Position numbers and translations under genes: made by a program. The notes beneath the pieces are model-generated. The model had not been told where the DNA came from. It worked only from the letters and a program-made list of their open reading frames with translations, and ran no database searches. This document shows, piece after piece, positions 1 to 64,000 of a DNA stretch of 64,000 bases. Numbering within the stretch: position 1 is the first letter of the stretch; each line of letters begins with the position of its first letter. This DNA is from Pirellulales bacterium (GTDB lineage Bacteria; Planctomycetota; Planctomycetia; Pirellulales; S012-138): contig JALCBR010000005.1 of assembly GCA_028066245.1 (NCBI GenBank), positions 1-64,000 of the forward strand. Direction: 5' to 3'.

Positions 1-37
1 CTGGGCCAAGCTCAAACTCTAGCGAGTCCAGTTACTT

Positions 38-1372
38 ATGCATGAAGCAATAGAAACCGGAACGCTTACCCTTGATAAAGAATTCCTGATCAAGGATAAC
101 AAGTATGATGGGTTTCCAGTTGACAGCCCCCTTGAGCCTTCAAAGATAACTCCTATTATTGATGAAGATGGTGCATACATCCGCCTGGATTATGAAATCC
201 CTCCCTCAAGTCTTGAACGATTCCCTCCCCCTAAAAGGACCTTTGCAGTACTTGATATAAATAAGAATTTCCTGCTGGAAAACCCGAATGGAGAATTGAC
301 TCCACAAAGGGGAAATGTAGAAATCAAAAAAGTTGTGGATCAAAGTGGCAAGGAAGAAACTATCGAAAGACACAAAAAACTCCTTTACGGCAGGCTTAAT
401 GATGGATTCGCCGATGATTACGCAATCTTTGGCCATATAGACCAGAAAGGATCATCAATAGTTGCTACTATTGGCGGAGAAGATTTACCACTTGGAACAT
501 TGCATAATCCAAACAGTAAAAATCCTATTATCGGAAAGCGTGCTGGATATGGCATTCATGTTGGAGAAGATAGTACCACTATTACTGTTAACGGCATTAT
601 TAATGAACAAGAAATGATTCCAGGGCACACTGCATCCTATACGTTTGATGGTATCTCACCTGATGTTGTAAAGATTGATGATCAGCGTGATCATAGCCGC
701 CTTTCACTTCAATATGTGGATGATGTCAGATTCAGCAGTTCCAAAGGACAGGATGGTAAGCTGGTAGCACGAATACAGGAGGGTAATAATACCAGAATGG
801 TTCCTGCAGCTAAGGATGAAAATGGTAACCAGATTCCCAAAGGGATTCAGGTTCTTGCGCCGGATTATGTGCGTTTGGTAGTGGTGCCTAGCGCTGCCAT
901 GAAAGGAGACAAGGTTCAAAACCTGGTCAGGGTAAATGCAAAACATCTTGCCGTTGAAATAGATGCTACGGCAATAGTGGACCCAAATCTCCAGCGGGAT
1001 CTTGCAGATGGGCCACAATTTAGTAGCTTGGCGCTGGATGAAAAAGGCAATTTCGCAGAAGGGGTTTTTGGAAACACACGCATTACCACCGAACATAATA
1101 ATGTTATATTGGAAGGAGTTGCAACAGAACTTGGTAAAGATATTCCTGTTAATGATGTACGTTTTGCGACAACCTGGCGAGATGCATTAGGCGAGAAACA
1201 ATCTTCCCAGGCATTTATGCTGAGTCATGGTAACCTGATGACTGTTGCGAATGTTGAAAGACATGAAGCAAGTAGAGTGATGAAGGAAGCTTCTGCAGAC
1301 GCTCTTGCGGACAAGCTTTTCCCTGGTGCGCTGGTTGATGTCGCTATGGCGGGGAGTGGTGGCGACAAATAG
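38..1372 (+). CDS. Unknown 444-residue protein in AT-rich DNA
   Basis: I do not recognise this protein. It is hydrophilic, has no signal peptide or membrane segment, and looks like a beta-rich protein with many Asp, Asn and Gly turns; the last 40 residues are helical (about 400-435) and end in a small Ala/Gly tail. An in-frame stop at 20-22 means the gene is not simply cut by the window edge; ATG 38 is the first start after it, with no clear ribosome binding site. Composition is the odd point: bases 241-300 have 22 G/C of 60, whereas 1741-1800 have 36 of 60. Codons ending in A or T dominate, unlike every other gene here. This suggests recent acquisition or a foreign or chimeric segment. Confidence 0.7.
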   Translation: MHEAIETGTLTLDKEFLIKDNKYDGFPVDSPLEPSKITPIIDEDGAYIRLDYEIPPSSLERFPPPKRTFAVLDINKNFLLENPNGELTPQRGNVEIKKVVDQSGKEETIERHKKLLYGRLNDGFADDYAIFGHIDQKGSSIVATIGGEDLPLGTLHNPNSKNPIIGKRAGYGIHVGEDSTTITVNGIINEQEMIPGHTASYTFDGISPDVVKIDDQRDHSRLSLQYVDDVRFSSSKGQDGKLVARIQEGNNTRMVPAAKDENGNQIPKGIQVLAPDYVRLVVVPSAAMKGDKVQNLVRVNAKHLAVEIDATAIVDPNLQRDLADGPQFSSLALDEKGNFAEGVFGNTRITTEHNNVILEGVATELGKDIPVNDVRFATTWRDALGEKQSSQAFMLSHGNLMTVANVERHEASRVMKEASADALADKLFPGALVDVAMAGSGGDK

Positions 1373-1438
1373 ATGATTGCCTCGACGTCAGCGCGTTCGG
1401 ATTGTTGACGACCTGGCAGAAAGAATAGGGGCATTCCA

Positions 1439-1460
1439 GCCTGGTGATAAATCACCAGGC
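1439..1460. other. Perfect 10-bp stem-loop between genes
   Basis: Ten bases pair perfectly across a two-base loop (GCCTGGTGAT, AA, ATCACCAGGC). It lies 67 bases after the stop of the AT-rich gene and 150 bases before the halogenase-like gene. No T run follows on either strand, so it is not a classical intrinsic terminator; it may still end transcription or be an operator. The GC content changes in this intergenic stretch (1373-1610), which otherwise shows nothing coding. Confidence 0.4.
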
Positions 1461-1610
1461 CGCCGGCAATCATTTCGTGGATTGTTCAAGGCTGACTGTG
1501 TGGATTTCCATCCGCCCCCTGGTCATGACATGGTCTGCGTGGCGATAATTGGATCATCGCGCTCCGCGTGAAGATCGAATCCAAGCCTGGCGAAAATCGA
1601 ATACGACACC

Positions 1611-2864
1611 ATGAACGACTCCTATGATTGTCTGGTGATTGGCGGAGGTCCCGCCGGCAGTACAACAGCGACGCTGGTTGCCGAGGCCGGCTTTTCCACG
1701 CTCCTTGTCGAACGGGACAAGATGCCGCGATTTCACGTCGGGGAATCCTTGATGCCGGAGACCTACTGGACGCTCCAGCGGCTGGGCGTGTTGGAAAAGA
1801 TGAAGGCCAGTCACTTTCCCAAAAAGTTCAGCGTTCAATTTGTTGGGCAAAGCGGGCGAGAGTCAGCGCCCTTTTACTTCCACGACGCTGACCCACACGA
1901 GTCTTCGCAAACCTGGCAGGTGCTGCGAAGCGAGTTTGACCAGATGTTGTTCGATAATGCGCGCGAAAAAGGTGCCGACGCGTTCGATCAAGCGCGCGTC
2001 TTGGATGTTGCCTTTGATGGAAACAAGGCCACCGGGGCGCGAGTCCAACGGAAAGGGGAGGAGCCGCGCGAAATAAACGCACGAGTGGTTGTCGACGCCA
2101 CCGGGCAACAATCGCTGATCGCCAACCGACTGGGTCTCAAAGATGAATACCCCGGTCTGCGGAAAGCATCTATCTGGACGTACTATCGTGGTGCGCGGCG
2201 TGACGCCGGTCGTGATGAGGGCGCCACCATCATCATGCACACGAAAGGAAGAAAAGCCTGGTTCTGGTACATTCCGCTGCCGGATGATGTGGTCAGCGTG
2301 GGCGTAGTTTCCAATCTGGATTATCTGCTCAAGGGTCGCGGTACGCCTGAGGAAGTGTTTGAAGAAGAGCTCGAAAACTGCCCTGCCGTCAAAGAACGTG
2401 TCACCATCGGCGAGCGCTGTGATGACTACCGCGTGCTCCGCGATTTTTCTTACGTCTCTCAACAGCCTGCTGGCGAAGGCTGGGTCTTGGTTGGTGATGC
2501 GTTTGGGTTTCTCGATCCCATTTATTCCTCAGGCGTATTTCTCGCGCTGCGCTCAGGTGAACTGGCCGCTGATGCGATTGTTACCGGACTCAAGTCGGAC
2601 GATCTTTCCGCGCAACAGCTTGGAAGTTGGGCGGACGAATACGCAAGCGGCATGAATTGGATTCGCAAACTCGTCTACGCGTATTACAACGACGACTTCA
2701 GTTTCGGCGAGTTCATTCGCCAGCACCCCCAACATCGCAAGAACCTGACGGATTTGCTGGTGGGTAAGGTCTTTCACGAAGATGCCGGACGAATGTTCGA
2801 CGATATGGAGCCGTGGATGGCCGAAGCCAATCAGGCGGAAGAAGCCATGTCCCGAGACAAGTGA
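1611..2864 (+). CDS. FAD-dependent oxidoreductase, flavin-dependent halogenase-like
   Basis: A single-domain flavoprotein of 417 residues. The Rossmann FAD motif GGGPAG is at residues 11-16, VGES at 43-46, the second FAD motif (GDAFGFLDP) at about 295, and WFWYIP at 217-222. The last fits WxWxIP, the signature of flavin-dependent halogenases, which chlorinate or brominate aromatic substrates using FADH2. The wider family also contains geranylgeranyl-reductase-type and hydroxylase-type enzymes that keep part of these motifs. The protein is shorter than the 500 or more residues of tryptophan halogenases, so the substrate is open. A two-base gap separates it from the following amidohydrolase, so the two are probably co-translated. 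FAD oxidoreductase is firm; halogenation is inference. Confidence 0.8.
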   Translation: MNDSYDCLVIGGGPAGSTTATLVAEAGFSTLLVERDKMPRFHVGESLMPETYWTLQRLGVLEKMKASHFPKKFSVQFVGQSGRESAPFYFHDADPHESSQTWQVLRSEFDQMLFDNAREKGADAFDQARVLDVAFDGNKATGARVQRKGEEPREINARVVVDATGQQSLIANRLGLKDEYPGLRKASIWTYYRGARRDAGRDEGATIIMHTKGRKAWFWYIPLPDDVVSVGVVSNLDYLLKGRGTPEEVFEEELENCPAVKERVTIGERCDDYRVLRDFSYVSQQPAGEGWVLVGDAFGFLDPIYSSGVFLALRSGELAADAIVTGLKSDDLSAQQLGSWADEYASGMNWIRKLVYAYYNDDFSFGEFIRQHPQHRKNLTDLLVGKVFHEDAGRMFDDMEPWMAEANQAEEAMSRDK

Positions 2865-2866
2865 CC

Positions 2867-4156
2867 ATGTCTGGCTGGATTAAACCTTTGCACGATGCTG
2901 TGTCCGATCTCGCTCCGGAAATGAGCGAGTTAAGGCGACATTTGCATAGGAACCCTGAGGTCAGCGGACAGGAATTCGCCACGAGCCTGCTCGTCTATCG
3001 ACGGTTCGACGAGTTGGGCTTGCCGGTTGAGCTTGGGCCCGAAGGTTGTGGCGTGATCGTCAACTCTTCCCCCCAAGGTGAGGCCGACAACGGACAAACA
3101 TCGCCCAACAGCCAACAGGGAAACCTGCCGGGGCTGATTGCCTTGCGTGCTGACTTGGATGCGTTGCGAATTCACGACGCCAAGCAGGTGCCTTATCGCA
3201 GCCAGTGTGATGGCGTGATGCACGCCTGCGGTCATGATGCTCATACGGCCATTGTGATTGGCGCCGCCACGGCACTTGAGTGGATGCGTCGGGAGAAGCA
3301 ACTCCCCTGGCCTGTGCGGTGGCGCGGTATTTTCCAGCCAGCGGAAGAAACTTGTGAAGGCGCCACGGCGATGATCGGCATCGGCGCCATGCAAGGTGTT
3401 GACGCCATCATGGGTGTGCATGTGGACCCCAGCCGCTCTGTTGGCCGCATCGGTTTGCGAAGCGGCGCGCTGACGGCGAGTGCCGATTTGATTCGTTTCC
3501 GTATTACTGGCCGCGGAGGTCATGCAGCCAGACCTCACGAGTCAGTCGACTCCATCGCCACCGCGGCGCAGCTCATCAGTTCCCTATATCTCTTCGTACC
3601 GCGGATGACGGACAGCCAGGACTCCGTTGTGTTGACCATTGGTGAGATCACCGGGGGCGACAATCCCAACGTAATCCCCGAAGAGGTGCATCTGGCCGGC
3701 ACCCTGCGGACGCTCGATGCCGAGGTCCGTGACCGAACGTTTCGTCACATCGAACGGCTTGCCCGAGGGCTGGGCGAAACGTCCGAAGCACAAATTGACA
3801 TCCGTGTGGAGATGTCCGCGCCGTCGGTCAACAATGACGCGGCCCTGTTGCGGTATTTGTCGGCGGCGGGTGATAGCGTCATCGGCCTGGAACAGATTGA
3901 CACCATCCCGCGGCCGAGCATGGGGAGTGAGGATTTCGCGTTCTATCTGGAACATGCGCCTGGGTGCATGTTCCGCCTGGGCTGTGCGTCACCGGAAGTC
4001 GGTTCCGCAGGCTTGCATTCGGCCAATTTCGACATTGACGAACGCGCCTTGGCTATTGGGGCTAAGATCCTCGCCGAGACGGTCATCCGCTGGAGTAACC
4101 CGCAACGAGACATCCAGCCAACGACTGATGGCCAGAACGAGTACTCGGCGTTATGA
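2867..4156 (+). CDS. M20 family metallopeptidase / N-acyl amino acid amidohydrolase
   Basis: A cytoplasmic zinc amidohydrolase of the M20D type (hippurate, IAA-amino-acid and N-acetyl-amino-acid hydrolases). The metal-binding motif HACGHDAH begins at residue 119, PAEE with the catalytic glutamate is at 158-161, and the dimerisation-domain motif GGHAARPH is at about 218. Length (429 residues) is usual for the family. ATG 2867 was chosen because it follows the upstream stop by two bases and starts right at the conserved N-terminal helix; an ATG at 2813 would overlap the upstream gene by 52 bases. A low-complexity insert at about residues 65-85 (SSPQGEADNGQTSPNSQQG) is not typical. The substrate cannot be told from sequence. 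Confidence 0.88.
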   Translation: MSGWIKPLHDAVSDLAPEMSELRRHLHRNPEVSGQEFATSLLVYRRFDELGLPVELGPEGCGVIVNSSPQGEADNGQTSPNSQQGNLPGLIALRADLDALRIHDAKQVPYRSQCDGVMHACGHDAHTAIVIGAATALEWMRREKQLPWPVRWRGIFQPAEETCEGATAMIGIGAMQGVDAIMGVHVDPSRSVGRIGLRSGALTASADLIRFRITGRGGHAARPHESVDSIATAAQLISSLYLFVPRMTDSQDSVVLTIGEITGGDNPNVIPEEVHLAGTLRTLDAEVRDRTFRHIERLARGLGETSEAQIDIRVEMSAPSVNNDAALLRYLSAAGDSVIGLEQIDTIPRPSMGSEDFAFYLEHAPGCMFRLGCASPEVGSAGLHSANFDIDERALAIGAKILAETVIRWSNPQRDIQPTTDGQNEYSAL

Positions 4157-4217
4157 GACCGACCGTTTCGCGCGCTTGCTCGCATCGAAAAAAGCGAACT
4201 CAGACCCTCTTGTCTGG

Positions 4218-6545
4218 CTACCTCATTGCCGTTGTGTTTTCCTGTGAGCCTGTCATTCCGACATCTTTAGATGGCCCGGCTTCTTCTAACTTTTCCAACA
4301 AAGTGGCTTTCGTATAGAAGTCGCGGAGCACAGTTGGGTTGTCCGTATTTCCGGCAGGAAAAATCATCAGCACTGGAATCGACTTCGATTTGTACTGGTG
4401 CAGGATTTGAGTGATCTCGTCATCGTGATTCGTCCAGTCCGCCTTTAGGGCAATGACTCCGTTCTTTTCAACCAGAGCTTTGGTGTCAGGCTGATTAAGG
4501 GCAGTTCGCTCCACTGTTTTGCAGTTCAAGCACCAATCAGCCGTGAAATCGATCAATACCGTTCTGCCTTCTTTCTGGTACTTGGCCAGCGTCGTGCTGG
4601 AGTACGGCTCCCAGTCAAGCTCCGTTGCGGCAAAGAGGTTGCCGAACAGGAGGACCGTGGCAATCGCAGCAACGCCGACGCCGAACACCCAGGAGCGTGC
4701 TTTGCGACCGGGTGTCGCCGTGATGGGGACTCGTCCAATCAGCCAGCAGGCAAACCAGAGCGAAATGAGCAAGGCGAAAACTGCCGTACGATATTCGCTA
4801 TTGATAAATGTCAATAGGAAGGCCACTGTTCCCAGCAGAACAAACCCCATCACTTGCTTAAACGTCTCCATCCAAGCGCCGGGCTTGGGAAGCCAAGCGA
4901 CGAGTTTTGGATACATTCCAATCAACAAGTAAGGCGCGGACATTCCCAGGCCAATCAATCCAAAGATCGTGAACGTCACCGGCGCTGGTTGCCCCAGCGT
5001 GTAACCGAAAGTTGCACCCAAGAAAGGCCCACTGCAAGGTGTGGCAAGTAACGTGGTGAAAACACCTCGGAAGAATGCTCCTGCGTAGCCTTCCTTCTCT
5101 TGCAGTTTGTTGGCCTCGCTTCCTCCAACGAATCCGGGAATCGGAATCTCCCAGACGCCGAGAAAACTCAACGCCATCACCCAAACCAGCGCCGCAAGTG
5201 AGACGTTGAATGCCGTGCTCTGGAATTGTTGACCCCATGCCATGTTTAACGTGACTGAGAGTCCCGCAAGGATCAGAAAGACAGCGATGATTCCCACGGA
5301 ATAGACAACATTCAACATAAATGTTTTTTTGCGGTCATGGCCTGTCTTATCGACGATTGCCAGCACCTTAAGGCCGATGACGGGCAGCACGCAGGGCATC
5401 GCGTTGAGGATCAAGCCACCCAGCAACGCGAACCCAAAAATCATCCAAAGGCTGTAACTTGAACTGGGTTCGTTACTGGAAGCGGCGCTCGCTTCAATGG
5501 TACGTATTACGTCATCGTAGTCCGCAGCGCCAAACGCGAGCATACCGGAAGACTCGCCAGCATCCATGGCAACTGTGATCTCGCGAGAGAACTCAAGACC
5601 TTCTGGTGGCGTACAGTTTTCTTCATTACAGGTTGCAAACGCGACTAGGCCGGAAATCACGTGAGTGCCCAGATTTGCTTCGGCCGGCACCTCAACAGAA
5701 ATCGCAAATGAAACTTCACCCTCATAGTAGGGGCGAGAACCGTCGGCAGGCTTCTTCGCTGTAGAGCTAGGTGTAATCGAGATATTCCAGCCTGGGGGTA
5801 GATCGCGAACCATAATGAGCGTTGGCTGGGGCCCGATCTCTTCCGAAGGCGCATCGCCAAGCTCATAAATGTGCCAGCCGGCTTCCGTGGCAGCAGTCAG
5901 CTTGAATTCCAACGTTCCGCCGGGAGCGACAGTTGTGCGATTGACTTCCCCACGCCACTTCATGTGACTTTCCACCGGCTGGAACTCACCATTAGATTCT
6001 CTAAGAAACGCCGCGAACGCATAGTCGGTCGGCGGTAAGCAGCCGCCACGGACTTTACAAGCTTGCGCATTGACTGCGCCATTGACCGTGAGACTTGCGA
6101 CATCCGTCCCTGCCACAAACTCGATCGGCGCGCTCCACATCGCATACTCATATTCTTCCACCAGCAATCCGCCAAAACTCTCGTCAGGATGAATGTGCGG
6201 CTCGGTGTGTGCTCGGAATTGTCCTACCTTGAAGCTACTGGAATCATTCACCTTGAACGTGGTTGGGATAGGCCCACCGGGGCCTTGGGTGGTGGAGTAA
6301 AAATGCCAGGTGGGAATTGCCTCGGCTTCGATATACAGCCGGCCGTACTTCCCGTCCGCCGCAACCGTAAAGTATCCACTGGCTGTGACGACATCCTCTC
6401 CTCCCATGTCGTCGCCGAAACCTCCAAAACCGCCGAGCTGATCCTGGAAGTCTTGAGCCTGGGCAACGCTGGCCATCACCACGGTCACAATGGTGAGAAA
6501 TGTGAGAGTGATCGTGAAGCTACGTGCCAACAAACGATGTGTCAT
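4218..6545 (-). CDS. DsbD-type thiol:disulfide interchange protein
   Basis: Moves reducing power from cytoplasmic thioredoxin across the inner membrane to periplasmic partners. The signal peptide covers about residues 1-30, ending in VAQA. Two DsbD-alpha-like beta domains follow (about 40-190 and 200-335), then about eight membrane segments (365-650). These carry the two transport cysteines, in MPCVLPV (C385) and TPCSGPF (C504). The C-terminal thioredoxin domain has DFTADWCLNC (C672, C675). ATG 6545 is preferred because AGGATAGG precedes it and it gives a clean signal peptide; an upstream ATG at 6593 would add 16 residues. All key cysteines are present. It is convergent with the amidohydrolase gene and has no obvious operon partner. 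Confidence 0.92.
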   Translation of the reverse strand: MTHRLLARSFTITLTFLTIVTVVMASVAQAQDFQDQLGGFGGFGDDMGGEDVVTASGYFTVAADGKYGRLYIEAEAIPTWHFYSTTQGPGGPIPTTFKVNDSSSFKVGQFRAHTEPHIHPDESFGGLLVEEYEYAMWSAPIEFVAGTDVASLTVNGAVNAQACKVRGGCLPPTDYAFAAFLRESNGEFQPVESHMKWRGEVNRTTVAPGGTLEFKLTAATEAGWHIYELGDAPSEEIGPQPTLIMVRDLPPGWNISITPSSTAKKPADGSRPYYEGEVSFAISVEVPAEANLGTHVISGLVAFATCNEENCTPPEGLEFSREITVAMDAGESSGMLAFGAADYDDVIRTIEASAASSNEPSSSYSLWMIFGFALLGGLILNAMPCVLPVIGLKVLAIVDKTGHDRKKTFMLNVVYSVGIIAVFLILAGLSVTLNMAWGQQFQSTAFNVSLAALVWVMALSFLGVWEIPIPGFVGGSEANKLQEKEGYAGAFFRGVFTTLLATPCSGPFLGATFGYTLGQPAPVTFTIFGLIGLGMSAPYLLIGMYPKLVAWLPKPGAWMETFKQVMGFVLLGTVAFLLTFINSEYRTAVFALLISLWFACWLIGRVPITATPGRKARSWVFGVGVAAIATVLLFGNLFAATELDWEPYSSTTLAKYQKEGRTVLIDFTADWCLNCKTVERTALNQPDTKALVEKNGVIALKADWTNHDDEITQILHQYKSKSIPVLMIFPAGNTDNPTVLRDFYTKATLLEKLEEAGPSKDVGMTGSQENTTAMR

Positions 6546-6997
6546 CGTTCCTATCCTGTTCAAACTACGAGTGATTAACCTTCGCAGGGGCAAGAGCCTT
6601 GGCTATCGGCGACCGGCTCTCAATACTATCGGCCCAACTTTCACTGAAGAAGAGTTGCGGCAAACCAACAAGTCTATCTTGCGGCGTTTTTACAGGCAAT
6701 TGTCCGCCTGGAATGCGGCTACCGCAGCCCAGTTCCTTTGTCGGCCCAACGGCAGATCCTAATAGCCTGACGGTCAACGATGGCTGAACTTTCGTCCAAA
6801 ACAAGGGGAGCTTGTTTCCCGCAGCCGCATGATAACTCCAAACCGCGCTCTTCGCTGAACCTGTGCGCTTTTCAGACCGTCGAGTATAAACACCAGCAAC
6901 ACCCTCTCGGTGCCGTAATTCGCGCGTCCGGCACGCAAAATGGCCATCTCCCGACACCGTCCGGCGCTTTCCTGTGGCCCCAATTACCGTTTGCTCT
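6546..6997. other. Intergenic region between divergent dsbD-like gene and valS
   Basis: It must hold two promoters because the flanking genes point away from each other. I see no convincing open frame, T-box-like leader or hairpin with a T run. Short overlapping frames exist on both strands but lack ribosome binding sites and normal codon use. Confidence 0.4.
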
Positions 6998-9952
6998 ATG
7001 TCCAAACTCCCTAAGCAATACGATCACACTGCTGCCCAAGACCGCTGGTACGCTTTCTGGGAAGGGCAGGGCTATTTCCATAGCCGGCCAAGTGAAAACC
7101 CCTCGGAATCTCCCTACAGCATGGTGATTCCGCCGCCCAACGTGACGGGGGCGCTCCATCTGGGGCATGCTCTCAACAACACAATTCAGGATGTTTTGGT
7201 CCGCTATCAACGCATGCAGGGCCGAAACGCCATGTGGATGCCAGGCACAGACCACGCCGGCATTGCCACCCAGGCGGTGGTGGAACGGCGAATCCGCGAG
7301 GAAGAAGGCAAGACTCGGCACGATCTCGGCCGCCAGGAACTTGTGCGCCGTATCTGGAAATGGAAAGACGAGTACGAAGCCCGAATTCTCGGCCAGCTCA
7401 AGAAGATGGGTGCCAGCTGCGATTGGGATCGCACCAGCTTCACCTTTGACGAGAGCCGTGCCAAAGCCGTGCGGCACTACTTCTTCAGCCTATTCAAGGC
7501 CGGGCTGATCTACCGGGGCAAGCGGCTGGTGAACTGGGATACCCAACTGCAAACGGCCGTGGCTGATGACGAGATCTTCCATGAGACCACTCGCGGCAGT
7601 TTTTGGACGTTCAAGTATCCGGTGGTGGACGAAGCCGGAAAACCAACCGGCGAGTTCCTCAAGTTTTCCACGACTCGCCCCGAGACCATGCTTGGTGACG
7701 TGGCCGTGGCCGTGCATCCGGATGATGAGCGCTACCAACATTTAATCGGCAAAATGCTCGCTCCGCCCATCTTCTCTCGACAAATCCCGATCATCGCTGA
7801 TGCCGAACTCGTCGATCCGGAACTTGGCACCGGAGCCGTGAAGGTCACGCCTGCCCACGATCCCAATGACTATCAGTGTGGGCTGCGCAACAACCTGCCC
7901 ATGCTCAACATCTTGAACATTGACGGCACCATCAATTCTGAAGGTGGCAAGTACGCTGGACAGGATCGCTTTCAGGTGCGCAAGCAGATCACCGACAGGA
8001 TGGAAGAGTTGGGATTGCTTGAGGCCGTGGAAGATCGCGAGATTGAACTTGCTCATAGTGACCGTAGCAAGTCGCCTGTGGAACCGTACCTGTCCGATCA
8101 GTGGTTCGTAAGAATGTCCGATGGGGACGGGCAAGCGGGACTGGCCCAACTCGCCATGGATGCCGTGCAGGATGGTCGTGTGGCGATTCACCCCTCGCGG
8201 TATGCCAAGACATATCTCGATTGGTTGGGCGAGAAACGCGATTGGTGCATCAGTCGCCAATTGTGGTGGGGGCATCAGATCCCGATCTGGCACGCGCCCC
8301 AAGCTACCGAAGAACAATTGCAGGCGGCATTTGGCGACCGTGACGATGTGACTTGGAGCCCCAACGAATCGAGCGGCGGCTTTCTCATCTGTTCGCAAGA
8401 TGACGACCTGCCTGCAGACGCGCTTGCCGGCCAGGCGATCGAGCAAGACCCCGATGTGCTCGATACCTGGTTCTCGTCCGCGTTGTGGCCGATGTCCACG
8501 CTTGGCTGGCCAGAGAACACGCCGGAACTGGACTACTACTATCCTACGGACACCCTGGTGACCAGCCGCGATATCATCACGCTATGGGTGGCGCGGATGG
8601 TGATCGCCGGGCTGCACAACCTGGACCAGATACCGTTTAAGGATGTGTTCATTCATCCCAAGATCTTGGACGGATACGGCGAGACCATGTCCAAGAGCAA
8701 GGGAAACGGCGTGGACCCGCTGGACGTGATTGACCGTTTTGGCGCGGACTCGCTCCGCTTTGGCATTGCGCAACTCTGCACGGAAACGCAAGACGTGCGA
8801 TTGCCGGTGGAGTTCGTCTGCCCTCATTGCCAAGCCCACGTGCCGCAAACCAAGAAGAACCGCTTGCTGGCGCGCGTGAAGTGCAGCGGTTGTGACAAGG
8901 AATTTTCCACGCAATGGGCAGAGAAGGATGAAGACAAGGCGATGCTTCGTGCAGGCGTCACCTCTGAGCGGTTTGAACAGGGGCGCAACTTCTGCAACAA
9001 GTTCTGGAACGCTTCGCGGTTTGTGTTGATGAACCTGGAGGGCTACACGCCCGGGGACGTTTCGGCGGATGAGTTGGCCTTGGAAGATCGCTGGATGCTC
9101 AGTCGCCTGGCGACGGTGTCCCGCCAGGTGACGGCGGCGCTTAACGCGTATCGATTCTCGGAAGCGGCGAACACGTTGTACCACTTTGCTTGGGATGAGT
9201 TTTGCAGCTTTTATGTGGAGATGGCCAAAGTGCGCCTGAACGAGGACACAACCCGACCGACTGCGCAGAGGATCCTCTCGCATGGCTTGGACGTGCTACT
9301 GAAGCTGCTCCATCCGTTGGTGCCTTTCCTGACCGAAGAAGTGTGGCAGGCGTTGGCCGAACTTGCGTCGCAGCGCGGTGTACCAACTCCAGTCACGGGA
9401 AAAGAAAGTGTGATGATCGCACCCTGGCCGGGTACGCAGGAGCATCAACAACAGCTTGACGCGTTCCACGACGCCGCGATTGAAGATCAGTTTGCGCACT
9501 TCCAGGAAGTCCTCCGTAACGTGCGGGAAATCCGCAATCGGCAGAACATCGCGCCCAAGAAGCAGGTGGAGTTCCTGGTGCGGTGTGAGGCCGGCGTTGC
9601 CGAACTTCTCACACCGATGGCGGCTTATTTCGAGTCAATGGCCGCTTCAACGCTCCGCTCCGCCGGCCCGGATGCGGAAGCCCCGCAGACCGCAGCCACA
9701 GCGTCTGCGCCTGGTATGGAGATCTTTGTGGACTTGGCCGGTTTGATTGACGTGGACGCCGAGAAAGCCAAGAACCTGAAGCAAAAGGAGAATCTGACCA
9801 AGCTTATCGCCGGCAAGCAGGGAAAACTTTCCAACCAGAACTTCGTCAGCCGCGCTCCGGCCGAAGTCGTACAAAAAGAAAGGGACGCTTTGGCCGATCT
9901 GCAGAAACAACTCGCCGCCATTGAAGAATTCTTGGCCGCCCAAGCGAAGTAG
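6998..9952 (+). CDS. valS: Valyl-tRNA synthetase
   Basis: Class I aminoacyl-tRNA synthetase that charges tRNA-Val and edits misactivated threonine. HLGH (the HIGH motif) is at residues 54-57, TMSKS (KMSKS) at 563-567, and a C-terminal coiled-coil arm, typical of ValRS, at about 915-984. Total length is 984 residues. ATG 6998 starts at MSKLPKQYDHT, the usual ValRS beginning; a frame-open ATG at 6974 adds eight unlikely residues. Between the KMSKS loop and the anticodon-binding domain there is an insert with two CxxC pairs (C608/C611 and C629/C632) that looks like a small zinc ribbon. It stands alone, divergent from the dsbD-like gene. Confidence 0.97.
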   Translation: MSKLPKQYDHTAAQDRWYAFWEGQGYFHSRPSENPSESPYSMVIPPPNVTGALHLGHALNNTIQDVLVRYQRMQGRNAMWMPGTDHAGIATQAVVERRIREEEGKTRHDLGRQELVRRIWKWKDEYEARILGQLKKMGASCDWDRTSFTFDESRAKAVRHYFFSLFKAGLIYRGKRLVNWDTQLQTAVADDEIFHETTRGSFWTFKYPVVDEAGKPTGEFLKFSTTRPETMLGDVAVAVHPDDERYQHLIGKMLAPPIFSRQIPIIADAELVDPELGTGAVKVTPAHDPNDYQCGLRNNLPMLNILNIDGTINSEGGKYAGQDRFQVRKQITDRMEELGLLEAVEDREIELAHSDRSKSPVEPYLSDQWFVRMSDGDGQAGLAQLAMDAVQDGRVAIHPSRYAKTYLDWLGEKRDWCISRQLWWGHQIPIWHAPQATEEQLQAAFGDRDDVTWSPNESSGGFLICSQDDDLPADALAGQAIEQDPDVLDTWFSSALWPMSTLGWPENTPELDYYYPTDTLVTSRDIITLWVARMVIAGLHNLDQIPFKDVFIHPKILDGYGETMSKSKGNGVDPLDVIDRFGADSLRFGIAQLCTETQDVRLPVEFVCPHCQAHVPQTKKNRLLARVKCSGCDKEFSTQWAEKDEDKAMLRAGVTSERFEQGRNFCNKFWNASRFVLMNLEGYTPGDVSADELALEDRWMLSRLATVSRQVTAALNAYRFSEAANTLYHFAWDEFCSFYVEMAKVRLNEDTTRPTAQRILSHGLDVLLKLLHPLVPFLTEEVWQALAELASQRGVPTPVTGKESVMIAPWPGTQEHQQQLDAFHDAAIEDQFAHFQEVLRNVREIRNRQNIAPKKQVEFLVRCEAGVAELLTPMAAYFESMAASTLRSAGPDAEAPQTAATASAPGMEIFVDLAGLIDVDAEKAKNLKQKENLTKLIAGKQGKLSNQNFVSRAPAEVVQKERDALADLQKQLAAIEEFLAAQAK

Positions 9953-10411
9953 CTCGACGCGATGTCTCGCGTTTTGTGAATGAACACTGTTCAATATCGG
10001 GTGTAGATGCGAGATAGGGCACGGCGAGAATCCGGTTGCCTGGGCTTCTTTTACCGCATCGTCCTGCAAGCGTTATCTTGCAGTGCCTCGCCTTTGTCCG
10101 AGCGTATCACCAAACAGTGTCGCCCACCGGGACCAGCCTAGTCACCAGACGGCATGGGTTCGGTCGATGATCGTCAAATCCGGCGCTGTACTGTTGGTTC
10201 AGTCTCGGAATCGTACACAGATTGCGGCCGAAAAATCCTGGAATTACGTCTGCGCCAATGACAATCCAGGCGAGATATTGCCCGCTGCATTGAGAAACGG
10301 CGGGCAGATTGGCGTCATCTTCGCGCGTTCGCTCTTTCTCTCATCGTCTACGTGATGCATCTGGCATCGCGTGGGTGTGATTCGAACAACTCGAACCCAC
10401 AGAGGAGAGCG
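9953..10411. other. Non-coding gap after valS
   Basis: No gene is supported here. A 7-bp stem with a 6-base loop is at 10064-10083 (CTGCAAG ... CTTGCAG), without a T run, possibly linked to the end of valS transcription. The promoter of the following gene group is presumably in the right half. Confidence 0.35.
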
Positions 10412-10870
10412 ATGTCACAGCATCCCCACTCGCTCCGCGCGCGTTTAGCTTTCATTCGCCGACTGATCGAGTTCTTCCGCGAGAGCGATTTCGGTTCGAT
10501 CCTGGATTTGATCAAGCAGATTGACCAGAAACAGATCATGGAACTCATCGGCGCGGTGCGGCAATTGATGGTCGCTGATGCCTGGGTGGGAGCGGACGGG
10601 CGCGTCGCCGCAGCGATGCGGATTGCCAAGATCGTCGCGCAATTTTCAGAGAGCGAGTTCGACGATCAATTGATCGCCACGCTGGAAGGCATTCTGCAGA
10701 ACGTCGGTGTGCTCAACGCCATCGCCGTTCAGTGCGAAGTCGCAGCCAAAGGACAGCCCGTCGCCATGACCGCAGGAGATCAGGAAATCTATGAAGCGGC
10801 AGGATTCGATCTCGGCACGATTATCGCCATCATCAACTTGATCTTGGAACTCTTCCGCAAAGACGAGTGA
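10412..10870 (+). CDS. Small helical protein of unknown function, first gene of protease/cytochrome cluster
   Basis: A 152-residue protein I do not recognise. It is almost entirely predicted amphipathic helix (for example about residues 10-60 and 75-110), has no signal peptide, and ends in a strongly hydrophobic stretch (GTIIAIINLILELF, about 134-148) followed by RKDE. ATG 10412 is chosen for the ribosome binding site GAGGAGA five to ten bases before it; an upstream in-frame ATG at 10352 lacks one. It lies 65 bases before a subtilase gene on the same strand. The hydrophobic tail could be a membrane anchor or a peptide handled by the protease; that is inference. Confidence 0.75.
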   Translation: MSQHPHSLRARLAFIRRLIEFFRESDFGSILDLIKQIDQKQIMELIGAVRQLMVADAWVGADGRVAAAMRIAKIVAQFSESEFDDQLIATLEGILQNVGVLNAIAVQCEVAAKGQPVAMTAGDQEIYEAAGFDLGTIIAIINLILELFRKDE

Positions 10871-10935
10871 TCTGTCTCTCGTTCATGGTCATCCTTTGTT
10901 TGCAATCTCCTTCCCTTTCGCATTGGGCATAACTC

Positions 10936-12000
10936 ATGTCGACTTGGCGACTTCCTCCGATTTTTGAAGTGTCATCCGCGATTTTGCCGCATGAACTCAC
11001 GGATTTGATTGATTGGGGCCAGAAATTGGTTGGTTTGCCTGCAGCTTGGAAGCAGACACGAGGCGAGGGCATTGATGTCGCAGTCTTGGACACGGGGTGT
11101 GACACCAGCCATCCGGATTTGCAAGGTGCCATCATCGGCGCGCGCGACTTCACGGATTCGCGGTCTGGTGCGGAGGATGCCCATGGTCACGGCACGCACT
11201 GCGCCAGCGTGATTGGAGCGCGTGCCGACGGGCGGGGCATTCGTGGGGGTGCCTCGGCATGCCAGCTGTTGATTGGCAAAGTCCTGGGAGACTCCGGAGC
11301 CGGCAGCGATCAGAGTATTGTCGACGGTCTTGAATGGGCAGTCGACCAGGGAGCCGATGTGATTTCGATGAGTCTCGGCAGCCCGACGGAGAGTTCAACG
11401 ATTCGCGATGCCATCCGACGGGCAACTTTTGAAGGTTGCTTCGTGATTTGCGCTGCGGGCAACACCGGGCAGGCGGACAGTGTGTACTATCCCGGCAAAT
11501 GGACAGAGACCATCGCCGTTTCCGCCGTTGATGAAGGCGGTCGCATTGCCTCTTATTCCTCGCGCGGACCCGAGGTCGACATCGCGGCGCCAGGCTCCAA
11601 TGTCCTGGGAGCAGCACCCGGCGGCGGATACGTGCGGATGTCCGGGACCAGCATGGCGACACCTTTGGTTTCTGCCGTTGTGGCGTTGGTTTTATCTCGT
11701 CACAAGAAACTGGGAAGTCGTTCGAGCACGCCGATCACAACGATCGCGGACCTGCGGGAACATCTTGCCCGCACATCCATGGACGTGGGCAAGCCGGGCA
11801 AGGATGAAGAGTACGGCTACGGGCTGATTCAACCGGGAGTCTTGTTGTCAAATGAAGAAGGCACGGATGAGCCCGGGACAATTGAGCTCTGCGGTGGACT
11901 CAAACTTGTGCTTCCCGCTGATCACGCGGAGGCGGCCGTCAACTTGACGAAGATCTTTGCAGCGTTGCGCAGCTCGGCATTCGTGGAGAGGGCGAAATGA
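10936..12000 (+). CDS. S8 family subtilisin-like serine protease, no signal peptide
   Basis: Subtilisin-fold endopeptidase with a full catalytic set: D52 in VAVLDTGCD, H85 in GHGTH, oxyanion N176 in AAGN, and S239 in SGTSMATP. It has no signal peptide and only about 45 residues before the catalytic core, so no classical inhibitory prodomain; either it stays in the cytoplasm or it uses another export route. After the core (about 295-354) comes a short C-terminal extension with a motif resembling LCGGLKLVLPADHAEA. The stop overlaps the next start by four bases (ATGA), so it is translationally coupled to the membrane CxxCH protein. The family is certain; the target is unknown. Confidence 0.93.
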   Translation: MSTWRLPPIFEVSSAILPHELTDLIDWGQKLVGLPAAWKQTRGEGIDVAVLDTGCDTSHPDLQGAIIGARDFTDSRSGAEDAHGHGTHCASVIGARADGRGIRGGASACQLLIGKVLGDSGAGSDQSIVDGLEWAVDQGADVISMSLGSPTESSTIRDAIRRATFEGCFVICAAGNTGQADSVYYPGKWTETIAVSAVDEGGRIASYSSRGPEVDIAAPGSNVLGAAPGGGYVRMSGTSMATPLVSAVVALVLSRHKKLGSRSSTPITTIADLREHLARTSMDVGKPGKDEEYGYGLIQPGVLLSNEEGTDEPGTIELCGGLKLVLPADHAEAAVNLTKIFAALRSSAFVERAK

Positions 12001-13670
12001 CGCAATCGCCGCTCCTGGACAAGCAGTTTGTCACACTTTGTTGTGAAGTTGACTCCATCCGATCGGAGCTTCGCCGTCAGCGCTGGCACAATCGGCTGGT
12101 GATCTTGGTGCTGTCCGCCCTTTGTTTGCTGGCGGTGGGGCAAACTGTACGTGGCCAACCGGCCGCTGAGTTGGCCAAGGCGGTTGCGGACATTCGGCGC
12201 CTACCGTCGGATGTCGCCCGCCAGGTTCGGTACTTGTCGCTTTACAATTTCCCGGATGCGGAAGATCGGCAGCGTGTCATTGTCGCTGTGTCGATGCTGC
12301 TCAATTCCGCTTCTCAATCAGCGCTGATCGTCAAGCCTACATTGGTTGACGAGACACTCTTGCGGTTCGATCTGGCTGCCTATGGCTGGTCGGAAGAGCA
12401 GTGGGAACAACTTGTGGCCGATGGTGAGCCATACTGGCATCTAACCACCGAAGTGGCCACTGAGATCGACCAAAGACGACCGATCCTCGTTGGTGATTTT
12501 CGCATTAAGACGAAAGAGGGCGAATCTTCCTGGTACTCCGCGGCACGAATTCGTGGCTGGATCGACGGTGGGAGTCTGGCGGCTGATCGCGCGATTCAAC
12601 AGCGCGGGATTGATGGTCAGCTCGGGCCATGGACGACAGTCACTCAGCTCTTGGTTCCCATCGTCGTCAAAGAAACGCAGGTTGTGCAGACGGATGGCGG
12701 CTGGCTGTCCCCACAACTTGTGACACAGCTCAAATCGATCACCGGAAGCCGCGGAGCAATCGCTCGCGCCGATTGGTTTATCGCCAAGCTTTGTGAACCT
12801 GACTTCTACTATGCGTTCGCTGGAGTTGGAACGTCACAGAGGGAACACTACGCGGTGCTAGGTGTCGACGAGAAACAGGTTGACGCGCTATTGATTGAGA
12901 AGGGCACAAACATTTTTGCTCGCGGTCCCACGGGAAAGCCGGGACGGATTGCCCGATTCAATTCACTGGTCGGCGGCATTTGGGCCACCTACGACGTCGC
13001 TAATGCCAACGTAGGCGTCAAGGACCCCTTTCGCGATCCGACCGCAAAGTTCAAGCACAACTTTGACGCCGGTGAATCCTTCGTCCAAGGGCGGAACGGA
13101 CTTTGGCAATTCAATCTCTACGACGCGAACGGCGCAATTGTTGGGGCAGCGGATCCGGATGTGGCCACCGATGGAACAGCGCCCGAGTACGACGCTACGT
13201 TGCGAACTCCCATCTCTTGCTTTCGCTGTCATGCGCAACGAGGGTCCGGAGGGATCATCGATCTGACCTATGACCAACAGCGAATTCTCAACAAGTCTGA
13301 AATCAGTTCCGCTGACGCGGTGGAGATTGCGAAGTTGCAGGCTTTCTACGGTCGGACAGAGCGTCTGGAAATCGAAATGCAACGTGACCGCGAGGATGCC
13401 GACACCGCAGCCAAAGAAGCAACCGGCGTATCGTGGAGCGCTGCGGCTCTCGCCATCGCGAGAGTTCATGACGAATACGTCTATGGCCGTGTCAGTCTGG
13501 ATGTCATCAAACAAGAGCTAGCAACTGATGACCTACGTCCGTTGCTGCAATCGCAAGATCCACTCGCACTAGCGGCCGCGGCGAACCACGGTTTCGCCGG
13601 AGTGATCCGTGGGCAATGGGAGACCGCGTTCGCAGAAGCCATGGCACGAATCCAGGGAGCACAACAGTGA
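11997..13670 (+). CDS. Membrane-anchored protein with one CxxCH haem-c-type motif, unknown function
   Basis: A 557-residue protein that I cannot assign to a named family. Residues 1-31 are charged and probably cytoplasmic, 32-52 form one membrane span (signal anchor), and the rest should be periplasmic. A single CFRCH motif at 408-412 fits covalent haem attachment, followed by a helical region rich in acidic residues (430-500). The part before it (about 60-400) is mixed alpha/beta and without known motifs. It overlaps the protease gene by four bases and precedes a small c-type cytochrome gene, suggesting that these proteins work together in redox or sensing. Haem binding is inferred from the motif; a structural use of CxxCH cannot be excluded. 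Confidence 0.8.
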   Translation: MTQSPLLDKQFVTLCCEVDSIRSELRRQRWHNRLVILVLSALCLLAVGQTVRGQPAAELAKAVADIRRLPSDVARQVRYLSLYNFPDAEDRQRVIVAVSMLLNSASQSALIVKPTLVDETLLRFDLAAYGWSEEQWEQLVADGEPYWHLTTEVATEIDQRRPILVGDFRIKTKEGESSWYSAARIRGWIDGGSLAADRAIQQRGIDGQLGPWTTVTQLLVPIVVKETQVVQTDGGWLSPQLVTQLKSITGSRGAIARADWFIAKLCEPDFYYAFAGVGTSQREHYAVLGVDEKQVDALLIEKGTNIFARGPTGKPGRIARFNSLVGGIWATYDVANANVGVKDPFRDPTAKFKHNFDAGESFVQGRNGLWQFNLYDANGAIVGAADPDVATDGTAPEYDATLRTPISCFRCHAQRGSGGIIDLTYDQQRILNKSEISSADAVEIAKLQAFYGRTERLEIEMQRDREDADTAAKEATGVSWSAAALAIARVHDEYVYGRVSLDVIKQELATDDLRPLLQSQDPLALAAAANHGFAGVIRGQWETAFAEAMARIQGAQQ

Positions 13671-13866
13671 CCTACGCCGAATTTGAATCTCGCGCTGGAC
13701 ATGACCGCTTCATCGTGATGACACAGCATGTCTTCCAAGTCGGCAGTCATGCCGTTATTTGTCTGCCGGGCGCAAGCTGGATGTCAAAGGCACGGTCGAA
13801 GACTTGCTCTCAATCTTGACGAAGGCAACACGCTTGCCGGAGCGACAAGCGGAATTGGCCGCTTAG
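13667..13866 (+). pseudogene. Possible short coupled ORF broken by a frameshift
   Basis: A GTG at 13667 overlaps the upstream stop (GTGA) and opens a frame that reads sensibly for about 30 codons (starting VTYAEFESRAGHDRF) before becoming implausible and stopping at 13819. A second frame from about 13760 to the stop at 13864-13866 reads LDVKGTVEDLLSILTKATRL, with codon use like its neighbours. Joining the two needs one shift near 13750-13765 and would give about 66 residues. This may be a decayed gene, a sequence error, or chance. It sits exactly between the CxxCH membrane protein and the cytochrome gene. Confidence 0.35.
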
Positions 13867-13919
13867 GCCAAACGAGTGCGCGCTTGTTCAACACACCAAA
13901 GAACACAAGGAACACGACC

Positions 13920-14435
13920 ATGAAACGAGTTCTAACATTGGCCATTTGCGTCCTCTTTGCCTTGGGACACTTTGCGGCTGCACATGCGGACGGCCTGTGC
14001 AGAGTAAGGTCCGTACAAAAAAGTGTCGTTCAGACCAAGTTTGTCACGCCCTATGCTGTGGCCCTGGGCGTTCCTGTCGCCAACTATTCCGGCGTCAGCT
14101 ATTCGTACAACGGATCAGCAACTCAGTCAGCGGCGTCTGATGAGCAAATCAAGCGCGCCGTTAAAGCGGCTCTGCTGGAAATCCTCCAGAATTCAGGCGG
14201 TGACATCACGGCGCTTACCCAATCGACGCCGACACTCGTGCAACAGAATTGTGCCGCCTGCCACACGGGAGATTTGGCCAAGGGAGGCTTCCGTGTCGAC
14301 CAGCCACTGGACGACGCCAGTCGTCTCCTCGCTTCTCGTCAGGTGCTATTGGGTGAGATGCCGCGAGGCAAGCAGATTGACGAGCAAACGCGCGGCAATT
14401 TGCTGGGCGAGTTGGTTGGAGTCGATTCCAAATGA
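13920..14435 (+). CDS. Small secreted mono-haem c-type cytochrome-like protein
   Basis: A 171-residue exported protein. The signal peptide covers residues 1-23 (ending AAAHA). The N-terminal mature part is rich in Val, Ser and Tyr. The haem motif is CAACH at 111-115, and M147 in LLGEMPRGKQ is a plausible sixth haem ligand, as in small class I cytochromes. A helix (about 75-95) precedes the motif. ATG 13920 gives the signal peptide; an earlier in-frame start at 13728 would add 64 residues without merit. The stop overlaps the start of a 39-codon ORF (ATGA). Its role is probably electron transfer with the upstream CxxCH membrane protein, which is inference from context. Confidence 0.82.
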   Translation: MKRVLTLAICVLFALGHFAAAHADGLCRVRSVQKSVVQTKFVTPYAVALGVPVANYSGVSYSYNGSATQSAASDEQIKRAVKAALLEILQNSGGDITALTQSTPTLVQQNCAACHTGDLAKGGFRVDQPLDDASRLLASRQVLLGEMPRGKQIDEQTRGNLLGELVGVDSK

Positions 14436-14551
14436 CTACCGAGCGCGAATCTCACGTTGCGGTAGAGAATATCGAGACCGTCATGGTCGATCCAAAGAAA
14501 TCACGCGGCTGCGGCCGCACCGTTTTTTCCTTCTCTTGTAGGAGCAAATGA
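14432..14551 (+). CDS. 39-residue ORF coupled at both ends
   Basis: ATG 14432 overlaps the cytochrome stop by four bases (ATGA), and its own stop at 14549-14551 overlaps the next start by four bases (ATGATG). The frame fills the gap exactly. The product begins MTTERESHVAVENIETVMVD and ends with a basic stretch containing two cysteines (RGCGRTVFSFSCRSK). No signal peptide or membrane span is present. The next gene's ribosome binding site (TAGGAG) lies inside this ORF. It may be a real small protein or a translated linker that couples its neighbours. I know no relative. Confidence 0.5.
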   Translation: MTTERESHVAVENIETVMVDPKKSRGCGRTVFSFSCRSK

Positions 14552-14928
14552 TGAAAGCTTTTGTTGTTGCGATTTGCGTTTGCCTGTCCTTGTCGATCTG
14601 TTTATGCACACCAGCGGCGGCGGGGAATTGCCATGCTGTAAGTATTGTGAACAGTCGAGTTGTCGTGCAGGCGGCCGATGTTCCCCACGTCAATAGCGTG
14701 CAGAGTCTGGTTGTTCCTTTTGCCGCTCAACACGTGTCAAAGTTCAATGCATCGGCTCATGCGCTGCAAAGTCATGTTCTTCAAGCGGTCGCAGTGCCGG
14801 TCGTTGCCAACCAAGCGTTTGTTGTTCAGCAAAATCATTGCGCGCGAGTTCAACAGCGCGCATTTGTTGTTGAACAGCGTGTACGACGAGAACGCCGCGG
14901 ACTTGCGAGATTGTTGCTGGGGCGATAG
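14548..14928 (+). CDS. Secreted Val/Gln/His-rich small protein, unknown
   Basis: A 126-residue exported protein. The signal peptide is residues 1-26 (MMKAFVVAICVCLSL... ending PAAAG), followed by a cysteine and a Val/Gln/His-rich region with repeated VVQ, VPV and HALQSHVLQ-like stretches, then a strongly basic C-terminus (about 108-126, with RRERRG). The ribosome binding site TAGGAG is six bases before ATG 14548. The start of the mature part (NCHAVSIVNSRVVVQ) resembles that of the cytochrome two genes upstream (LCRVRSVQKSVVQ), hinting at a shared localisation or interaction segment. No function is assigned. It is the last gene of the cluster; about 600 non-coding bases follow. Confidence 0.7.
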   Translation: MMKAFVVAICVCLSLSICLCTPAAAGNCHAVSIVNSRVVVQAADVPHVNSVQSLVVPFAAQHVSKFNASAHALQSHVLQAVAVPVVANQAFVVQQNHCARVQQRAFVVEQRVRRERRGLARLLLGR

Positions 14929-15536
14929 CCAGTTTGGGAATCGAACAAGCGCGATAAGACATCCAAAGCGTGGAGTTGTGGTTGGTGAAAGATCGTCAAG
15001 CAGCAAAAACCAACCGACAAGAACCAAGAACAACAATCAAGATACGCAACGAAGAAAGTTGCATGCGTGTTACACGTACCACAGCGCGCAGATTTTCCGT
15101 TCGCGGTATTCTGCATTCGCTTTTCGGAATCGTTGTTAAAGTTTCTTGACAAACGCCGCTGCCGCCAGAGAATGGTGCCACAACTTCGCGTTTGGGATTG
15201 GCTTTCACTTCGCGCTTTCGCGTGACGCTCTTATAAGAACCGGTTTAAATCTTGATTCGATCGCGCTCTCTTTGCGCGCGGCGAGCTAGGATTGTTGCGG
15301 TCGCCACCCCCTGCGGAGTTTCGGAGTTTGTGTCTGACACGCAGAGCACAGGGGGCGGTGACCGAGAGGATCGACAATCGGCGACCTGGTCGCGGCCCGG
15401 ATGTCCCCCCGGCTTTTGCGTTTTTGTACACTGTGCAAGCTTGCTGAATTGTGCTCCACGGAATTGCGGTTGAAGAATTCTAGATTCACGCCACGGAGGG
15501 CGAGTGCTGCAATCTGCTGCCTGATATGATCCTGCG
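14929..15536. other. 608-bp stretch without a gene
   Basis: Only short overlapping frames without start signals occur on either strand. There is no hairpin with a T run and no clear repeat. The promoter for folK presumably lies in the right part. Confidence 0.4.
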
Positions 15537-16454
15537 ATGGCAATGGTCCTGATTGCGTTGGGCGGAAATATCGGGGACCGCGAGGCCAACCTGCAAACTG
15601 CGGTTAGCGAATTGGCGGCAACCGCGGGCATTTCCCAACTTGTCCACAGCAGTTTCTTGGAAACGGTCGCCGTGGGTGGACCGCCGGATCAACCCAGTTT
15701 CCTCAACGCCGCAGCTCGTTTTGAGTGTCGGTTTTCTCCGTTGTCTTTGGCTGGGGAACTGCATGAGATCGAAGCCCGGTTGGGACGCAATCGTGGAACT
15801 CGCTGGGATGCACGGACGATTGACCTTGATCTCTTGTTGTATGACGACCTTGTCTGTCGCACGCACGAACTGGAACTTCCGCATCCGAGGATGACGTTTC
15901 GCCGCTTTGTCTTGCAGCCAGCGGCAGAGGTGGCAGCCGAATTGCGCATTCCCAGTTCCCGCTGGACAATTTCCCAGCATTTGCAGCATTTGCAGCAAGC
16001 GCCTCGGTTACTGGCAATCGCTGGCGGGCCGTTGGAGCAACGAGCGAGGGTCGCCCAGCAAGTAGCCGCGGAATTGTCCGGAGAGTACGTCGACTCACCA
16101 AAGGACACAGGTCAAGCCACAACAGAATCGATGCATCCTCACTGGCAAATTGTCAACGGCTGGACTGCCGAAACACGGCTCGACATGCATGATGGTTTTC
16201 CTGGTGAAGGCAACTCCGAATTTTGGTTAGAGGATGAGTTCGGACCCCGACCGCGAGTGCTCGCCATCTTGCAAGAACGGGTTGCGTCAAGGCATTCGTC
16301 GGCAACACAAAACCAGCCGCTTGCTCCCATCAGTGATACACTTGCGGATAGCTTGACAAATTTTTCTGGTGGGGGTGTTTTGCGCCTCGACGCGGATAAG
16401 CCAATGGTGGAACTCGTCGCTGAAGTCGTCGCTGCGGCTCAGGCGACGGAGTAG
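15537..16454 (+). CDS. folK: 2-amino-4-hydroxy-6-hydroxymethyldihydropteridine pyrophosphokinase with C-terminal extension
   Basis: Transfers pyrophosphate from ATP to 6-hydroxymethyl-7,8-dihydropterin in folate synthesis. The HPPK core covers residues 1 to about 140: ALGGNIGD (7-14), the FLNAA segment, and the conserved block GTRWDARTIDLDLLLYDD (about 88-105) with HPRM. The protein is 305 residues, about twice the usual HPPK length. The second half begins LLAIAGGPLEQRARVAQQVA, which has the layout of a kinase P-loop and helix but lacks the GKS/T residues, so it may be a degenerate deoxynucleoside-kinase-like domain; that is inference. It is followed on the same strand by panC and folC. Confidence 0.9.
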   Translation: MAMVLIALGGNIGDREANLQTAVSELAATAGISQLVHSSFLETVAVGGPPDQPSFLNAAARFECRFSPLSLAGELHEIEARLGRNRGTRWDARTIDLDLLLYDDLVCRTHELELPHPRMTFRRFVLQPAAEVAAELRIPSSRWTISQHLQHLQQAPRLLAIAGGPLEQRARVAQQVAAELSGEYVDSPKDTGQATTESMHPHWQIVNGWTAETRLDMHDGFPGEGNSEFWLEDEFGPRPRVLAILQERVASRHSSATQNQPLAPISDTLADSLTNFSGGGVLRLDADKPMVELVAEVVAAAQATE

Positions 16455-16582
16455 GCGACTGTCGAATGTGGCTCCTGGCCGAAACTACAAATCAACGTAC
16501 GCGTCCCTTCTAAAACACTGCCGATCAAGATGATGACGTTGCCAGTGCTTCTTCCAGCATTCTAAGTAATGCTCTGCTCATC

Positions 16583-17431
16583 ATGAGAATTATCGAGGCT
16601 GAAGACGAACTTCGCACGGCTGTCTCTGCTGCGCGCGCAGCAGAGAAACGGATTGGCTTTGTTCCCACTATGGGTGCGCTTCATCAAGGGCACTTGAGCT
16701 TAGTCTCCGCGGCAAAACGTGAGTGCGATCTTGTCGCGGTGAGCATCTTCATCAATCCAACGCAATTTGGTCCTAACGAAGACTACGACAAGTATCCACG
16801 CACGCTGAATGAAGACACTAAGCTTCTTGCCGGCGAAGATGTTGACCTGGTTTTCACACCAGCGCGAGAAACGATCTACCCCGAAGGCTGTTCCACTTGG
16901 GTGGAAGTTGAAGGGCTGTTGACACGAACGCTTGAAGCGGCACAGCGGCCGGAACACTTCCGTGGAGTGACGACAGTTGTGGCAAAGCTCTTCCAGTTGG
17001 TCGCGCCCGATGTGGCCTACTTCGGTCGGAAAGATTTTCAGCAGAGTGTTGTCATCCGTCGTATGACTCATGACTTGTGCTACCCGATCGACATCCAGGT
17101 CTGTGAGACGATTCGAGACCCTGACGGCCTGGCACTGAGTTCCCGTAATCAGTACTTGAATGAGAAACAGCGCCAGCAAGCACTTTCCCTTTCCAAAGGA
17201 CTGTTTGCTGCCAGGGCTATGTTCGAGCATGGTGAGCGCCATGGTGATGCGCTCCACGTCGCCGTTCAGGCTGTCTTTGATGAATACGCAGATGTCTCCG
17301 TAGACTATATCGCGATTGTGGATCCCGAGACCTTGGAGCCACTTGAAACAGTTGTCGATCGATGTGCGGTCCTCATCGCTGCCCGAGTTGGTCAGACAAG
17401 GTTGATCGATAACCTGATGTTGGAAAATTGA
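16583..17431 (+). CDS. panC: Pantothenate synthetase (pantoate-beta-alanine ligase)
   Basis: Joins pantoate and beta-alanine with ATP to make pantothenate, the precursor of CoA. The family signatures are complete: PTMGALHQGH at 28-37 (the HIGH-like ATP motif), SIFINPTQFGPNEDYDKYPR at about 55-74, YFGRKDFQQ at about 149, and the KMSKS-like LSSRNQYL at about 186. Length (282) is normal and ATG 16583 gives the standard N-terminus. It lies between two folate genes on the same strand, with gaps of 128 and 161 bases; no other pantothenate gene is in the window. Confidence 0.97.
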   Translation: MRIIEAEDELRTAVSAARAAEKRIGFVPTMGALHQGHLSLVSAAKRECDLVAVSIFINPTQFGPNEDYDKYPRTLNEDTKLLAGEDVDLVFTPARETIYPEGCSTWVEVEGLLTRTLEAAQRPEHFRGVTTVVAKLFQLVAPDVAYFGRKDFQQSVVIRRMTHDLCYPIDIQVCETIRDPDGLALSSRNQYLNEKQRQQALSLSKGLFAARAMFEHGERHGDALHVAVQAVFDEYADVSVDYIAIVDPETLEPLETVVDRCAVLIAARVGQTRLIDNLMLEN

Positions 17432-17592
17432 TCCTGCTCGCGTTTGAACTCATGAAGCGAACGTAGGTTTCTTGGGGCTTTCGCTCTTCGTGTCGTTTTC
17501 GCAGAATGAACGGCCTGGTGACGTGGTGCACCGGGTGCATTCGCTCGTTTCTTGCCAAGCCTGGGCTGTTCGTTGTTTGCTGTTCCGGCGGA

Positions 17593-18984
17593 ATGATTTC
17601 GACGTATGACGCAGCGCTGGAATTCCTCTTCTCGCGCATCAACTATGAGCGAACCGCGATGCCGTACGGTCGTCGCGAAGTCAATCTGCGGCAAATGCGG
17701 CGGCTGAATGATTGTTTGGGTTGCCCCTTGGAAACAACCCCGGTTGTTCACATCGCCGGAACGAAGGGGAAAGGCTCCACGGCAGCCATGTGCGCCGCCA
17801 TGCTGACTGCGGCCGGTTACAAGTCAGGCTTGTATACGTCGCCCCATTTGCAGCGGCTTGAAGAGCGATACAACGTTGACGGCGTCAGCATCACAGAGGA
17901 ATCTCTCACGGAAATTTGCGGCCAACTTCAACCTGTTGTGGCGGAACTCGATGTCGAAGCTGAAGCAGCCGACGCACCGACACTCACATTCTTTGAGCTG
18001 ACGACAGCTCTGGCGTTCCTGTACTTCTCTTCACAAAGCGTTGATTGGGCCGTACTGGAAGTTGGACTGGGAGGGCGACTGGACTCTACCAATGTTTGTT
18101 CACCACGCGTGACAGCCATTACCAACATCAGCTTCGATCATATGCGCCAACTGGGAAACTCGCTCGAACAGATTGCCGCAGAGAAGGCCGGAATCATCAA
18201 ACCCGGCATTCCCATAGTAAGCGGAGTGACCGAATCTCCGGCCAAAGATGTGATCACGAGAATCGCAGCGGAGAGGAACTCGCCGCTGCGTCAGCTGGGC
18301 CGTGATTTTGACTTTGAGTATCTTCCGCCTGAGCATTTGGAACGTGGCCAACAGTTGGGCATTGTTCGCTATCGTTCTGGTGCGCCGTATAGCGCGGGTA
18401 CAACGTTTCTGGAAGTGCCGCTGGCGATTCCCGGGGCCCATCAGGCAGCCAATGCAGCTGTCGCTTTGGCCATCCGTGATGAAGTGCTTTCGACAGGAGT
18501 GGCTTTTTCGGACGATGCCGTTGAGCAGGCGCTCTCGAACTTTGCGTTTCCCGCTCGAATCGAAATCTTGGAGCGGAATCCGACCGTAATTGTTGATGCG
18601 GCACACAATGTGGCGTCCATGCGAGCGTTGTTGAAGACACTGGACACATCATTCGCGGCGCGGCGGCGACTGCTGATCTTCGCCACAACTTCCGACAAAG
18701 ACATCGGAGGAATTCTTCGCTTGGTCGACCCGTTCTTTGATCACATCTATTTGACAAAGTTCTTGGGTAATGACCGCGCGACTCCGCCGGAAGAACTACT
18801 GCAACAGGGCCCCAGCGCTTCGATACCTTCGGACACATTTAGCAAATACCACATTTGCCCCGATCCGAAATCTGCCTGGCAAGCCGCCCGCGCTGCCTCG
18901 ACAACAGACGACTTGATCTGCGTGAGCGGATCTTTCTTTTTAGCTGGCGAGATCCGCCCCTGGATTGAAAAGCACGCGCTGTAG
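17593..18984 (+). CDS. folC: Folylpolyglutamate synthase / dihydrofolate synthase
   Basis: A Mur-ligase-type enzyme that adds glutamate to dihydropteroate and/or tetrahydrofolate with ATP. The P-loop GTKGKGST is at residues 56-63, the folate and Mg motif SPHLQRLEERYNVDG follows at about 83, and a second ligase motif (GLGGRLDSTN) is at about 155; the C-terminal domain carries VDAAHN. Length is 463 residues. ATG 17593 begins at MISTYDAALEFLF, the normal start; an upstream ATG at 17506 would add an unlikely Cys-rich leader. It follows folK and panC on the same strand and converges with the CitG-like gene, whose stop is nine bases away. Confidence 0.93.
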   Translation: MISTYDAALEFLFSRINYERTAMPYGRREVNLRQMRRLNDCLGCPLETTPVVHIAGTKGKGSTAAMCAAMLTAAGYKSGLYTSPHLQRLEERYNVDGVSITEESLTEICGQLQPVVAELDVEAEAADAPTLTFFELTTALAFLYFSSQSVDWAVLEVGLGGRLDSTNVCSPRVTAITNISFDHMRQLGNSLEQIAAEKAGIIKPGIPIVSGVTESPAKDVITRIAAERNSPLRQLGRDFDFEYLPPEHLERGQQLGIVRYRSGAPYSAGTTFLEVPLAIPGAHQAANAAVALAIRDEVLSTGVAFSDDAVEQALSNFAFPARIEILERNPTVIVDAAHNVASMRALLKTLDTSFAARRRLLIFATTSDKDIGGILRLVDPFFDHIYLTKFLGNDRATPPEELLQQGPSASIPSDTFSKYHICPDPKSAWQAARAASTTDDLICVSGSFFLAGEIRPWIEKHAL

Positions 18985-18993
18985 CCTTGCCCG

Positions 18994-19944
18994 CTATGAA
19001 TTGCGAGCGAAGGAGCTGCCGAGTAAGATTACGCAAAATAAACCTGCGGCGATCAGATCGGCCGATGTGCCTGGATTACGGCGATGTCCATCGCTGCGCA
19101 GCCAGAAATCGAATTCGGCAAGCGCCTTGGCGTAGGACTCTTCGCCCAGCTTGGCGGCTTCCAAGACACTCGCCGCCCGTTCCGCGGACTGCCGCGAAAC
19201 TTCAGGACCGCACTTTCGCGCAATTAGGCTGTCGGGATATTCGGCCATCAATTGCAGATAGACCCGGACAATGGCATCGTCACGAGGGCACTCGCCGAGC
19301 GCTTTGACCAACCTCTCAAGAACAACATCAAAGACCTGCTCGAATGCATTTGCGTATTGTGCAGCAACGAGGTCGCGATTCGAGGCCGCCCGCATTGCCT
19401 CAACGAGACCGACAAGGGGAGTCTTGGCCACGTCATGCTCTTCAACAGTTCCCAGCCCTCCAGGTTTCGCTGCGGAAATGGCGGCATAAACTAGTCGGGT
19501 ATCGTCCGGCGTCAATGATTGTAAATTGCGAGCAACAGCACTGCGCCACTGCGGCGCCAACTGCTCGAAACGCTCGGCGAGGGCCGCATGTGTGGTCCCT
19601 TCCCATGCAGCGGCGACATCAGACCCAAACAACGCAGGCATGGAGGCGGCGGCTTTCGCCAATGGTCCAATCAATAGAATGGTGCCAAGATTCGTGTTCT
19701 TTCCAACCAAACATTGCGTTCGCTGCACGGCGTCGTAAACCACCTGACCCAAGGGCGCGTGTGGCACTTGGTCGATGGCTGGCGCGATCGCGATTCCGCC
19801 GGCCACGATGTCGTCATAGGTCATATCCTCGAAGTCCGCGCCTCGATAGACGTTGCCCGGCTTCGGCGCAGTCGCTTCGCGCAAGATGGCCAGAGTGGCC
19901 GTCTGGCCCAGCGTCAGTCTTTGCGGAGAAGCATGATTGCTCAT
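18994..19944 (-). CDS. CitG/MdcB-like triphosphoribosyl-dephospho-CoA synthase family protein
   Basis: The 316-residue product has the family hallmarks: LREATAPKPGNVYRGADFED near residues 20-40, a segment with GKNTNLGTILLIGPLA at about 82-97, and KPGGLG at about 160. Founding members make the prosthetic-group precursor of citrate lyase or malonate decarboxylase from dephospho-CoA and ATP. No such lyase genes are here. Relatives are known beside tetrahydromethanopterin-linked C1 genes in methylotrophs and planctomycetes, so a cofactor role in that pathway is an alternative. Its ATG overlaps the stop of the alpha/beta hydrolase gene by four bases, so the two are coupled. Confidence 0.82.
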   Translation of the reverse strand: MSNHASPQRLTLGQTATLAILREATAPKPGNVYRGADFEDMTYDDIVAGGIAIAPAIDQVPHAPLGQVVYDAVQRTQCLVGKNTNLGTILLIGPLAKAAASMPALFGSDVAAAWEGTTHAALAERFEQLAPQWRSAVARNLQSLTPDDTRLVYAAISAAKPGGLGTVEEHDVAKTPLVGLVEAMRAASNRDLVAAQYANAFEQVFDVVLERLVKALGECPRDDAIVRVYLQLMAEYPDSLIARKCGPEVSRQSAERAASVLEAAKLGEESYAKALAEFDFWLRSDGHRRNPGTSADLIAAGLFCVILLGSSFARNS

Positions 19945-20849
19945 GATCTTGCCGCGCTGGCGGGTAAACTTGAATCAACGTGAGCCGTCATGAATTTCGC
20001 AAAAGCAGCGATGACATCTTCACACGCATCTTCCGTGACGTAATGTCCGGCGTCTTCCAATCGGCAAACTTCCGCGTGGGGGGCAAACTCCAAGAAGCGA
20101 TCGAGAAACACCCCTGTGAAGCAGAAGTCTTGCATTCCCCAAATGAATTTCCAAGGACGATCCGTTAGAGCCGGTAGCGATTGTTCGATCCGCAACAAGG
20201 TCTCGTAGGACGGGTGTTGTGGGGAGAGGGGAATGTCCTGAACGAACCGCATCACGGCCACGCGGTTGGCGTAGCTATCGTAGGGGGCCAGGTAGCCGGC
20301 TTTGACCGCAGGTGATAAATCTTGGGGACGCACGGTCGCGTATTTGAGTGCAGCTCTGGCGAAAGCGTTTCGCCTGCGGACAAGCCACTTGCCGATCAGT
20401 GGTGTCCGGCAGAATCGAATTGTTGGTGGGATCAACTTCGAGCGAAATCCAGCCGTGTTAGCAAGCACAATCCGCGGGAATCGCTGGGGAGCTTCTCCAG
20501 CTACCCCCAAGCCGATGGCGCCCCCCCAGTCGTGTCCAAAAAGTGTCGTATCTTGCAAGTCGAGCATTTCGACAAGACTTCGCAAGTTCTTAACGTGCGT
20601 CGCCAGGCTGTACGGATATTCTTGTGGTTTGTCAGAGAGTCCGCAGCCCATGTGGTCGACGGCGATCATGCGAAACCGGTCCCGCAACGCGAGGATGACG
20701 TTTCGCCAAAAGAAGGACCAGGTTGGGTTTCCATGCACGAGCAGGACAGCAGGCCCCGTTCCCTCGTCCAGGTAATGGTATGCGTGTCCCCCCAGATCGA
20801 TCTTGTGGGATTGAAAGGGATACAGGGATCGCCAGTCTGTATCGGTCAT
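19941..20849 (-). CDS. Alpha/beta hydrolase, haloalkane-dehalogenase-like (possibly OleB-like)
   Basis: A 302-residue alpha/beta-fold enzyme. The oxyanion/halide motif HGNPTWSFFWRN is at 39-50, the nucleophile is D107 in GHDWGG, and the catalytic His lies in DAGHYVTED near residue 277. An Asp nucleophile followed by Trp and the HGN motif are features of haloalkane dehalogenases; OleB beta-lactone decarboxylases share them. No oleA, oleC or oleD is nearby, so neither activity is settled. No signal peptide is present. It is the first gene of a two-gene unit with the CitG-like gene downstream. Confidence 0.85.
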   Translation of the reverse strand: MTDTDWRSLYPFQSHKIDLGGHAYHYLDEGTGPAVLLVHGNPTWSFFWRNVILALRDRFRMIAVDHMGCGLSDKPQEYPYSLATHVKNLRSLVEMLDLQDTTLFGHDWGGAIGLGVAGEAPQRFPRIVLANTAGFRSKLIPPTIRFCRTPLIGKWLVRRRNAFARAALKYATVRPQDLSPAVKAGYLAPYDSYANRVAVMRFVQDIPLSPQHPSYETLLRIEQSLPALTDRPWKFIWGMQDFCFTGVFLDRFLEFAPHAEVCRLEDAGHYVTEDACEDVIAAFAKFMTAHVDSSLPASAARS

Positions 20850-21024
20850 AGCAACTGCGTGGACGGTTCAATTGGGGGAATTCTCGTCCTATGATACACG
20901 TAGGATGCATTGATTCGAGGGAGTCGGCGGTTTTGGAATCAGCCTTCCTGTGAATCCAGACCTATGGCCGGGCGCTTTTAGAGACCCTTGACCTTTCGAT
21001 CGCCGGCGCGGCTCGTCATCAGCC

Positions 21025-23400
21025 ATGGCAAAGAACAACCAATCCAACGGCAAAAAAAAGAAGTCCAGCAGCAAAGGACAGAAGTCACGCCGTGGCAAGC
21101 AAAAGCCTGCCAAGTCCAAAGTTCGTCAGCCGACGAAGTCCCCGGTCAAAGTCAACAAGAACGGGAACAACGGGTTGGCCATCGATGCGAGCAATGCAAC
21201 GTTGGAAATTCGTCCGGAACACTTCATTAACCGTGAGCTGAGTTGGCTTGCGTTCAACGCTCGCGTTTTACAAGAGGCTGAGGATTCAACTAATCCGTTG
21301 CTGGAGCGGTTGAAGTTTCTTTCGATTTTCAGCTCCAACCTGGACGAATTCTTCATGGTTCGCGTTGCCGGTCTGCGCGAGCAGGCGTTCGGCGACAGCG
21401 CACCGCAAGATTATTCTCCGGACGGGCTGACTCCCGGAGAACAGTTGGAGAGAATCTCTCAGCGAACGCAAGAACTCGTCAAACGCCAATACAGGTGCTG
21501 GCGAGAGATGGTGAAGCCGGCATTGCAAGAAGCCGGCATTTCCTTCCTGACAGATGAGGAGCTCTCCGAGGACCAGCGCGCCTCTTTGGATACTTTCTTT
21601 GAACAACAAGCGTTTCCGATTCTCACACCGATGGCGGTGGACCCCAGCCATCCCAATCCGCGCTATCACAATCGTGGCTTATATTTGGCAGCGCTTCTCA
21701 AACGGAAGACGGGTTTCGGCCCGAAGCGGACTTTCGCTGTCGTCCAAGTTCCGCAAGCGCTTCCACGCGCTGTCGAACTCCCGTCGCGCGATGGCAAGCG
21801 ACAATTCATCTTCTTGGAAGACGCGGTGCGGGCCAAGTTGCCGGAACTCTTTGGTGGATACAAGATCGCCGCGTCCACCGTTTTTCGCATTACGCGAGAT
21901 AGTGATATCGAAGTTCTCGAACAGGAAGCTGATGACCTGTTGAGGATGATCGAAGAGCGCCTTAAAGCCAGGGCGCGTGGAGAAGCGGTGCGGCTGGAAG
22001 TTTCCGCCGACGGAGATGACCGGCTGCTGAAGATGCTAACGAACATTCAAGAGATTCGCACACCGCATACGGACAGCAGCTATGACGAGGTTTATCGTGT
22101 TGATGGACCTTTGGACTTGACTGGCTTGATGGAGCTGGTTGGGCTTTCTGGATTATCTGAACTGCGGGACCCGCCATTCTCACCACACCCTTTGCATATC
22201 CCGGCAGGCGAGAACCTGTTCTCCATTATTCGGCAGCGAGACATCCTGCTTCACCACCCGTTTGATTCCTTTTCGCCTGTTATCGAGTTTGTCAACGCGG
22301 CCGCCAATGATCCTCAGGTGCTGGCGATCAAGCAGACGCTGTACCGCACAGGTGAAGAGTCTCCAATCACCAAGGCGTTGATTCAAGCGGCCGAAAACAA
22401 GAAGCAAGTTACGGCATTGGTCGAGCTAAAAGCTCGTTTTGATGAAGAAGCCAATGTTGAGTGGGCGCGGCAAATGGAACGTGCTGGCGTGCACGTGGTC
22501 TTTGGCTTCATGAGTTTGAAGACACATTGCAAGGCGTTGATGGTTGTTCGCCGCGAGGGGAAAGTTCTGCGGCGCTACGCGCACCTTAGCACCGGCAACT
22601 ACAACCCTGGCACGGCGCGGTTGTACACCGACCTGGGATTGTTCACTGCCAATGAAGCCATCACGGCGGATGTCTCTGCGCTCTTTAATCTGCTTACCGG
22701 GTATTCGCAGGTTTATCAGTGGCGGAGTTTGGTCGTTGCTCCAGAAAACCTGCATGCGAGGACACTTGAACTTATTGAAGAACAGACTCAAAAAGCGCGC
22801 AATGGCCAGTCCAGTTGGATTTTTGCCAAGCTCAACGCGCTGGTTGACCATCGCGTGATCGAGGCGTTGTATCAGGCGAGCCAAGCTGGCGTACCGATTG
22901 ACCTCGTTGTACGCGGTATCTGCGGACTGCGCCCCGGCATCCCGGGACTCTCAGAGACGATCCATGTTCGCAGCATCGTCGACCGGTTTTTGGAGCACAG
23001 CCGGATCATGGTCTTTGGTGCAGGTGATGACCCGCACGTCTACCTGTCCAGTGCCGATTGGATGCCGCGCAACTTCTATCGCCGCGTAGAGTCAATGTTT
23101 CCCATCCAAACACCGGAACTCAAACAGAGGATCCTTAAGCAGATCATCCCGGTGTATTTGCGAGACAACGTGAAGGCCCGGCTCCTGCAACCAGATGGGA
23201 CCTATTCTCGGCTTACCGCCAAGGGAGAGACGCCACATCGATGCCAAATGGAACTGTTGGGATTGACTAACAAAAACTCAATGGCGAGCGAGGCAGATGA
23301 AACGACGGGTCTGCCGTTTCCGGCATCGTCCATTCTGCAGGATGATGACAGTCCGGACCCGCCCCCACGCAAGCGGTCCAAATCCCGCAACCGGGACTAA
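21025..23400 (+). CDS. ppk1: Polyphosphate kinase 1
   Basis: Makes inorganic polyphosphate from ATP (reversible). Residues 1-50 are a Lys/Ser/Gln-rich basic extension not usual in PPK1. The core starts at HFINRELSWLAFNARVL (about 72) and includes SNLDEFFMVRVAG, the two phospholipase-D-like catalytic domains, and the histidine in KTHCKA (H501), matching the autophosphorylated residue of the family. FLEHSR and YLSSADWMPRN near the C-terminus are also typical. Total length is 791, about 50 to 100 more than usual because of the N-terminal extension and a charged tail. A sensor kinase and a NUDIX gene follow on the same strand. Confidence 0.96.
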   Translation: MAKNNQSNGKKKKSSSKGQKSRRGKQKPAKSKVRQPTKSPVKVNKNGNNGLAIDASNATLEIRPEHFINRELSWLAFNARVLQEAEDSTNPLLERLKFLSIFSSNLDEFFMVRVAGLREQAFGDSAPQDYSPDGLTPGEQLERISQRTQELVKRQYRCWREMVKPALQEAGISFLTDEELSEDQRASLDTFFEQQAFPILTPMAVDPSHPNPRYHNRGLYLAALLKRKTGFGPKRTFAVVQVPQALPRAVELPSRDGKRQFIFLEDAVRAKLPELFGGYKIAASTVFRITRDSDIEVLEQEADDLLRMIEERLKARARGEAVRLEVSADGDDRLLKMLTNIQEIRTPHTDSSYDEVYRVDGPLDLTGLMELVGLSGLSELRDPPFSPHPLHIPAGENLFSIIRQRDILLHHPFDSFSPVIEFVNAAANDPQVLAIKQTLYRTGEESPITKALIQAAENKKQVTALVELKARFDEEANVEWARQMERAGVHVVFGFMSLKTHCKALMVVRREGKVLRRYAHLSTGNYNPGTARLYTDLGLFTANEAITADVSALFNLLTGYSQVYQWRSLVVAPENLHARTLELIEEQTQKARNGQSSWIFAKLNALVDHRVIEALYQASQAGVPIDLVVRGICGLRPGIPGLSETIHVRSIVDRFLEHSRIMVFGAGDDPHVYLSSADWMPRNFYRRVESMFPIQTPELKQRILKQIIPVYLRDNVKARLLQPDGTYSRLTAKGETPHRCQMELLGLTNKNSMASEADETTGLPFPASSILQDDDSPDPPPRKRSKSRNRD

Positions 23401-23566
23401 AAAGTGCACAACTCGATGGCTACGAGTCTTACCGTGGGCTCCTTGCGGTCATGACTCTCACGTTGTCATGATTCTAAGTTTTACGGTGTGCCGTTTTGCC
23501 GTTTGAAGACGTGCCATCTATGGACAATGCGACTTATGACCAGGTGAGCGACCCTTGAGACCCATC

Positions 23567-24970
23567 ATGCGGTGGCCTTTAAGAAATCAACTGCTGCTCC
23601 CCATGGTTGGCGTCACACTCACGGCGATTATCGGCGTGAGCGTTCTTAATGCGTATCTATCCGCACAGCGCGCGCAGGAACGAATTGAGCACGAGCTAGG
23701 TGAAGTCGCCCAAACGCTGGCCGCATCAGCGTTTCCGTTGACGGATGCAGTGCTCGTGCAAATGAAGGGGCTCAGTGGCGCAGACTATGTGCTCTCTGAT
23801 GGCGCAGGGGAGATTGTCTTGCACAGTTCCGCACCTGGAAGATTTCCCCCGCGTCCGCCCGACATTCCAGAGGAAACTTCAGAAGGTGGCTTGTCCGGAC
23901 CAATTGCGATTGGCGACCAGTCGTTCTTCTACACGAACGTTGACATCCATCGCTTCAGTGACCGTCGGCCAGAACCAACAACGCTGCACATTTATTACCC
24001 TCAGCAGAGCTATGAAGAAGCTTGGTGGGACGTGGTCAAGCCGCCACTGTTGGTCGCTGCCGTGGCGATGGTGCTCGTGATCGCCATCAGTTTGGGTGTA
24101 GCGCTACGCGTGACCCGTCCGCTGGTTCGCCTACAGCGACAGGTTGAATGCATTTCCAACGGTCAATTTCATGAGATGCCCATCCCACAACGAGATGATG
24201 AAGTGGCAGACCTGAGTCGGGCGGTGAACCGCATGGCGGAAACGCTCACTCAATACGAGCAGGAAGTGCGACGGCATGAACAGCTTCGCACGTTGGGACA
24301 ACTCGGCGGAGGGATCGCCCATCAACTCCGCAACGCCGTTACGGGCTGCAAGTTGGCGCTCGACCTCCACGCCCGCAAGTACTTGGATCAAAGCGATGAT
24401 GAGAGTCTCGGCGTCGCTCGGCGTCAATTGGTGCTAATGGAAAACTACTTGCAAAGGTTTCTGGCCCTGGGAAAAGCGTCATCGCCACGACAAGAAACTA
24501 TCAACCTGAACTCCCTCGTTCAAAGCGCGGTCTCCTTGATTCGGCCAACGGCTGAGCACCTTGGCGTAAACCTCAGGAGAGAAACCTCGGCGTATGACTT
24601 GGAAGTCTATGGTGATCGAGAAGCCATTGAGCAAGCGTTAGTGAACGTTCTGCTCAATGGTGTGGAAGCCGCCGCGACACCAGGTCATTCCGTCGTGGGA
24701 CAGTCGCCATCCGTCAACATTGCGCTGAAGAGTGAATCCGACCTCGCTAGGCTGACTGTTTCCGACAACGGTCCGGGACCACAGGCCGCCGTGCAAGAGA
24801 CAATGTTTGAGCCGTTTGTGAGCGAGAAAGCGGACGGAGTCGGGCTCGGGCTCTCCGTCGCTCAAGAAACTCTGCAAACGTATGGAGGGAGCATAGAGTG
24901 GTCGCGCCGCAACGGTACAACGTGCTTTCAGATTGAATTGCCGCTGACAAAGGGCGATTCACGGCGATAG
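23567..24970 (+). CDS. Membrane sensor histidine kinase, NtrB-like
   Basis: A 467-residue two-component sensor. Membrane span 1 is at about residues 8-27 and span 2 at about 160-182, enclosing a periplasmic sensor domain of about 130 residues. A HAMP linker (about 183-235) is followed by an H-box with H252 in GGGIAHQLRNAV, then the ATPase domain with NVLLNGVEAA (N box), DNGPGP (G1) and GLGLSVAQETL (G2). The H-box is of the type paired with NtrC-like regulators, but no regulator gene is adjacent. ATG 23567 is preferred over a TTG four codons upstream. Signal and target are unknown; it lies between ppk1 and a NUDIX gene. Confidence 0.92.
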   Translation: MRWPLRNQLLLPMVGVTLTAIIGVSVLNAYLSAQRAQERIEHELGEVAQTLAASAFPLTDAVLVQMKGLSGADYVLSDGAGEIVLHSSAPGRFPPRPPDIPEETSEGGLSGPIAIGDQSFFYTNVDIHRFSDRRPEPTTLHIYYPQQSYEEAWWDVVKPPLLVAAVAMVLVIAISLGVALRVTRPLVRLQRQVECISNGQFHEMPIPQRDDEVADLSRAVNRMAETLTQYEQEVRRHEQLRTLGQLGGGIAHQLRNAVTGCKLALDLHARKYLDQSDDESLGVARRQLVLMENYLQRFLALGKASSPRQETINLNSLVQSAVSLIRPTAEHLGVNLRRETSAYDLEVYGDREAIEQALVNVLLNGVEAAATPGHSVVGQSPSVNIALKSESDLARLTVSDNGPGPQAAVQETMFEPFVSEKADGVGLGLSVAQETLQTYGGSIEWSRRNGTTCFQIELPLTKGDSRR

Positions 24971-25099
24971 CCTGGAGTGCCACGCGTCGGAAATGTCGCC
25001 ACGATAAACTTGCCAGAAAAGGGGCTCCACAGAGCACCACGCATGCGTCACAATCGCGGTTGGTCGATGGACCGCTACACGTTTTGACAGGAGGTCGCC

Positions 25100-25546
25100 A
25101 TGACAAGATCCGCAGAAGCAATTGACAAGAAAACAAACAAGGTCGCGCAGGCGGGCGTCATCCCCGTCCGCAGAATGGATGATGGCCGCATCGAGTTTTG
25201 CCTTGTCACGTCTCGCTCAACAGGGGACTGGATCTTCCCCAAGGGAAAGGTTGATTCCGGCGAAGACGCTCCCCAGGCGGCGGTAAGAGAGACCAAAGAG
25301 GAAGCCGGGCTGGTTGGTTTTCTCCCGGATTACGAGCCGTTGGGGACGTACGTCTATCAGAAGAACGGTAAACCGCATGAGGTTGTCGTTTATTCGTTCT
25401 TGATTGAGCAAGTGTTGGAATCCTGGGAAGAATCTGATCAAAGATGGCGGGTGTTCACCGATGCTCAAACAGCTGCCCAAATGGTTCCTTTCCCGGAATT
25501 GCATGATCTGATTCACTGGACGGAAGAGCGGCTCTCCTTGAATTGA
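25100..25546 (+). CDS. NUDIX hydrolase
   Basis: Cleaves a nucleoside-diphosphate-linked substrate. The NUDIX box is complete, from GKVDSGEDAPQAAVRETKEE through AGL at about residues 50-72, giving G-x5-E-x7-REU-x-EE-x-GU. The 148-residue size, and a segment such as GDWIFPKGKV before the box, resemble diadenosine and diphosphoinositol polyphosphate hydrolases, some of which also cut polyphosphate. That would suit its place downstream of ppk1, but this is inference. A strong ribosome binding site (AGGAGGT) precedes ATG 25100, unlike most genes here, suggesting efficient translation. Confidence 0.92.
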   Translation: MTRSAEAIDKKTNKVAQAGVIPVRRMDDGRIEFCLVTSRSTGDWIFPKGKVDSGEDAPQAAVRETKEEAGLVGFLPDYEPLGTYVYQKNGKPHEVVVYSFLIEQVLESWEESDQRWRVFTDAQTAAQMVPFPELHDLIHWTEERLSLN

Positions 25547-25749
25547 CAGTCGGCGATACATTGCCCTTCGCCGTTGGATGGCCTGAGCGAGTGCTTGAAG
25601 ACGGGCCTACGTCGTCAATTCTTCATCAATTCGGCATATTGGTTGTTCTTCATCGCTTGCTGCGCATATGCTGGTTGCAAAACCCGTGCGCCGCTGCACG
25701 GTGATGCCTGCTCCTCGTCTTTTGGGACACCCTCATACCGGCCAGATTA

Positions 25750-26619
25750 TTGAATTCCGTGCTGCTCTCCGTCCCGGTTCTCATCATTGTGAGTTCCAGT
25801 TCCGCGTTTGGGCAGGATGAAGAGATCTTTTCCGGTCCACAAATGGGTGAGGTGCTGCCAGCGTTCGAGTTCCGCGCTGTCGTCCCAGGCCCGACAGAAG
25901 CCAAGCCGGGCGACAATATTGACTTGGTCCAAGTTGCAAAGGGCGGGCCCGTCGCGCTGCTTTTTCTGCATGAGTTCACACGACCTGCCATTGGCATGAC
26001 GCGCGGTGTGATGAGCTACGCCGGCAAGCTCCAGAAAAAAGGGCTGACCGCCGGCGTGATCTACTTGCATGACGATCCAACCGCCGCAGAGTCGCAGGTC
26101 AACCGGGCCCGTCGCGCGCTGCCGGAGAATGTCGCCATTGGGATTTCCAACGACGGAAAAGAAGGCCCTGGTGCGTATGGCCTGAATCGCAACGTCGCCA
26201 TGACTGTTCTCATCGCCAATAAAGGGAAGATCGTTGCCAATTTCGCTCTGGTGCAACCCAGCGCTCAGGCGGACGGAATAAGAGTGGCGACTGAAATCGC
26301 CAAACTGATGAATGTCACTCCGCCAACTGCCGAAGAGCTGGGAACCCGTGGAATGCAGCGCGATACGCGACAACAAGCAGCTCAAGATCCCGCTTTGCGG
26401 GGGCTTCTAGCGCCGATTATTCAGAAAGACGCGACGACCGAAGAGGTCGACGCAGCCGTCGCGAAGCTGGAGGAATATGTCAAAGACAAGCCTGACGTGA
26501 AGAAGCAAGTCGGCGACATCGCCCGCCGGATCATCAATGCCGGTCGGCTGGACAGCTACGGGACGGAGGCCGCCCAAGCCCATCTCAAGAATTGGGCTCA
26601 GACCTGGGGAATCAAGTAG
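25750..26619 (+). CDS. Exported redoxin-like (thioredoxin-fold) protein without CxxC
   Basis: A 289-residue protein with a signal peptide (residues 1-21, ending SSAFG) and a redoxin-like fold, judged from the order of strands and helices around PVALLFLHEFTRPAIGMTRG and the cis-proline-type loop AMTVLIANKGKIVANF. The usual active site CxxC is absent: the position reads EFTRPA, so it is probably not a disulfide enzyme. The C-terminal part (about 200-289) is a charged helical segment. An in-frame stop at 25702-25704 limits the start; TTG 25750 gives the signal peptide, GTG 25759 is an alternative. The role is unknown. Planctomycetes carry many such secreted proteins. Confidence 0.72.
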   Translation: MNSVLLSVPVLIIVSSSSAFGQDEEIFSGPQMGEVLPAFEFRAVVPGPTEAKPGDNIDLVQVAKGGPVALLFLHEFTRPAIGMTRGVMSYAGKLQKKGLTAGVIYLHDDPTAAESQVNRARRALPENVAIGISNDGKEGPGAYGLNRNVAMTVLIANKGKIVANFALVQPSAQADGIRVATEIAKLMNVTPPTAEELGTRGMQRDTRQQAAQDPALRGLLAPIIQKDATTEEVDAAVAKLEEYVKDKPDVKKQVGDIARRIINAGRLDSYGTEAAQAHLKNWAQTWGIK

Positions 26620-26659
26620 CGAAGGATCTGAGGGTGAAAGCGGTGCGCTGAACGCCTTA

Positions 26660-27271
26660 CTATCGCGTTTGTGTCAATGTTTGGAGAAGCTGACCAATAA
26701 TCCGCTGTTCCAGTTCAAAATCCCGGCCTTGCGGTATCCAACCAGCATCAATCGGGAACTCTCCGATCGTCTGTTGGAATCGTTGTAGCGACGTATCGTA
26801 GCGCGGGAACGTGGCGGCGCTTGCCTTGGCTGAGAGAGGTTTGCGGACGTCTTCCAGTTCCTTGAGCACCATCACTTCCACTTGGAGCCCTACCTCGACG
26901 GGGATAACGCGGATAATCCCTCGACGGCGAATAGTTTGCAGCGTGGATTCCCATCGCGATCGGCTGGACACGGAATCGCCTCGCCAGGGCTCAAAGACGC
27001 TCGATCCAATGACTGGCTCCGTTTCGATGCGGCCTTCTGTCAGTACGTCTCCGGCTAACCGAACACGCTCCTCGCGGCGGATGTTGAAGTAATCATCAAC
27101 CACATCCACCAAAGTGTTGAACGCAAGCTCGCGGTTGCGGAGGTTGATCGTCACAGGGTTGGGCTGTGACGGTGCAGTCGTGGGGCTTGGCGGCGGGAAA
27201 AAGCCTGAAGCACAGCCACATACGGACAGTGCCGACACCAAGCCAAGGGTACGTAGGAGGCAACAGAGCAT
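26660..27271 (-). CDS. Probable lipoprotein, unknown
   Basis: A 203-residue product with a lipoprotein-type leader (MLCCLLRTLGLVSALSVCGC) and a Pro-rich linker, then a globular domain with a segment like RELAFNTLVDVVDDYFNIRR and short beta stretches ending in EVGLQVEVMVLKELEDVRKP. The lipobox is not canonical (VCGC), so lipidation is likely but not certain. It is convergent with the redoxin-like gene. I know no function; secreted proteins of this design with a DDYFxIRRE motif appear to be planctomycete-specific. Confidence 0.68.
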   Translation of the reverse strand: MLCCLLRTLGLVSALSVCGCASGFFPPPSPTTAPSQPNPVTINLRNRELAFNTLVDVVDDYFNIRREERVRLAGDVLTEGRIETEPVIGSSVFEPWRGDSVSSRSRWESTLQTIRRRGIIRVIPVEVGLQVEVMVLKELEDVRKPLSAKASAATFPRYDTSLQRFQQTIGEFPIDAGWIPQGRDFELEQRIIGQLLQTLTQTR

Positions 27272-27742
27272 AGTCAGCAGGCAACAGGCTCCAGTCTACG
27301 CTGGCACGGCCGGTATTCCCGGCCCGGAAAATGAGTGCGTAGTCTCCGCGTGTCTGCCCCCTACGGCAAGGGCAATGCGGGCGACGCGGCCAGAATTCAC
27401 GGCCCTGTCAGCGAGATATGTCTTTACCAAGACGTGCTTCCCCCGTTGCGTTACATAACGGGCACTATGGAACAGCGAGTGTGATCCAATTGCGTGATAG
27501 CGAAGCAAGGCTTGCTGGCAGTTCACCACATGCGACAAGACCCTTGAGAGGCGAGGCCTCAACATGACTCAGGCTGCAAACGCGAAACATTGTCGGAAAG
27601 ATATTGCCTTTCATAGGTGAGCCGAAGGTCAGTTCAATCCAAAGAATTTGCGATAAATTGTTTACCAAGACCTTCTGTCTGATATTCTGGTTTTCGCCTT
27701 ACTCTTACCCAGATAACCATAATCCAATTCGGAGTTCCAATA
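27272..27742. other. 471-bp region without a gene
   Basis: It separates two divergent genes. Frames on both strands are short and overlap. No repeat, RNA gene or terminator hairpin is evident. It should hold promoters for the lipoprotein and the small membrane protein. Confidence 0.35.
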
Positions 27743-28207
27743 ATGCGAATCGCCGCAGGAGTGCTTTTGATCATTTTGGCCATCGCCAACCTCTGCAGTG
27801 GCGTTTTGTGGGGGTTTCTTGGTGGCGTTAGCTCGGGCGCAGGCGGCGTTATGGACCAAGTCGTTGCGAAAGCAAAGGAGCAGAATAAAGATATTTCGGA
27901 TATGCAGGTTGACGCGAGAGTTGAAGAGCTGAAGGCGAAATCAGGAATGTTTATGGTTTATGGCTTCGGCCAGATCGCCTTGGCGATCTTCGAGGTTGTT
28001 GCAGCGATCTTCTGTTTCACAAGCAAGAACCCAATGATTATCACCGTTGCCGGGATCGCCGAGATTGGAATGAGTATTCTCGCGATCTTCGCCATCGGTT
28101 TTGGCTTGGGCGTTTGGATTGGATTGGGTGTCCTGACCGGTATCTTGGCAATCATTGCCGCCACTCAGTTGAAATCCACTCCGCCGACGATGGCTGCGAT
28201 GCAGTAA
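27743..28207 (+). CDS. Small four-span membrane protein, unknown
   Basis: A 154-residue integral membrane protein. Spans are at about residues 3-30, 68-92, 96-115 and 118-140, with a charged loop (about 35-65, KAKEQNKDISDMQVDARVEE) between the first and second. GGAG lies seven bases before ATG 27743. There are no catalytic motifs. It could be a helper or a stress-response membrane protein; nothing in the neighbourhood points to a function. Confidence 0.75.
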   Translation: MRIAAGVLLIILAIANLCSGVLWGFLGGVSSGAGGVMDQVVAKAKEQNKDISDMQVDARVEELKAKSGMFMVYGFGQIALAIFEVVAAIFCFTSKNPMIITVAGIAEIGMSILAIFAIGFGLGVWIGLGVLTGILAIIAATQLKSTPPTMAAMQ

Positions 28208-28327
28208 ATTGGTCGCCCTTCGCCGATGTACTGAAGTTGCCAGTTCCCTCCGTGCAGAAGGAAGATCGCTCGGTTGACTCGTGTCGCGCACGTGCCCTAA
28301 GTGGCGTTTTGTCTGCGTGGGGTCAGT

Positions 28328-28819
28328 TTATTCGCCTGCGAGTTCGCAGACTGCGATTTGACCGTTGTTTTCGTCCACCTCAATTCGTACAAGCTGAGGT
28401 CGCTGGCCGAGCCGCTGTTGCAGCTCATCCAAGAGCCGCCGGCCGATGTGTCGTGCCAATAACTCCGTGGTCGTGTTGGCAACCGGCAACAGAATGCAAT
28501 CTTCCGCCGGAAACTCCCACCGGCGGTCCTCAAACGTGACCGACACACTTTCTTCCGTGGTAGTCACCTTGATCTGTGGGTGTTCCGTCGGCAGCAGCAT
28601 GTGATGGTCCAGCTGCGCGGTAAGGACTCGCAGGACATCCCGCACGGCGATAAAGTCCACCACATATTGATTCTCATCCAATGGGCCGGCCACCTCGCAA
28701 GCCACGCGATAGTTGTGGCCGTGCAAGCGCTCGCAGACGTTCCCGGCGTAGGTGATGAAATGCGCGGCGCTGAAAATGAACTCCGTCTTTTCCAGTCGGA
28801 TGTGGTAGCGTTCAGTCAT
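28328..28819 (-). CDS. queD: 6-carboxytetrahydropterin synthase / PTPS family
   Basis: A 163-residue zinc enzyme of the 6-pyruvoyl-tetrahydropterin synthase family, acting on 7,8-dihydroneopterin triphosphate. Zinc ligands are H20 (SAAHF), H33 and H35 (LHGHNY), with catalytic C29 four residues before H33, the QueD arrangement. The Asp-His pair LDHHMLL lies at about 85 and the C-terminal glutamate motif IEVDEN near 148. ATG 28819 starts exactly at the family N-terminus; the frame stays open much further upstream without support. No other queuosine genes are here, so a different pterin role is possible. Symbol given on family resemblance. Confidence 0.88.
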   Translation of the reverse strand: MTERYHIRLEKTEFIFSAAHFITYAGNVCERLHGHNYRVACEVAGPLDENQYVVDFIAVRDVLRVLTAQLDHHMLLPTEHPQIKVTTTEESVSVTFEDRRWEFPAEDCILLPVANTTTELLARHIGRRLLDELQQRLGQRPQLVRIEVDENNGQIAVCELAGE

Positions 28820-29154
28820 GTTCGCAATTGCTTGAGCACGCATCGTCCACCGAACAACAAACTGAATGAACGCTGACCCGGTCAAGGCGTTCCGGTGGGA
28901 GACGAATGAATGCCGCGTTGTGTTGAGGAGCTTGTTGGCCGAAAGTATGCCGTAATCCGCAGTTCGAGTGAACAAGAAATACGGTGAAGCAAGGCGGGGT
29001 GTAGGTCGGTGTTTGGTTATTGAGGACTGCGCTGTCGATGGACCTGAGCCAAATTCAGAACAGCCGCGTTTTGCGGTATTTGCTAACACGACAGCAGGTT
29101 CACGTTCCGCGCAGCCGTCAATAAGTTCGCAAACGCGGTAAGACCAAATGGCAA
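28820..29154. other. 335-bp non-coding region
   Basis: This is the promoter side of the queD-like gene and the 3-prime side of the HAD gene. An open frame continues upstream of queD, but without a plausible start or codon use. I see no RNA motif such as a preQ1 aptamer. Confidence 0.35.
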
Positions 29155-29799
29155 TCAGTAATTGAGTCCGATGCCGCGGCGTCGGAGGTCGGCGACAAAT
29201 TGTGAGGTTGTCGTGTACTGTACCGCGTCAAAGCCAACGTCTCGGGCGGCCATCACGTGGCTGGCGATGTCATCGACGTAGAAGATCTCGTGGGGCGGAA
29301 CGCCAGCTAGGCTCGCGGCTTGGCGAAAGATCTCCGGCTCCGGTTTCATGCATTGTATCTCAAAGCTCAGTGCAAGCGCGCGAAACGCAGACGGAATCAG
29401 CCGATCGTCTTGTTGCCGAACTACGTAGTCCCAATGGAGTTCGTTGGTGTTGGACAGCAGTCCCAACGGTTGCCTGGCCGCCAGCAAACTTCCCAGCACG
29501 ACACGCATTGACACATTGGGCGAAAAGATGCGGTTGGCGGCGCCAGCGAGTTGTCCACGATCAGGTTCGGTGGCGACTGCCGCGCAAAATTCCTTGTAGA
29601 ACTCGTCCGCCGAGACTTCACCGCGCTCGAAACGCCATTGCAACGCCCGGCGCCCATGGCGGTCTTCAAACAAGATTGTTTTGACCTGCTCTGCGGAAAC
29701 CGAACCTCCCGCCGACCGCACGACATTCGCCATTTGCCGGCACATCAACCCGTGATCAAAATTCAGTAGGACGTTGCCGAGATCAAAGTAGACGAACAC
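29155..29799 (-). CDS. HAD-superfamily hydrolase (subfamily IA)
   Basis: A 214-residue phosphatase-like protein. Motif I is FDLGNVL (nucleophile D6), the alpha-helical cap covers about 15-85, motif II is in GLLSNTNELHW (about 118), motif III Lys is in MKPEPEIF (about 152), and motif IV is FYVDDIASHV (about 171). The DLGNVL start is like YihX-type sugar phosphatases. The start codon is GTG 29799, giving the normal short N-terminus. The substrate is not predictable. It is followed on the same strand by a small lipoprotein gene after a gap facing the other way, so probably not in an operon. Confidence 0.86.
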   Translation of the reverse strand: MFVYFDLGNVLLNFDHGLMCRQMANVVRSAGGSVSAEQVKTILFEDRHGRRALQWRFERGEVSADEFYKEFCAAVATEPDRGQLAGAANRIFSPNVSMRVVLGSLLAARQPLGLLSNTNELHWDYVVRQQDDRLIPSAFRALALSFEIQCMKPEPEIFRQAASLAGVPPHEIFYVDDIASHVMAARDVGFDAVQYTTTSQFVADLRRRGIGLNY

Positions 29800-29845
29800 C
29801 GGATCACGTCCTGATGCGAATGACGATGTGCAAGCCTAGACAGGC

Positions 29846-30127
29846 TTAATACGACCACCCGCCAAACCAATTGGCTGGATTCCAGGGGCTGCGAAGCCAG
29901 CGGTCTGCTTGGACACGACGAGTTTCTGAATAGGGAGCGTCGTAATCCCTGGGGCGAGCACCAAGCATCTCTTGGCCGGTCCCGACTCCCGGAAACGGGT
30001 CATGAACCTGGGCGGCATGTTGCTGATATTCGACCGAACCGGGATACGCCAGCGATGGCTGCTGCGTGCCACGGCAACCCGAGAGCATCGCCAGGGTGAA
30101 GACGAGAATCGCGGCGTTCAAACGCAT
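29846..30127 (-). CDS. Small lipoprotein, unknown
   Basis: A 93-residue product starting MRLNAAILVFTLAMLSGC, with the canonical lipobox LSGC. The mature part is hydrophilic, rich in Pro, Tyr, Trp and Arg, and ends WNPANWFGGWSY. ATG 30127 is chosen because it starts the lipoprotein leader; a longer frame to 30169 adds 14 residues with no merit. It lies 46 bases upstream of the HAD gene on the same strand, so the two may be co-transcribed. I know no relatives with a function. Confidence 0.68.
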   Translation of the reverse strand: MRLNAAILVFTLAMLSGCRGTQQPSLAYPGSVEYQQHAAQVHDPFPGVGTGQEMLGARPRDYDAPYSETRRVQADRWLRSPWNPANWFGGWSY

Positions 30128-30474
30128 GAGGTGCTCCGGGACTTCCATGATTCCGCTCCAGTGAGACACACCAGATGCGGGCTGCGGGATTATAGCGCCG
30201 TCGTCAAAGGGGGAAAGACCGATACGGCGCTGTCATTGGCAGCGTCTCAGCGTCGTGAAATTGCCACAGGTAGTGGACACACCGCCAAGAGAGCCAATGA
30301 GGGCATCGTCCATGGGTTATCGGGGAGATCACCACGTCTTAAAAATGGCAGCGTCACTCCGCGTGCGGTGAGTTGATCGCGAGTAGCGGCTGGCGCGGTT
30401 GCGCGCGTTGCATCATTTGCTAGCGCAACGCTTGTGATGAGAACTAAGCGTCACGATTCAAAGTCCTTCGCAAT
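30128..30474. other. 347-bp non-coding region
   Basis: This holds the upstream region of the small lipoprotein gene and the sequence past the terminator of the next minus-strand gene. No gene is supported on either strand. Confidence 0.35.
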
Positions 30475-30512
30475 AAAAAAGCAGGCCCAAGCGCGTTGCC
30501 TGAGCCTGCTTT
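30475..30512 (-). terminator. Intrinsic terminator of the Pro/Tyr-rich secreted protein gene
   Basis: On the minus strand, AAGCAGGC pairs with GCCTGCTT eight bases long, with a loop of about 16 bases containing extra pairing, followed directly by TTTTTT and then ATT. It starts 73 bases after the stop of the upstream minus-strand gene. This is the clearest intrinsic terminator in the window. Confidence 0.8.
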
Positions 30513-30584
30513 CGACTGGGGATAAATCTCTTTCAACAAGCCGGGTGGGCTTGCAGTGCCCGCAGGGCCTCGGGTGTGATCGCC

Positions 30585-30938
30585 TTACCAACCGAAACCT
30601 GCGAAGTCAGACGTCGGATATCCGGCGCCAAACCAACCGGGACGAAAACCGTAGTAACGAGGTCCGTAGTACGGCTTGCCTGGCCAGGGATAGTAGACAG
30701 TCGTGGCCGTGCCGTAGGGCCGTTGGGGTGTGCCGTAGTAGGGATCGTGCAGGTAGGCAGCCCAGGGCGAGACCGGCGGCGCGGGGGTAGCAGCAGGCGA
30801 GGCTTGTGCGGCAGGCGGTGCGGCGTTCTGTACCGCTGGCGAACCGGCGTCTTGAGCACTGGCGACAGCCGGGGCGATGAGCGCCATCGCACCGAAAACG
30901 GTCATGATCGCCAGCATACGTGTGGCTTGATTCAACAT
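30585..30938 (-). CDS. Secreted Pro/Ala/Tyr-rich protein, unknown
   Basis: A 117-residue exported protein. The signal peptide is residues 1-28 (MLNQATRMLAIMTV ... ending ASAQ), followed by an Ala/Pro-rich linker (about 30-60) and a Tyr/Pro/Gly-rich tail with GTPQRPYG, YYPWPGKPYYGPRYYGFRPG and a final FAGFGW. Low complexity like this is common in outer-surface or matrix proteins. ATG 30938 fits the signal peptide; longer frames reach 31046. A clear intrinsic terminator follows, so this is a single-gene transcript. Confidence 0.65.
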   Translation of the reverse strand: MLNQATRMLAIMTVFGAMALIAPAVASAQDAGSPAVQNAAPPAAQASPAATPAPPVSPWAAYLHDPYYGTPQRPYGTATTVYYPWPGKPYYGPRYYGFRPGWFGAGYPTSDFAGFGW

Positions 30939-31132
30939 CGGTATTGGCTCCAGAGGATCGGAAGGGGGAGCGGTTGGGAGCCGCGCAGGCGGCAAGTTTG
31001 CGCAATCAGTACGGCACGCGCACAGCAAGCGACTGCTAAGCTTCATCGGACACGATAGCGCAAGGGATTCGCATCAGCCAAGAGAAACGGGACCTTGCCG
31101 GCTGTAGGGGTTGCTCCGGCAGAAAACCAGAG

Positions 31133-31879
31133 CTATTCGACAACGATTTCACCGTTGTCACAACGAAACTTCGTTCCCGTGTCAATGTCTACAGGAGTTT
31201 CGCCTTGTCGGAAAATTCGTGCAGGCGTGCCGATCAATTCTGCGGTGCAAGAATCCCCTTCAGCCCTCACGTCCAACAGCCCGGCTTCCCACAGTCCGAT
31301 CACTGGCGTGACGTTCATTTCGTGAAACTCGGCCAACCGCTGATCGCGCGTTTCGCCGAAGTGCGGCACCATCTCATCACCGGATTTGACATACGTATCC
31401 CCAGTGTAGTAGTGCGCATTGACCTGAAACGGCACCAGCGTCAATGCCGCAAAGCTCGGCGGCATCACGATTGGCATATCGTTGGTCGTCTGCATCGTTG
31501 GGCAGGCGACATTCGTGCCGGCGCTAACTCCCAGGTATGGCATGCCGGTGTCCACGCGAGCGCGGATTGCATCCAGTAAGTCATAGCGATAGAGATCGTT
31601 GAGCAGTCGAAATGTGTTGCCTCCGCCGACGTAGATGCCGCCCGCTTCTTCTACCGCTTGCACCGGGTCCTCGTGCAGGTGAATCCCGTCCAACTCGTAA
31701 CCAGCATTCAAGCCTCGTTCGTTCATGGCATTGATGTAGCCATCATGATCCGCCAAGGCAAACGGAATGAACAGCAATTTCGGAATGTCACCAAAGTGGC
31801 TTCGCATTGCCTTGGAAATTCGCTGTATGCGTTCTTCCGTGCGAAATCCACCACTTCCCAAAAGAACTTTCCGTGACAT
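31133..31879 (-). CDS. pepE: Peptidase E (S51 family), dipeptidase
   Basis: Cytoplasmic serine peptidase that cleaves dipeptides with N-terminal Asp. GGIYVGGGNTFRLLNDL is at about 80-96, and the nucleophile S119 is in the elbow GVSAGTN, typical of S51 peptidases with a glutamine-amidotransferase-like fold. The catalytic His is probably in the segment FQVNAHYYTG near residue 155. Length (248) is close to PepE plus a short extension. It is an isolated gene; a molybdenum-carrier-like gene on the same strand ends 82 bases upstream of it. Confidence 0.88.
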   Translation of the reverse strand: MSRKVLLGSGGFRTEERIQRISKAMRSHFGDIPKLLFIPFALADHDGYINAMNERGLNAGYELDGIHLHEDPVQAVEEAGGIYVGGGNTFRLLNDLYRYDLLDAIRARVDTGMPYLGVSAGTNVACPTMQTTNDMPIVMPPSFAALTLVPFQVNAHYYTGDTYVKSGDEMVPHFGETRDQRLAEFHEMNVTPVIGLWEAGLLDVRAEGDSCTAELIGTPARIFRQGETPVDIDTGTKFRCDNGEIVVE

Positions 31880-31960
31880 GATCTAACGGCGCGACAACAA
31901 GCGAATTGGGAAAACCAAGGTATTCGCAGTGTAGCCCTTGCGATCAGCGGATGCCATGAG

Positions 31961-32527
31961 TCATCGTCGCCGTGACCTATCCTCGCAACCGGTAAGGACC
32001 CGCTTGAGAAACTCTTGAGCGAGGTGGCTAATGCCAGGATGTTGACTCGCCCGCGGCCCTGCGACATTGAGTACTAAGGGATTTTGCCGTTTCAACCAAC
32101 GGATCGTGCGAGAGACTTCGTCATCTGCGCAAAAGAGATTGGCGACTGTGTGCGGTCGGCGCAGTCGCTTGGCTTCCCGCAAGGTCAGGGCAGTGCCTCC
32201 GGTCAGTGGTCCAGCGACAATTAGCAGCGTTGCGTCAGAATCCAGCACGTTGCGGCGCGTGCGTTCACGGTATTCGGATGAATTCGTCTCTCGCAGTTGG
32301 TATTGCGGGGGAATGGCGCCGTCTTCCGCTTTGCGCCCCGCAGGACACCAGCCGCCGTGACACAATCCCAGTTCGAAGGCGACATCCAAGGCTGCGCGGT
32401 CAACACCCGTTTGCCCGCCGCTAACGATCTTTAACTTCTGATGTTGAATACCGGCGACATCCACCTCGTTCACAGGAGTGAACGCGATCTCGTCGTCAAA
32501 AGGGTGTCCTGTTTCGTTAGCCAGCAT
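31961..32527 (-). CDS. Putative molybdenum-carrier / SLOG-fold protein
   Basis: A 188-residue protein of the family named after a molybdenum cofactor carrier. The hallmark SGGQTGVDRAALDVA is at about residues 36-50, followed by GWCPAGRKAEDG (about 60), and DATLLIVAGPLTGGTAL (about 98), which form the Rossmann-like SLOG nucleotide pocket. Members bind a nucleotide or pterin ligand, and the real substrate is uncertain. The N-terminal 30 residues (MLANETGHPFDDEIAF) extend past the core, so the true start may be further in. No molybdenum cofactor gene is adjacent. Confidence 0.8.
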   Translation of the reverse strand: MLANETGHPFDDEIAFTPVNEVDVAGIQHQKLKIVSGGQTGVDRAALDVAFELGLCHGGWCPAGRKAEDGAIPPQYQLRETNSSEYRERTRRNVLDSDATLLIVAGPLTGGTALTLREAKRLRRPHTVANLFCADDEVSRTIRWLKRQNPLVLNVAGPRASQHPGISHLAQEFLKRVLTGCEDRSRRR

Positions 32528-32785
32528 GCGATTTCGGCACCGTTGATCCCTACGGACGCGCTGCCACAGAATTGAGATTCATGCCAAGTTGGTCGGAAGC
32601 TCTCAGAGTAGGCCCACGGCTATTCAAGCGACTTAACTTCTACTGACTGGGAAAGCTCAGCATCCGACTCCATCATCATGGCCATCATGCGGCGAGGAGC
32701 GCCCGCTAGTTGTATCGAAGCTCACACGAAGTTGAAAATCCGTGCATGCCAGTGTTTTACAGGGATAGGGATATGGTCTTGGGGC

Positions 32786-33122
32786 ATGGCATGCGTAAGC
32801 CCGGTGTGCCACCTGCGAGATTGGATCTTTGTCTGGGAGACGTTTCTGCGGATTCTGCCGATTGTCGCAGTGCTGCTCTCCGTTGCTTGGCTGATGACTT
32901 TGACGGCACCAATGGCCGAATTGCCGCCGGTCGTTGTCGCAGGTCGAAACAAGAACAGGATTTGCCGTTGGCTGAGTTGTTGCGGCATTCCTTCGGCTTC
33001 TTGGAGACGCCCTCATGCCGCTCCCATGGATGCAACCGGTGATCCTCGCGTTCTTTGCGGCGGTCGTTGTCTTGTGCTGCGAGATCCTGGTTCGGTCCGC
33101 CGCCAATTCACGACGGCAATGA
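32786..33122 (+). pseudogene. Possible decayed small membrane-protein gene
   Basis: Three frames carry coding-like stretches in sequence. Frame 1 from ATG 32786 encodes a membrane span (LRILPIVAVLLSVAWLMT) up to about 32945. A second frame from about 32943 encodes KQEQDLPLAELLRHSFGFLE. A third gives a span from 33015 (QPVILAFFAAVVVLCCEILV) to the stop at 33120-33122. Two shifts would be needed to join them. This fits a decayed gene for a two-span protein, but small independent frames or chance are possible. The rest of 32528-32785 shows nothing. Confidence 0.28.
33015..33122 (+). CDS. 35-residue single-span membrane peptide (tentative)
   Basis: ATG 33015 has GGAG eight bases upstream. The product is MPLPWMQPVILAFFAAVVVL followed by CCEILVRSAANSRRQ, one membrane helix with a basic tail. 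It may be the 3-prime end of a decayed gene rather than an independent peptide. No neighbour suggests a toxin system. Confidence 0.3.
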   Translation: MPLPWMQPVILAFFAAVVVLCCEILVRSAANSRRQ

Positions 33123-33515
33123 GTTGACAACGCACCTGGCGAATTTGATGACTTCAGGCGATCAGGGCTTGACTGACCCAGCCCATTCTGGGCTGTCCGT
33201 TATGACCCATGGGCAAACCACAGCGTTTTGCGCTTAATTCTTGCCTCACCTCGTCGGCCTAAGTTATGATGAGATTGGCGTTAAGGGCCGTGTTGGCGGG
33301 GGATTTTGCTCCGTGAGCAACTCTCACATCGGGGACGAATCGCCCGCCATGTCGTGCTCTCTTTCAGTAGGCGCGAGAGCGGCATCGAGCTTTGTGCCTG
33401 GCTGTTCTGACTGTTGTGCCACGCGCCGCTGAAATGTCTGCAAGTGCTCCCTGAATCGAGCGCGTCAACTCGCCGATTGTTGTGTGTCTTTCCGAGTTTG
33501 AGGAGAAGGGTGGCT
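33123..33515. other. 393-bp non-coding region before HEAT-protein gene
   Basis: No open frame with plausible coding character is seen. It should carry the promoter for the secreted protein at 33516. No inverted repeat of note. Confidence 0.35.
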
Positions 33516-34850
33516 ATGCTCCATCGTGGATTGATCTTGGGACTCGTCGCCTCATTTGTGTTCTTGCTGGGAAGTGAGGACAACTCGGCGGAAGCTCAAC
33601 CACTGTTCACTCGACCCAACACTTCCGACCGCACCGCCGCGGATTTTCCCCGCCTGCAAGAACTCCAGCAGGCAGGTATCTCGCTCAAGAGCCAGTTGAC
33701 CATCGGCAATTCCAGCCGACCCCCTTCGGGAAGCCAACAAGAATTTGAGCGGTATTTCAATTTCTATCTTGAACGGATGACGTTGGAAGCTGGCCGGATG
33801 GACTTGCCAGGCTTGCGCAGCGCGATCGGCAGAGATTTGGCCTCCTTTGGATCTGGTGCGGCTCACGATCAAGTCGTGCAGCACATGCTGACAAATCTGG
33901 AAAAGCTGGCGAAAGACGAAGCCTTGGATGGTGTCTTGCCGGTCACCATTGGGAGGTATGGAAATCAAAACGCCGCCACGGACGGAAGGTTCCCCGTCAA
34001 GGCTCCCTATCATCGCGCGACGCGCACCAACGCCATGTATCTGATTGGCGAACTCAACAGCGAGGAGCCACGTCGTCAAGGACAGGACACAGGCACGCCA
34101 TTCCCAGAGGCTCTTCCGGTCTTGGTCAACGTCTGGAATGATACAGATCAACCCATTGAGGTCCGCTTTGCCGCTCTCTCCGGCATCGACCGCCACGCAA
34201 GAATTGGAGTTCCTAACAATCAAGCCAAGAGTGACGCTACGGCCGCCATGCTAGCGTTGCTTAACGAAGCTGAGCCGCCGGAAGGCCGCAGTGCAGCGGC
34301 GCACCTTTGGCTTCGACAATCTGCCGCGACGATCCTGGGGAACTTGGGCAATACTGGAAACAGTCAAGAGGTCCTCAACGCACTGATTAGTGTTGTTGGG
34401 AACAAACAAGCTGCTTTGAAGCTGCGTTGTGCAGCAGGGGCGGCCTTGGCGCCGTTGGACTATAGCGATGTCGAAGACGTGCGAGCAGTCGGCAGAGCCT
34501 TGGGAACCCTTGCTGTCGAAGCCGCCGTGCTGGAGACAAGCAATCGCAGCTATCTGCGACATTACCTTGCATGCGTCAGCGAAGGGATTGGCGTGCCCAC
34601 CCCTGCCATGGGTCATCCGGACCCTCGCTCGATCTTGGCAGCAGCCAGTTCAGCGGAGGATAAAGCCTTTGTTGAAGAACTGGCGCAGCACGTCTCGGAT
34701 TTGGCGGGTATTGTCGAGGAAATTGATCGCGATGCGCCGGATGAGACAGGCGATGATCAGAAGATCTCACCCGTCCGCAAAGGTAGGATCATGACCGCGG
34801 CAAGCCAGTTGCAAGCGTTCTTGCGCCCATCCGCGGCAGGCGGTGAATAA
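33516..34850 (+). CDS. Secreted HEAT-like repeat protein, unknown
   Basis: A 444-residue exported protein with a signal peptide (residues 1-27, ending SAEAQ) and helical repeats (about 60-390) resembling HEAT/armadillo pairs, for example WNDTDQPIEVRFAALSGI and AALKLRCAAGAALAPL. The C-terminus (about 395-444) is charged. ATG 33516 has the strong ribosome binding site GAGGAGAAGG. HEAT domains bind partners, so a periplasmic scaffold is likely. A second, larger HEAT lipoprotein is encoded 186 bases downstream on the same strand, suggesting related functions. Confidence 0.78.
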   Translation: MLHRGLILGLVASFVFLLGSEDNSAEAQPLFTRPNTSDRTAADFPRLQELQQAGISLKSQLTIGNSSRPPSGSQQEFERYFNFYLERMTLEAGRMDLPGLRSAIGRDLASFGSGAAHDQVVQHMLTNLEKLAKDEALDGVLPVTIGRYGNQNAATDGRFPVKAPYHRATRTNAMYLIGELNSEEPRRQGQDTGTPFPEALPVLVNVWNDTDQPIEVRFAALSGIDRHARIGVPNNQAKSDATAAMLALLNEAEPPEGRSAAAHLWLRQSAATILGNLGNTGNSQEVLNALISVVGNKQAALKLRCAAGAALAPLDYSDVEDVRAVGRALGTLAVEAAVLETSNRSYLRHYLACVSEGIGVPTPAMGHPDPRSILAAASSAEDKAFVEELAQHVSDLAGIVEEIDRDAPDETGDDQKISPVRKGRIMTAASQLQAFLRPSAAGGE

Positions 34851-35036
34851 GCCGCCACCCCCCTGTCCTTGTGATCGATTGATTGTTGCTGTGACTCTCC
34901 CGCTGGTACGCCTAGCGGGGACGGGAAAGCAGGGGAGCGATGATTCCAGATGGCTCAACGTAGCGACAATCAGTCGCCTACGGTGACGGAGTGACGAGCC
35001 AGAGCTGGAAGGCGAGAAACAGACAAAGGACTTGTC

Positions 35037-37769
35037 GTGGCACAACGTCGCCCCTCACCCAACGGACGAGGTTTGCTTGTCTGTTGCGCGCTTTGCGTTC
35101 TATCCGGTTGCCAGGCCATCTTCAGCACAGATTGGTCGAGTGCTTTCTCGTCGCAATCGAACGAGGATCAATCCGCTTGGTCGCCGTCATTGTGGTCACC
35201 CTCCACATGGAATCCCTTCACAACACGTCCCAAGAGCCATGACCATGAAAGCTCTCGTGTCACCGCCTTGGAGGCAGAGCGTCTAAGACATGTCTTGGGC
35301 AATTCCAGTTGGCAGTTTGATCCACTGCGTTTGGCCGGACCGTCCGTTCCCGTGGAGGCGTTGCCTGGGCACTTCGTTGGTCGCCTGTCCGGCATGGACG
35401 TGGAGACGGCCATCGTTCGCTCGGCTTTGGTGAGCGAGTTGGAAAACGAAGATCCAGCCATCTCCACAGGCGCGGCGATTCTGCTCGCTCAGCGCAGCAG
35501 CCCTTTGGGGCGAGAACGGCTTGTGTCTGCGCTGGAGGATACATCACTCCCGCTTGCCCAACGCTGCGCAGCCGCGGAATCGTTGGGCGCCTTGGGGCTT
35601 GACGGCGCGCTGTTGAAAGAAAAATTACTCGCCGCGCGCGAGGCGGCTCGCCCCCCTGCGTCCCAATATCAATCAGCCTGGCATGCGTCACTGGTGTTGG
35701 CCGTGTCTGCGAGTTTGCACCCAAGCATGGATGCTCAAGTGATGTCGCTGCTCTATGGCGATAGTGCTCCGCCAAACTCGTCTCGCGAGGAGAAGTCATT
35801 GCGTTCCGAGTGCACGTGGCCGCAGGAGGATGTTCGCGCGGCCAGCCTGTTGGCCTGGCGTGGCAAAGCGGTCCCGTTGCCAGCTTCGGCGCGTGCGTTG
35901 CAGCATGACCCCCTCCCCAAGATGCGGGCGCTCTACTGTCGCGTGGCGGCAGTTGGCGATGCAGCGGCGGAATTTGACTACGCCGTTGACACGCTGACAG
36001 ATACCGAGCTTTCGGTTCGTGTTGCGGCGATTGAACTCCTCGGCGGCATGCCTGCGGGAACAAGCGAAGCCGCCGTGGCTGTTGAACACCTGCGGGGTTT
36101 GTTGACGGAGCGGGGTGACGTACTGCAAAGCGCGGCTGTCGAATCGCTAGGACGGTTGGCCGCTTGGCCGGACATTCTCGCCGCCGCGGAAAACAAGTCG
36201 TGGCGCGTGCGGCAAAGCGTCGCCAGGCAATTTGAGCTCGACCGGGCGCCCCTGCCACCTGAGGTGCTGAAGAGCCTGCTGACGGATGTCAATGTCGAAG
36301 TCCAGCAGACTGCGCTACACTCATTACGCGGAAAACCATTGCGTGATTCTGGAGCGTTGTTGATGTTCGCTTTGCAGAATTCCTCGCGCGTGACCAGTAC
36401 GACCGCCGAGACAATCTTGGCGCTCAAGTGGCCGGCCGCCCGGCGGCTACGCCAAGCGAAGCGACAAACCGAATCACGCCTGCGGTTGCTTGAACAACTG
36501 AGCGCTCAGCTTGCCGCGGAAACCACCCAGGAAATCCAGAATGCAGGGCAGCAGTTGAACGGCAAGATCGAAAACTCCGTGGCGCGTGTCTCGGACTCAA
36601 TCAGTGTGAAGCTGACAAGCCAGGAATCGCAAATACTGCACCAAGCGGTGACGGCACTCTTATCTCCCCAGACTCCAGCCGTGGCGCGTGACGTCGCCTT
36701 ATCCGTGCTCCAGCAACACGGCTCGAAGCTAGCCGCAAATCTGGATGGAGTCCTGATATCTGCGGAGCAAGAAATTGCAGGACATTCCTCGATCGTTGAA
36801 TCGCGGCTTTTGCCAGAACGGATTTATTTAGATGTGTTGCCGGACCATGATCCCGTCTTCGCAGCGCTCCGCAGACTGGCTGTCGCGGACAACGAGACGG
36901 CCAGGCAGCGAGCGGTCAGCGAACTTGCTGCCCATGCGGCCAATGCTGAACTGAGCCGCTCTGCCCTGGACCGACTGGCAGACTTGATGCAGCACGAGCG
37001 TGACGCTGTGGTCTGGCGCACGGCGTTGCCTGCCATCAAAGGCTCTCCGTCGTTGGCGGCTCGCAGGCTGGCGCGGCAGGCGATTGCTCATACGGACGCG
37101 GAGGTTGCCCGGCTGGCTTGCCAGCATCTGGCTCTACATGGTGATGCTCAGGCTGCGCGGCTGTTGACAGATTGTTTGGATCATCCGGCCGCGAACGTAG
37201 CGATTGCCGCTGCGGAAGGTTTGGCTCAGTGCGACCGATTGCCCGACAATGCGGCGTTGGAGCACCAACTTGTTTCTCCTGATCGGCGTCTGCGCGTGGC
37301 CGCAGCCACAAGTCTGGCCCGGCATGAACTGCAAACCGGAATTGACGCCCTCGGACGGCTCATCCGGGATCCCGATCCGCAGATCAGCCGCGCAGCCGCT
37401 ACAGCAATGGGCGAGTTACGGCGGATTGAATTCTTGCCTGTTCTGATTGAACAGTTGGACAAGTCGCTGGCGCATCGGCGGGTGGTCTTGGCTTCACTGG
37501 AACAGATTACCCATGCGTATGCCATCGGCGGTCCAGAATCCACTGACCCGGCCAATCCCAAGCCGGACTGGCAGGACTGGCATGAAGCTCGATCCGCGGA
37601 ACTGTCGGAACTGCCTGCTTCCGCCACCGAGTGGGATGCTGTGAGTGTTCCGTCGCAAGCGCAGCCAGGCTTGCAGCATTCGTCACGCTGGGACGCCACG
37701 CTCCAATCGGCGCCGCGGTCGGGCACCGATCAACTCGCGGAGAAAATCCAGCGGAAGTCGCACGAGTAA
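35037..37769 (+). CDS. Large HEAT-repeat lipoprotein
   Basis: A 910-residue lipoprotein from GTG 35037. The leader contains CALCVLSGCQ with the lipobox LSGC at about residue 22. Most of the rest is alpha-helical repeats of about 30 residues with typical HEAT endings such as SVRVAAIELLGGM, VRQSVARQF, ISRAAATAMGEL and ADPQ-like turns, divided by a coiled-coil-like segment (about 460-540) rich in Glu, Gln and Lys. It is probably held at a membrane facing the periplasm and serves as a scaffold; no catalytic motif is present. The start codon and lipobox fix the N-terminus. It converges with the DUF1559 gene. Confidence 0.82.
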   Translation: MAQRRPSPNGRGLLVCCALCVLSGCQAIFSTDWSSAFSSQSNEDQSAWSPSLWSPSTWNPFTTRPKSHDHESSRVTALEAERLRHVLGNSSWQFDPLRLAGPSVPVEALPGHFVGRLSGMDVETAIVRSALVSELENEDPAISTGAAILLAQRSSPLGRERLVSALEDTSLPLAQRCAAAESLGALGLDGALLKEKLLAAREAARPPASQYQSAWHASLVLAVSASLHPSMDAQVMSLLYGDSAPPNSSREEKSLRSECTWPQEDVRAASLLAWRGKAVPLPASARALQHDPLPKMRALYCRVAAVGDAAAEFDYAVDTLTDTELSVRVAAIELLGGMPAGTSEAAVAVEHLRGLLTERGDVLQSAAVESLGRLAAWPDILAAAENKSWRVRQSVARQFELDRAPLPPEVLKSLLTDVNVEVQQTALHSLRGKPLRDSGALLMFALQNSSRVTSTTAETILALKWPAARRLRQAKRQTESRLRLLEQLSAQLAAETTQEIQNAGQQLNGKIENSVARVSDSISVKLTSQESQILHQAVTALLSPQTPAVARDVALSVLQQHGSKLAANLDGVLISAEQEIAGHSSIVESRLLPERIYLDVLPDHDPVFAALRRLAVADNETARQRAVSELAAHAANAELSRSALDRLADLMQHERDAVVWRTALPAIKGSPSLAARRLARQAIAHTDAEVARLACQHLALHGDAQAARLLTDCLDHPAANVAIAAAEGLAQCDRLPDNAALEHQLVSPDRRLRVAAATSLARHELQTGIDALGRLIRDPDPQISRAAATAMGELRRIEFLPVLIEQLDKSLAHRRVVLASLEQITHAYAIGGPESTDPANPKPDWQDWHEARSAELSELPASATEWDAVSVPSQAQPGLQHSSRWDATLQSAPRSGTDQLAEKIQRKSHE

Positions 37770-37906
37770 CCTGTTATAGACTGAACATACGCTACCTGAT
37801 ATCGATCAGTGGCCTGACACGGAACTGCCCTAGAGAAAGAGCCCCGGGGTTGATCCTTCGAGGCCTTTTCTTGACGATTGTGGCCATCGACGTCTTCCGT
37901 CGCGGC

Positions 37907-38932
37907 CTATTTCCACATGTCTTCCGTCAGCTTCACTTGGTTGACGATCATGGGGTCTGATGCACTTGTGGACCCTGGCTCTTTAGCCAACGCCCCATTG
38001 GGCGTCATCATCCAGGCATATATTTGATAGCTGACCTTGGTACTCATGAAAGAGAGATTGCCTCCCGCGAAAACCACGTTGACTCCGCCGATGTGATTGC
38101 TACTGGGGTGGGCCGGGAGACCAAAAACAGATGTTGGGAAGGGGACATCGCGAAAAATGAACCCAGTGGTTGTTTCGACTGGGCCTGAGGGTAGCAGTTG
38201 TGACCACGTAACGGCTGGGTCCAGACTCTCGGACAGCAATAATGTCGTATTCAGCCCGTCATTCTTGGTGATGTTGGCTTTGGTTTGCCGTTCAACATAG
38301 GCACCTGGGAAGGCTGGTTCCATATTCAAGAAAACAGCGTTGGATCTCCAATCGGCTGGCAACTCCACCCTTGCAACACCGTCTCCTCTTCCACAATTGA
38401 TGACGTAGCTGGTTAGCGGCTCTTCCCCACTGGCAACTTCATGGTTGATCTTAAATGCGTCCGAGGGACAGCATAATTGGTCATTCAAGCTGACTGCGGC
38501 ATCACCAACAGGCAAGACAGGCGGCGGCGTGAGATCGACCCGGCTCCAGTTGAGCGATCCGGCGTTTTCCGCGACTAGGTCTTGCCGACCCATATACGTC
38601 AACATCTGGGGAATCCAACCGGTGCGCCATGGAAATCGATTGCCGCTGTCGACATCGATTGCCTTGACCGGGTACTCAATCCAGCCGGGGAAACGGTTGT
38701 TAGCGTTTTCAAATGCCTCGATGTGGAGGGCCAACTGGTGCATCTTGTTAGCGCATTCCGTGCGACGAGCGGTCTCTCTTGCGGCATTAACCGCGGGGAG
38801 GATTAGCCCGGCGAGAATTGCCAGGATGGCAATGACGACCAGGAGTTCCGTGAGCGTAAAGCCGCTGCGCGAGTGCAGGCAAGTGCGTGCGCGGCGGCGC
38901 GCAGTCTCGGCTGGGAAAACGGTCGGGGACAT
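37907..38932 (-). CDS. DUF1559 family protein with prepilin-like N-terminus
   Basis: A 341-residue member of the planctomycete-expanded DUF1559 family. The prepilin cleavage site is G24/F25 (RSG then FTLTELLVVIAILAILAGLI), with Glu at mature position 5, so it is processed by prepilin peptidase and assembled as a pseudopilin-like protein. The conserved ARETARRTECANKM follows the helix, and NHIGGVNVVFAGGN near the C-terminus corresponds to the family motif HxGGxN, with the usual DG replaced by GG. The function of DUF1559 is unknown; such genes occur in dozens per planctomycete genome. It is a single gene. Confidence 0.93.
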   Translation of the reverse strand: MSPTVFPAETARRRARTCLHSRSGFTLTELLVVIAILAILAGLILPAVNAARETARRTECANKMHQLALHIEAFENANNRFPGWIEYPVKAIDVDSGNRFPWRTGWIPQMLTYMGRQDLVAENAGSLNWSRVDLTPPPVLPVGDAAVSLNDQLCCPSDAFKINHEVASGEEPLTSYVINCGRGDGVARVELPADWRSNAVFLNMEPAFPGAYVERQTKANITKNDGLNTTLLLSESLDPAVTWSQLLPSGPVETTTGFIFRDVPFPTSVFGLPAHPSSNHIGGVNVVFAGGNLSFMSTKVSYQIYAWMMTPNGALAKEPGSTSASDPMIVNQVKLTEDMWK

Positions 38933-39188
38933 GGAGGAACCTCAGGAAATGGCCGGTCAAGCGCGCCCCTGCTTCACCTGGCCCCATTCTGGCAAACATC
39001 TTTGGCAAGTTCCAGACAAACCTGCCGGAAAGCCGACCTTGATAGATTCGAGCTTTGGCCGGACTGGGCCGTGAACCGCTGTAGGTCGTCAGTTGCCCAT
39101 GAACTTCGCGCAACCTTTAGCGAACGACCTTTCAAATATGAATAAGAAAAAACGTCCAGCACTCGTTAATTTCACAGTTGTTTAGCCG

Positions 39189-39869
39189 TTAGACGAGCCC
39201 TTTACGAACCGCCCAGACGGCTGCTTGAGTTCGATCCGCGACGCCAACTTTACGGAGAATGTGCTGCACGTGCTCTTTGACGGTCTCGTACGAGATGGCC
39301 AGGCGGCGGGCGATCTCCTTATTTGAAAGGCCAAACGCCAGTTGCCGCAAGACTTCGGATTCTCGTTTGGTGAGTGCGATCTCGACATCGGCGGCCAACG
39401 TTGGCCCACCGGCCGCACGTGAGACGCGGCGCAAGTCCTCAGGTCGCCAAGCGGATTCGCCCGCGGCCGCCATACGAATCGCCGAAAGCAAACGATCTCG
39501 TCCTGCGCCTTTGAGGAGATAACCGGACGCCTCGAGAGCGACGGCGCGGGCGACGTATGTGGGATTGTCATATGTGGAGAGGATCAGCACAGGCAAGGCC
39601 GGATGTTCTGCCCGAATTTGCTCCAGTGCCTGGAGTCCGTCGCCTTCGGTCATGCGGATATCCAGCAAGACCACGTCAGGCGACGTTTCACTGACTCGAT
39701 CGATAACTTCCTTGCCGGTACTTGCCTGGGCGACGATCTCGATCTCCGTATCTTTCATCAGGCTGACCAAGCCGGAACGGATCACTTCGTGATCGTCAGC
39801 AATGACCAGTCGGATGGGTCGAACTTCCGTAGACGTGACGGTCTGGGTGTCCGCTTCTTGGTGGTCCAT
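39189..39869 (-). CDS. NarL/LuxR-type response regulator
   Basis: A 226-residue two-component regulator. The receiver domain covers about 18-135 with acidic residues in IADDHEV, the phosphoacceptor D70 in VVLLDIRM, and K120 in SGYLLKGAG. The LuxR-type helix-turn-helix covers about 160-222 (LTKRESEVLRQLAFGLSNKE ... VKEHVQHILRKVGV). No histidine kinase is adjacent; the kinase at 23.6 kb is of the type paired with NtrC-like regulators. A membrane-protein gene lies upstream on the same strand, 126 bases away. The regulon is unknown. Confidence 0.95.
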   Translation of the reverse strand: MDHQEADTQTVTSTEVRPIRLVIADDHEVIRSGLVSLMKDTEIEIVAQASTGKEVIDRVSETSPDVVLLDIRMTEGDGLQALEQIRAEHPALPVLILSTYDNPTYVARAVALEASGYLLKGAGRDRLLSAIRMAAAGESAWRPEDLRRVSRAAGGPTLAADVEIALTKRESEVLRQLAFGLSNKEIARRLAISYETVKEHVQHILRKVGVADRTQAAVWAVRKGLV

Positions 39870-39995
39870 TGAGTCTCTCTTGCCGTCAGATACTGCAGGA
39901 AGCCCGTTTTTGCGCGGAGCTTACTTGAAGATTTCACAATCGCTTCATTCTATCCAAGATCAAAGCATGGCGAAACTTTTAAACGCGTTCCGCGT

Positions 39996-40316
39996 TCATT
40001 GCCTCTGGGGGGGACGGGCCAGGAAATTCCGTACGCGCAGTACCACAATTACAATCGCTATTAATAGCAGGGTTGGCCGTGGTTGCCGGATTGCCAGCAC
40101 GGCCACCGCAACAATCCCTGCGATAAGCAATAGCCACCAAGGAAATCCGACAAGATGTGGCTGAGCCAGCCAAACGACGCTCATCAAAATGCCAACCTTC
40201 AGGCACGCGGAGAACAGCATCCAAACCGTACTCGTTTGTTGCGAAGCGAAAGGGAACAGCCCAGCGGCAGTGACAAACAGCAAGATCGCGATGATGCCAA
40301 CGGTGGGACGATGCAT
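39996..40316 (-). CDS. Small multi-span membrane protein, unknown
   Basis: A 106-residue hydrophobic protein starting at ATG 40316 (MHRPTVGIIAILLFVTAAG), with about four membrane segments (7-25, 30-50, 58-75, 82-97) and a basic C-terminus (RVRNFLARPPQRQ), so the ends probably face the cytoplasm. A longer frame reaches 40385 but begins inside the repeat unit. Its 5-prime region abuts repeat copy A. Functions of such small membrane proteins cannot be told from sequence. Confidence 0.65.
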   Translation of the reverse strand: MHRPTVGIIAILLFVTAAGLFPFASQQTSTVWMLFSACLKVGILMSVVWLAQPHLVGFPWWLLLIAGIVAVAVLAIRQPRPTLLLIAIVIVVLRVRNFLARPPQRQ

Positions 40317-40380
40317 CCGCCAATCAGAACCTGAGCAACCAGGAACGTCAACTAGGGCAACGAACCTGGCGAGCGACAGA

Positions 40381-40790
40381 AGCACCTGCCCTGATTGCTA
40401 TTCCGCTGACCCGAACGGACGCTGTCAAGTCATCCCGCGCTAGGAGGCCACGCGCCCCAGCTCTCAGGCGTACGGGCGAAATTGACATTGGTCAAATTTT
40501 TCATCCTCCAGGGGGGTGGCGCAAACGCTTCACGCCCGTGCAATGGACCAGCAACGGGACCGCAAACTTCACCGACAACCTTGACGTTACGTTCAGTAGC
40601 CTGTTAACCGTCAACCTCCAATGGCGCTCGGCAGCGCGCAGGGAGGCCGAAACACCCCTCAAATTTGACCAATGTCAATTTCGCCCGTACGCCTGAGAGC
40701 TGGGGCGCGCGGGAACGATGCGGCAATTCCATTGCGCGTCCACGAAGCGATAGAACTGCGGACGACAGAACACCCTCAAGAAGATGTTCT
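40381..40790. repeat. Repeat unit, copy A: perfect 49-bp inverted repeat around a 161-bp centre
   Basis: The arms are 40451-40499 and 40661-40709, identical as reverse complements over 49 bases, with a core GCGTACGGGCGAAATTGACA and a small inner dyad TTGACATTGGTCAA. The centre is 40500-40660. Outer flanks 40381-40450 and 40710-40790 align with those of copy B in the same direction (for example GACGCTGTCAAGTCATCCCG in both), whereas the centre aligns with copy B only as its reverse complement. No open reading frame of note lies inside. It sits between the starts of a minus-strand membrane protein and the end of arsS. Confidence 0.93.
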
Positions 40791-41015
40791 CGAGCGCTTT
40801 GTTGATTCTGCCTGCTCGCAGTTGGATATCGTCCAACGCTTCAGCAATGCCCGGGTTCGTCAATACTGGCGACGGCCGTCAACAAGGAATGCGCTCGTGC
40901 AGGCGCGCCGGGAACTGCTCTAGCAGTTGTGTCGCCAGGAGTCGACCGTTCGAAGCGGGCAGAGTGTTGTCTCACCGAACAATGATAGGGCTGTTGGGCG
41001 TGTTTTCATCGTTGC

Positions 41016-41975
41016 TCAATCCACGATCGATCCGCCGCAGGAAGAGCCACTTCCGGCGGTGCAAGCGAAACAATGTTGAGCGACAGCGATTTGCCGATTC
41101 AAGAATGAATCAGATTGAAACTCGGAAATGTGCGGAGCGTCGACTTTCGCTGGCAAGCCGACAGCAAAGTTGAAATCGCAGTCGTAAATTCGCCCATCCC
41201 AGCCGACATGCAATTGATGACGACACATCAAGCCTGAGAGTGTATCGGCATTGAACGCGTTTCTCAGTGCGGTGAGGTACTCGGCGTCGCGCCCTTCATC
41301 GGCGAGATCGGCCAAGAAACGCCCGATCGGGACATTGGTGATTGTGTACAGTCGACGGAATTCGATACCGAACTCATCACGTAGCGCGGCGCGGTAGTCA
41401 TTTTCCAAAGCAGCTTGCGGCGGCGGCAAGCTCGGACCACCTGGATTGTAGACCAAGTCCAGCGGCTTGCCAGGATCTCGACCATAGCCGGCTGCGTTCA
41501 AGCGCTTGATGACCTCGATGCTGTCGCGATAGACATGTCGCCCACGTTGGCGATCAACGTTTGTCGGCAAGTAGCACGGTAAGGAAGCCACGAGCTGTAC
41601 GCCGCGCTCGGCAAGCCAAGTGGGCATGTCCTCATAGCCATCCTGCAGCATGATCGTGAGGTTCGTGCGTACGATGACTTGGAGTGCCTGACTGACCCCG
41701 GCTTCAACGAATGCACGGAAATGTGGGTGCATTTCCGGAGCGCCGCCAGTGATGTCGATGGAATGAGCTTTTGCGGCGGCCGCTGCAGAGAGGACGGCCT
41801 GCATGGTAGGCCAATCCATTTCTTCGTGTCGTTTGGGGGACGATTCAACGTGGCAATGCCGGCAGGCTAAATTGCATCGTAGACCGACGTTGACTTGCAC
41901 AGTGTCAATCGTCAGTCCAGTCAGCGGATGTCCGGAGTGCTCGCGCACCGTGGCCGCAAATGATCGTTCATTCAT
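41016..41975 (-). CDS. arsS: ArsS-type radical SAM protein (arsenosugar biosynthesis)
   Basis: A radical SAM enzyme with the cluster motif CNLACRHC (C34, C38, C41 counting from ATG 41975), followed by HVESSPKRHEEM, DITGGAPEMHPHFR (about 83-96) and a second Cys-rich part at the C-terminus (QHCFACTAGSGSSCGGS). These are the signatures of ArsS, which acts after arsenic methylation in making arsenosugars. GTG 41996 is an alternative start seven codons earlier. It lies 96 bases downstream of an arsM-like gene on the same strand and shares its presumed transcript with sigma and anti-sigma genes. Confidence 0.9.
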   Translation of the reverse strand: MNERSFAATVREHSGHPLTGLTIDTVQVNVGLRCNLACRHCHVESSPKRHEEMDWPTMQAVLSAAAAAKAHSIDITGGAPEMHPHFRAFVEAGVSQALQVIVRTNLTIMLQDGYEDMPTWLAERGVQLVASLPCYLPTNVDRQRGRHVYRDSIEVIKRLNAAGYGRDPGKPLDLVYNPGGPSLPPPQAALENDYRAALRDEFGIEFRRLYTITNVPIGRFLADLADEGRDAEYLTALRNAFNADTLSGLMCRHQLHVGWDGRIYDCDFNFAVGLPAKVDAPHISEFQSDSFLNRQIAVAQHCFACTAGSGSSCGGSIVD

Positions 41976-42071
41976 TCTTGCGGTGGCGATCGACACGGTC
42001 TTTTCTGAACGATGTGTGGGTCAAATGCGTTAATAACAGCCCGACTTGCTGGAAATGAAAACGCGCAACCG

Positions 42072-43292
42072 TTAGCAGCAGTCTCCGCCTGGCTCACAGC
42101 AATTTGGATCGGACGAGAGTTCCGTGTTGCGGTAGTCGGCTCCCTTGGTCTGTCTCGGGTCACGAATCATCGGGCGTTTGCAGTCAAACAATTCGGCCTC
42201 GTCCAGGTCGATATTCTGCAAGGGTTCCACGCCGACAATATCTGCCGCGTACGGACCGGCGGGATTGGTAAGGATCTGGTAGTTCTTGTCACACACGGCC
42301 ATTCGTTGGCCTCGTTGCAACACATGCCCGTCATCGTCGCGAACTTGTTTCCAAGGGCCTTGGTAAATGACCGCCTGGTTCCTCTCCCAGCACGTTCCTT
42401 CTTTGCCGCGAAATGCTCTGACGGTCATGGCGCGAAATTCGATCCCATCGACGGTCTGCCAAGGCTCGGTCTGACGATTAAGGATTTCGATTCCATAGAA
42501 CCCTGCCTCTTCAAACATTTCCAGGAACCGATCCTCACGGAAAGCCCCGGAGATACATCCCGACCAAAGATGGGGATCGGCCATCATGTCCGGTGTGGGA
42601 TCTTCATCGGAAACGATGTCCGAGATTACCGCACGGCCCCCCCGTTTGAGCACCCGGTGCATCTCGCGAAAGAGCTTCACTTTTTCATCGGGTCTAACAA
42701 GGTTCAACACACAACTGGAAACGATTAAGTCCACGCTTTGATCCGCCAGCAACGGTTGCTCCTTCCGCAACCGTTCGCACTCCGCGTTATAGGCGTCAAC
42801 TCCTTCAACGCTACTGACCGGGTTTTGCTCTAGCCAGGTTGCCGCGCGGTCCAAGTCGAGCGCCATGTCTTGAATCCGCGCCTTGCGAAATTCAACATTG
42901 GCGTAGCCGATGCGCTCAGCCATGGTTGCTTGGTATTTTCGCGCCAGTGAGAGCATGGCATCATTGAAGTCCAGCCCGATCACACGGCCGCTTTGACCCA
43001 CCTTTTGCGAAAGGATGTAGCAGGCTTTGCCCGAACCGGAACCGAGGTCAATGACAACATCTCCGGGGATGGCGTATTTGGCCGGATCACCGCAACCATA
43101 ATCTTTCTCAACAATTTCACTGGGGAGCAATTCGAGCAATGCCGGATCATAGGTTGTGGCCGCGCAACAAAGTCCAGCTTCAACTTCGCTTGCACCTTTT
43201 GCGTAGCGATCTCGGACCGCATGTTCCAAGGAAACATCTTCAGGCGAACCATCCGCTACCGATTCTTTATCAAGCGCTGTGTCTACGCTCAT
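42072..43292 (-). CDS. arsM: Arsenite S-adenosylmethionine methyltransferase, ArsM-like
   Basis: Methylates trivalent arsenic with S-adenosylmethionine. The SAM motif DLGSGSGK is at 82-89. The three arsenic-binding cysteines of ArsM are in place: C67 (YGCGDP), C194 (SSCVLNLV) and C246 (SGCISGA). The C-terminus ends in two Cys pairs (CCEPGGDCC), as in many ArsM proteins. Length is 406 residues, with a C-terminal domain (about 280-385) of unknown use, also typical of the ArsM paired with ArsS. ATG 43292 is 97 bases after the anti-sigma gene stop on the same strand. Confidence 0.92.
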   Translation of the reverse strand: MSVDTALDKESVADGSPEDVSLEHAVRDRYAKGASEVEAGLCCAATTYDPALLELLPSEIVEKDYGCGDPAKYAIPGDVVIDLGSGSGKACYILSQKVGQSGRVIGLDFNDAMLSLARKYQATMAERIGYANVEFRKARIQDMALDLDRAATWLEQNPVSSVEGVDAYNAECERLRKEQPLLADQSVDLIVSSCVLNLVRPDEKVKLFREMHRVLKRGGRAVISDIVSDEDPTPDMMADPHLWSGCISGAFREDRFLEMFEEAGFYGIEILNRQTEPWQTVDGIEFRAMTVRAFRGKEGTCWERNQAVIYQGPWKQVRDDDGHVLQRGQRMAVCDKNYQILTNPAGPYAADIVGVEPLQNIDLDEAELFDCKRPMIRDPRQTKGADYRNTELSSDPNCCEPGGDCC

Positions 43293-43389
43293 GCCAATAC
43301 TCCACCGGTCATCTCTTGTTGAACGTTACGCCGGTCATTGGGCAACCGGCAATTGACTGCTTGCGTTGGGGCGAACACCACACAACCCA

Positions 43390-43677
43390 TTATTCTTCAC
43401 GCCCGCCAGCGTCATTCTTGCGAGTGTAATCTCGGACTGCCGTACGAATGCGTTCTCGGCCCTCCTGGGAAAGCTCCGATCCTGGCGAGCAATCGTCCTC
43501 ATTAATCCGCTTGGCAAGCTGCTGGCACGCCTGCTGAATTCGGCGAATGTCACGTAGAAACCCTCGGCAGAGCTTGCACATCAAGACGTGCATTATGAGA
43601 TTGAACCGTTGCCAGAGCGAGAGTTTCTCGTCCAACGAACGCGAGGCCATCTCTGCAATTTGCCGACAGTTGAACAT
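43390..43677 (-). CDS. Zinc-binding anti-sigma factor (ZAS/zf-HC2 type)
   Basis: A 95-residue protein with the zinc pattern C4, H30, C34, C37 (MHVLMCKLC), the His-x3-Cys-x2-Cys of ZAS anti-sigma factors that hold an ECF sigma factor and often release it upon thiol stress or metal binding. There is no membrane span, so it is a soluble anti-sigma factor. The C-terminal half is charged and helical. It starts 15 bases after the sigma gene stop, so the two are co-translated and very likely a functional pair. Arsenic could be sensed through these thiols, given the arsM gene next to it; inference. Confidence 0.85.
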   Translation of the reverse strand: MFNCRQIAEMASRSLDEKLSLWQRFNLIMHVLMCKLCRGFLRDIRRIQQACQQLAKRINEDDCSPGSELSQEGRERIRTAVRDYTRKNDAGGREE

Positions 43678-43692
43678 CGGTGGTCATGCGCT

Positions 43693-44268
43693 TCAGGGTT
43701 GCCAGCGTAACTTAAGGCAATTTGAGAGCCGCATCCGTGCTCGCGACAACAATACCCAAAGGTTTGACGGCGAAACTTGCAGTTCCTGACAGATTTCTTG
43801 TGTATTTAGCCCATCCAATTCTCGCAGCGCGAAGACGTCAGCTTGGCGCTGCGGAATACCTTGCATACAAGATTTAAGGATTTCCCAAAATTCGGCCTGC
43901 TCCAAGGCGGAATCTGGAGTGGGACCAAAGATGCGCGGGTCACTGCGCCAGTGTCCGCGGCGATCAAACAGTTGGCCGGAAATGTCCGTGCTGTTGTCAT
44001 CGTGTTCGGACGTTACGGATCGTTGTCGCTTACGAACCAAATCGATGATCTTTCGCTTCAGGATCCCCAGGAGCCAAGCTTTTTCTGCACCAGCTCCCGA
44101 ATACTGATCCGCATGTTTGAGCGCGGCGACAAAAGTATCTTGGACAGCATCCTCCGCAGCCTGATCCTCGCGGAGACGTGACTTTGCGTACCGAAAAAGA
44201 AAGTCGCCGTACTCGTCCACCCAGCGAAGCGGATCTGTCTTCGGCGATGATTCTTGAGCTTGATTCAT
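43693..44268 (-). CDS. ECF-type RNA polymerase sigma factor
   Basis: A 191-residue sigma-70 family factor of the ECF group. Region 2 covers about 17-85 with DQAAEDAVQDTFVAALKHAD and the DNA-opening part AWLLGILKRKIIDLVRKRQR. Region 4 covers about 130-185 with PQRQADVFALRELDGLNTQE and the helix-turn-helix SPSNLWVLLSRARMRL. The linker (about 86-125) is longer than average, with acidic and His-rich patches. It is followed by its likely anti-sigma factor. A consensus ECF promoter before it could not be identified by eye. Confidence 0.94.
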   Translation of the reverse strand: MNQAQESSPKTDPLRWVDEYGDFLFRYAKSRLREDQAAEDAVQDTFVAALKHADQYSGAGAEKAWLLGILKRKIIDLVRKRQRSVTSEHDDNSTDISGQLFDRRGHWRSDPRIFGPTPDSALEQAEFWEILKSCMQGIPQRQADVFALRELDGLNTQEICQELQVSPSNLWVLLSRARMRLSNCLKLRWQP

Positions 44269-44484
44269 GTTGAAATGAACTGCGTCGCTTCATCTTCCTG
44301 ACCAGGCAAGGGAATCGTACCAAGCGGGCGCAGTGAGGGAAACCATTCTGAAGCTCACTCAGCGTTGGACGCGTTTGCTACGTTCCATTGTGTTGTGGTA
44401 TTCACAGTAGGGATGCGATTCATAGAGTGATCTCGTTACGATCTGTGAATCCAAGCACACAGCGGAACAGCTGCTAAATTTATT

Positions 44485-45369
44485 CTATGACTTGGACGAC
44501 CTTCGCGACTTGGCGGATTTGTCATTTAAGTTCCAATCGTAGTCGAGGAACTTAAGCCGTACCGCGCCGCTGTGAGCCATGCGTTGGGAGGTTGCGTCGG
44601 GAAGGTACGGCGCGATTTGCCGTAAACGCTCAGCCGTGGAACCACCAAAGTCCGCTCCGAACCAATCGAGGATCGGCGAGACATACAATGTCTCCCGAGT
44701 TGGGTCCGCCTGAAACTTCGACCGATCTGCGAAGAACGCTTTTGCGTTAGCCGTCAACTGTTCTTCCAAGGCGTCAGGTGTGTATGCCTGAGCCAGCAAA
44801 CGCGGGCAACCAATCGACGCGCAAACGATCGCGAAGTGAATTCGTGGCTCGCCTAGCTTTCGGAGCACGGCGTGTTCGATATCGTCCAACGAGTATTCTT
44901 TGCCGTCTACACGCACTTTCAGGTTCTTCCAGATGTTGTAACCAAACAGAGATGACGTATGGTCGCGAATGCTCTTGGTGGGATACTCTCGCAGGATGCC
45001 TTTGACTGTGATCGCGTTATAGGCATTGATCCAATAGGCCAGTGTGACGCGCTTATCGATCCTGTCTGCCATTGTTGCGGCTGAGAGATGCACCAGATAT
45101 TGATCGAGCTTCTGCTGATCAGTTGCAGATTTCTTCCAAGCCTGATAGTCGACCATGCCGCGATCATCAACGTATTTCTCAAGTAGAGCATCCCAGGTGG
45201 TGTGCTGGATTCTCTCGATGGGAATGCGCTGCCGAGCCGGAACAGTCGCTCCCACATAGACATCTTTGGCTGCCGCGGTTCCATAGCTGGCAAGGCTTGC
45301 CGCTAGCGTTACACCGATCAGGGAGAGCGTGGCCAGGTACATGCGAATCGCGATGAGAATCGACATCAT
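44485..45369 (-). CDS. Exported DUF547 protein
   Basis: A 294-residue protein with a signal peptide (about 1-34, ending TAAAK) and a complete DUF547 domain: WDALLEKYVDDRGMVDYQAW (about 58-77), LAYWINAYNA (about 109-118), NIWKNLKVRVDGKEYSLDDI with EHAVLRKLGEPRIHFAIVCA, and CASIGCPRL (about 180). The family contains a cysteine-histidine pair reminiscent of transglutaminase-like proteases, but its activity is unknown. ATG 45369 is followed by a second ATG and preceded by AAAGGA. It lies 216 bases upstream of the sigma gene on the same strand; DUF547 genes recur near arsM/arsS clusters elsewhere, so a link is possible. Confidence 0.88.
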   Translation of the reverse strand: MMSILIAIRMYLATLSLIGVTLAASLASYGTAAAKDVYVGATVPARQRIPIERIQHTTWDALLEKYVDDRGMVDYQAWKKSATDQQKLDQYLVHLSAATMADRIDKRVTLAYWINAYNAITVKGILREYPTKSIRDHTSSLFGYNIWKNLKVRVDGKEYSLDDIEHAVLRKLGEPRIHFAIVCASIGCPRLLAQAYTPDALEEQLTANAKAFFADRSKFQADPTRETLYVSPILDWFGADFGGSTAERLRQIAPYLPDATSQRMAHSGAVRLKFLDYDWNLNDKSAKSRRSSKS

Positions 45370-45583
45370 CGAATCCTTTCAATGATTGTTGAGCAAGGCG
45401 AGAACTTCTCGAGCAAGCACGTCGACGACGGGGAGCTCGCCGTTTCCTGACGCAAAAAAAACAGCCGATCTCGCGAGCGTATTTCTCGCAACACTGCGTC
45501 TGTGAGAGAAGTCACGCGCAGGTGTGATAGCGATGAAGTGACAGCCCACTCGGCGGCGAGCAGCGCTTGATTGCTGATCGCGT

Positions 45584-46108
45584 TTAAGAATCCTGAGCAC
45601 CGACGAGATCTTCGGTGATTCGCCCGAGCACATCACGCACAGAGACGATACCGTGGACGTGGCCTTCCTCGTCAACTGTGGGGATGTGCCGGTAGCCGCC
45701 AACATCCATCTTGTGCAGTGCGAAAGCTAGCTTGGACTCCGGCGTGAGCGTCTCCGGGTTGGGTGTCATAAAATCCGCGACAGGTTTGTCGAAGTGTTCG
45801 GCGGATTCGGAATTGAGCCGCATCAACGCATCACGTTCGCTGAAGATGCCCACCAGTTGATCGCCCTCGACAACAAGCACAACCCCAATAGACTTTTCTA
45901 CCAGCAGTTTCAGGCATTCGCCGACGGTCTTGTCTGGCGTCACGGTAATGGGATTTGTGTTTTCCAAACGCGAAAGCCGCTCCCGATGCAAGGTGCGATC
46001 AACGCTAGATACAGCGCGCGGCTTGCTTAACTCAACCAGGGATTGCTGACACTCCTCGCATGTGTCAGCACCTTCAATATTCTCGTAGCCGCAGTAGGGG
46101 CATTTCAT
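45584..46108 (-). CDS. Zinc-ribbon plus CBS-pair protein
   Basis: A 174-residue protein starting at ATG 46108. The N-terminal zinc ribbon has C3/C6 (CPYC) and C17/C20 (CEEC). After a linker come two CBS domains (about 50-110 and 115-172), marked by GVVLVVEGDQLVGIFSERDA and GYRHIPTVDEEGHVHGIVSV. CBS pairs bind adenine nucleotides and report energy state. The frame is open to 46156, but the ribbon at the very start supports 46108. It lies directly downstream of korB on the same strand; a second CBS protein is encoded upstream of korA. Confidence 0.88.
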   Translation of the reverse strand: MKCPYCGYENIEGADTCEECQQSLVELSKPRAVSSVDRTLHRERLSRLENTNPITVTPDKTVGECLKLLVEKSIGVVLVVEGDQLVGIFSERDALMRLNSESAEHFDKPVADFMTPNPETLTPESKLAFALHKMDVGGYRHIPTVDEEGHVHGIVSVRDVLGRITEDLVGAQDS

Positions 46109-46235
46109 CGCTTGACCTTTGAGTGTCCTCAGACTTGAAGGGCACGAGTCATCCACACTTACAGCATAACCTTCACAACATATACGGCCTTTGGCCAGTT
46201 AGCGGGCGATGCAATCACGCCAATGACGAACATTT

Positions 46236-47270
46236 CTAGGCAGACTCAGCTTCCACCTTCCACGTTTCTCCAGATGTGAACAGCGCTTCCAGGTCTCCCT
46301 TGCCACGCTTTTCGATCGCGTCAGCGATCTGATTGTCCATCCGTTCATCGTAGACGGGACGTTCAACGGCGCGGAACACGCCGATGGGTTCCGGAAATTC
46401 CGGATAGCGCATGCGGCTCAGCAAATAAGCCAAGCTTGGCTCGGGGGCTTTTTCATCGTGGAACAGCAGGTCATCCTCACTGATGCCTTTGCCCAGTTCG
46501 ACGATTTCTGGATCCATGCCATTGAGTCGAATGCCTTTGTTGCGATCTTTGCCGAAGATCAATGGTTTGCCGTGCTCGATCTCGATCACGGTGTCCTGTT
46601 TGGTATTGCGGTCCGTGGCATAGTTGAACGCGCCATCATTGAAAACGTTGCAGTTTTGGTAGACCTCAACAAAGGCCGTGCCTTTGTGTTCGGCAGCTCG
46701 CTTGAGCGTTTCACCCAAGTGCTTGATGTGCACGTCAATGCTGCGAGCGACAAACGTTGCTTCACAGCCGATAGCGACGGAGAGCGGATAGACGGGATTA
46801 TCAACCGATCCAAACGGAGTGCTCTTGGTGATCTTACCCAAGGGCGACGTGGGCGAGTACTGCCCTTTGGTCAATCCGTAAATCTGGTTGTTGAAGAGGA
46901 CAATGTTGATGTCCAAGTTGCGACGAATGGCGTGCATCAAGTGATTTCCACCGATGGACAGCGCATCGCCGTCTCCAGTGATCACCCAGACAAAGAGCTC
47001 TGGGCGAGCGCATTTGACGCCGGTGGCGACAGCGGGCGCTCGACCATGGATTGAATGGATACCGTAGGTGTTCATGTAGTACGGAAACCGGCTGGAGCAG
47101 CCGATGCCGGATACGAACACAGTGTCTTCTCGCGGAACGCCGATCTGCGGCAAGACTTTCTTCATCTGCGCGAGAATGGAGTAATCTCCGCAACCCGGAC
47201 ACCAACGAACATCTTGATCACTGGCGAAGTCAGTGGACTTAAGGACCGGCAACGATGTATCTGAGCTCAT
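46236..47270 (-). CDS. korB: 2-oxoacid:ferredoxin oxidoreductase, beta subunit
   Basis: The thiamine-diphosphate-binding half of 2-oxoglutarate (or another 2-oxoacid):ferredoxin oxidoreductase, which makes or uses acyl-CoA with reduced ferredoxin. WCPGCGDYSIL (about 23) and the Cys of GIGCSS contribute iron-sulfur ligands; the thiamine motif is GDGDALSIGGNHLMHAIRRN (about 98-117), with NNQIYGLTKGQYSPTS following. ATG 47270 begins MSSDTSLPVL; a longer frame reaches 47300. Length is 344. It follows korA after 105 bases on the same strand; the two form the enzyme. The 2-oxoglutarate preference is inferred from family resemblance. Confidence 0.93.
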   Translation of the reverse strand: MSSDTSLPVLKSTDFASDQDVRWCPGCGDYSILAQMKKVLPQIGVPREDTVFVSGIGCSSRFPYYMNTYGIHSIHGRAPAVATGVKCARPELFVWVITGDGDALSIGGNHLMHAIRRNLDINIVLFNNQIYGLTKGQYSPTSPLGKITKSTPFGSVDNPVYPLSVAIGCEATFVARSIDVHIKHLGETLKRAAEHKGTAFVEVYQNCNVFNDGAFNYATDRNTKQDTVIEIEHGKPLIFGKDRNKGIRLNGMDPEIVELGKGISEDDLLFHDEKAPEPSLAYLLSRMRYPEFPEPIGVFRAVERPVYDERMDNQIADAIEKRGKGDLEALFTSGETWKVEAESA

Positions 47271-47375
47271 GGTCTTGGTGATCCAATGGGATCTGGTCAA
47301 AGTGATTTCCCTGGCTGAGTGATCTCAGTCAGCAGGGTTTGAGGGCGTGGTCATGGCCAAGTCAGGCATCCTCGA

Positions 47376-49232
47376 TCAGTTGGCAAGGATTTCCTCCACC
47401 GCTTCAACGATTTCGCTCACGGCAAACGGCTTCCCTTGCACTTTATTCAATCCTTGGGCATCAACAAGAAATTCTGAGCGAATCAATGTTCTCAACTGGC
47501 CATTGTTGAGTTCCGGGATCAGGACTGTGTCGTACTGCTTCAGCAACTCGCCGAGATTGGACGGGAAGGGGTACAGGTGCCGCAAGTGTGCGTGGGCAAC
47601 ACTAGCGCCTTGTTCCTTCAAGCGGTTCGTCGCCGTATTGCACGAACCAAACGTGCCACCCCAGCTCAACAACAGCACCTTGCCCTGCTCCACACCGTTG
47701 ACTTCCTGAGCGGGAATTGTCTGGGCAACGTTGGCAATTTTCTGCGCCCTGATATCCGTCATCTTCTGGTGGTTAAGTGGGTCATACGAGACGTTACCCG
47801 TGATATGCTGCTTTTCCAATCCGCCAATTCGATGCATCAAGCCAGGCGTTCCTGGAACTGCCCAGGGACGTGCAAGGTACTCATCCCTGGCATAAGGCTG
47901 GAACTCGTCGCCATTTTGAAGTGCGTTCGCATATTTGACGTTGATCTTAGGAAGATCCGCGACGTTGGGCAGCTTCCACGGTTCCGATCCGTTGGCGATA
48001 TAGCCATCGGTCAACACCATCACAGGTATCATGAATTGCGTAGCGATTCGCCAGGCTTCGATGGCGACATCGAAACAATCCGCAGGACTGCGGGCAGCGA
48101 TCACCGGCATCGGGCACTCGCCATTTCGGCCGAAGATTGCCTGGAACAAGTCAGCTTGCTCGGTCTTTGTCGGCAAGCCTGTGCTGGGGCCGCCGCGCTG
48201 CACATTGACAACAATCATCGGCAACTCGGTCATCACCGCCAATCCCATGGCTTCGCCCTTGAGAGCAATGCCGGGACCGCTGGAGGCGGTGACACCCATT
48301 GAGCCGGCGAACGCAGCGCCGATGGTTGCCGTGACCGCTGCAATCTCATCTTCCGCTTGAAACGTCCGAACACCAAAAGACTTGTGGCGGGACAGCTCGT
48401 GCAAGATATCACTGGCAGGGGTGATCGGATATGTGCCGTAGAATAAGTCACAGCCGCTTTGAACTGATGCGGTCACCAACCCCCAAGCGAGCGCCTGGTT
48501 GCCCATCATATTGCGATATTGACCTGGCTGCAGCGTGGCCTTGTCGACGCGGAAATGGCTATGGAAAGCTTCCGTCGTTTCACCGTAGTTGTAGCCGGCA
48601 TGTAGAGCACTGCGATTGGCCTCCGCGACATCAGGCTTGCTCGAGAACTTACTTTCGATGAACCGTAATGTGGGATCCAGCGGCCGGTTATAGAGCCAAA
48701 ACACCAACCCCATCGCAAAGAAGTTGCGGCAACGGTCGGCGTCGCGCCCAGATAAACCGGTCTCCGCGACAGCCAGCCGCGTGAGTTTGGTCATCTCGAC
48801 TTCAAACACCTGGAAGCCGGAGATGCTTCCATCTTCTAATGGGTTGGCGTCGATCGCAGCTAGCTTGAACTCCTTCTCCGTGAAGGAATCTTTGTTAACG
48901 ATCAGGATACCGCCATCAACCAGGTCACTCAGGTTAGTGACCAATGCAGCCGGGTTCATCGCCACCAGGGCGTCAACGGAGTCCCCCGGCGTAAAAATCT
49001 CACGGCTGGCAAAGTGAATCTGGAAACCACTCACGCCTGCGCGCGTTCCGCGTGGAGCGCGAATCTCGGCAGGGAAGTCCGGGAAGGTGGCAATGTCATT
49101 GCCAATCAAGGCGGACGTGTTGGTCAATTGGGTCCCAGCCAACTGCATACCATCGCCAGAGTCACCGCAGAATCGAACAGTCGCGGCATCCAGCTCTTTG
49201 ATTGGCTTCTTTGAATTTGTCGTGGTGGACAT
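47376..49232 (-). CDS. korA: 2-oxoacid:ferredoxin oxidoreductase, fused gamma-alpha subunit
   Basis: A 618-residue subunit. The gamma domain is at about 12-190 (TVRFCGDSGDGMQLAGTQLT and AALVTNLSDLVDGGILIVNK), then the alpha domain, about 215-618, with YPITPASDILHELSR, GAAFAGSMGVTASSGPGIAL and PMIVVNVQRGGPSTGLPTKT. It catalyses oxidative decarboxylation with CoA and ferredoxin together with KorB. ATG 49232 has AGGA seven bases upstream. The upstream region holds a directly repeated 14-bp sequence. The enzyme is oxygen-sensitive in many species, though two-subunit forms like this exist in aerobes. Confidence 0.94.
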   Translation of the reverse strand: MSTTTNSKKPIKELDAATVRFCGDSGDGMQLAGTQLTNTSALIGNDIATFPDFPAEIRAPRGTRAGVSGFQIHFASREIFTPGDSVDALVAMNPAALVTNLSDLVDGGILIVNKDSFTEKEFKLAAIDANPLEDGSISGFQVFEVEMTKLTRLAVAETGLSGRDADRCRNFFAMGLVFWLYNRPLDPTLRFIESKFSSKPDVAEANRSALHAGYNYGETTEAFHSHFRVDKATLQPGQYRNMMGNQALAWGLVTASVQSGCDLFYGTYPITPASDILHELSRHKSFGVRTFQAEDEIAAVTATIGAAFAGSMGVTASSGPGIALKGEAMGLAVMTELPMIVVNVQRGGPSTGLPTKTEQADLFQAIFGRNGECPMPVIAARSPADCFDVAIEAWRIATQFMIPVMVLTDGYIANGSEPWKLPNVADLPKINVKYANALQNGDEFQPYARDEYLARPWAVPGTPGLMHRIGGLEKQHITGNVSYDPLNHQKMTDIRAQKIANVAQTIPAQEVNGVEQGKVLLLSWGGTFGSCNTATNRLKEQGASVAHAHLRHLYPFPSNLGELLKQYDTVLIPELNNGQLRTLIRSEFLVDAQGLNKVQGKPFAVSEIVEAVEEILAN

Positions 49233-49308
49233 GATTCCTGAGTGTGGTTTCGCTAGCGAAAGCGTGCCGGCTCTTTGCCGCGGTCACTACTGTTCGCACG
49301 AAAGTGTA

Positions 49309-49394
49309 GGATGATTCAAGCTTGTGGCGACAACCAACGAAAAGCAGCGCGTGGATGAATTTTCGTTGGACGTCCCTAAGGGATGATTCAAGCT
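49309..49394. repeat. Direct repeat GGATGATTCAAGCT upstream of korA
   Basis: The 14-base sequence occurs at 49309-49322 and 49381-49394, 72 bases apart, each followed by a similar GGCGA. Both copies lie in the 239-bp gap between korA and the CBS gene, about 77 and 149 bases before the korA start. Spaced direct repeats in a promoter region suggest a regulator binding twice, but no such factor is identified. Confidence 0.5.
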
Positions 49395-49471
49395 GGGGCG
49401 AGAAAGGCAATCGAATTCGTCGTATTCAGTTGTTGATTTTGCGGAGGTGGTTCAAACGGAAAAGGCCTGGG

Positions 49472-49972
49472 TCAAGCACCTTCTCGTTGCTCCATGGCGG
49501 GATTGGGTTGGGGGGAAAGGTTGTATACGGACTGCGGAAAGTGCTGGACTAGATAATGCACCAGCGACTTGACCGACAAGATGCCAACTGGGCGACCGTT
49601 GCTATTGACAATCGGCAGCGTGCGGTACCCACCGTGGGACATCATCTTCACCGCGTCGGCGACGGTTGCAGAAGCGGCCAACTTGGCCGGATCTCGGGTC
49701 ATCGCCTCGCTGATTGGGCCATCCAAGCTCGCCTGGGCTGCCATCAATCGCAGAGCGTCGCGCTCCGTGAAGATCCCGACCAGGCGTTCTCCTTCACAAA
49801 CGAGCAAGCCGCCGGCGCGGCGGGCTTTGAGCAACTCAAAGACATCGCAAACAGAGACATCCGGCGCGACAATCAGGGGATCTTTCAATCCCGTCTGCTC
49901 GACAGTCTCGTTCGTCAGATTGAACTCAATATCCACAGAAACCGCCTCACCAGGACGAGAGTTAAGAGACAT
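49472..49972 (-). CDS. CBS-pair protein
   Basis: A 166-residue cytoplasmic protein made almost entirely of two CBS domains (about 30-90 and 95-155), with GGLLVCEGERLVGIFTERDA and GGYRTLPIVNSNGRPVGILS. It is similar in layout to the zinc-ribbon CBS protein on the other side of korAB but lacks the ribbon. It probably binds AMP, ATP or another adenosine ligand. It lies upstream of korA on the same strand, separated by 239 bases. The C-terminus (LSPQPNPAMEQREGA) is a short tail. Confidence 0.87.
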   Translation of the reverse strand: MSLNSRPGEAVSVDIEFNLTNETVEQTGLKDPLIVAPDVSVCDVFELLKARRAGGLLVCEGERLVGIFTERDALRLMAAQASLDGPISEAMTRDPAKLAASATVADAVKMMSHGGYRTLPIVNSNGRPVGILSVKSLVHYLVQHFPQSVYNLSPQPNPAMEQREGA

Positions 49973-50149
49973 CCTGCAACGGTCGTTTGGGAGCGTGAAG
50001 CACTCAGGAACACGACACGTGCCCGCTTACGCTGTTTCTAACACGGAGTTGAAATAGTGAGAACGGGCAATTGCCCGTTTTTCTACGGTTTCAGGCGAAT
50101 AGGCAGACCTGCGGCCACGTCATTCAAGCACCATGGCGTGAAGCCTATC

Positions 50150-51004
50150 CTACTCGTCAACAGGCCGGGGCGCTCTCGATTGAGCTTCTCGGTAGAAGCG
50201 TTCGAGGTCGATCCCCCCTTTCTGTTCCTCCTCCAACAGTTTCAATCGCATTTCCAACCGCTCGATCCGCTTGGCCATGGCCGGGATTTTGTCCGTTGCG
50301 TCGGTGACCCGCCGTGGACGCGGCGCTTGCGGGTAGTTCAAGTGCCGCTGGAGGGCGGCAAAGAGGAGCATCGGATCGCGACGGCGGTTGGCCAGAGCGA
50401 TCTTCCCTTCTTTTTCGCCAAACAGCGGAGGCGGCGCGTCATCGCATGACTTTTGCTGCCGTTGTTGAACCTGACGGTAGTGCTGGCTGTAGATGTAAAT
50501 CATGTCAGACAGCTCAATCAGGCCGATCTGCGTCTTGAACTGCTTGATGAAGTCTTGCCAGCTGGCATCAAAGATCGGATCAGCCTGCATCGCGTCGAGC
50601 CCACGACTATAGCGGAGCCGGTTGTGAGCGATGACCTCATACTGAAACAAGAAGATTCCCTGGACGCTTGCCCCCTCGGCCCGGAATTTCGCTTCGCGTT
50701 CGAGTATCAACAGTGCCAGATCGAAGTCGAACCGTCCCCGCTCATTCTCAGCTTCCTCGATCAAGTACGACTGAAAGGGCGTGAAATAGTGATGCAAGCG
50801 GGCCATTCCGGGGGCGAAAACTCCGTGTAACCTCAGCTCGGAACTGAGGAATTCAATGGCCATTGCCAGCTTGGCGGTCGCGAGAATCTCCTGTTTCACC
50901 ACGGCTAGGACATCCTGCGTTGCCATGTTCTCGGTGATCCGCTCCGCCAGCGCGTGGAAGAAATAAGCCTGCTCCACGTATTCTTCTTTTTCCAAGATCG
51001 GCAT
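50150..51004 (-). CDS. Unknown cytoplasmic helical protein
   Basis: A 284-residue protein that I do not recognise. It is largely helical, without signal or membrane segments: residues 1-100 hold hydrophobic helices (YVEQAYFFHALAERI and LFQYEVIAHNRL), about 170-200 is Gln/Lys-rich (YRQVQQRQQKSCDD), and a coiled coil at about 245-275 (RIERLEMRLKLLEEEQKG) is followed by an acidic end. It looks like a conserved planctomycete protein by its orderly composition and codon use. It is divergent from ribBA. No catalytic pattern is evident. Confidence 0.72.
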   Translation of the reverse strand: MPILEKEEYVEQAYFFHALAERITENMATQDVLAVVKQEILATAKLAMAIEFLSSELRLHGVFAPGMARLHHYFTPFQSYLIEEAENERGRFDFDLALLILEREAKFRAEGASVQGIFLFQYEVIAHNRLRYSRGLDAMQADPIFDASWQDFIKQFKTQIGLIELSDMIYIYSQHYRQVQQRQQKSCDDAPPPLFGEKEGKIALANRRRDPMLLFAALQRHLNYPQAPRPRRVTDATDKIPAMAKRIERLEMRLKLLEEEQKGGIDLERFYREAQSRAPRPVDE

Positions 51005-51176
51005 CGGAAGGAGCAGCGGGGAAAGCAGGGTCAGGAATGGATCAAAGGTTCACGCTTGAGAATGCGACTTTTCGGGGCACTGACTTGTGGAAGACAGCGA
51101 CTTTGCAGTCCATCGGTCGCCCAGAGCGGGAGTCACTGGATCGAACGCAAGGCTAGTTCGCCGCGAGCGTCCTTCT

Positions 51177-51182
51177 ATAATA
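51177..51182 (+). promoter_or_regulatory. Possible -10 box upstream of ribBA
   Basis: TATAAT occurs 72 bases before the ribBA start in otherwise GC-rich DNA. No good -35 box lies 16-18 bases upstream (CTAGTT at best). It may be the ribBA promoter, or an unrelated match. Confidence 0.28.
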
Positions 51183-51254
51183 GCGTTGATCGACCTTCCG
51201 CCGGGTATTCGTCGCCGTTTTTCACCAGTCCCGATTTAGCCGTTCACGCACGAC

Positions 51255-52469
51255 ATGACCAGGGAATTTTCACCGATTGAATCCGCCATCGCCGCTGTCG
51301 CGAGAGGCGAAGTTGTCATCGTCATGGATGCTGAGGATCGTGAGAACGAAGGAGACTTTGTCTGCGCCGCCGAGCTGGCAACAGCAGAGACAGTCAATTT
51401 TATGCTCAACGGGCGAGGACAGCTTTGTATCCCGATCTTGCCCGAGGTTGCCGAGCGCCTCGACCTTCCGGCGATGACTGTTGCCAATAATGCCCCCCTG
51501 CGGACGGCGTTCACCATTGCCATTGACCACACCAGCTGCAAAACAGGTATCACGGCCGCGGAGAAAGCGGCTACGATTCGGGCGGTGGTTGATCCGGAAG
51601 CCGGGCCTGACGATTTCGTCCGTCCAGGACACATGTTTCCGCTCGTCGCAAAAGAAGGGGGTGTGCTCCGCCGCGCCGGACATACGGAAGCAGCCGTTGA
51701 TCTGGCTCGCATGGCCGGCCTGAAATCTGCGGGCGTGCTCTGTGAGATCCTCGGCCCGAATGGAAATCGGGCAACGCGGTCGGAACTGTTTGATCTCGCT
51801 CAGCAGCACAACTTGCAAATCATCACGATCGAAGACCTGATCCGCTACCGCCGCCGGCAAGAGAAACTTGTCGCCCGTGAGGCTGTGGCCGAACTCCCCA
51901 CACGCTATGGCCCAGGCAAGGTCATCGCCTATGGCGTCAGGTACGAGAATCAACAGCCGATCGCGCTGATATTTGGCGATCTGGAATCGACCGCCGTCCC
52001 GCTGGTCCGCCTGCACTCCTCCTGCTTCACCGGCGATTTGATTCAATCGCTCCGCTGCGATTGTGGCGACCAGCTCCACCTTGCCTTGCAAATGATCCAG
52101 GATGACGGCGCCGGCGTGCTGATCTATCTCCCGCAAGAAGGAAGGGGCATTGGGCTGGCCGAAAAGATCAAGGCTTACAAGCTGCAAGATCAGGGCATGG
52201 ACACGGTCGAGGCCAACCTCGCGCTCGGTCACAAGGCCGACATGCGTGACTACGGAGTTGGCATCCAGATCTTAAAGGACCTGGGACTCTCAAAAATCCG
52301 GCTACTGACCAACAACCCCAAGAAAACCAACGCCTTTATCTATGGCGGCTATGAACTGGAGGTTGTGGACCAAGTGCCAATCATTGCCCCTCCTTGCGAA
52401 CACAACAGCCGCTATCTTGCTGCCAAACGCGACAAGCTTGGGCACGACTTGCCGGAGTTTCAGACGTGA
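51255..52469 (+). CDS. ribBA: Bifunctional DHBP synthase / GTP cyclohydrolase II
   Basis: Supplies both precursors of riboflavin. The N-terminal part (about 1-200) makes 3,4-dihydroxy-2-butanone 4-phosphate from ribulose 5-phosphate, with the acidic motif DAEDRENEGDF (about 26-36) and RRAGHTEAA. The C-terminal part (about 205-404) opens GTP, with zinc ligands C257, C268 and C270 (SSCFTGD and RCDCG), LPQEGRGIGL, and RLLTNNPKK. Length is normal at 404. No FMN riboswitch could be recognised upstream. It is a single gene here. Confidence 0.97.
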   Translation: MTREFSPIESAIAAVARGEVVIVMDAEDRENEGDFVCAAELATAETVNFMLNGRGQLCIPILPEVAERLDLPAMTVANNAPLRTAFTIAIDHTSCKTGITAAEKAATIRAVVDPEAGPDDFVRPGHMFPLVAKEGGVLRRAGHTEAAVDLARMAGLKSAGVLCEILGPNGNRATRSELFDLAQQHNLQIITIEDLIRYRRRQEKLVAREAVAELPTRYGPGKVIAYGVRYENQQPIALIFGDLESTAVPLVRLHSSCFTGDLIQSLRCDCGDQLHLALQMIQDDGAGVLIYLPQEGRGIGLAEKIKAYKLQDQGMDTVEANLALGHKADMRDYGVGIQILKDLGLSKIRLLTNNPKKTNAFIYGGYELEVVDQVPIIAPPCEHNSRYLAAKRDKLGHDLPEFQT

Positions 52470-52567
52470 GAGTGAGAGTGTGGTGTCAGGTGAGCGCTAA
52501 CATTTGCCAAAAGCCCGGCACGCGTTCGACCCTGTAGACGCGGAATGAGTTGACGAGCGATGATTCG

Positions 52568-53434
52568 TCATCGTGTTGATTTCTGATACGTATCGAAATC
52601 CACGCTGCGGAAATCTCGCAGCCAGAAGTGGATCTCGTCGATCTTCGTACGATCTTTGTTGGAGACTTGCTCACGGACTTCGTGCTGGCTACGTACTGTG
52701 GACGTCTTGCCGCCGAGGCCCTGCGTGAGTTCGCGCACAATACGAGTGGGGATCATGTCGTGTTCGTGGAGCCATTTGTTGACCGGCATTCTGGCGAACC
52801 CCCAGGGATTTTGAATGGCTGACATCCGCGTGGTCATGTCCAAGAACCGCGCCAGTTTTTGCCGCACATCGCCATCGGTTGGCTTTTGCACGGAAACGGT
52901 GTACTTGACACTGCGATCCGTGAATCCCACCACCCGTGATTCACTGTCACCTTGAATCTGGTAGGACGGCTCCAGCAGGAAATTCCACATCGCACGTTCG
53001 CGTGGATCAGCGCTCTTGGCAGCCTGCCGGAGCGAAATCTTCGTCTGGCCCAGCCGCCATTCCATTGCGGGAAAATCCAGCGATGTTTGGATCTGTTTCT
53101 GAGCGTTCAACAGGACGATCCTGCGAGCGGCGAAGTCAATCAATAAAGCTCGCTGCGTTTCCCAGTCGTAGGCGGTTTCGCCGACAAAGATCGTTGTGTG
53201 CGATTCCACTGGCGTTTGCTCAGTGTCCACATAGATCACTGTTTCATAGGCGAAATCGTTGGTGGTCTGCACGGCTTGATCCTGATTTCCCTCATGAGAC
53301 TGACAAACGCCTGGCAGCATTCCCACTGCCAACGTTGCAGCCAGGGCAATGCGGGGCCAGCGCGGTGAACCGCAATCCAGGCTCTCGGTAAAACGTGAGT
53401 CCTTCAAGACGGTATCAGTAGTTGGTTGGGCCAT
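52568..53434 (-). CDS. Secreted protein of unknown function
   Basis: A 288-residue exported protein. After about 25 residues of hydrophilic leader the hydrophobic stretch IALAATLAVGMLPGV (about 30-44) is followed by QSHEG, so it is a long signal peptide or anchor. The mature part is mixed alpha/beta with YVDTEQTPVESHTTIFVGET, RRIVLLNAQKQIQTSLDF and a C-terminal charged region. ATG 53434 is preferred for the ribosome binding site GAGGAAG; a frame to 53512 adds 26 residues. I know no family. It precedes the minus-strand flow from fliM, which ends 111 bases upstream. Confidence 0.7.
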   Translation of the reverse strand: MAQPTTDTVLKDSRFTESLDCGSPRWPRIALAATLAVGMLPGVCQSHEGNQDQAVQTTNDFAYETVIYVDTEQTPVESHTTIFVGETAYDWETQRALLIDFAARRIVLLNAQKQIQTSLDFPAMEWRLGQTKISLRQAAKSADPRERAMWNFLLEPSYQIQGDSESRVVGFTDRSVKYTVSVQKPTDGDVRQKLARFLDMTTRMSAIQNPWGFARMPVNKWLHEHDMIPTRIVRELTQGLGGKTSTVRSQHEVREQVSNKDRTKIDEIHFWLRDFRSVDFDTYQKSTR

Positions 53435-53545
53435 CGCAATCTTCCTCAACTGGCAATTGGCAAGGTTGAAGGGTGACGGTGTCGTCAGCGTCTGCCTGAG
53501 AGCTTCCAACACAATTCCCTGGCGCAGTCATTCTCTCTGGCGCAG

Positions 53546-54604
53546 TCATTCGGAAGACTCGTCCTGTGGCGGATCCAGGACATCATCCACCAGGATCGCC
53601 TTGTGTCCTTTAAAAGCGCCAGGCTTAGCGAGGAAGCGGTTAACGCCTTCCACTCGCACCAGCAGCGGACGTTGGCAATCGTGATCTGTGGTGATCACAT
53701 CTCCGATACGGAGGTTGATCAGATCGCCCGTTGAGATCACTGTGGACGCCAATTCCGCGACCATCTCAACGGTCGCGCGGTGCAGGTTGAGCGCGGTCCG
53801 TTGCGTATCTTCTTGAGTTGCTGCACGACGGCTATAGCTGGTCCAACTGTTGGCGGAGAGTTTACCGCCAATCCTCTCGATGCTGTTGAACGGAATACAG
53901 AGATTGAACATCCCCCGGACGTCTCCGATAGCCAACTCAAACGTAATCAGCACAACGACTTCATTCGGCGGCACCACTTGCACCAGTTGTGGGTTGCTCT
54001 CAACCCGAACCACCTGCAAGTCGAGCTCAACAACATTTTCCCAAGCTTTGCGCAGCTCCGTAGTGAACAGTTGTGTAATCCGCCCAACGATCCGCAGTTC
54101 GATTTCTGTCAGTGGCCGCCGCGAAGGCGTGTTTGATTCCTTTCCGCCGCCGAGCAACCGGTCAATCACCGGATAGAGCACAATCGGACTGATATCCAGG
54201 ATGAAGTGTCCTTCCAGCGGATCAGCTTGAATCAGATTGAAGCATGTCGGGTTCTCTAGCCCAAACACAAACTCGCTATAGGTGAGTTGATCAACGCTCG
54301 TCAATTTAACTTCCACGATACTCCGCAATAATGCGGAGAGCGCTGCGCCATAGTTTCTGCCAAATCCTTCATGCAAGGATTGCAACGCCCTCATCTGCTC
54401 TTTGCCAACCCGTTCAGGTCGACGGAAATCGTACGGCGTCACTCGCTCGCGCGGACGTGCAGCCGCCGGCTTGGGCGCCGCGGGTGCGGAAGGGGGAGGC
54501 GCAGGCGCTGATGGTTCGGGAGAATCCGCCGCCCCGGCTCCCCCATCCAGGGAACTCAGCAGACTCTGTACTTCATCCTGACTGAGAACGTTCTCGTCCG
54601 ACAT
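53546..54604 (-). CDS. fliM: Flagellar motor switch protein FliM
   Basis: Part of the switch complex at the base of the flagellum that receives phosphorylated CheY. The N-terminal CheY-binding peptide is LSQDEVQSLLSSLDG (7-21), followed by an Ala/Pro-rich linker (about 25-55). The middle domain (about 60-250) has TPYDFRRPERVGKEQ, LESLHEGFGRNYGAAL-like residues, and GGKES; the C-terminal FliN-like domain covers about 265-340. Length is 352, slightly above usual. No other flagellar or chemotaxis gene is next to it, so flagellar genes are scattered in this genome. Confidence 0.95.
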   Translation of the reverse strand: MSDENVLSQDEVQSLLSSLDGGAGAADSPEPSAPAPPPSAPAAPKPAAARPRERVTPYDFRRPERVGKEQMRALQSLHEGFGRNYGAALSALLRSIVEVKLTSVDQLTYSEFVFGLENPTCFNLIQADPLEGHFILDISPIVLYPVIDRLLGGGKESNTPSRRPLTEIELRIVGRITQLFTTELRKAWENVVELDLQVVRVESNPQLVQVVPPNEVVVLITFELAIGDVRGMFNLCIPFNSIERIGGKLSANSWTSYSRRAATQEDTQRTALNLHRATVEMVAELASTVISTGDLINLRIGDVITTDHDCQRPLLVRVEGVNRFLAKPGAFKGHKAILVDDVLDPPQDESSE

Positions 54605-54803
54605 CGATTGCGCTTACTCCATCCTTGTCATGCCAAGGAACACCAACACACGACACGAATCTACGACGTCAGGTGCTTTTGATGTTCCGGCAGTTTGGGC
54701 GGCGGAGTTTGGCGGAATTGCCAATTGGCGTCAACGCCGCTAGCGGAGCAAGCTGCCTGTGGTTCGGGTTGAAAAACGCTCGATGGAGTTTCCCAACGCT
54801 AGC

Positions 54804-55580
54804 TCAGTCGAAGAACTCTGGATTTTGCTTACGCATGACGTCCTGGTACGCACCAGGTGGGTTTTGTTTGACCCAGCGATAATTCGTCACCCACGGCGCA
54901 TAGAAGATTGGCGTCAACGCTAGCAGTGCTGCCGTGACCAATCCACCGAACCAAAGCGGACGCCGCTTGGAGTCGTACAGCGATTTACCCAACAAGTATC
55001 CAAAGCCAAGTCCCGAAAAGTGCGCGAGATTTGCAACAGGCAGAATGCGGAAGTACGTAAGCGGAACACAGATCACGGCCCACGCGAGCAACATCTGCAC
55101 GGTTTGCGGATCGCAAACGGCATACAAGTCCGCGTGGCGATGTCTGGCGACCAGGAGAAAGCCGAACATCGCATAGATCACGCCAGAGAATCCAACGGCG
55201 CCCTGAATGCCAATCTGGTTCCACGAACGGCCCACGTCCGGCAACACGAACTGGATCATTCCTGTCGCCGTGGCCACCAGGATCACAGCGATGATGTACT
55301 TCAATGACCCCCACCAACCCTCCAGCACAGCGCCAAAGATCGAAAGGAACATCAAATTGAAGCCGGCGTGCAGCAAGTTGCCGTGGAGGACCGTCGCCGA
55401 GAACGGCCTCCACAGGTGCCAATCCCAAACCGCCGGCGTCACGCCCAGCCAGCGAATGTAGTAATAATCGCGCGTCTCGTTCCCGCCAAATGTGCAGATT
55501 AGCTCCAACGCCGCGATCGTCGCCATCAAGATCAGGGTGACTGGGGTGCGTTCGAAATTCAGCTGTGGGCGGAGTTGCAT
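54804..55580 (-). CDS. Rhomboid family intramembrane serine protease
   Basis: A 258-residue membrane protein. The catalytic pair is S132 in GFSGVIYA (GxSG) and H186 in ANLAHFSGLGFG, on membrane segments four and six of the rhomboid fold. The WRPFSATVLHGNLLHAGFNL segment (about 57-76) with HxxxHxxxN is also conserved. Six or more spans are seen between 15 and 220. Rhomboids cut membrane-anchored proteins inside or next to the membrane. It is divergent from the large 1302-residue protein gene, which has membrane spans near its N-terminus; no further link is visible. Confidence 0.92.
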   Translation of the reverse strand: MQLRPQLNFERTPVTLILMATIAALELICTFGGNETRDYYYIRWLGVTPAVWDWHLWRPFSATVLHGNLLHAGFNLMFLSIFGAVLEGWWGSLKYIIAVILVATATGMIQFVLPDVGRSWNQIGIQGAVGFSGVIYAMFGFLLVARHRHADLYAVCDPQTVQMLLAWAVICVPLTYFRILPVANLAHFSGLGFGYLLGKSLYDSKRRPLWFGGLVTAALLALTPIFYAPWVTNYRWVKQNPPGAYQDVMRKQNPEFFD

Positions 55581-55916
55581 GGCAGCAAACAGTTAATGGT
55601 CAATAAGCGACGAAAAACTTGCGGAAACAGCCAAAAGTGCGCGACCCAACAGCCCACATTGCGTGCCATTGTGACGATTTCGTGGCTTGCGCCAAACCCT
55701 TATCCTGCAAGGACTTTTTGCCGCAATTGGCTTCGGATACGTCCGGAATTGGGATAAAATCAGGCTGGACCGCGTCTATACTTAAGGAATGAGTCTGTGG
55801 AGCGAAGGGAGACAGGTGATAGACCATGGCTGTACGAGCCATGAAATATCTAGGTTGCGTTTTTGCTCGCCGCAGACATTCAGCTTGCTAACTGAATACG
55901 GAACAGGCAGTTAACC
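55581..55916. other. 336-bp divergent promoter region
   Basis: It lies between the rhomboid gene and the large 1302-residue protein gene, which point away from each other. TATACT at 55777-55782 could be a -10 box for the rightward gene, without a clear -35. No gene is supported. Confidence 0.3.
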
Positions 55917-58900
55917 ATGGCGACTGTGACCCCAGAAGCCCCGCGTTCATCGGAATCTGTTGGTTCGGAAGACCGTGCCAACAAATCCCCGAAATCCCGC
56001 ACCGTGACTTATCGGGATTACGTGGACGCACAACTCCGTAAGACCCGAAACCAGGTCAAATGGGTCGAGATCATTGGCAGTTGCATCACATTGGCGGCCG
56101 CTGTGCTGGGAACGTTGCTGGTTGTTGCCCTGTTTGATCATTGGGTCTTTGCGCTGGGAACGTTTCTGCGCTGGACCGTGTTGATTGGTCTTGTCGCTGG
56201 GTCCGGAGCATACGTCGCGCTGAAGATCGTTCCGCTGTTCGTCCGCCGAATCAATACAGTCTATGCCGCGCGGACAATTGAAGAACATTCGCCATCACTA
56301 AAGAACTCACTGGTTAATCTGCTGATGCTGCGCGGCTCGCGCGACGGCGTTTCCCGTCCGGTCCTTAAGGCGGTCGAAAGCCAAGCGGCAACCGGTTTGA
56401 CGCATGTGCCTGTCGATGCCGCAGTGGATCGCTCGCGGATCATCAAGCTAGGTTACGTGTTGCTGGGAATCTTCGTCTTCCTGGCCGCGTATGCGTTGTT
56501 CTCGCCCAAGAGCACAATCGCCACTGTGCAGAGGATTGCCGCTCCTTGGTCGGATGTCGCTGCTCCCACACGCGTCATCATTTCGGAAGTCACCCCCGGC
56601 GATACCTCTGTGTTTGCCGGTGAGTTTATCGATGTCGAGGCGTTGATTGACGGTGTGGACGAAGATGAGCCCGTTACGCTCTTCTATTCCACGTCTGACC
56701 GCCGCTCCGTTGACCGCCCAATCACGATGACCCGTCCAGACGGATCGCTCCACCACCAGGCGGCGTTCCCGCAAGGTTTGGATGGATTGCAGGAGGGTGT
56801 TGAGTACACCTACTACGTGGCCGCAGGAGACGCGCGTACGCAGACCTTCACCGTCATCGTGAACGCGCCGCCACGGATTGCCGTTACCCAAATTGAGTAT
56901 CAGTTCCCGGCTTACACCCAGAAACCTGCCCGCAAGGAAACTCAGTACGCGGGCATTGCCGAATTGGAAGGCACCAGAGTCACGATCACTGCCGAGGCCA
57001 ATCAGGAGATCGGGCGCGCATTCATCGATTTCAATTGCGATGGCCGCACGGATGTGTCAATGCAGGTCACAGAGCCGAACACGGCCGTGGCAACCTTCTT
57101 CTTGCCGTATCTACAAAAAGACGGGCGGAAGATCGCGCCGCCCTATCGCACCTATCAGATCGTCTTCATCAATAAAAACGGCGACAAGAACGCCCGACCC
57201 TTACGCAACAACATTGACATTATCCCTGACTTGCCACCACAGGTGAGCATTCAAAAGCCGACGGAAGCCGTGATCCAGGTTCCCGTCAATGGTGAAACTC
57301 GGATTGATGTTTCTGCCCGGGATCAGGACTACGCGTTGACCAACGTTGAAATCTTGGCCGAAAGCGACAAAGTCGCCGGAGATTTGGTTCTTCGGGAAAA
57401 CTTGCTCCCGCGCGAGCACCAAGGCGAGTTTGAGGGAAGCTTCACGTTTCGCCCGCAGAAGTACAACCTGCAGCCCGGCGATGTAGTCCGCTATTGGGCA
57501 CTTGCCCGGGACAATCGACATGAACACAGGCAACTGATGCCCAACGTTGCCAAGACGTCAATTGACGTCAACCAGCTTCGACGGATCGAGATTGTTGCCG
57601 CGGCCGTCAACCAAAATCAGCAGAATGACCAGCAAGACAACAGCAACGATCAGAACGACCAAAACCCAGACAGCCAAAATCAAGACAATCAAAACGCGAA
57701 CGGCCAACAAGACAATCAGCAGGACCAAAACAACCAGGGAGATCAGTCCCAAGGGAGCGATCAGAAAAGCGACAACTCGGACGACTCGAATTCAAACGAC
57801 GCCCAGGGCAGCGCCGGGACTGGCGATCAAGATCAAACGAATCAGCAGAACAACAATCAAATTGGCAACAATCAGGAAGGTTCCAGCGGCAACTCTCAAG
57901 ACCAAACCGGAGGTCAACAGAACCAAAACAACACCGGTGAGAATTCCCATCAGCAGCAGGCTACCGAACAGGACAAGTTCGATCAGCTCAAGGAAAAGTC
58001 CCAACAGCTAGCTGAAAACAACCAGAGCCAGACTGGCGAACAGAACGCTTCACAAGATCAAAGCGCAGCCGGGCAGTCTGGCGACGACAACCAACAGGCG
58101 AGCGGTGGTTCGCAGAACGCTGACCAGCAACAAAGCCATCAGCAAGATGGATCGCAAAACAACGCGGACCAAAACAATGCGCAAAACCAAACCGCCAATC
58201 AGGACCAGGCAAGTGACACCGGCGGAGATAATGCGCAAGATCAGCAGGCGCAAAACACCACTGGCGATAATTCGCAGTCCACCGATCAAACCACCAAGCC
58301 CAATCAGAGCGACAAATCAGCCGGTGGCGCAGAGCAAAACAGCAACACCAGCGCCAACCAGGACGCAGGCGGCAACGATCAGGACAACAAACAGCAGACC
58401 GGTGACCAATCGACCGATCAGCGGAATGACGCCGGCGGCGGTTCGCAAGGAGATCAGCAGGACGCCAACCAGCAAGATAATCAACAGGCTGAGAAGACCG
58501 GTGGCGCAGGCTCCCCCAAAGATAACGCCTCTGGCGGAAGCAAGGGCCAGGACGGCGGGGATCAGAAAAATACATCAACGCCTGGTGATCCGGAAAACAA
58601 AGCCAAGAACAGCAGCGGGGACGGCAAAAACGAAGACAAGCAGCATCAGAACTCGCAGCAGGGCGATGAGGAAGCCGGCGCGGATAATAGCCGTACTGAA
58701 GACCGCACCGGCGATGGTGGCCGATCTAAGGAAGGCGCCGAGAAAGGCGACGCTGATAAACCCAAGGGTAAAAATGACGCCAGCCAAACCGGCGGTAACC
58801 CTGATGACAAGCGTGGTGCGCCGGGCGCGGGGGAAAACAACGCGGATGGCAAGGGCGCTCCCAAGCAATATGAAGAGCAAAAGGTCAAGAACAACAAAGA

Positions 58901-59825
58901 GCAACAGAACGAAGGTAACGAAAAGCCCGCCCAAAAGAATGAAGCCCCCGCCGGCAGTACCAGCAAGGGCGAGTCTGATTCCAAGGGTGATGCCGATGGC
59001 GACCGATCCGGTGGAGGTGGGACTGGTGGCGGGCAGCAGGCCAATGCCGAAGGATCTGGTGGCGGTGGTTCGAACACCGCATCCGATGAAGGGGCTAATG
59101 CCACCGAAGGCAAAGGAACCGGAGAGACCGGCGACAAAGCTGGAAGCGACGTTAAGTCAGAGGGTAAGACGGGAGAGTCGGGCGACGAAACCGGCAACGG
59201 ATCCAGCACACGAGACGGTGACGGAGCACGCGGCGATGGCACTCGCCCGGACGGCGCGGCTCAGGGCGACCAGAATTCCCAAGATGGCAAAACTCCGCTC
59301 CAGCAGGGCGATCGTCGAAACGGCTCGGAATCTCAGTCCGGTGAACAAAACAGCAAGCCAAATCAGCAGCAAGGATCACAGGACACTCAAGGGACCGGTC
59401 CGCCGGAAAGCGGTGGCAATCGTGGCGTTCGGCAGGACGCACGACCCGGCAATGACGAACCCGGCGGGATGGACCCAGACCTCGACGCAGCCAAAAAGGC
59501 AACCGACCTGATTCTCAACAACAAGGACTCTCTGCTGGAAAACTACGAGTCTGACCAAGAGTTACAACAGCTCTTTCCGGATAAGGACGCCTTGCGGAAA
59601 TACCTGCAAAACCTGGAACAGCAGCGTCAGCAGGCGGAAATCCAAGGTACCGATGGCGAGATCGCCCGTAACGCCCTACGGAACCTACACACGCGACAGC
59701 TTGATAGCAGTGCTGATTCTGACGACCTTTCCGGCGTGATCCAAGGCTCCACCAGCCGACCACCAGCGGAATACGCGGACCAAGTTCGCGAGTACAGCCG
59801 GACAAATCGCCGTGGCAGGAGGTAG
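55917..59825 (+). CDS. Large membrane protein with very long Q/N/D/G-rich tract (DUF4175-like N-terminus)
   Basis: A 1302-residue protein. Two membrane spans are at about 48-95 and a third at about 178-200, followed by a periplasmic beta-rich part (about 215-560) with repeated beta-sandwich-like pieces. The layout resembles DUF4175-type proteins. Residues about 564-1185 are almost pure Gln, Asn, Asp, Ser, Gly, Lys and Glu, without hydrophobic residues, first Q/N/D-rich and later G/E/K-rich. The C-terminal 115 residues form a charged helical domain (LDAAKKATDLILNNKDSLLE and QLFPDKDALRKYLQNLEQQR). Function is unknown; the tract suggests a disordered spacer in the periplasm or envelope. It stands alone, although related genes often sit with MoxR and BatA-type genes. 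Confidence 0.85.
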   Translation: MATVTPEAPRSSESVGSEDRANKSPKSRTVTYRDYVDAQLRKTRNQVKWVEIIGSCITLAAAVLGTLLVVALFDHWVFALGTFLRWTVLIGLVAGSGAYVALKIVPLFVRRINTVYAARTIEEHSPSLKNSLVNLLMLRGSRDGVSRPVLKAVESQAATGLTHVPVDAAVDRSRIIKLGYVLLGIFVFLAAYALFSPKSTIATVQRIAAPWSDVAAPTRVIISEVTPGDTSVFAGEFIDVEALIDGVDEDEPVTLFYSTSDRRSVDRPITMTRPDGSLHHQAAFPQGLDGLQEGVEYTYYVAAGDARTQTFTVIVNAPPRIAVTQIEYQFPAYTQKPARKETQYAGIAELEGTRVTITAEANQEIGRAFIDFNCDGRTDVSMQVTEPNTAVATFFLPYLQKDGRKIAPPYRTYQIVFINKNGDKNARPLRNNIDIIPDLPPQVSIQKPTEAVIQVPVNGETRIDVSARDQDYALTNVEILAESDKVAGDLVLRENLLPREHQGEFEGSFTFRPQKYNLQPGDVVRYWALARDNRHEHRQLMPNVAKTSIDVNQLRRIEIVAAAVNQNQQNDQQDNSNDQNDQNPDSQNQDNQNANGQQDNQQDQNNQGDQSQGSDQKSDNSDDSNSNDAQGSAGTGDQDQTNQQNNNQIGNNQEGSSGNSQDQTGGQQNQNNTGENSHQQQATEQDKFDQLKEKSQQLAENNQSQTGEQNASQDQSAAGQSGDDNQQASGGSQNADQQQSHQQDGSQNNADQNNAQNQTANQDQASDTGGDNAQDQQAQNTTGDNSQSTDQTTKPNQSDKSAGGAEQNSNTSANQDAGGNDQDNKQQTGDQSTDQRNDAGGGSQGDQQDANQQDNQQAEKTGGAGSPKDNASGGSKGQDGGDQKNTSTPGDPENKAKNSSGDGKNEDKQHQNSQQGDEEAGADNSRTEDRTGDGGRSKEGAEKGDADKPKGKNDASQTGGNPDDKRGAPGAGENNADGKGAPKQYEEQKVKNNKEQQNEGNEKPAQKNEAPAGSTSKGESDSKGDADGDRSGGGGTGGGQQANAEGSGGGGSNTASDEGANATEGKGTGETGDKAGSDVKSEGKTGESGDETGNGSSTRDGDGARGDGTRPDGAAQGDQNSQDGKTPLQQGDRRNGSESQSGEQNSKPNQQQGSQDTQGTGPPESGGNRGVRQDARPGNDEPGGMDPDLDAAKKATDLILNNKDSLLENYESDQELQQLFPDKDALRKYLQNLEQQRQQAEIQGTDGEIARNALRNLHTRQLDSSADSDDLSGVIQGSTSRPPAEYADQVREYSRTNRRGRR
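57607..59470 (+). repeat. Low-complexity coding tract
   Basis: The DNA coding for residues 564-1185 of the large protein consists of CAA/CAG, AAC/AAT, GAC/GAT and GGC codons in irregular order. It is not an exact tandem repeat; short blocks such as QNQDNQN, DNQQDQNN and GGDNAQD recur. Because of it, long spurious frames exist in other phases. Slippage could change the length between strains. Confidence 0.85.
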
Positions 59826-60036
59826 ACCCTTCTCGGCTGGATCTTCCGCAGCTACCTCGGGCAAGAGGATTTCCGCTTGGGAATCCAACTTGATCGACAG
59901 GCGGTCGATCTCCGCTTACCGACAACCTATAATTGGATCGCCTTCCCTGGCCCCGATTCTGCCGCATGGTGTGGTTGGGATTGTGTTCCTGGAAGAGCTT
60001 TCCTAGTCAGAGATCGGTCTATTTGGAGTGAGTTTC

Positions 60037-60726
60037 ATGCGGTTGCTGCAAACGTTGTCGGTTTTCTCATTTGCCTTTGTGCTGCCTCTCGTCGCGGCGG
60101 CGCCTACCTTGGCCGAGGTCAAAGTGTCCAAATCGGACGCGGCTTTGCCAGCGGATGCTTTGAGCGAAGCCGTGGCTGCTCGGATGCAGAAGACCGGCTA
60201 CAAAGTCACCGATGGCGAGAAGACCATCTGCGAATTTTGGTTGTGCGAAACCTGGACCGCGGTGCCTGGATTTCAACCGACTGCCACCGTGCTGTATCCT
60301 CTTGAGCCTGGCACGCTGGTCGGCGTGATTCGCCTTCCCTCGTCCGGTGGCAGTGATTTCCGTCAGCAAGAATTGCAGGCCGGCGTGTATACGCTTCGCT
60401 ACGGTCACCAGCCGCAAGACGGCAATCACGTTGGTACATCTGAAACGCTTGATTTCCTGCTACTCTCTAACGCGACTGAAGATCAGGCCGCCGCCGCTGT
60501 GGACGCGGAGACGCTGATCCAGCAAAGTGCCATGGCTGCCGGCAGCACTCACCCGGCCATGATGGCGCTTCGCCCTGCGGTGACGAAGTTGGACAAGCTG
60601 CCTGTGATGCAACGTGATGAAGTTCACGACTGGACGAGTGTCCGTGTTGCAGGCGTTTGCGTTGCTGGTGATAAGAAGAGTGATCAACAGCTTGAGTTTG
60701 TCGTAGTTGGATTCGCGGATGAGTAA
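60037..60726 (+). CDS. Secreted protein, unknown
   Basis: A 229-residue exported protein with the signal peptide MRLLQTLSVFSFAFVLPLVA (to about 27, ending TLAEV). GGAG lies eight bases before ATG 60037; a GTG at 60028 is an alternative. The mature part has a beta-rich first half (TVLYPLEPGTLVGVIRLP, GVYTLRYGHQPQDGNHVG) and a helical segment (about 145-175, AAVDAETLIQQSAMAAG), ending with a beta pair. This suggests a ligand- or surface-binding domain. I recognise no family. Two more secreted-protein genes follow on the same strand. Confidence 0.78.
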   Translation: MRLLQTLSVFSFAFVLPLVAAAPTLAEVKVSKSDAALPADALSEAVAARMQKTGYKVTDGEKTICEFWLCETWTAVPGFQPTATVLYPLEPGTLVGVIRLPSSGGSDFRQQELQAGVYTLRYGHQPQDGNHVGTSETLDFLLLSNATEDQAAAAVDAETLIQQSAMAAGSTHPAMMALRPAVTKLDKLPVMQRDEVHDWTSVRVAGVCVAGDKKSDQQLEFVVVGFADE

Positions 60727-60774
60727 TCGATTGAGTTCGTTTTGCACATCTGAGTTGAGCAAACCAATAAGAGC

Positions 60775-61338
60775 ATGCAAGTGAAGATCCTCTCGCGGTA
60801 CGCCGTTGCGGCTAGCCTGGCTGTTCCGATGGCAGCTTTTTTGGCTTCGTTCAGCTGGGGTTGGGAGTTGCATGCGGACCAAGACTCCGTTCGCGCGCCG
60901 GCGAAAAAGTTGGCGCGGCAAGAAGTAGAAGAGAAGCAGCCTACTTTCAAGACCGTGTCTGAGCGCGGCAAAGTGGTTTGGCTTTCCGAAGCTCTGAAGC
61001 GGCGCTTCTCAATTGAAGTTGATCCAGATGCCACCAAACAACAGGTGGCACTGGAAACGGAAGATGGCCGACTCATTCCCTTGGTCAAGGATTTCCGAGG
61101 GCGAGGGTTCCATCTCGATGATCGGCTCCACGAGATTTCGCTGGAACTGCAACTACGGATCTACGATCAATCGCCCGCCGCGCAGATTGTGCAGGTTTAC
61201 TCGTTGCGAGATGGTCACAAGTTCGAGCTCGACTATTGGTGCGATATCTGTGCTATCCCAATGTACGAACTGAAAGCCTGCGAGTGCTGCCAGGGGCCGA
61301 TACGACTCCGGGAGCGCAAAGTCGACGACCAAAACTGA
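60775..61338 (+). CDS. Secreted protein with a Cys-rich C-terminus, unknown
   Basis: A 187-residue exported protein. The N-terminus has a hydrophobic segment (YAVAASLAVPMAAFLASFSW, about 9-28), then a charged linker, and a beta-rich domain with KVVWLSEALKRRFSIEVDPD. The C-terminus has CDIC at about 159-162 and a second group (KACECCQGPIRLRERKVDDQ), a pattern that could bind zinc or form disulfides. It starts 48 bases after the previous gene, so the two may be co-transcribed. No function is assigned. Confidence 0.75.
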   Translation: MQVKILSRYAVAASLAVPMAAFLASFSWGWELHADQDSVRAPAKKLARQEVEEKQPTFKTVSERGKVVWLSEALKRRFSIEVDPDATKQQVALETEDGRLIPLVKDFRGRGFHLDDRLHEISLELQLRIYDQSPAAQIVQVYSLRDGHKFELDYWCDICAIPMYELKACECCQGPIRLRERKVDDQN

Positions 61339-61514
61339 GGTACTACTAAGCCGCTCCGTTTGTACGCTGTGGTGGGCAATGTGAGCGTGGGCACACGTTC
61401 GCGGACGCTTTGGTTGCCATGGAAAGTCCCAAATGCGAAGATTCTGGCGTGTTGAGTTCCTTCTGTCAGAATGACAGACAATTCGCCTGAGAATCTTGTG
61501 CGTTGAGAAGATCA

Positions 61515-62647
61515 ATGAGAATCGAAGCTCTCGTCAGCATTGTTGTTGCTTGCTTGTCTTGCCTGACAATCGTGAGGGGGCCCCTGCACAAGACCGCCCA
61601 GTTCAAGAAGGCAAACCCATTGAGATGGGGTGTGTGCAGTGGGGGCGAGATGTCGATGTTGCGCTTGCAAAATCACATGAGACAGGCAAGCCAGTCTTCC
61701 TGCAATTCCAGGAACTACCCGGATGTCTGGCGTGTCAACAGTACGGCAGCGGTCCGCTGTCTCACTTGTTGATTGTTGAAGCAATCGAAGACTGCTTTAT
61801 TCCGGTCTTTGTTTCCAACAGCACCAAGGGCCGCGACGAAGCCACGCTGAAGCGGTTTAGCGAGCCGGCATTTAATTATCCAGTCGCTCGTTTCCTGACT
61901 GCAGAAGCAGAAGATATCGTCTCAAGAAATGACAAAATCTGGTCCCAACCCAACAAAGCCGCGCGATTGGCTGAACAAATGACCGCAGCCCTTGAGGCGC
62001 ACAATCGCGATGTCCCCCCATATCTGGCGTTGATGGCGGAACGGCCTGCTCAGACGGAAACGGTCGTGTTCGCCATGCATTGTTACTGGGTGGGCGAAGC
62101 CAAGCTCGGTCAGCTCGAGGGTGTCCTCAACACACATTCCGCTTGGCTGCAAGGCAAGGAAGTCGTAGAGGTCGAATATGATCCAACTCGCCTGGAATAC
62201 TCTGCCCTGCTCTGGGCTGCGGAAAAGATGGAGTGCGCCTCAACCGTTTTTGCAACCAGCGATGAGCAGAGTGTAATTGCCAACAACATGGCAAAGAACA
62301 CCGTCGTGCGACTCAGTGAAACGGAAAAACTTCGCGCGGCTCAAGATTCTGACCAGAAATACTACCTGCGACACTCAATCTATTGCCATTTGCCGCTGAC
62401 GGTCGCGCAATCGACTAAGATCAATGCGCTGCTGGAAAGTAAGATGGCCGAAGATCCAGCCAAGCAAGAGGCAGCGATCCTCGCGCTACTCAGCCCTCGT
62501 CAAATCGAGCTGTTTCAGTTGGTCCAAAAAGCGAAAGAGGCATCAGCGGACGCATTTGCCGCCTGGGTGTTCCCTGATGACGACGCCAAGCTTCGTCGCC
62601 ACTATGAAGGTCTGCACGCTGCGGCAATGAGCATTTTGGCGAAATGA
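61515..62647 (+). CDS. Exported thioredoxin/MsrA-like protein of the VPGUxT type, with apparent frameshift
   Basis: The signal peptide is read from ATG 61515 (MRIEALVSIVVACLSCLTIV), but the mature protein is in the frame one base back, from about 61574 to the stop at 62645-62647. The switch is at GAGGGGGCCCC. The mature part has QWGRDVDVALAKSHETGKPV and ELPGCLACQQYG, a Cys form of the VPGUxxC seleno-thioredoxin family, and later FAMHCYWVGEAKLGQLEGVL, which matches a degenerate MsrA motif. The latter retains one Cys. The protein probably acts in the periplasm in redox defence. The mature frame has no ATG near the signal peptide, only TTG 61496 with no export signal. A sequence error, a mutation or recoding could explain this. 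Confidence 0.75.
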
Positions 62648-62700
62648 AACTGCCGAGTTAGGACAACGCCTAACTCTTGTCCTCTCGCTTTCCCTTGTCG

Positions 62701-63420
62701 CTATGCTGCCCGGCGGAGGATCGACTCCGCAGGCCGTGAGCGCGTGGCGACAGCGTGAGCTCGGGTTAGTTCATCCACTGTTTTCAGCGCGATCTCGCCG
62801 GCGGTCGTCAGCTGGTCCACTTCACGGCAGAGTGAGATCAATGCCGCCCCCAAGTCATCCTGGATTGGAGCGAGGACAAGGTGCGTCAAGCCGTTGACCA
62901 AGTCTGATTTCAGTTGTTTGGCCGCACGAGTCACATCACGGCGTGTGGAAAGCGTTCGCGTTGAAGACAAGACCCACAGACCAAAGCGACCTCGCTTCAG
63001 TGGACTTGGTTCCGCTTGCGTGCGCCGTGTAGACGTGGTCGTGCCGCCAGCTCGCAAGACTGTTGAGCACCCAGCTTTGGCGGCTAGGTCGACATGCTGC
63101 CCGTTGGAGTTCACGGTTTCACCAATGGTGGCCAGTTCGCGATCATGCTGACGAAGTTCCCTAGCGGCGGCGCGGAGTGATGCACCGATTGCCTTTCTTG
63201 AGCAATTCGCGCCGGGTGAAATGAGCCCGACCTCATCTTGTGCTTTGACGATGTTGTCAGCCAACAGGCGGCTGGGCTCGGCAGTCAGCCAGGTGACATG
63301 TCCGGCAGCGGGATTGATCCGTTCACGGAAATCCGCGGTCATTTTCGCCAACTGTGCATACGTTTGCGGTCGTAACATCAGCGTAATCGCCAAAGTTGAC
63401 GAAGGAGACGGTGCCGTCAT
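62701..63420 (-). CDS. Unknown protein
   Basis: A 239-residue product with ATG 63420 preceded by GGAG five bases away. It contains helices (RAAARELRQHDRELATIGET and VNGLTHLVLAPIQDDLGAAL), a central Ser/Thr/Arg-rich region (about 125-165) and a basic C-terminus. There is no signal peptide or membrane segment and I know no family. Codon use is somewhat less typical than in neighbouring genes, so confidence is moderate. Its upstream region leads into repeat copy B. Confidence 0.6.
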   Translation of the reverse strand: MTAPSPSSTLAITLMLRPQTYAQLAKMTADFRERINPAAGHVTWLTAEPSRLLADNIVKAQDEVGLISPGANCSRKAIGASLRAAARELRQHDRELATIGETVNSNGQHVDLAAKAGCSTVLRAGGTTTSTRRTQAEPSPLKRGRFGLWVLSSTRTLSTRRDVTRAAKQLKSDLVNGLTHLVLAPIQDDLGAALISLCREVDQLTTAGEIALKTVDELTRAHAVATRSRPAESILRRAA

Positions 63421-63544
63421 TGTCACTCCATCTTCACGGAGAAAGCGCCTGGCTTTGTGCCATAACCGTGAGAGAGGTTCGGCAATCTAGGTTGGTGGTC
63501 TGCAACCAATCAGCGCCTGGCGGCAGAGTTACCGTGAGTCACGC

Positions 63545-63956
63545 TAGAGCGCCTGTCTGATTGCTAGTCCGCTCGCCCAGACAGACGCTGTCAAGTCATC
63601 CCGCAAATGAGTGCCACACGCCTTGCTTTCACGCGTACGGGCGAAATTGACATTGGTCAAATTTTGGGGTGTTTCGGACCGAAATGCGTGCTGCCGAGCG
63701 CCATAGGGGGTTGACGGTTAACATGCTGCTGAACTTAACGTCGGGATTGTCGGTGATGTTTGCGGTCCCGTTGCTGGTTAATTGCTGGGCATGACGCGTT
63801 TGCGCCACCCTCCTGGAGGCTGGAAAATTTGACCAATGTCAATTTCGCCCGTACGCCCTAAGAGCAGAACGCGCAGCAACGCCGCGGCAGTTCCATCACG
63901 CGCCGCGAAGCGATGGAAACCGGCGACAAACAGAACACCATTCAAGGAGATGGTCT
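63545..63956. repeat. Repeat unit, copy B: 33-bp inverted repeat around an inverted 158-bp centre
   Basis: The arms are 63633-63665 and 63824-63856 (33 bases, exact reverse complements), the centre 63666-63823. The core arm is the same as in copy A. Outer flanks 63545-63632 and 63857-63956 match those of copy A in the same direction, but the centre matches copy A only as its reverse complement. For example, GGGGTGTTTCGG starts the centre here and CCGAAACACCCC ends it in copy A. The arms beyond the 33 bases pair imperfectly, unlike the perfect 49 of copy A. No gene lies inside. Confidence 0.92.
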
Positions 63957-64000
63957 AGCAGCCAAACTAAGCGCAACTCATCAGCGCATTCCTTCGCGCT

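Follow-up and report, generated by a model that had tools for sequence, protein, structure and literature searches.

A phage-derived late-gene cassette in Pirellulales joins an exported haem-type protein pair to an exchangeable protease

The window analysed here, a 64,000-nucleotide stretch of a Pirellulales genome, contains five genes (g1, g2, g3, g5 and g6) that, on good evidence, are a late-gene cassette of phage origin standing on its own. It is likewise well supported that two exported haem-type proteins, g3 and g5, make up the core of this cassette. A small helical protein and a signal-less protease are encoded ahead of them, and a secreted protein of low complexity after them. In related planctomycetes the cassette stands at the left end of a head and packaging cluster that is inherited mostly vertically and resembles a gene transfer agent (GTA), and in tailed phages it lies amid structural or packaging genes, a placement that is also well supported. 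The g3 family is undescribed in the libraries that we searched, whereas the other parts of the cassette belong to known kinds. The cassette probably helps virus-like particles to act on, or to leave through, the host envelope.

The cassette lies between valS (6974-9952) on one side and folK (15537) on the other. All six open reading frames that the original prediction placed in a row on one strand were found there, spanning positions 10412-14928 of the window:

g1, 10412 to 10870, + strand: 152 aa, helical, without a signal peptide, in the slot immediately 5' of the protease.
g2, 10936 to 12000, + strand: S8 subtilase of 354 aa with the triad D52/H85/S239 and no evident signal peptide.
g3, 11997 to 13670, + strand: 557 aa, predicted to be exported, with a single CxxCH (CFRCH, residues 408-412) and a 4-base overlap with g2.
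g4, 13667 to 13819, + strand: GTG frame of 50 aa with a 4-base overlap with g3; doubtful gene.
g5, 13920 to 14435, + strand: 171 aa, predicted to be secreted, cytochrome c-like, with Met-Pro downstream of its CAACH.
g6, 14548 to 14928, + strand: 126 aa, predicted to be secreted, V/A-rich, in the slot 3' of g5.

The junction spacings from g1 to g6 are +65, -4, -4, +100 and +112 bases, so that the four-base overlaps, described earlier for most junctions, hold for only two of the five. No counterpart of g4 was found in relatives, which makes it doubtful, and it may not be a real gene. The region around it (13667-13870 of the window) reads, in another frame, LSAGRKLDVKGTVEDLLSILTKATRLPERQAELAA before a stop, and could be the remnant of a frameshifted small gene. 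Translation of g5 probably begins at ATG 13920, since a signal peptide results from that start, and a longer frame from 13728 is probably spurious. The window holds no tRNA, and a sigma-70 scan of 9900-15600 gave a single match, 3' of the cassette at 15146-15173, with no site inside or 5' of it. Export was judged by a simple hydropathy measure and not by a signal-peptide predictor; g3, g5 and g6 begin with strongly hydrophobic segments typical of export, and g2 has no such segment. By BLAST, g1 has no similarity to the proteins that occupy the same slot in relatives, and it is equivalent to the small helical proteins of relatives and phages by position and character only. The proteins that follow g5 elsewhere are alike to g6 in character but are of a different family.

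With g3 as the query, a match was obtained in 32 of the 98 genomes searched from this order. The repeated order around them, a composite from which some loci lack some parts, runs from a small one-helix protein through a small helical protein, the protease, g3, g5 and a secreted V/A-rich small protein to ParB-like, ABC/GNAT (phrog_11143), small terminase, large terminase, portal, capsid-type and connector genes. The cassette order is seen again in some 20 genomes as well as in phages, and is therefore more than chance; the named records that carry it are planctomycete assemblies, including a Pirellula sp. and a Pirellulales MAG. The original prediction was to fall if the gene order, or the CxxCH motifs, proved unconserved. 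The same order was found in other planctomycetes and the motifs are conserved in homologues of both g3 and g5, so neither ground for refutation applies, and the unusual pairing of a cytoplasm-type protease with exported haem-type proteins is genuine and conserved.

The g3 protein had been described as membrane-anchored with one CFRCH. The motif is present, but the anchor is doubtful: because homologues have ordinary signal-peptide-like N-termini, the hydrophobic segment at residues 34-45 may be a long cleavable signal. Profile searches, which had been proposed for this protein, left it below every cut-off in Pfam, NCBIfam and PHROGs, and no sequence among solved structures matched it. Its predicted structure is fairly confident (pLDDT 80, pTM 0.76); a Foldseek comparison of this model, covering PDB and the viral BFVD, gave no match at E<=0.001, which does not prove a new fold. 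The CxxCH is constant in 39 aligned g3 proteins, partly because frames were picked by that motif, and is also present in every row of two alignments built from homology hits (A1 and A3). Among the 39 there is no second invariant His or Met, while Tyr271, Tyr272 and Asp333 are invariant; this pattern makes an open or Tyr-ligated haem possible in g3, should haem be loaded at all. At one locus (L048:5637-7091), g3 seems to continue into a g6-like tail and g5 is absent, as if deleted.

The CAACH described for g5 is present, in a cytochrome c-like sequence. CxxCH is followed by Met-Pro in all 25 aligned g5 proteins and in six more, frames that had been picked by CxxCH. The Met of this Met-Pro is the expected second axial haem ligand, and by its motifs g5 would be classed as a c-type cytochrome. 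Its match to PSCyt1 (PF07635) reaches 16.6 bits, below the Pfam gathering score of 22 bits, and that to Cytochrome_CBB3 is likewise weak and sub-cut-off.

That g2 is an S8 protease without a signal peptide, as first proposed, was confirmed: it scores 209.6 bits against Peptidase_S8 (cut-off 21.8) and has D52, H85 and S239, the S8 catalytic motifs are found in 17 of 17 homologues, and its best matches among solved structures are intracellular serine proteases and intracellular subtilisins. An assignment to the type VII secretion mycosins (TIGR03921) was rejected at 198.8 bits, the curated cut-off being 278.75. The protease slot is not always filled by this family. Among 22 planctomycete loci with readable sequence 5' of g3, an S8 homologue was found in 16 and a papain-like protein in four; one (L042) has no protease upstream of g3, and at another (L035) the 490-aa neighbour matches no family. 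The papain-like planctomycete set (A6) aligns with phage C1-like proteins at an hhalign probability of 92.6; compared directly with solved proteases, it gave no match. In phage contigs the neighbour may be S8 (L102), a sedolisin with a Pro-kumamolisin domain (L100; a second sedolisin match, in L142, is weak), papain-like C1 (above cut-off in L110 and L141, weak in L099 and L104) or a matrixin of family M10 (L137), and in L139 an astacin (M12A) lies a few genes downstream. The neighbours of five further contigs (L101, L103, L106, L107 and L108), scanned in part, yielded no adjoining protease. In bacteria generally, no more than a few percent of genes encode peptidases. S8 and sedolisin have a common fold that is absent from the papain-like enzymes and from both metalloprotease types. 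These families are usually secreted; none of the proteases inspected beside the cassette has an evident signal peptide. The protease thus changes family while the g3-g5 pair stays constant.

Copies in phages include that of the 595-kb phage record LR756511.1 (L099), in which genes for a papain-like protease and a helical protein are followed, in one row, by g3, g5 and the gene for a repeat protein. In that record tblastn placed g3 at two sites, one of which was read. Scans of IMG/VR added more g3-bearing contigs, and on most of these g5 comes next, although not all are independent (L105/L106 and L107/L109 overlap or are closely related); in L107 and L109 a different small secreted protein takes the place of g5. 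On some phage contigs the pair adjoins capsid-family, portal or terminase genes. Small one-helix proteins are encoded near some cassette copies, none being seen in the window, and none reached the cut-off of a holin family. Six classical peptidoglycan-hydrolase families were looked for in the 15 carrier virus records: five did not occur in any of them, and M23 was found in LR756511.1 alone; most of these records are fragments, and missing endolysins therefore prove little.

In relatives g3 usually lies 5' of the ParB-like, ABC/GNAT, terminase, portal and capsid genes. The original prediction overlooked this phage-type nature of the cassette, which stands among phage late genes and, in relatives, upstream of terminase and portal. 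The large terminase is present in 74 of the 98 genomes, the best copy mostly at 50-70% identity to the query, and some genomes have additional, weaker matches. A tree of 33 terminases requires 14 changes of family label, against a minimum of 11 and an average of 24.5 in shuffles; several families each group in a strongly supported clade and a few are not monophyletic. The simplest account is that inheritance has been mainly vertical, with some exchange. Relatives of the cluster terminase occur in RcapMu and Pseudomonas phages, and the cluster looks GTA-like. In many families of the order it lies beside moaB and an endonuclease/exonuclease/phosphatase gene (L038-L049 and L066-L079; for example G044 C29 and G040 C1), where it has the look of a gene transfer agent or a domesticated prophage. 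One genome (G007) has both a prophage-like region with the cassette (L050 with L079) and, on another contig (L097), a GTA-like cluster without it.

Where g3 is absent (L083-L098), the slot before ParB and terminase often encodes a Trypsin_2-domain protein with a hydrophobic C-terminal segment, together with a conserved protein of about 286 aa to which Pfam assigns no family. A 207-aa protein of this slot, likened by eye to NlpC/P60, had no match in Pfam. The window's cassette, like that of G019, has no packaging genes adjoining. Its own genome has the packaging parts split over contigs and apart from the cassette: ParB-like and ABC/GNAT genes on one (G000:C8:37745-38821, L152), and, at the end of another (G000:C156:72277-75366; L080 and L145), a terminase gene and a portal gene whose frame holds one in-frame TGA. 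The packaging part may be decaying in this genome, whereas the frames of g1, g2, g3, g5 and g6 are open.

Distant cellular homologues of g3 are proteins of 590-740 aa with two CxxCH motifs and a PSCyt1 domain ahead of the g3 region. According to Pfam, a caspase-domain gene adjoins the homologue at four of six loci; an earlier labelling of these neighbours as PSD1/DUF1501 proteins was dropped in favour of the caspase domains. The caspase (C14) domains at L053, L055, L057 and L058 are joined to FGE-sulfatase, WD40 or TPR domains, and L053 has a sigma-70 region 2 protein nearby. Together with the exchange of proteases in the cassette, these caspase genes strengthen the link between the haem protein and proteases.

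We tentatively favour, at a little short of an even chance, a late cassette that acts on the host envelope during particle production. The late-gene location, the exported g3, g5 and g6, the signal-less protease with its exchange between families, and the Trypsin_2 protein that often takes the slot at loci without g3 all point to the envelope and to a late stage, and the near-absence of peptidoglycan-hydrolase families from the carrier virus records lends weak support to egress. Under this proposal g3, g5 and g6 would be exported past the inner membrane while the protease builds up in the cytoplasm, to reach its envelope targets after a breach of the membrane, perhaps made by small helical or one-helix proteins whose genes lie close by. 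The g5 protein, with what would be a His/Met-type haem, may hand electrons to g3, whose haem would lack a conserved second His or Met ligand. Egress by itself leaves the requirement for haem unexplained, and the copies in the window and in G019 without adjoining packaging genes, like the phage copies with no protease among their scanned neighbours, count against this proposal. The caspase neighbours of the cellular homologues keep alive a rival that we consider unlikely and that extends the redox-sensing idea of the original prediction, namely that g3 and g5 sense redox state, peroxide or gas and so time a partner protease, as a stress or death switch. It would account for the repeated presence of the same pair beside proteases of differing families and for the fusion of PSCyt1 to g3 in homologues that mostly neighbour caspase genes, and the possible open haem of g3 would suit a sensor. 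It must also explain how exported proteins would govern a protease without a signal peptide when no membrane-crossing signalling part was found, and one inhibitor common to all the cassette proteases is improbable because their active sites differ. We regard as similarly doubtful the broader proposal of a new exported haem-protein family coupled to varied proteases, forming a haem-gated module of phages, GTA-like elements and caspase loci, with subtilase, sedolisin, papain-like, matrixin and astacin types and, in the cellular form, caspases.

A two-haem peroxidase or oxidase made of g3 and g5, protecting or energising the infected cell with the protease as a separate matter, is distinctly unlikely; in its favour, g5 has the motif and the Met expected of a cytochrome that transfers electrons, no second ligand is invariant in g3, and the cellular homologues are two-CxxCH fusions, but it gives no reason why proteases, whatever their family, keep occurring next to the pair. 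It is less probable still that the variable protease is an effector that, with envelope partners, shields a phage- or cluster-carrying cell from other phages. A changing protease beside a conserved core does recall effector exchange in conflict systems, and g2 is matched by PADLOC subtilase models; these were however generic, no PADLOC model was matched by g3 or g1 and only marginally by g5, the IetS match is weak (28 bits), the IetA ATPase that IetAS defence pairs with IetS was not found among the cassette proteins scanned, and a late structural location is unusual for such systems, so that the defence assignment was set aside. Processing of capsid or tail proteins during virion maturation would fit a cytoplasmic protease near head genes, and phage S8 proteins do form a PHROG; this role is nevertheless very improbable, given that the carrier contig L106 has its own S78 prohead protease, that exported g3, g5 and g6 are unsuited to virion assembly, and that the copies in the window and in G019 have no head genes nearby. 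Finally, the window's copy, seen between valS and folK with no adjoining phage gene, could pass for an ordinary host operon, but we reject this as scarcely credible because the order recurs with phage packaging genes, terminase and portal among them, and inside phage contigs.

If the envelope reading holds, planctomycetes and their phages use a late cassette in which haem-type proteins work with an exchangeable protease, a combination for which we found no described counterpart among phages, GTAs or defence systems. An undescribed protein family would then be connected with a packaging cluster that a whole order of bacteria has retained, so that gene transfer of the GTA kind in planctomycetes would become testable, and exported c-type haem proteins would be tied to proteases, caspases included, in bacteria. 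The open-licence literature yielded nothing on planctomycete GTAs of this type, on the pairing of haem proteins with proteases, or naming LR756511.

Several known systems resemble parts of this arrangement. With the intracellular subtilisins (S8, Bacillus ISP type), g2 shares the absence of a signal peptide, the full triad and its best solved matches; unlike them, it belongs to a fixed cassette that also encodes exported haem-type proteins, and we know of no ISP in such a setting. The planctomycete PSCyt1-type cytochromes (PF07635) are like g5 in having CxxCH and a following Met, and their domain is carried by the cellular g3 homologues, although g3 itself matches no family and g5 stays below the cut-off. 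Phage lysis cassettes (holin, endolysin, spanin) are also late genes with a signal-less hydrolase and exported partners, and small one-helix proteins lie near some copies here; the hydrolase in the present case is a protease, however, the exported partners have haem motifs and no holin was recognised. The relatives' cluster differs from gene transfer agents of the RcGTA kind in a terminase that resembles those of RcapMu and Pseudomonas phages, and the window's cassette is detached from it. It nevertheless combines terminase, portal, capsid and connector genes with mostly vertical inheritance, and vertically inherited head and packaging genes are one mark of a GTA, as particles that carry host DNA are another.
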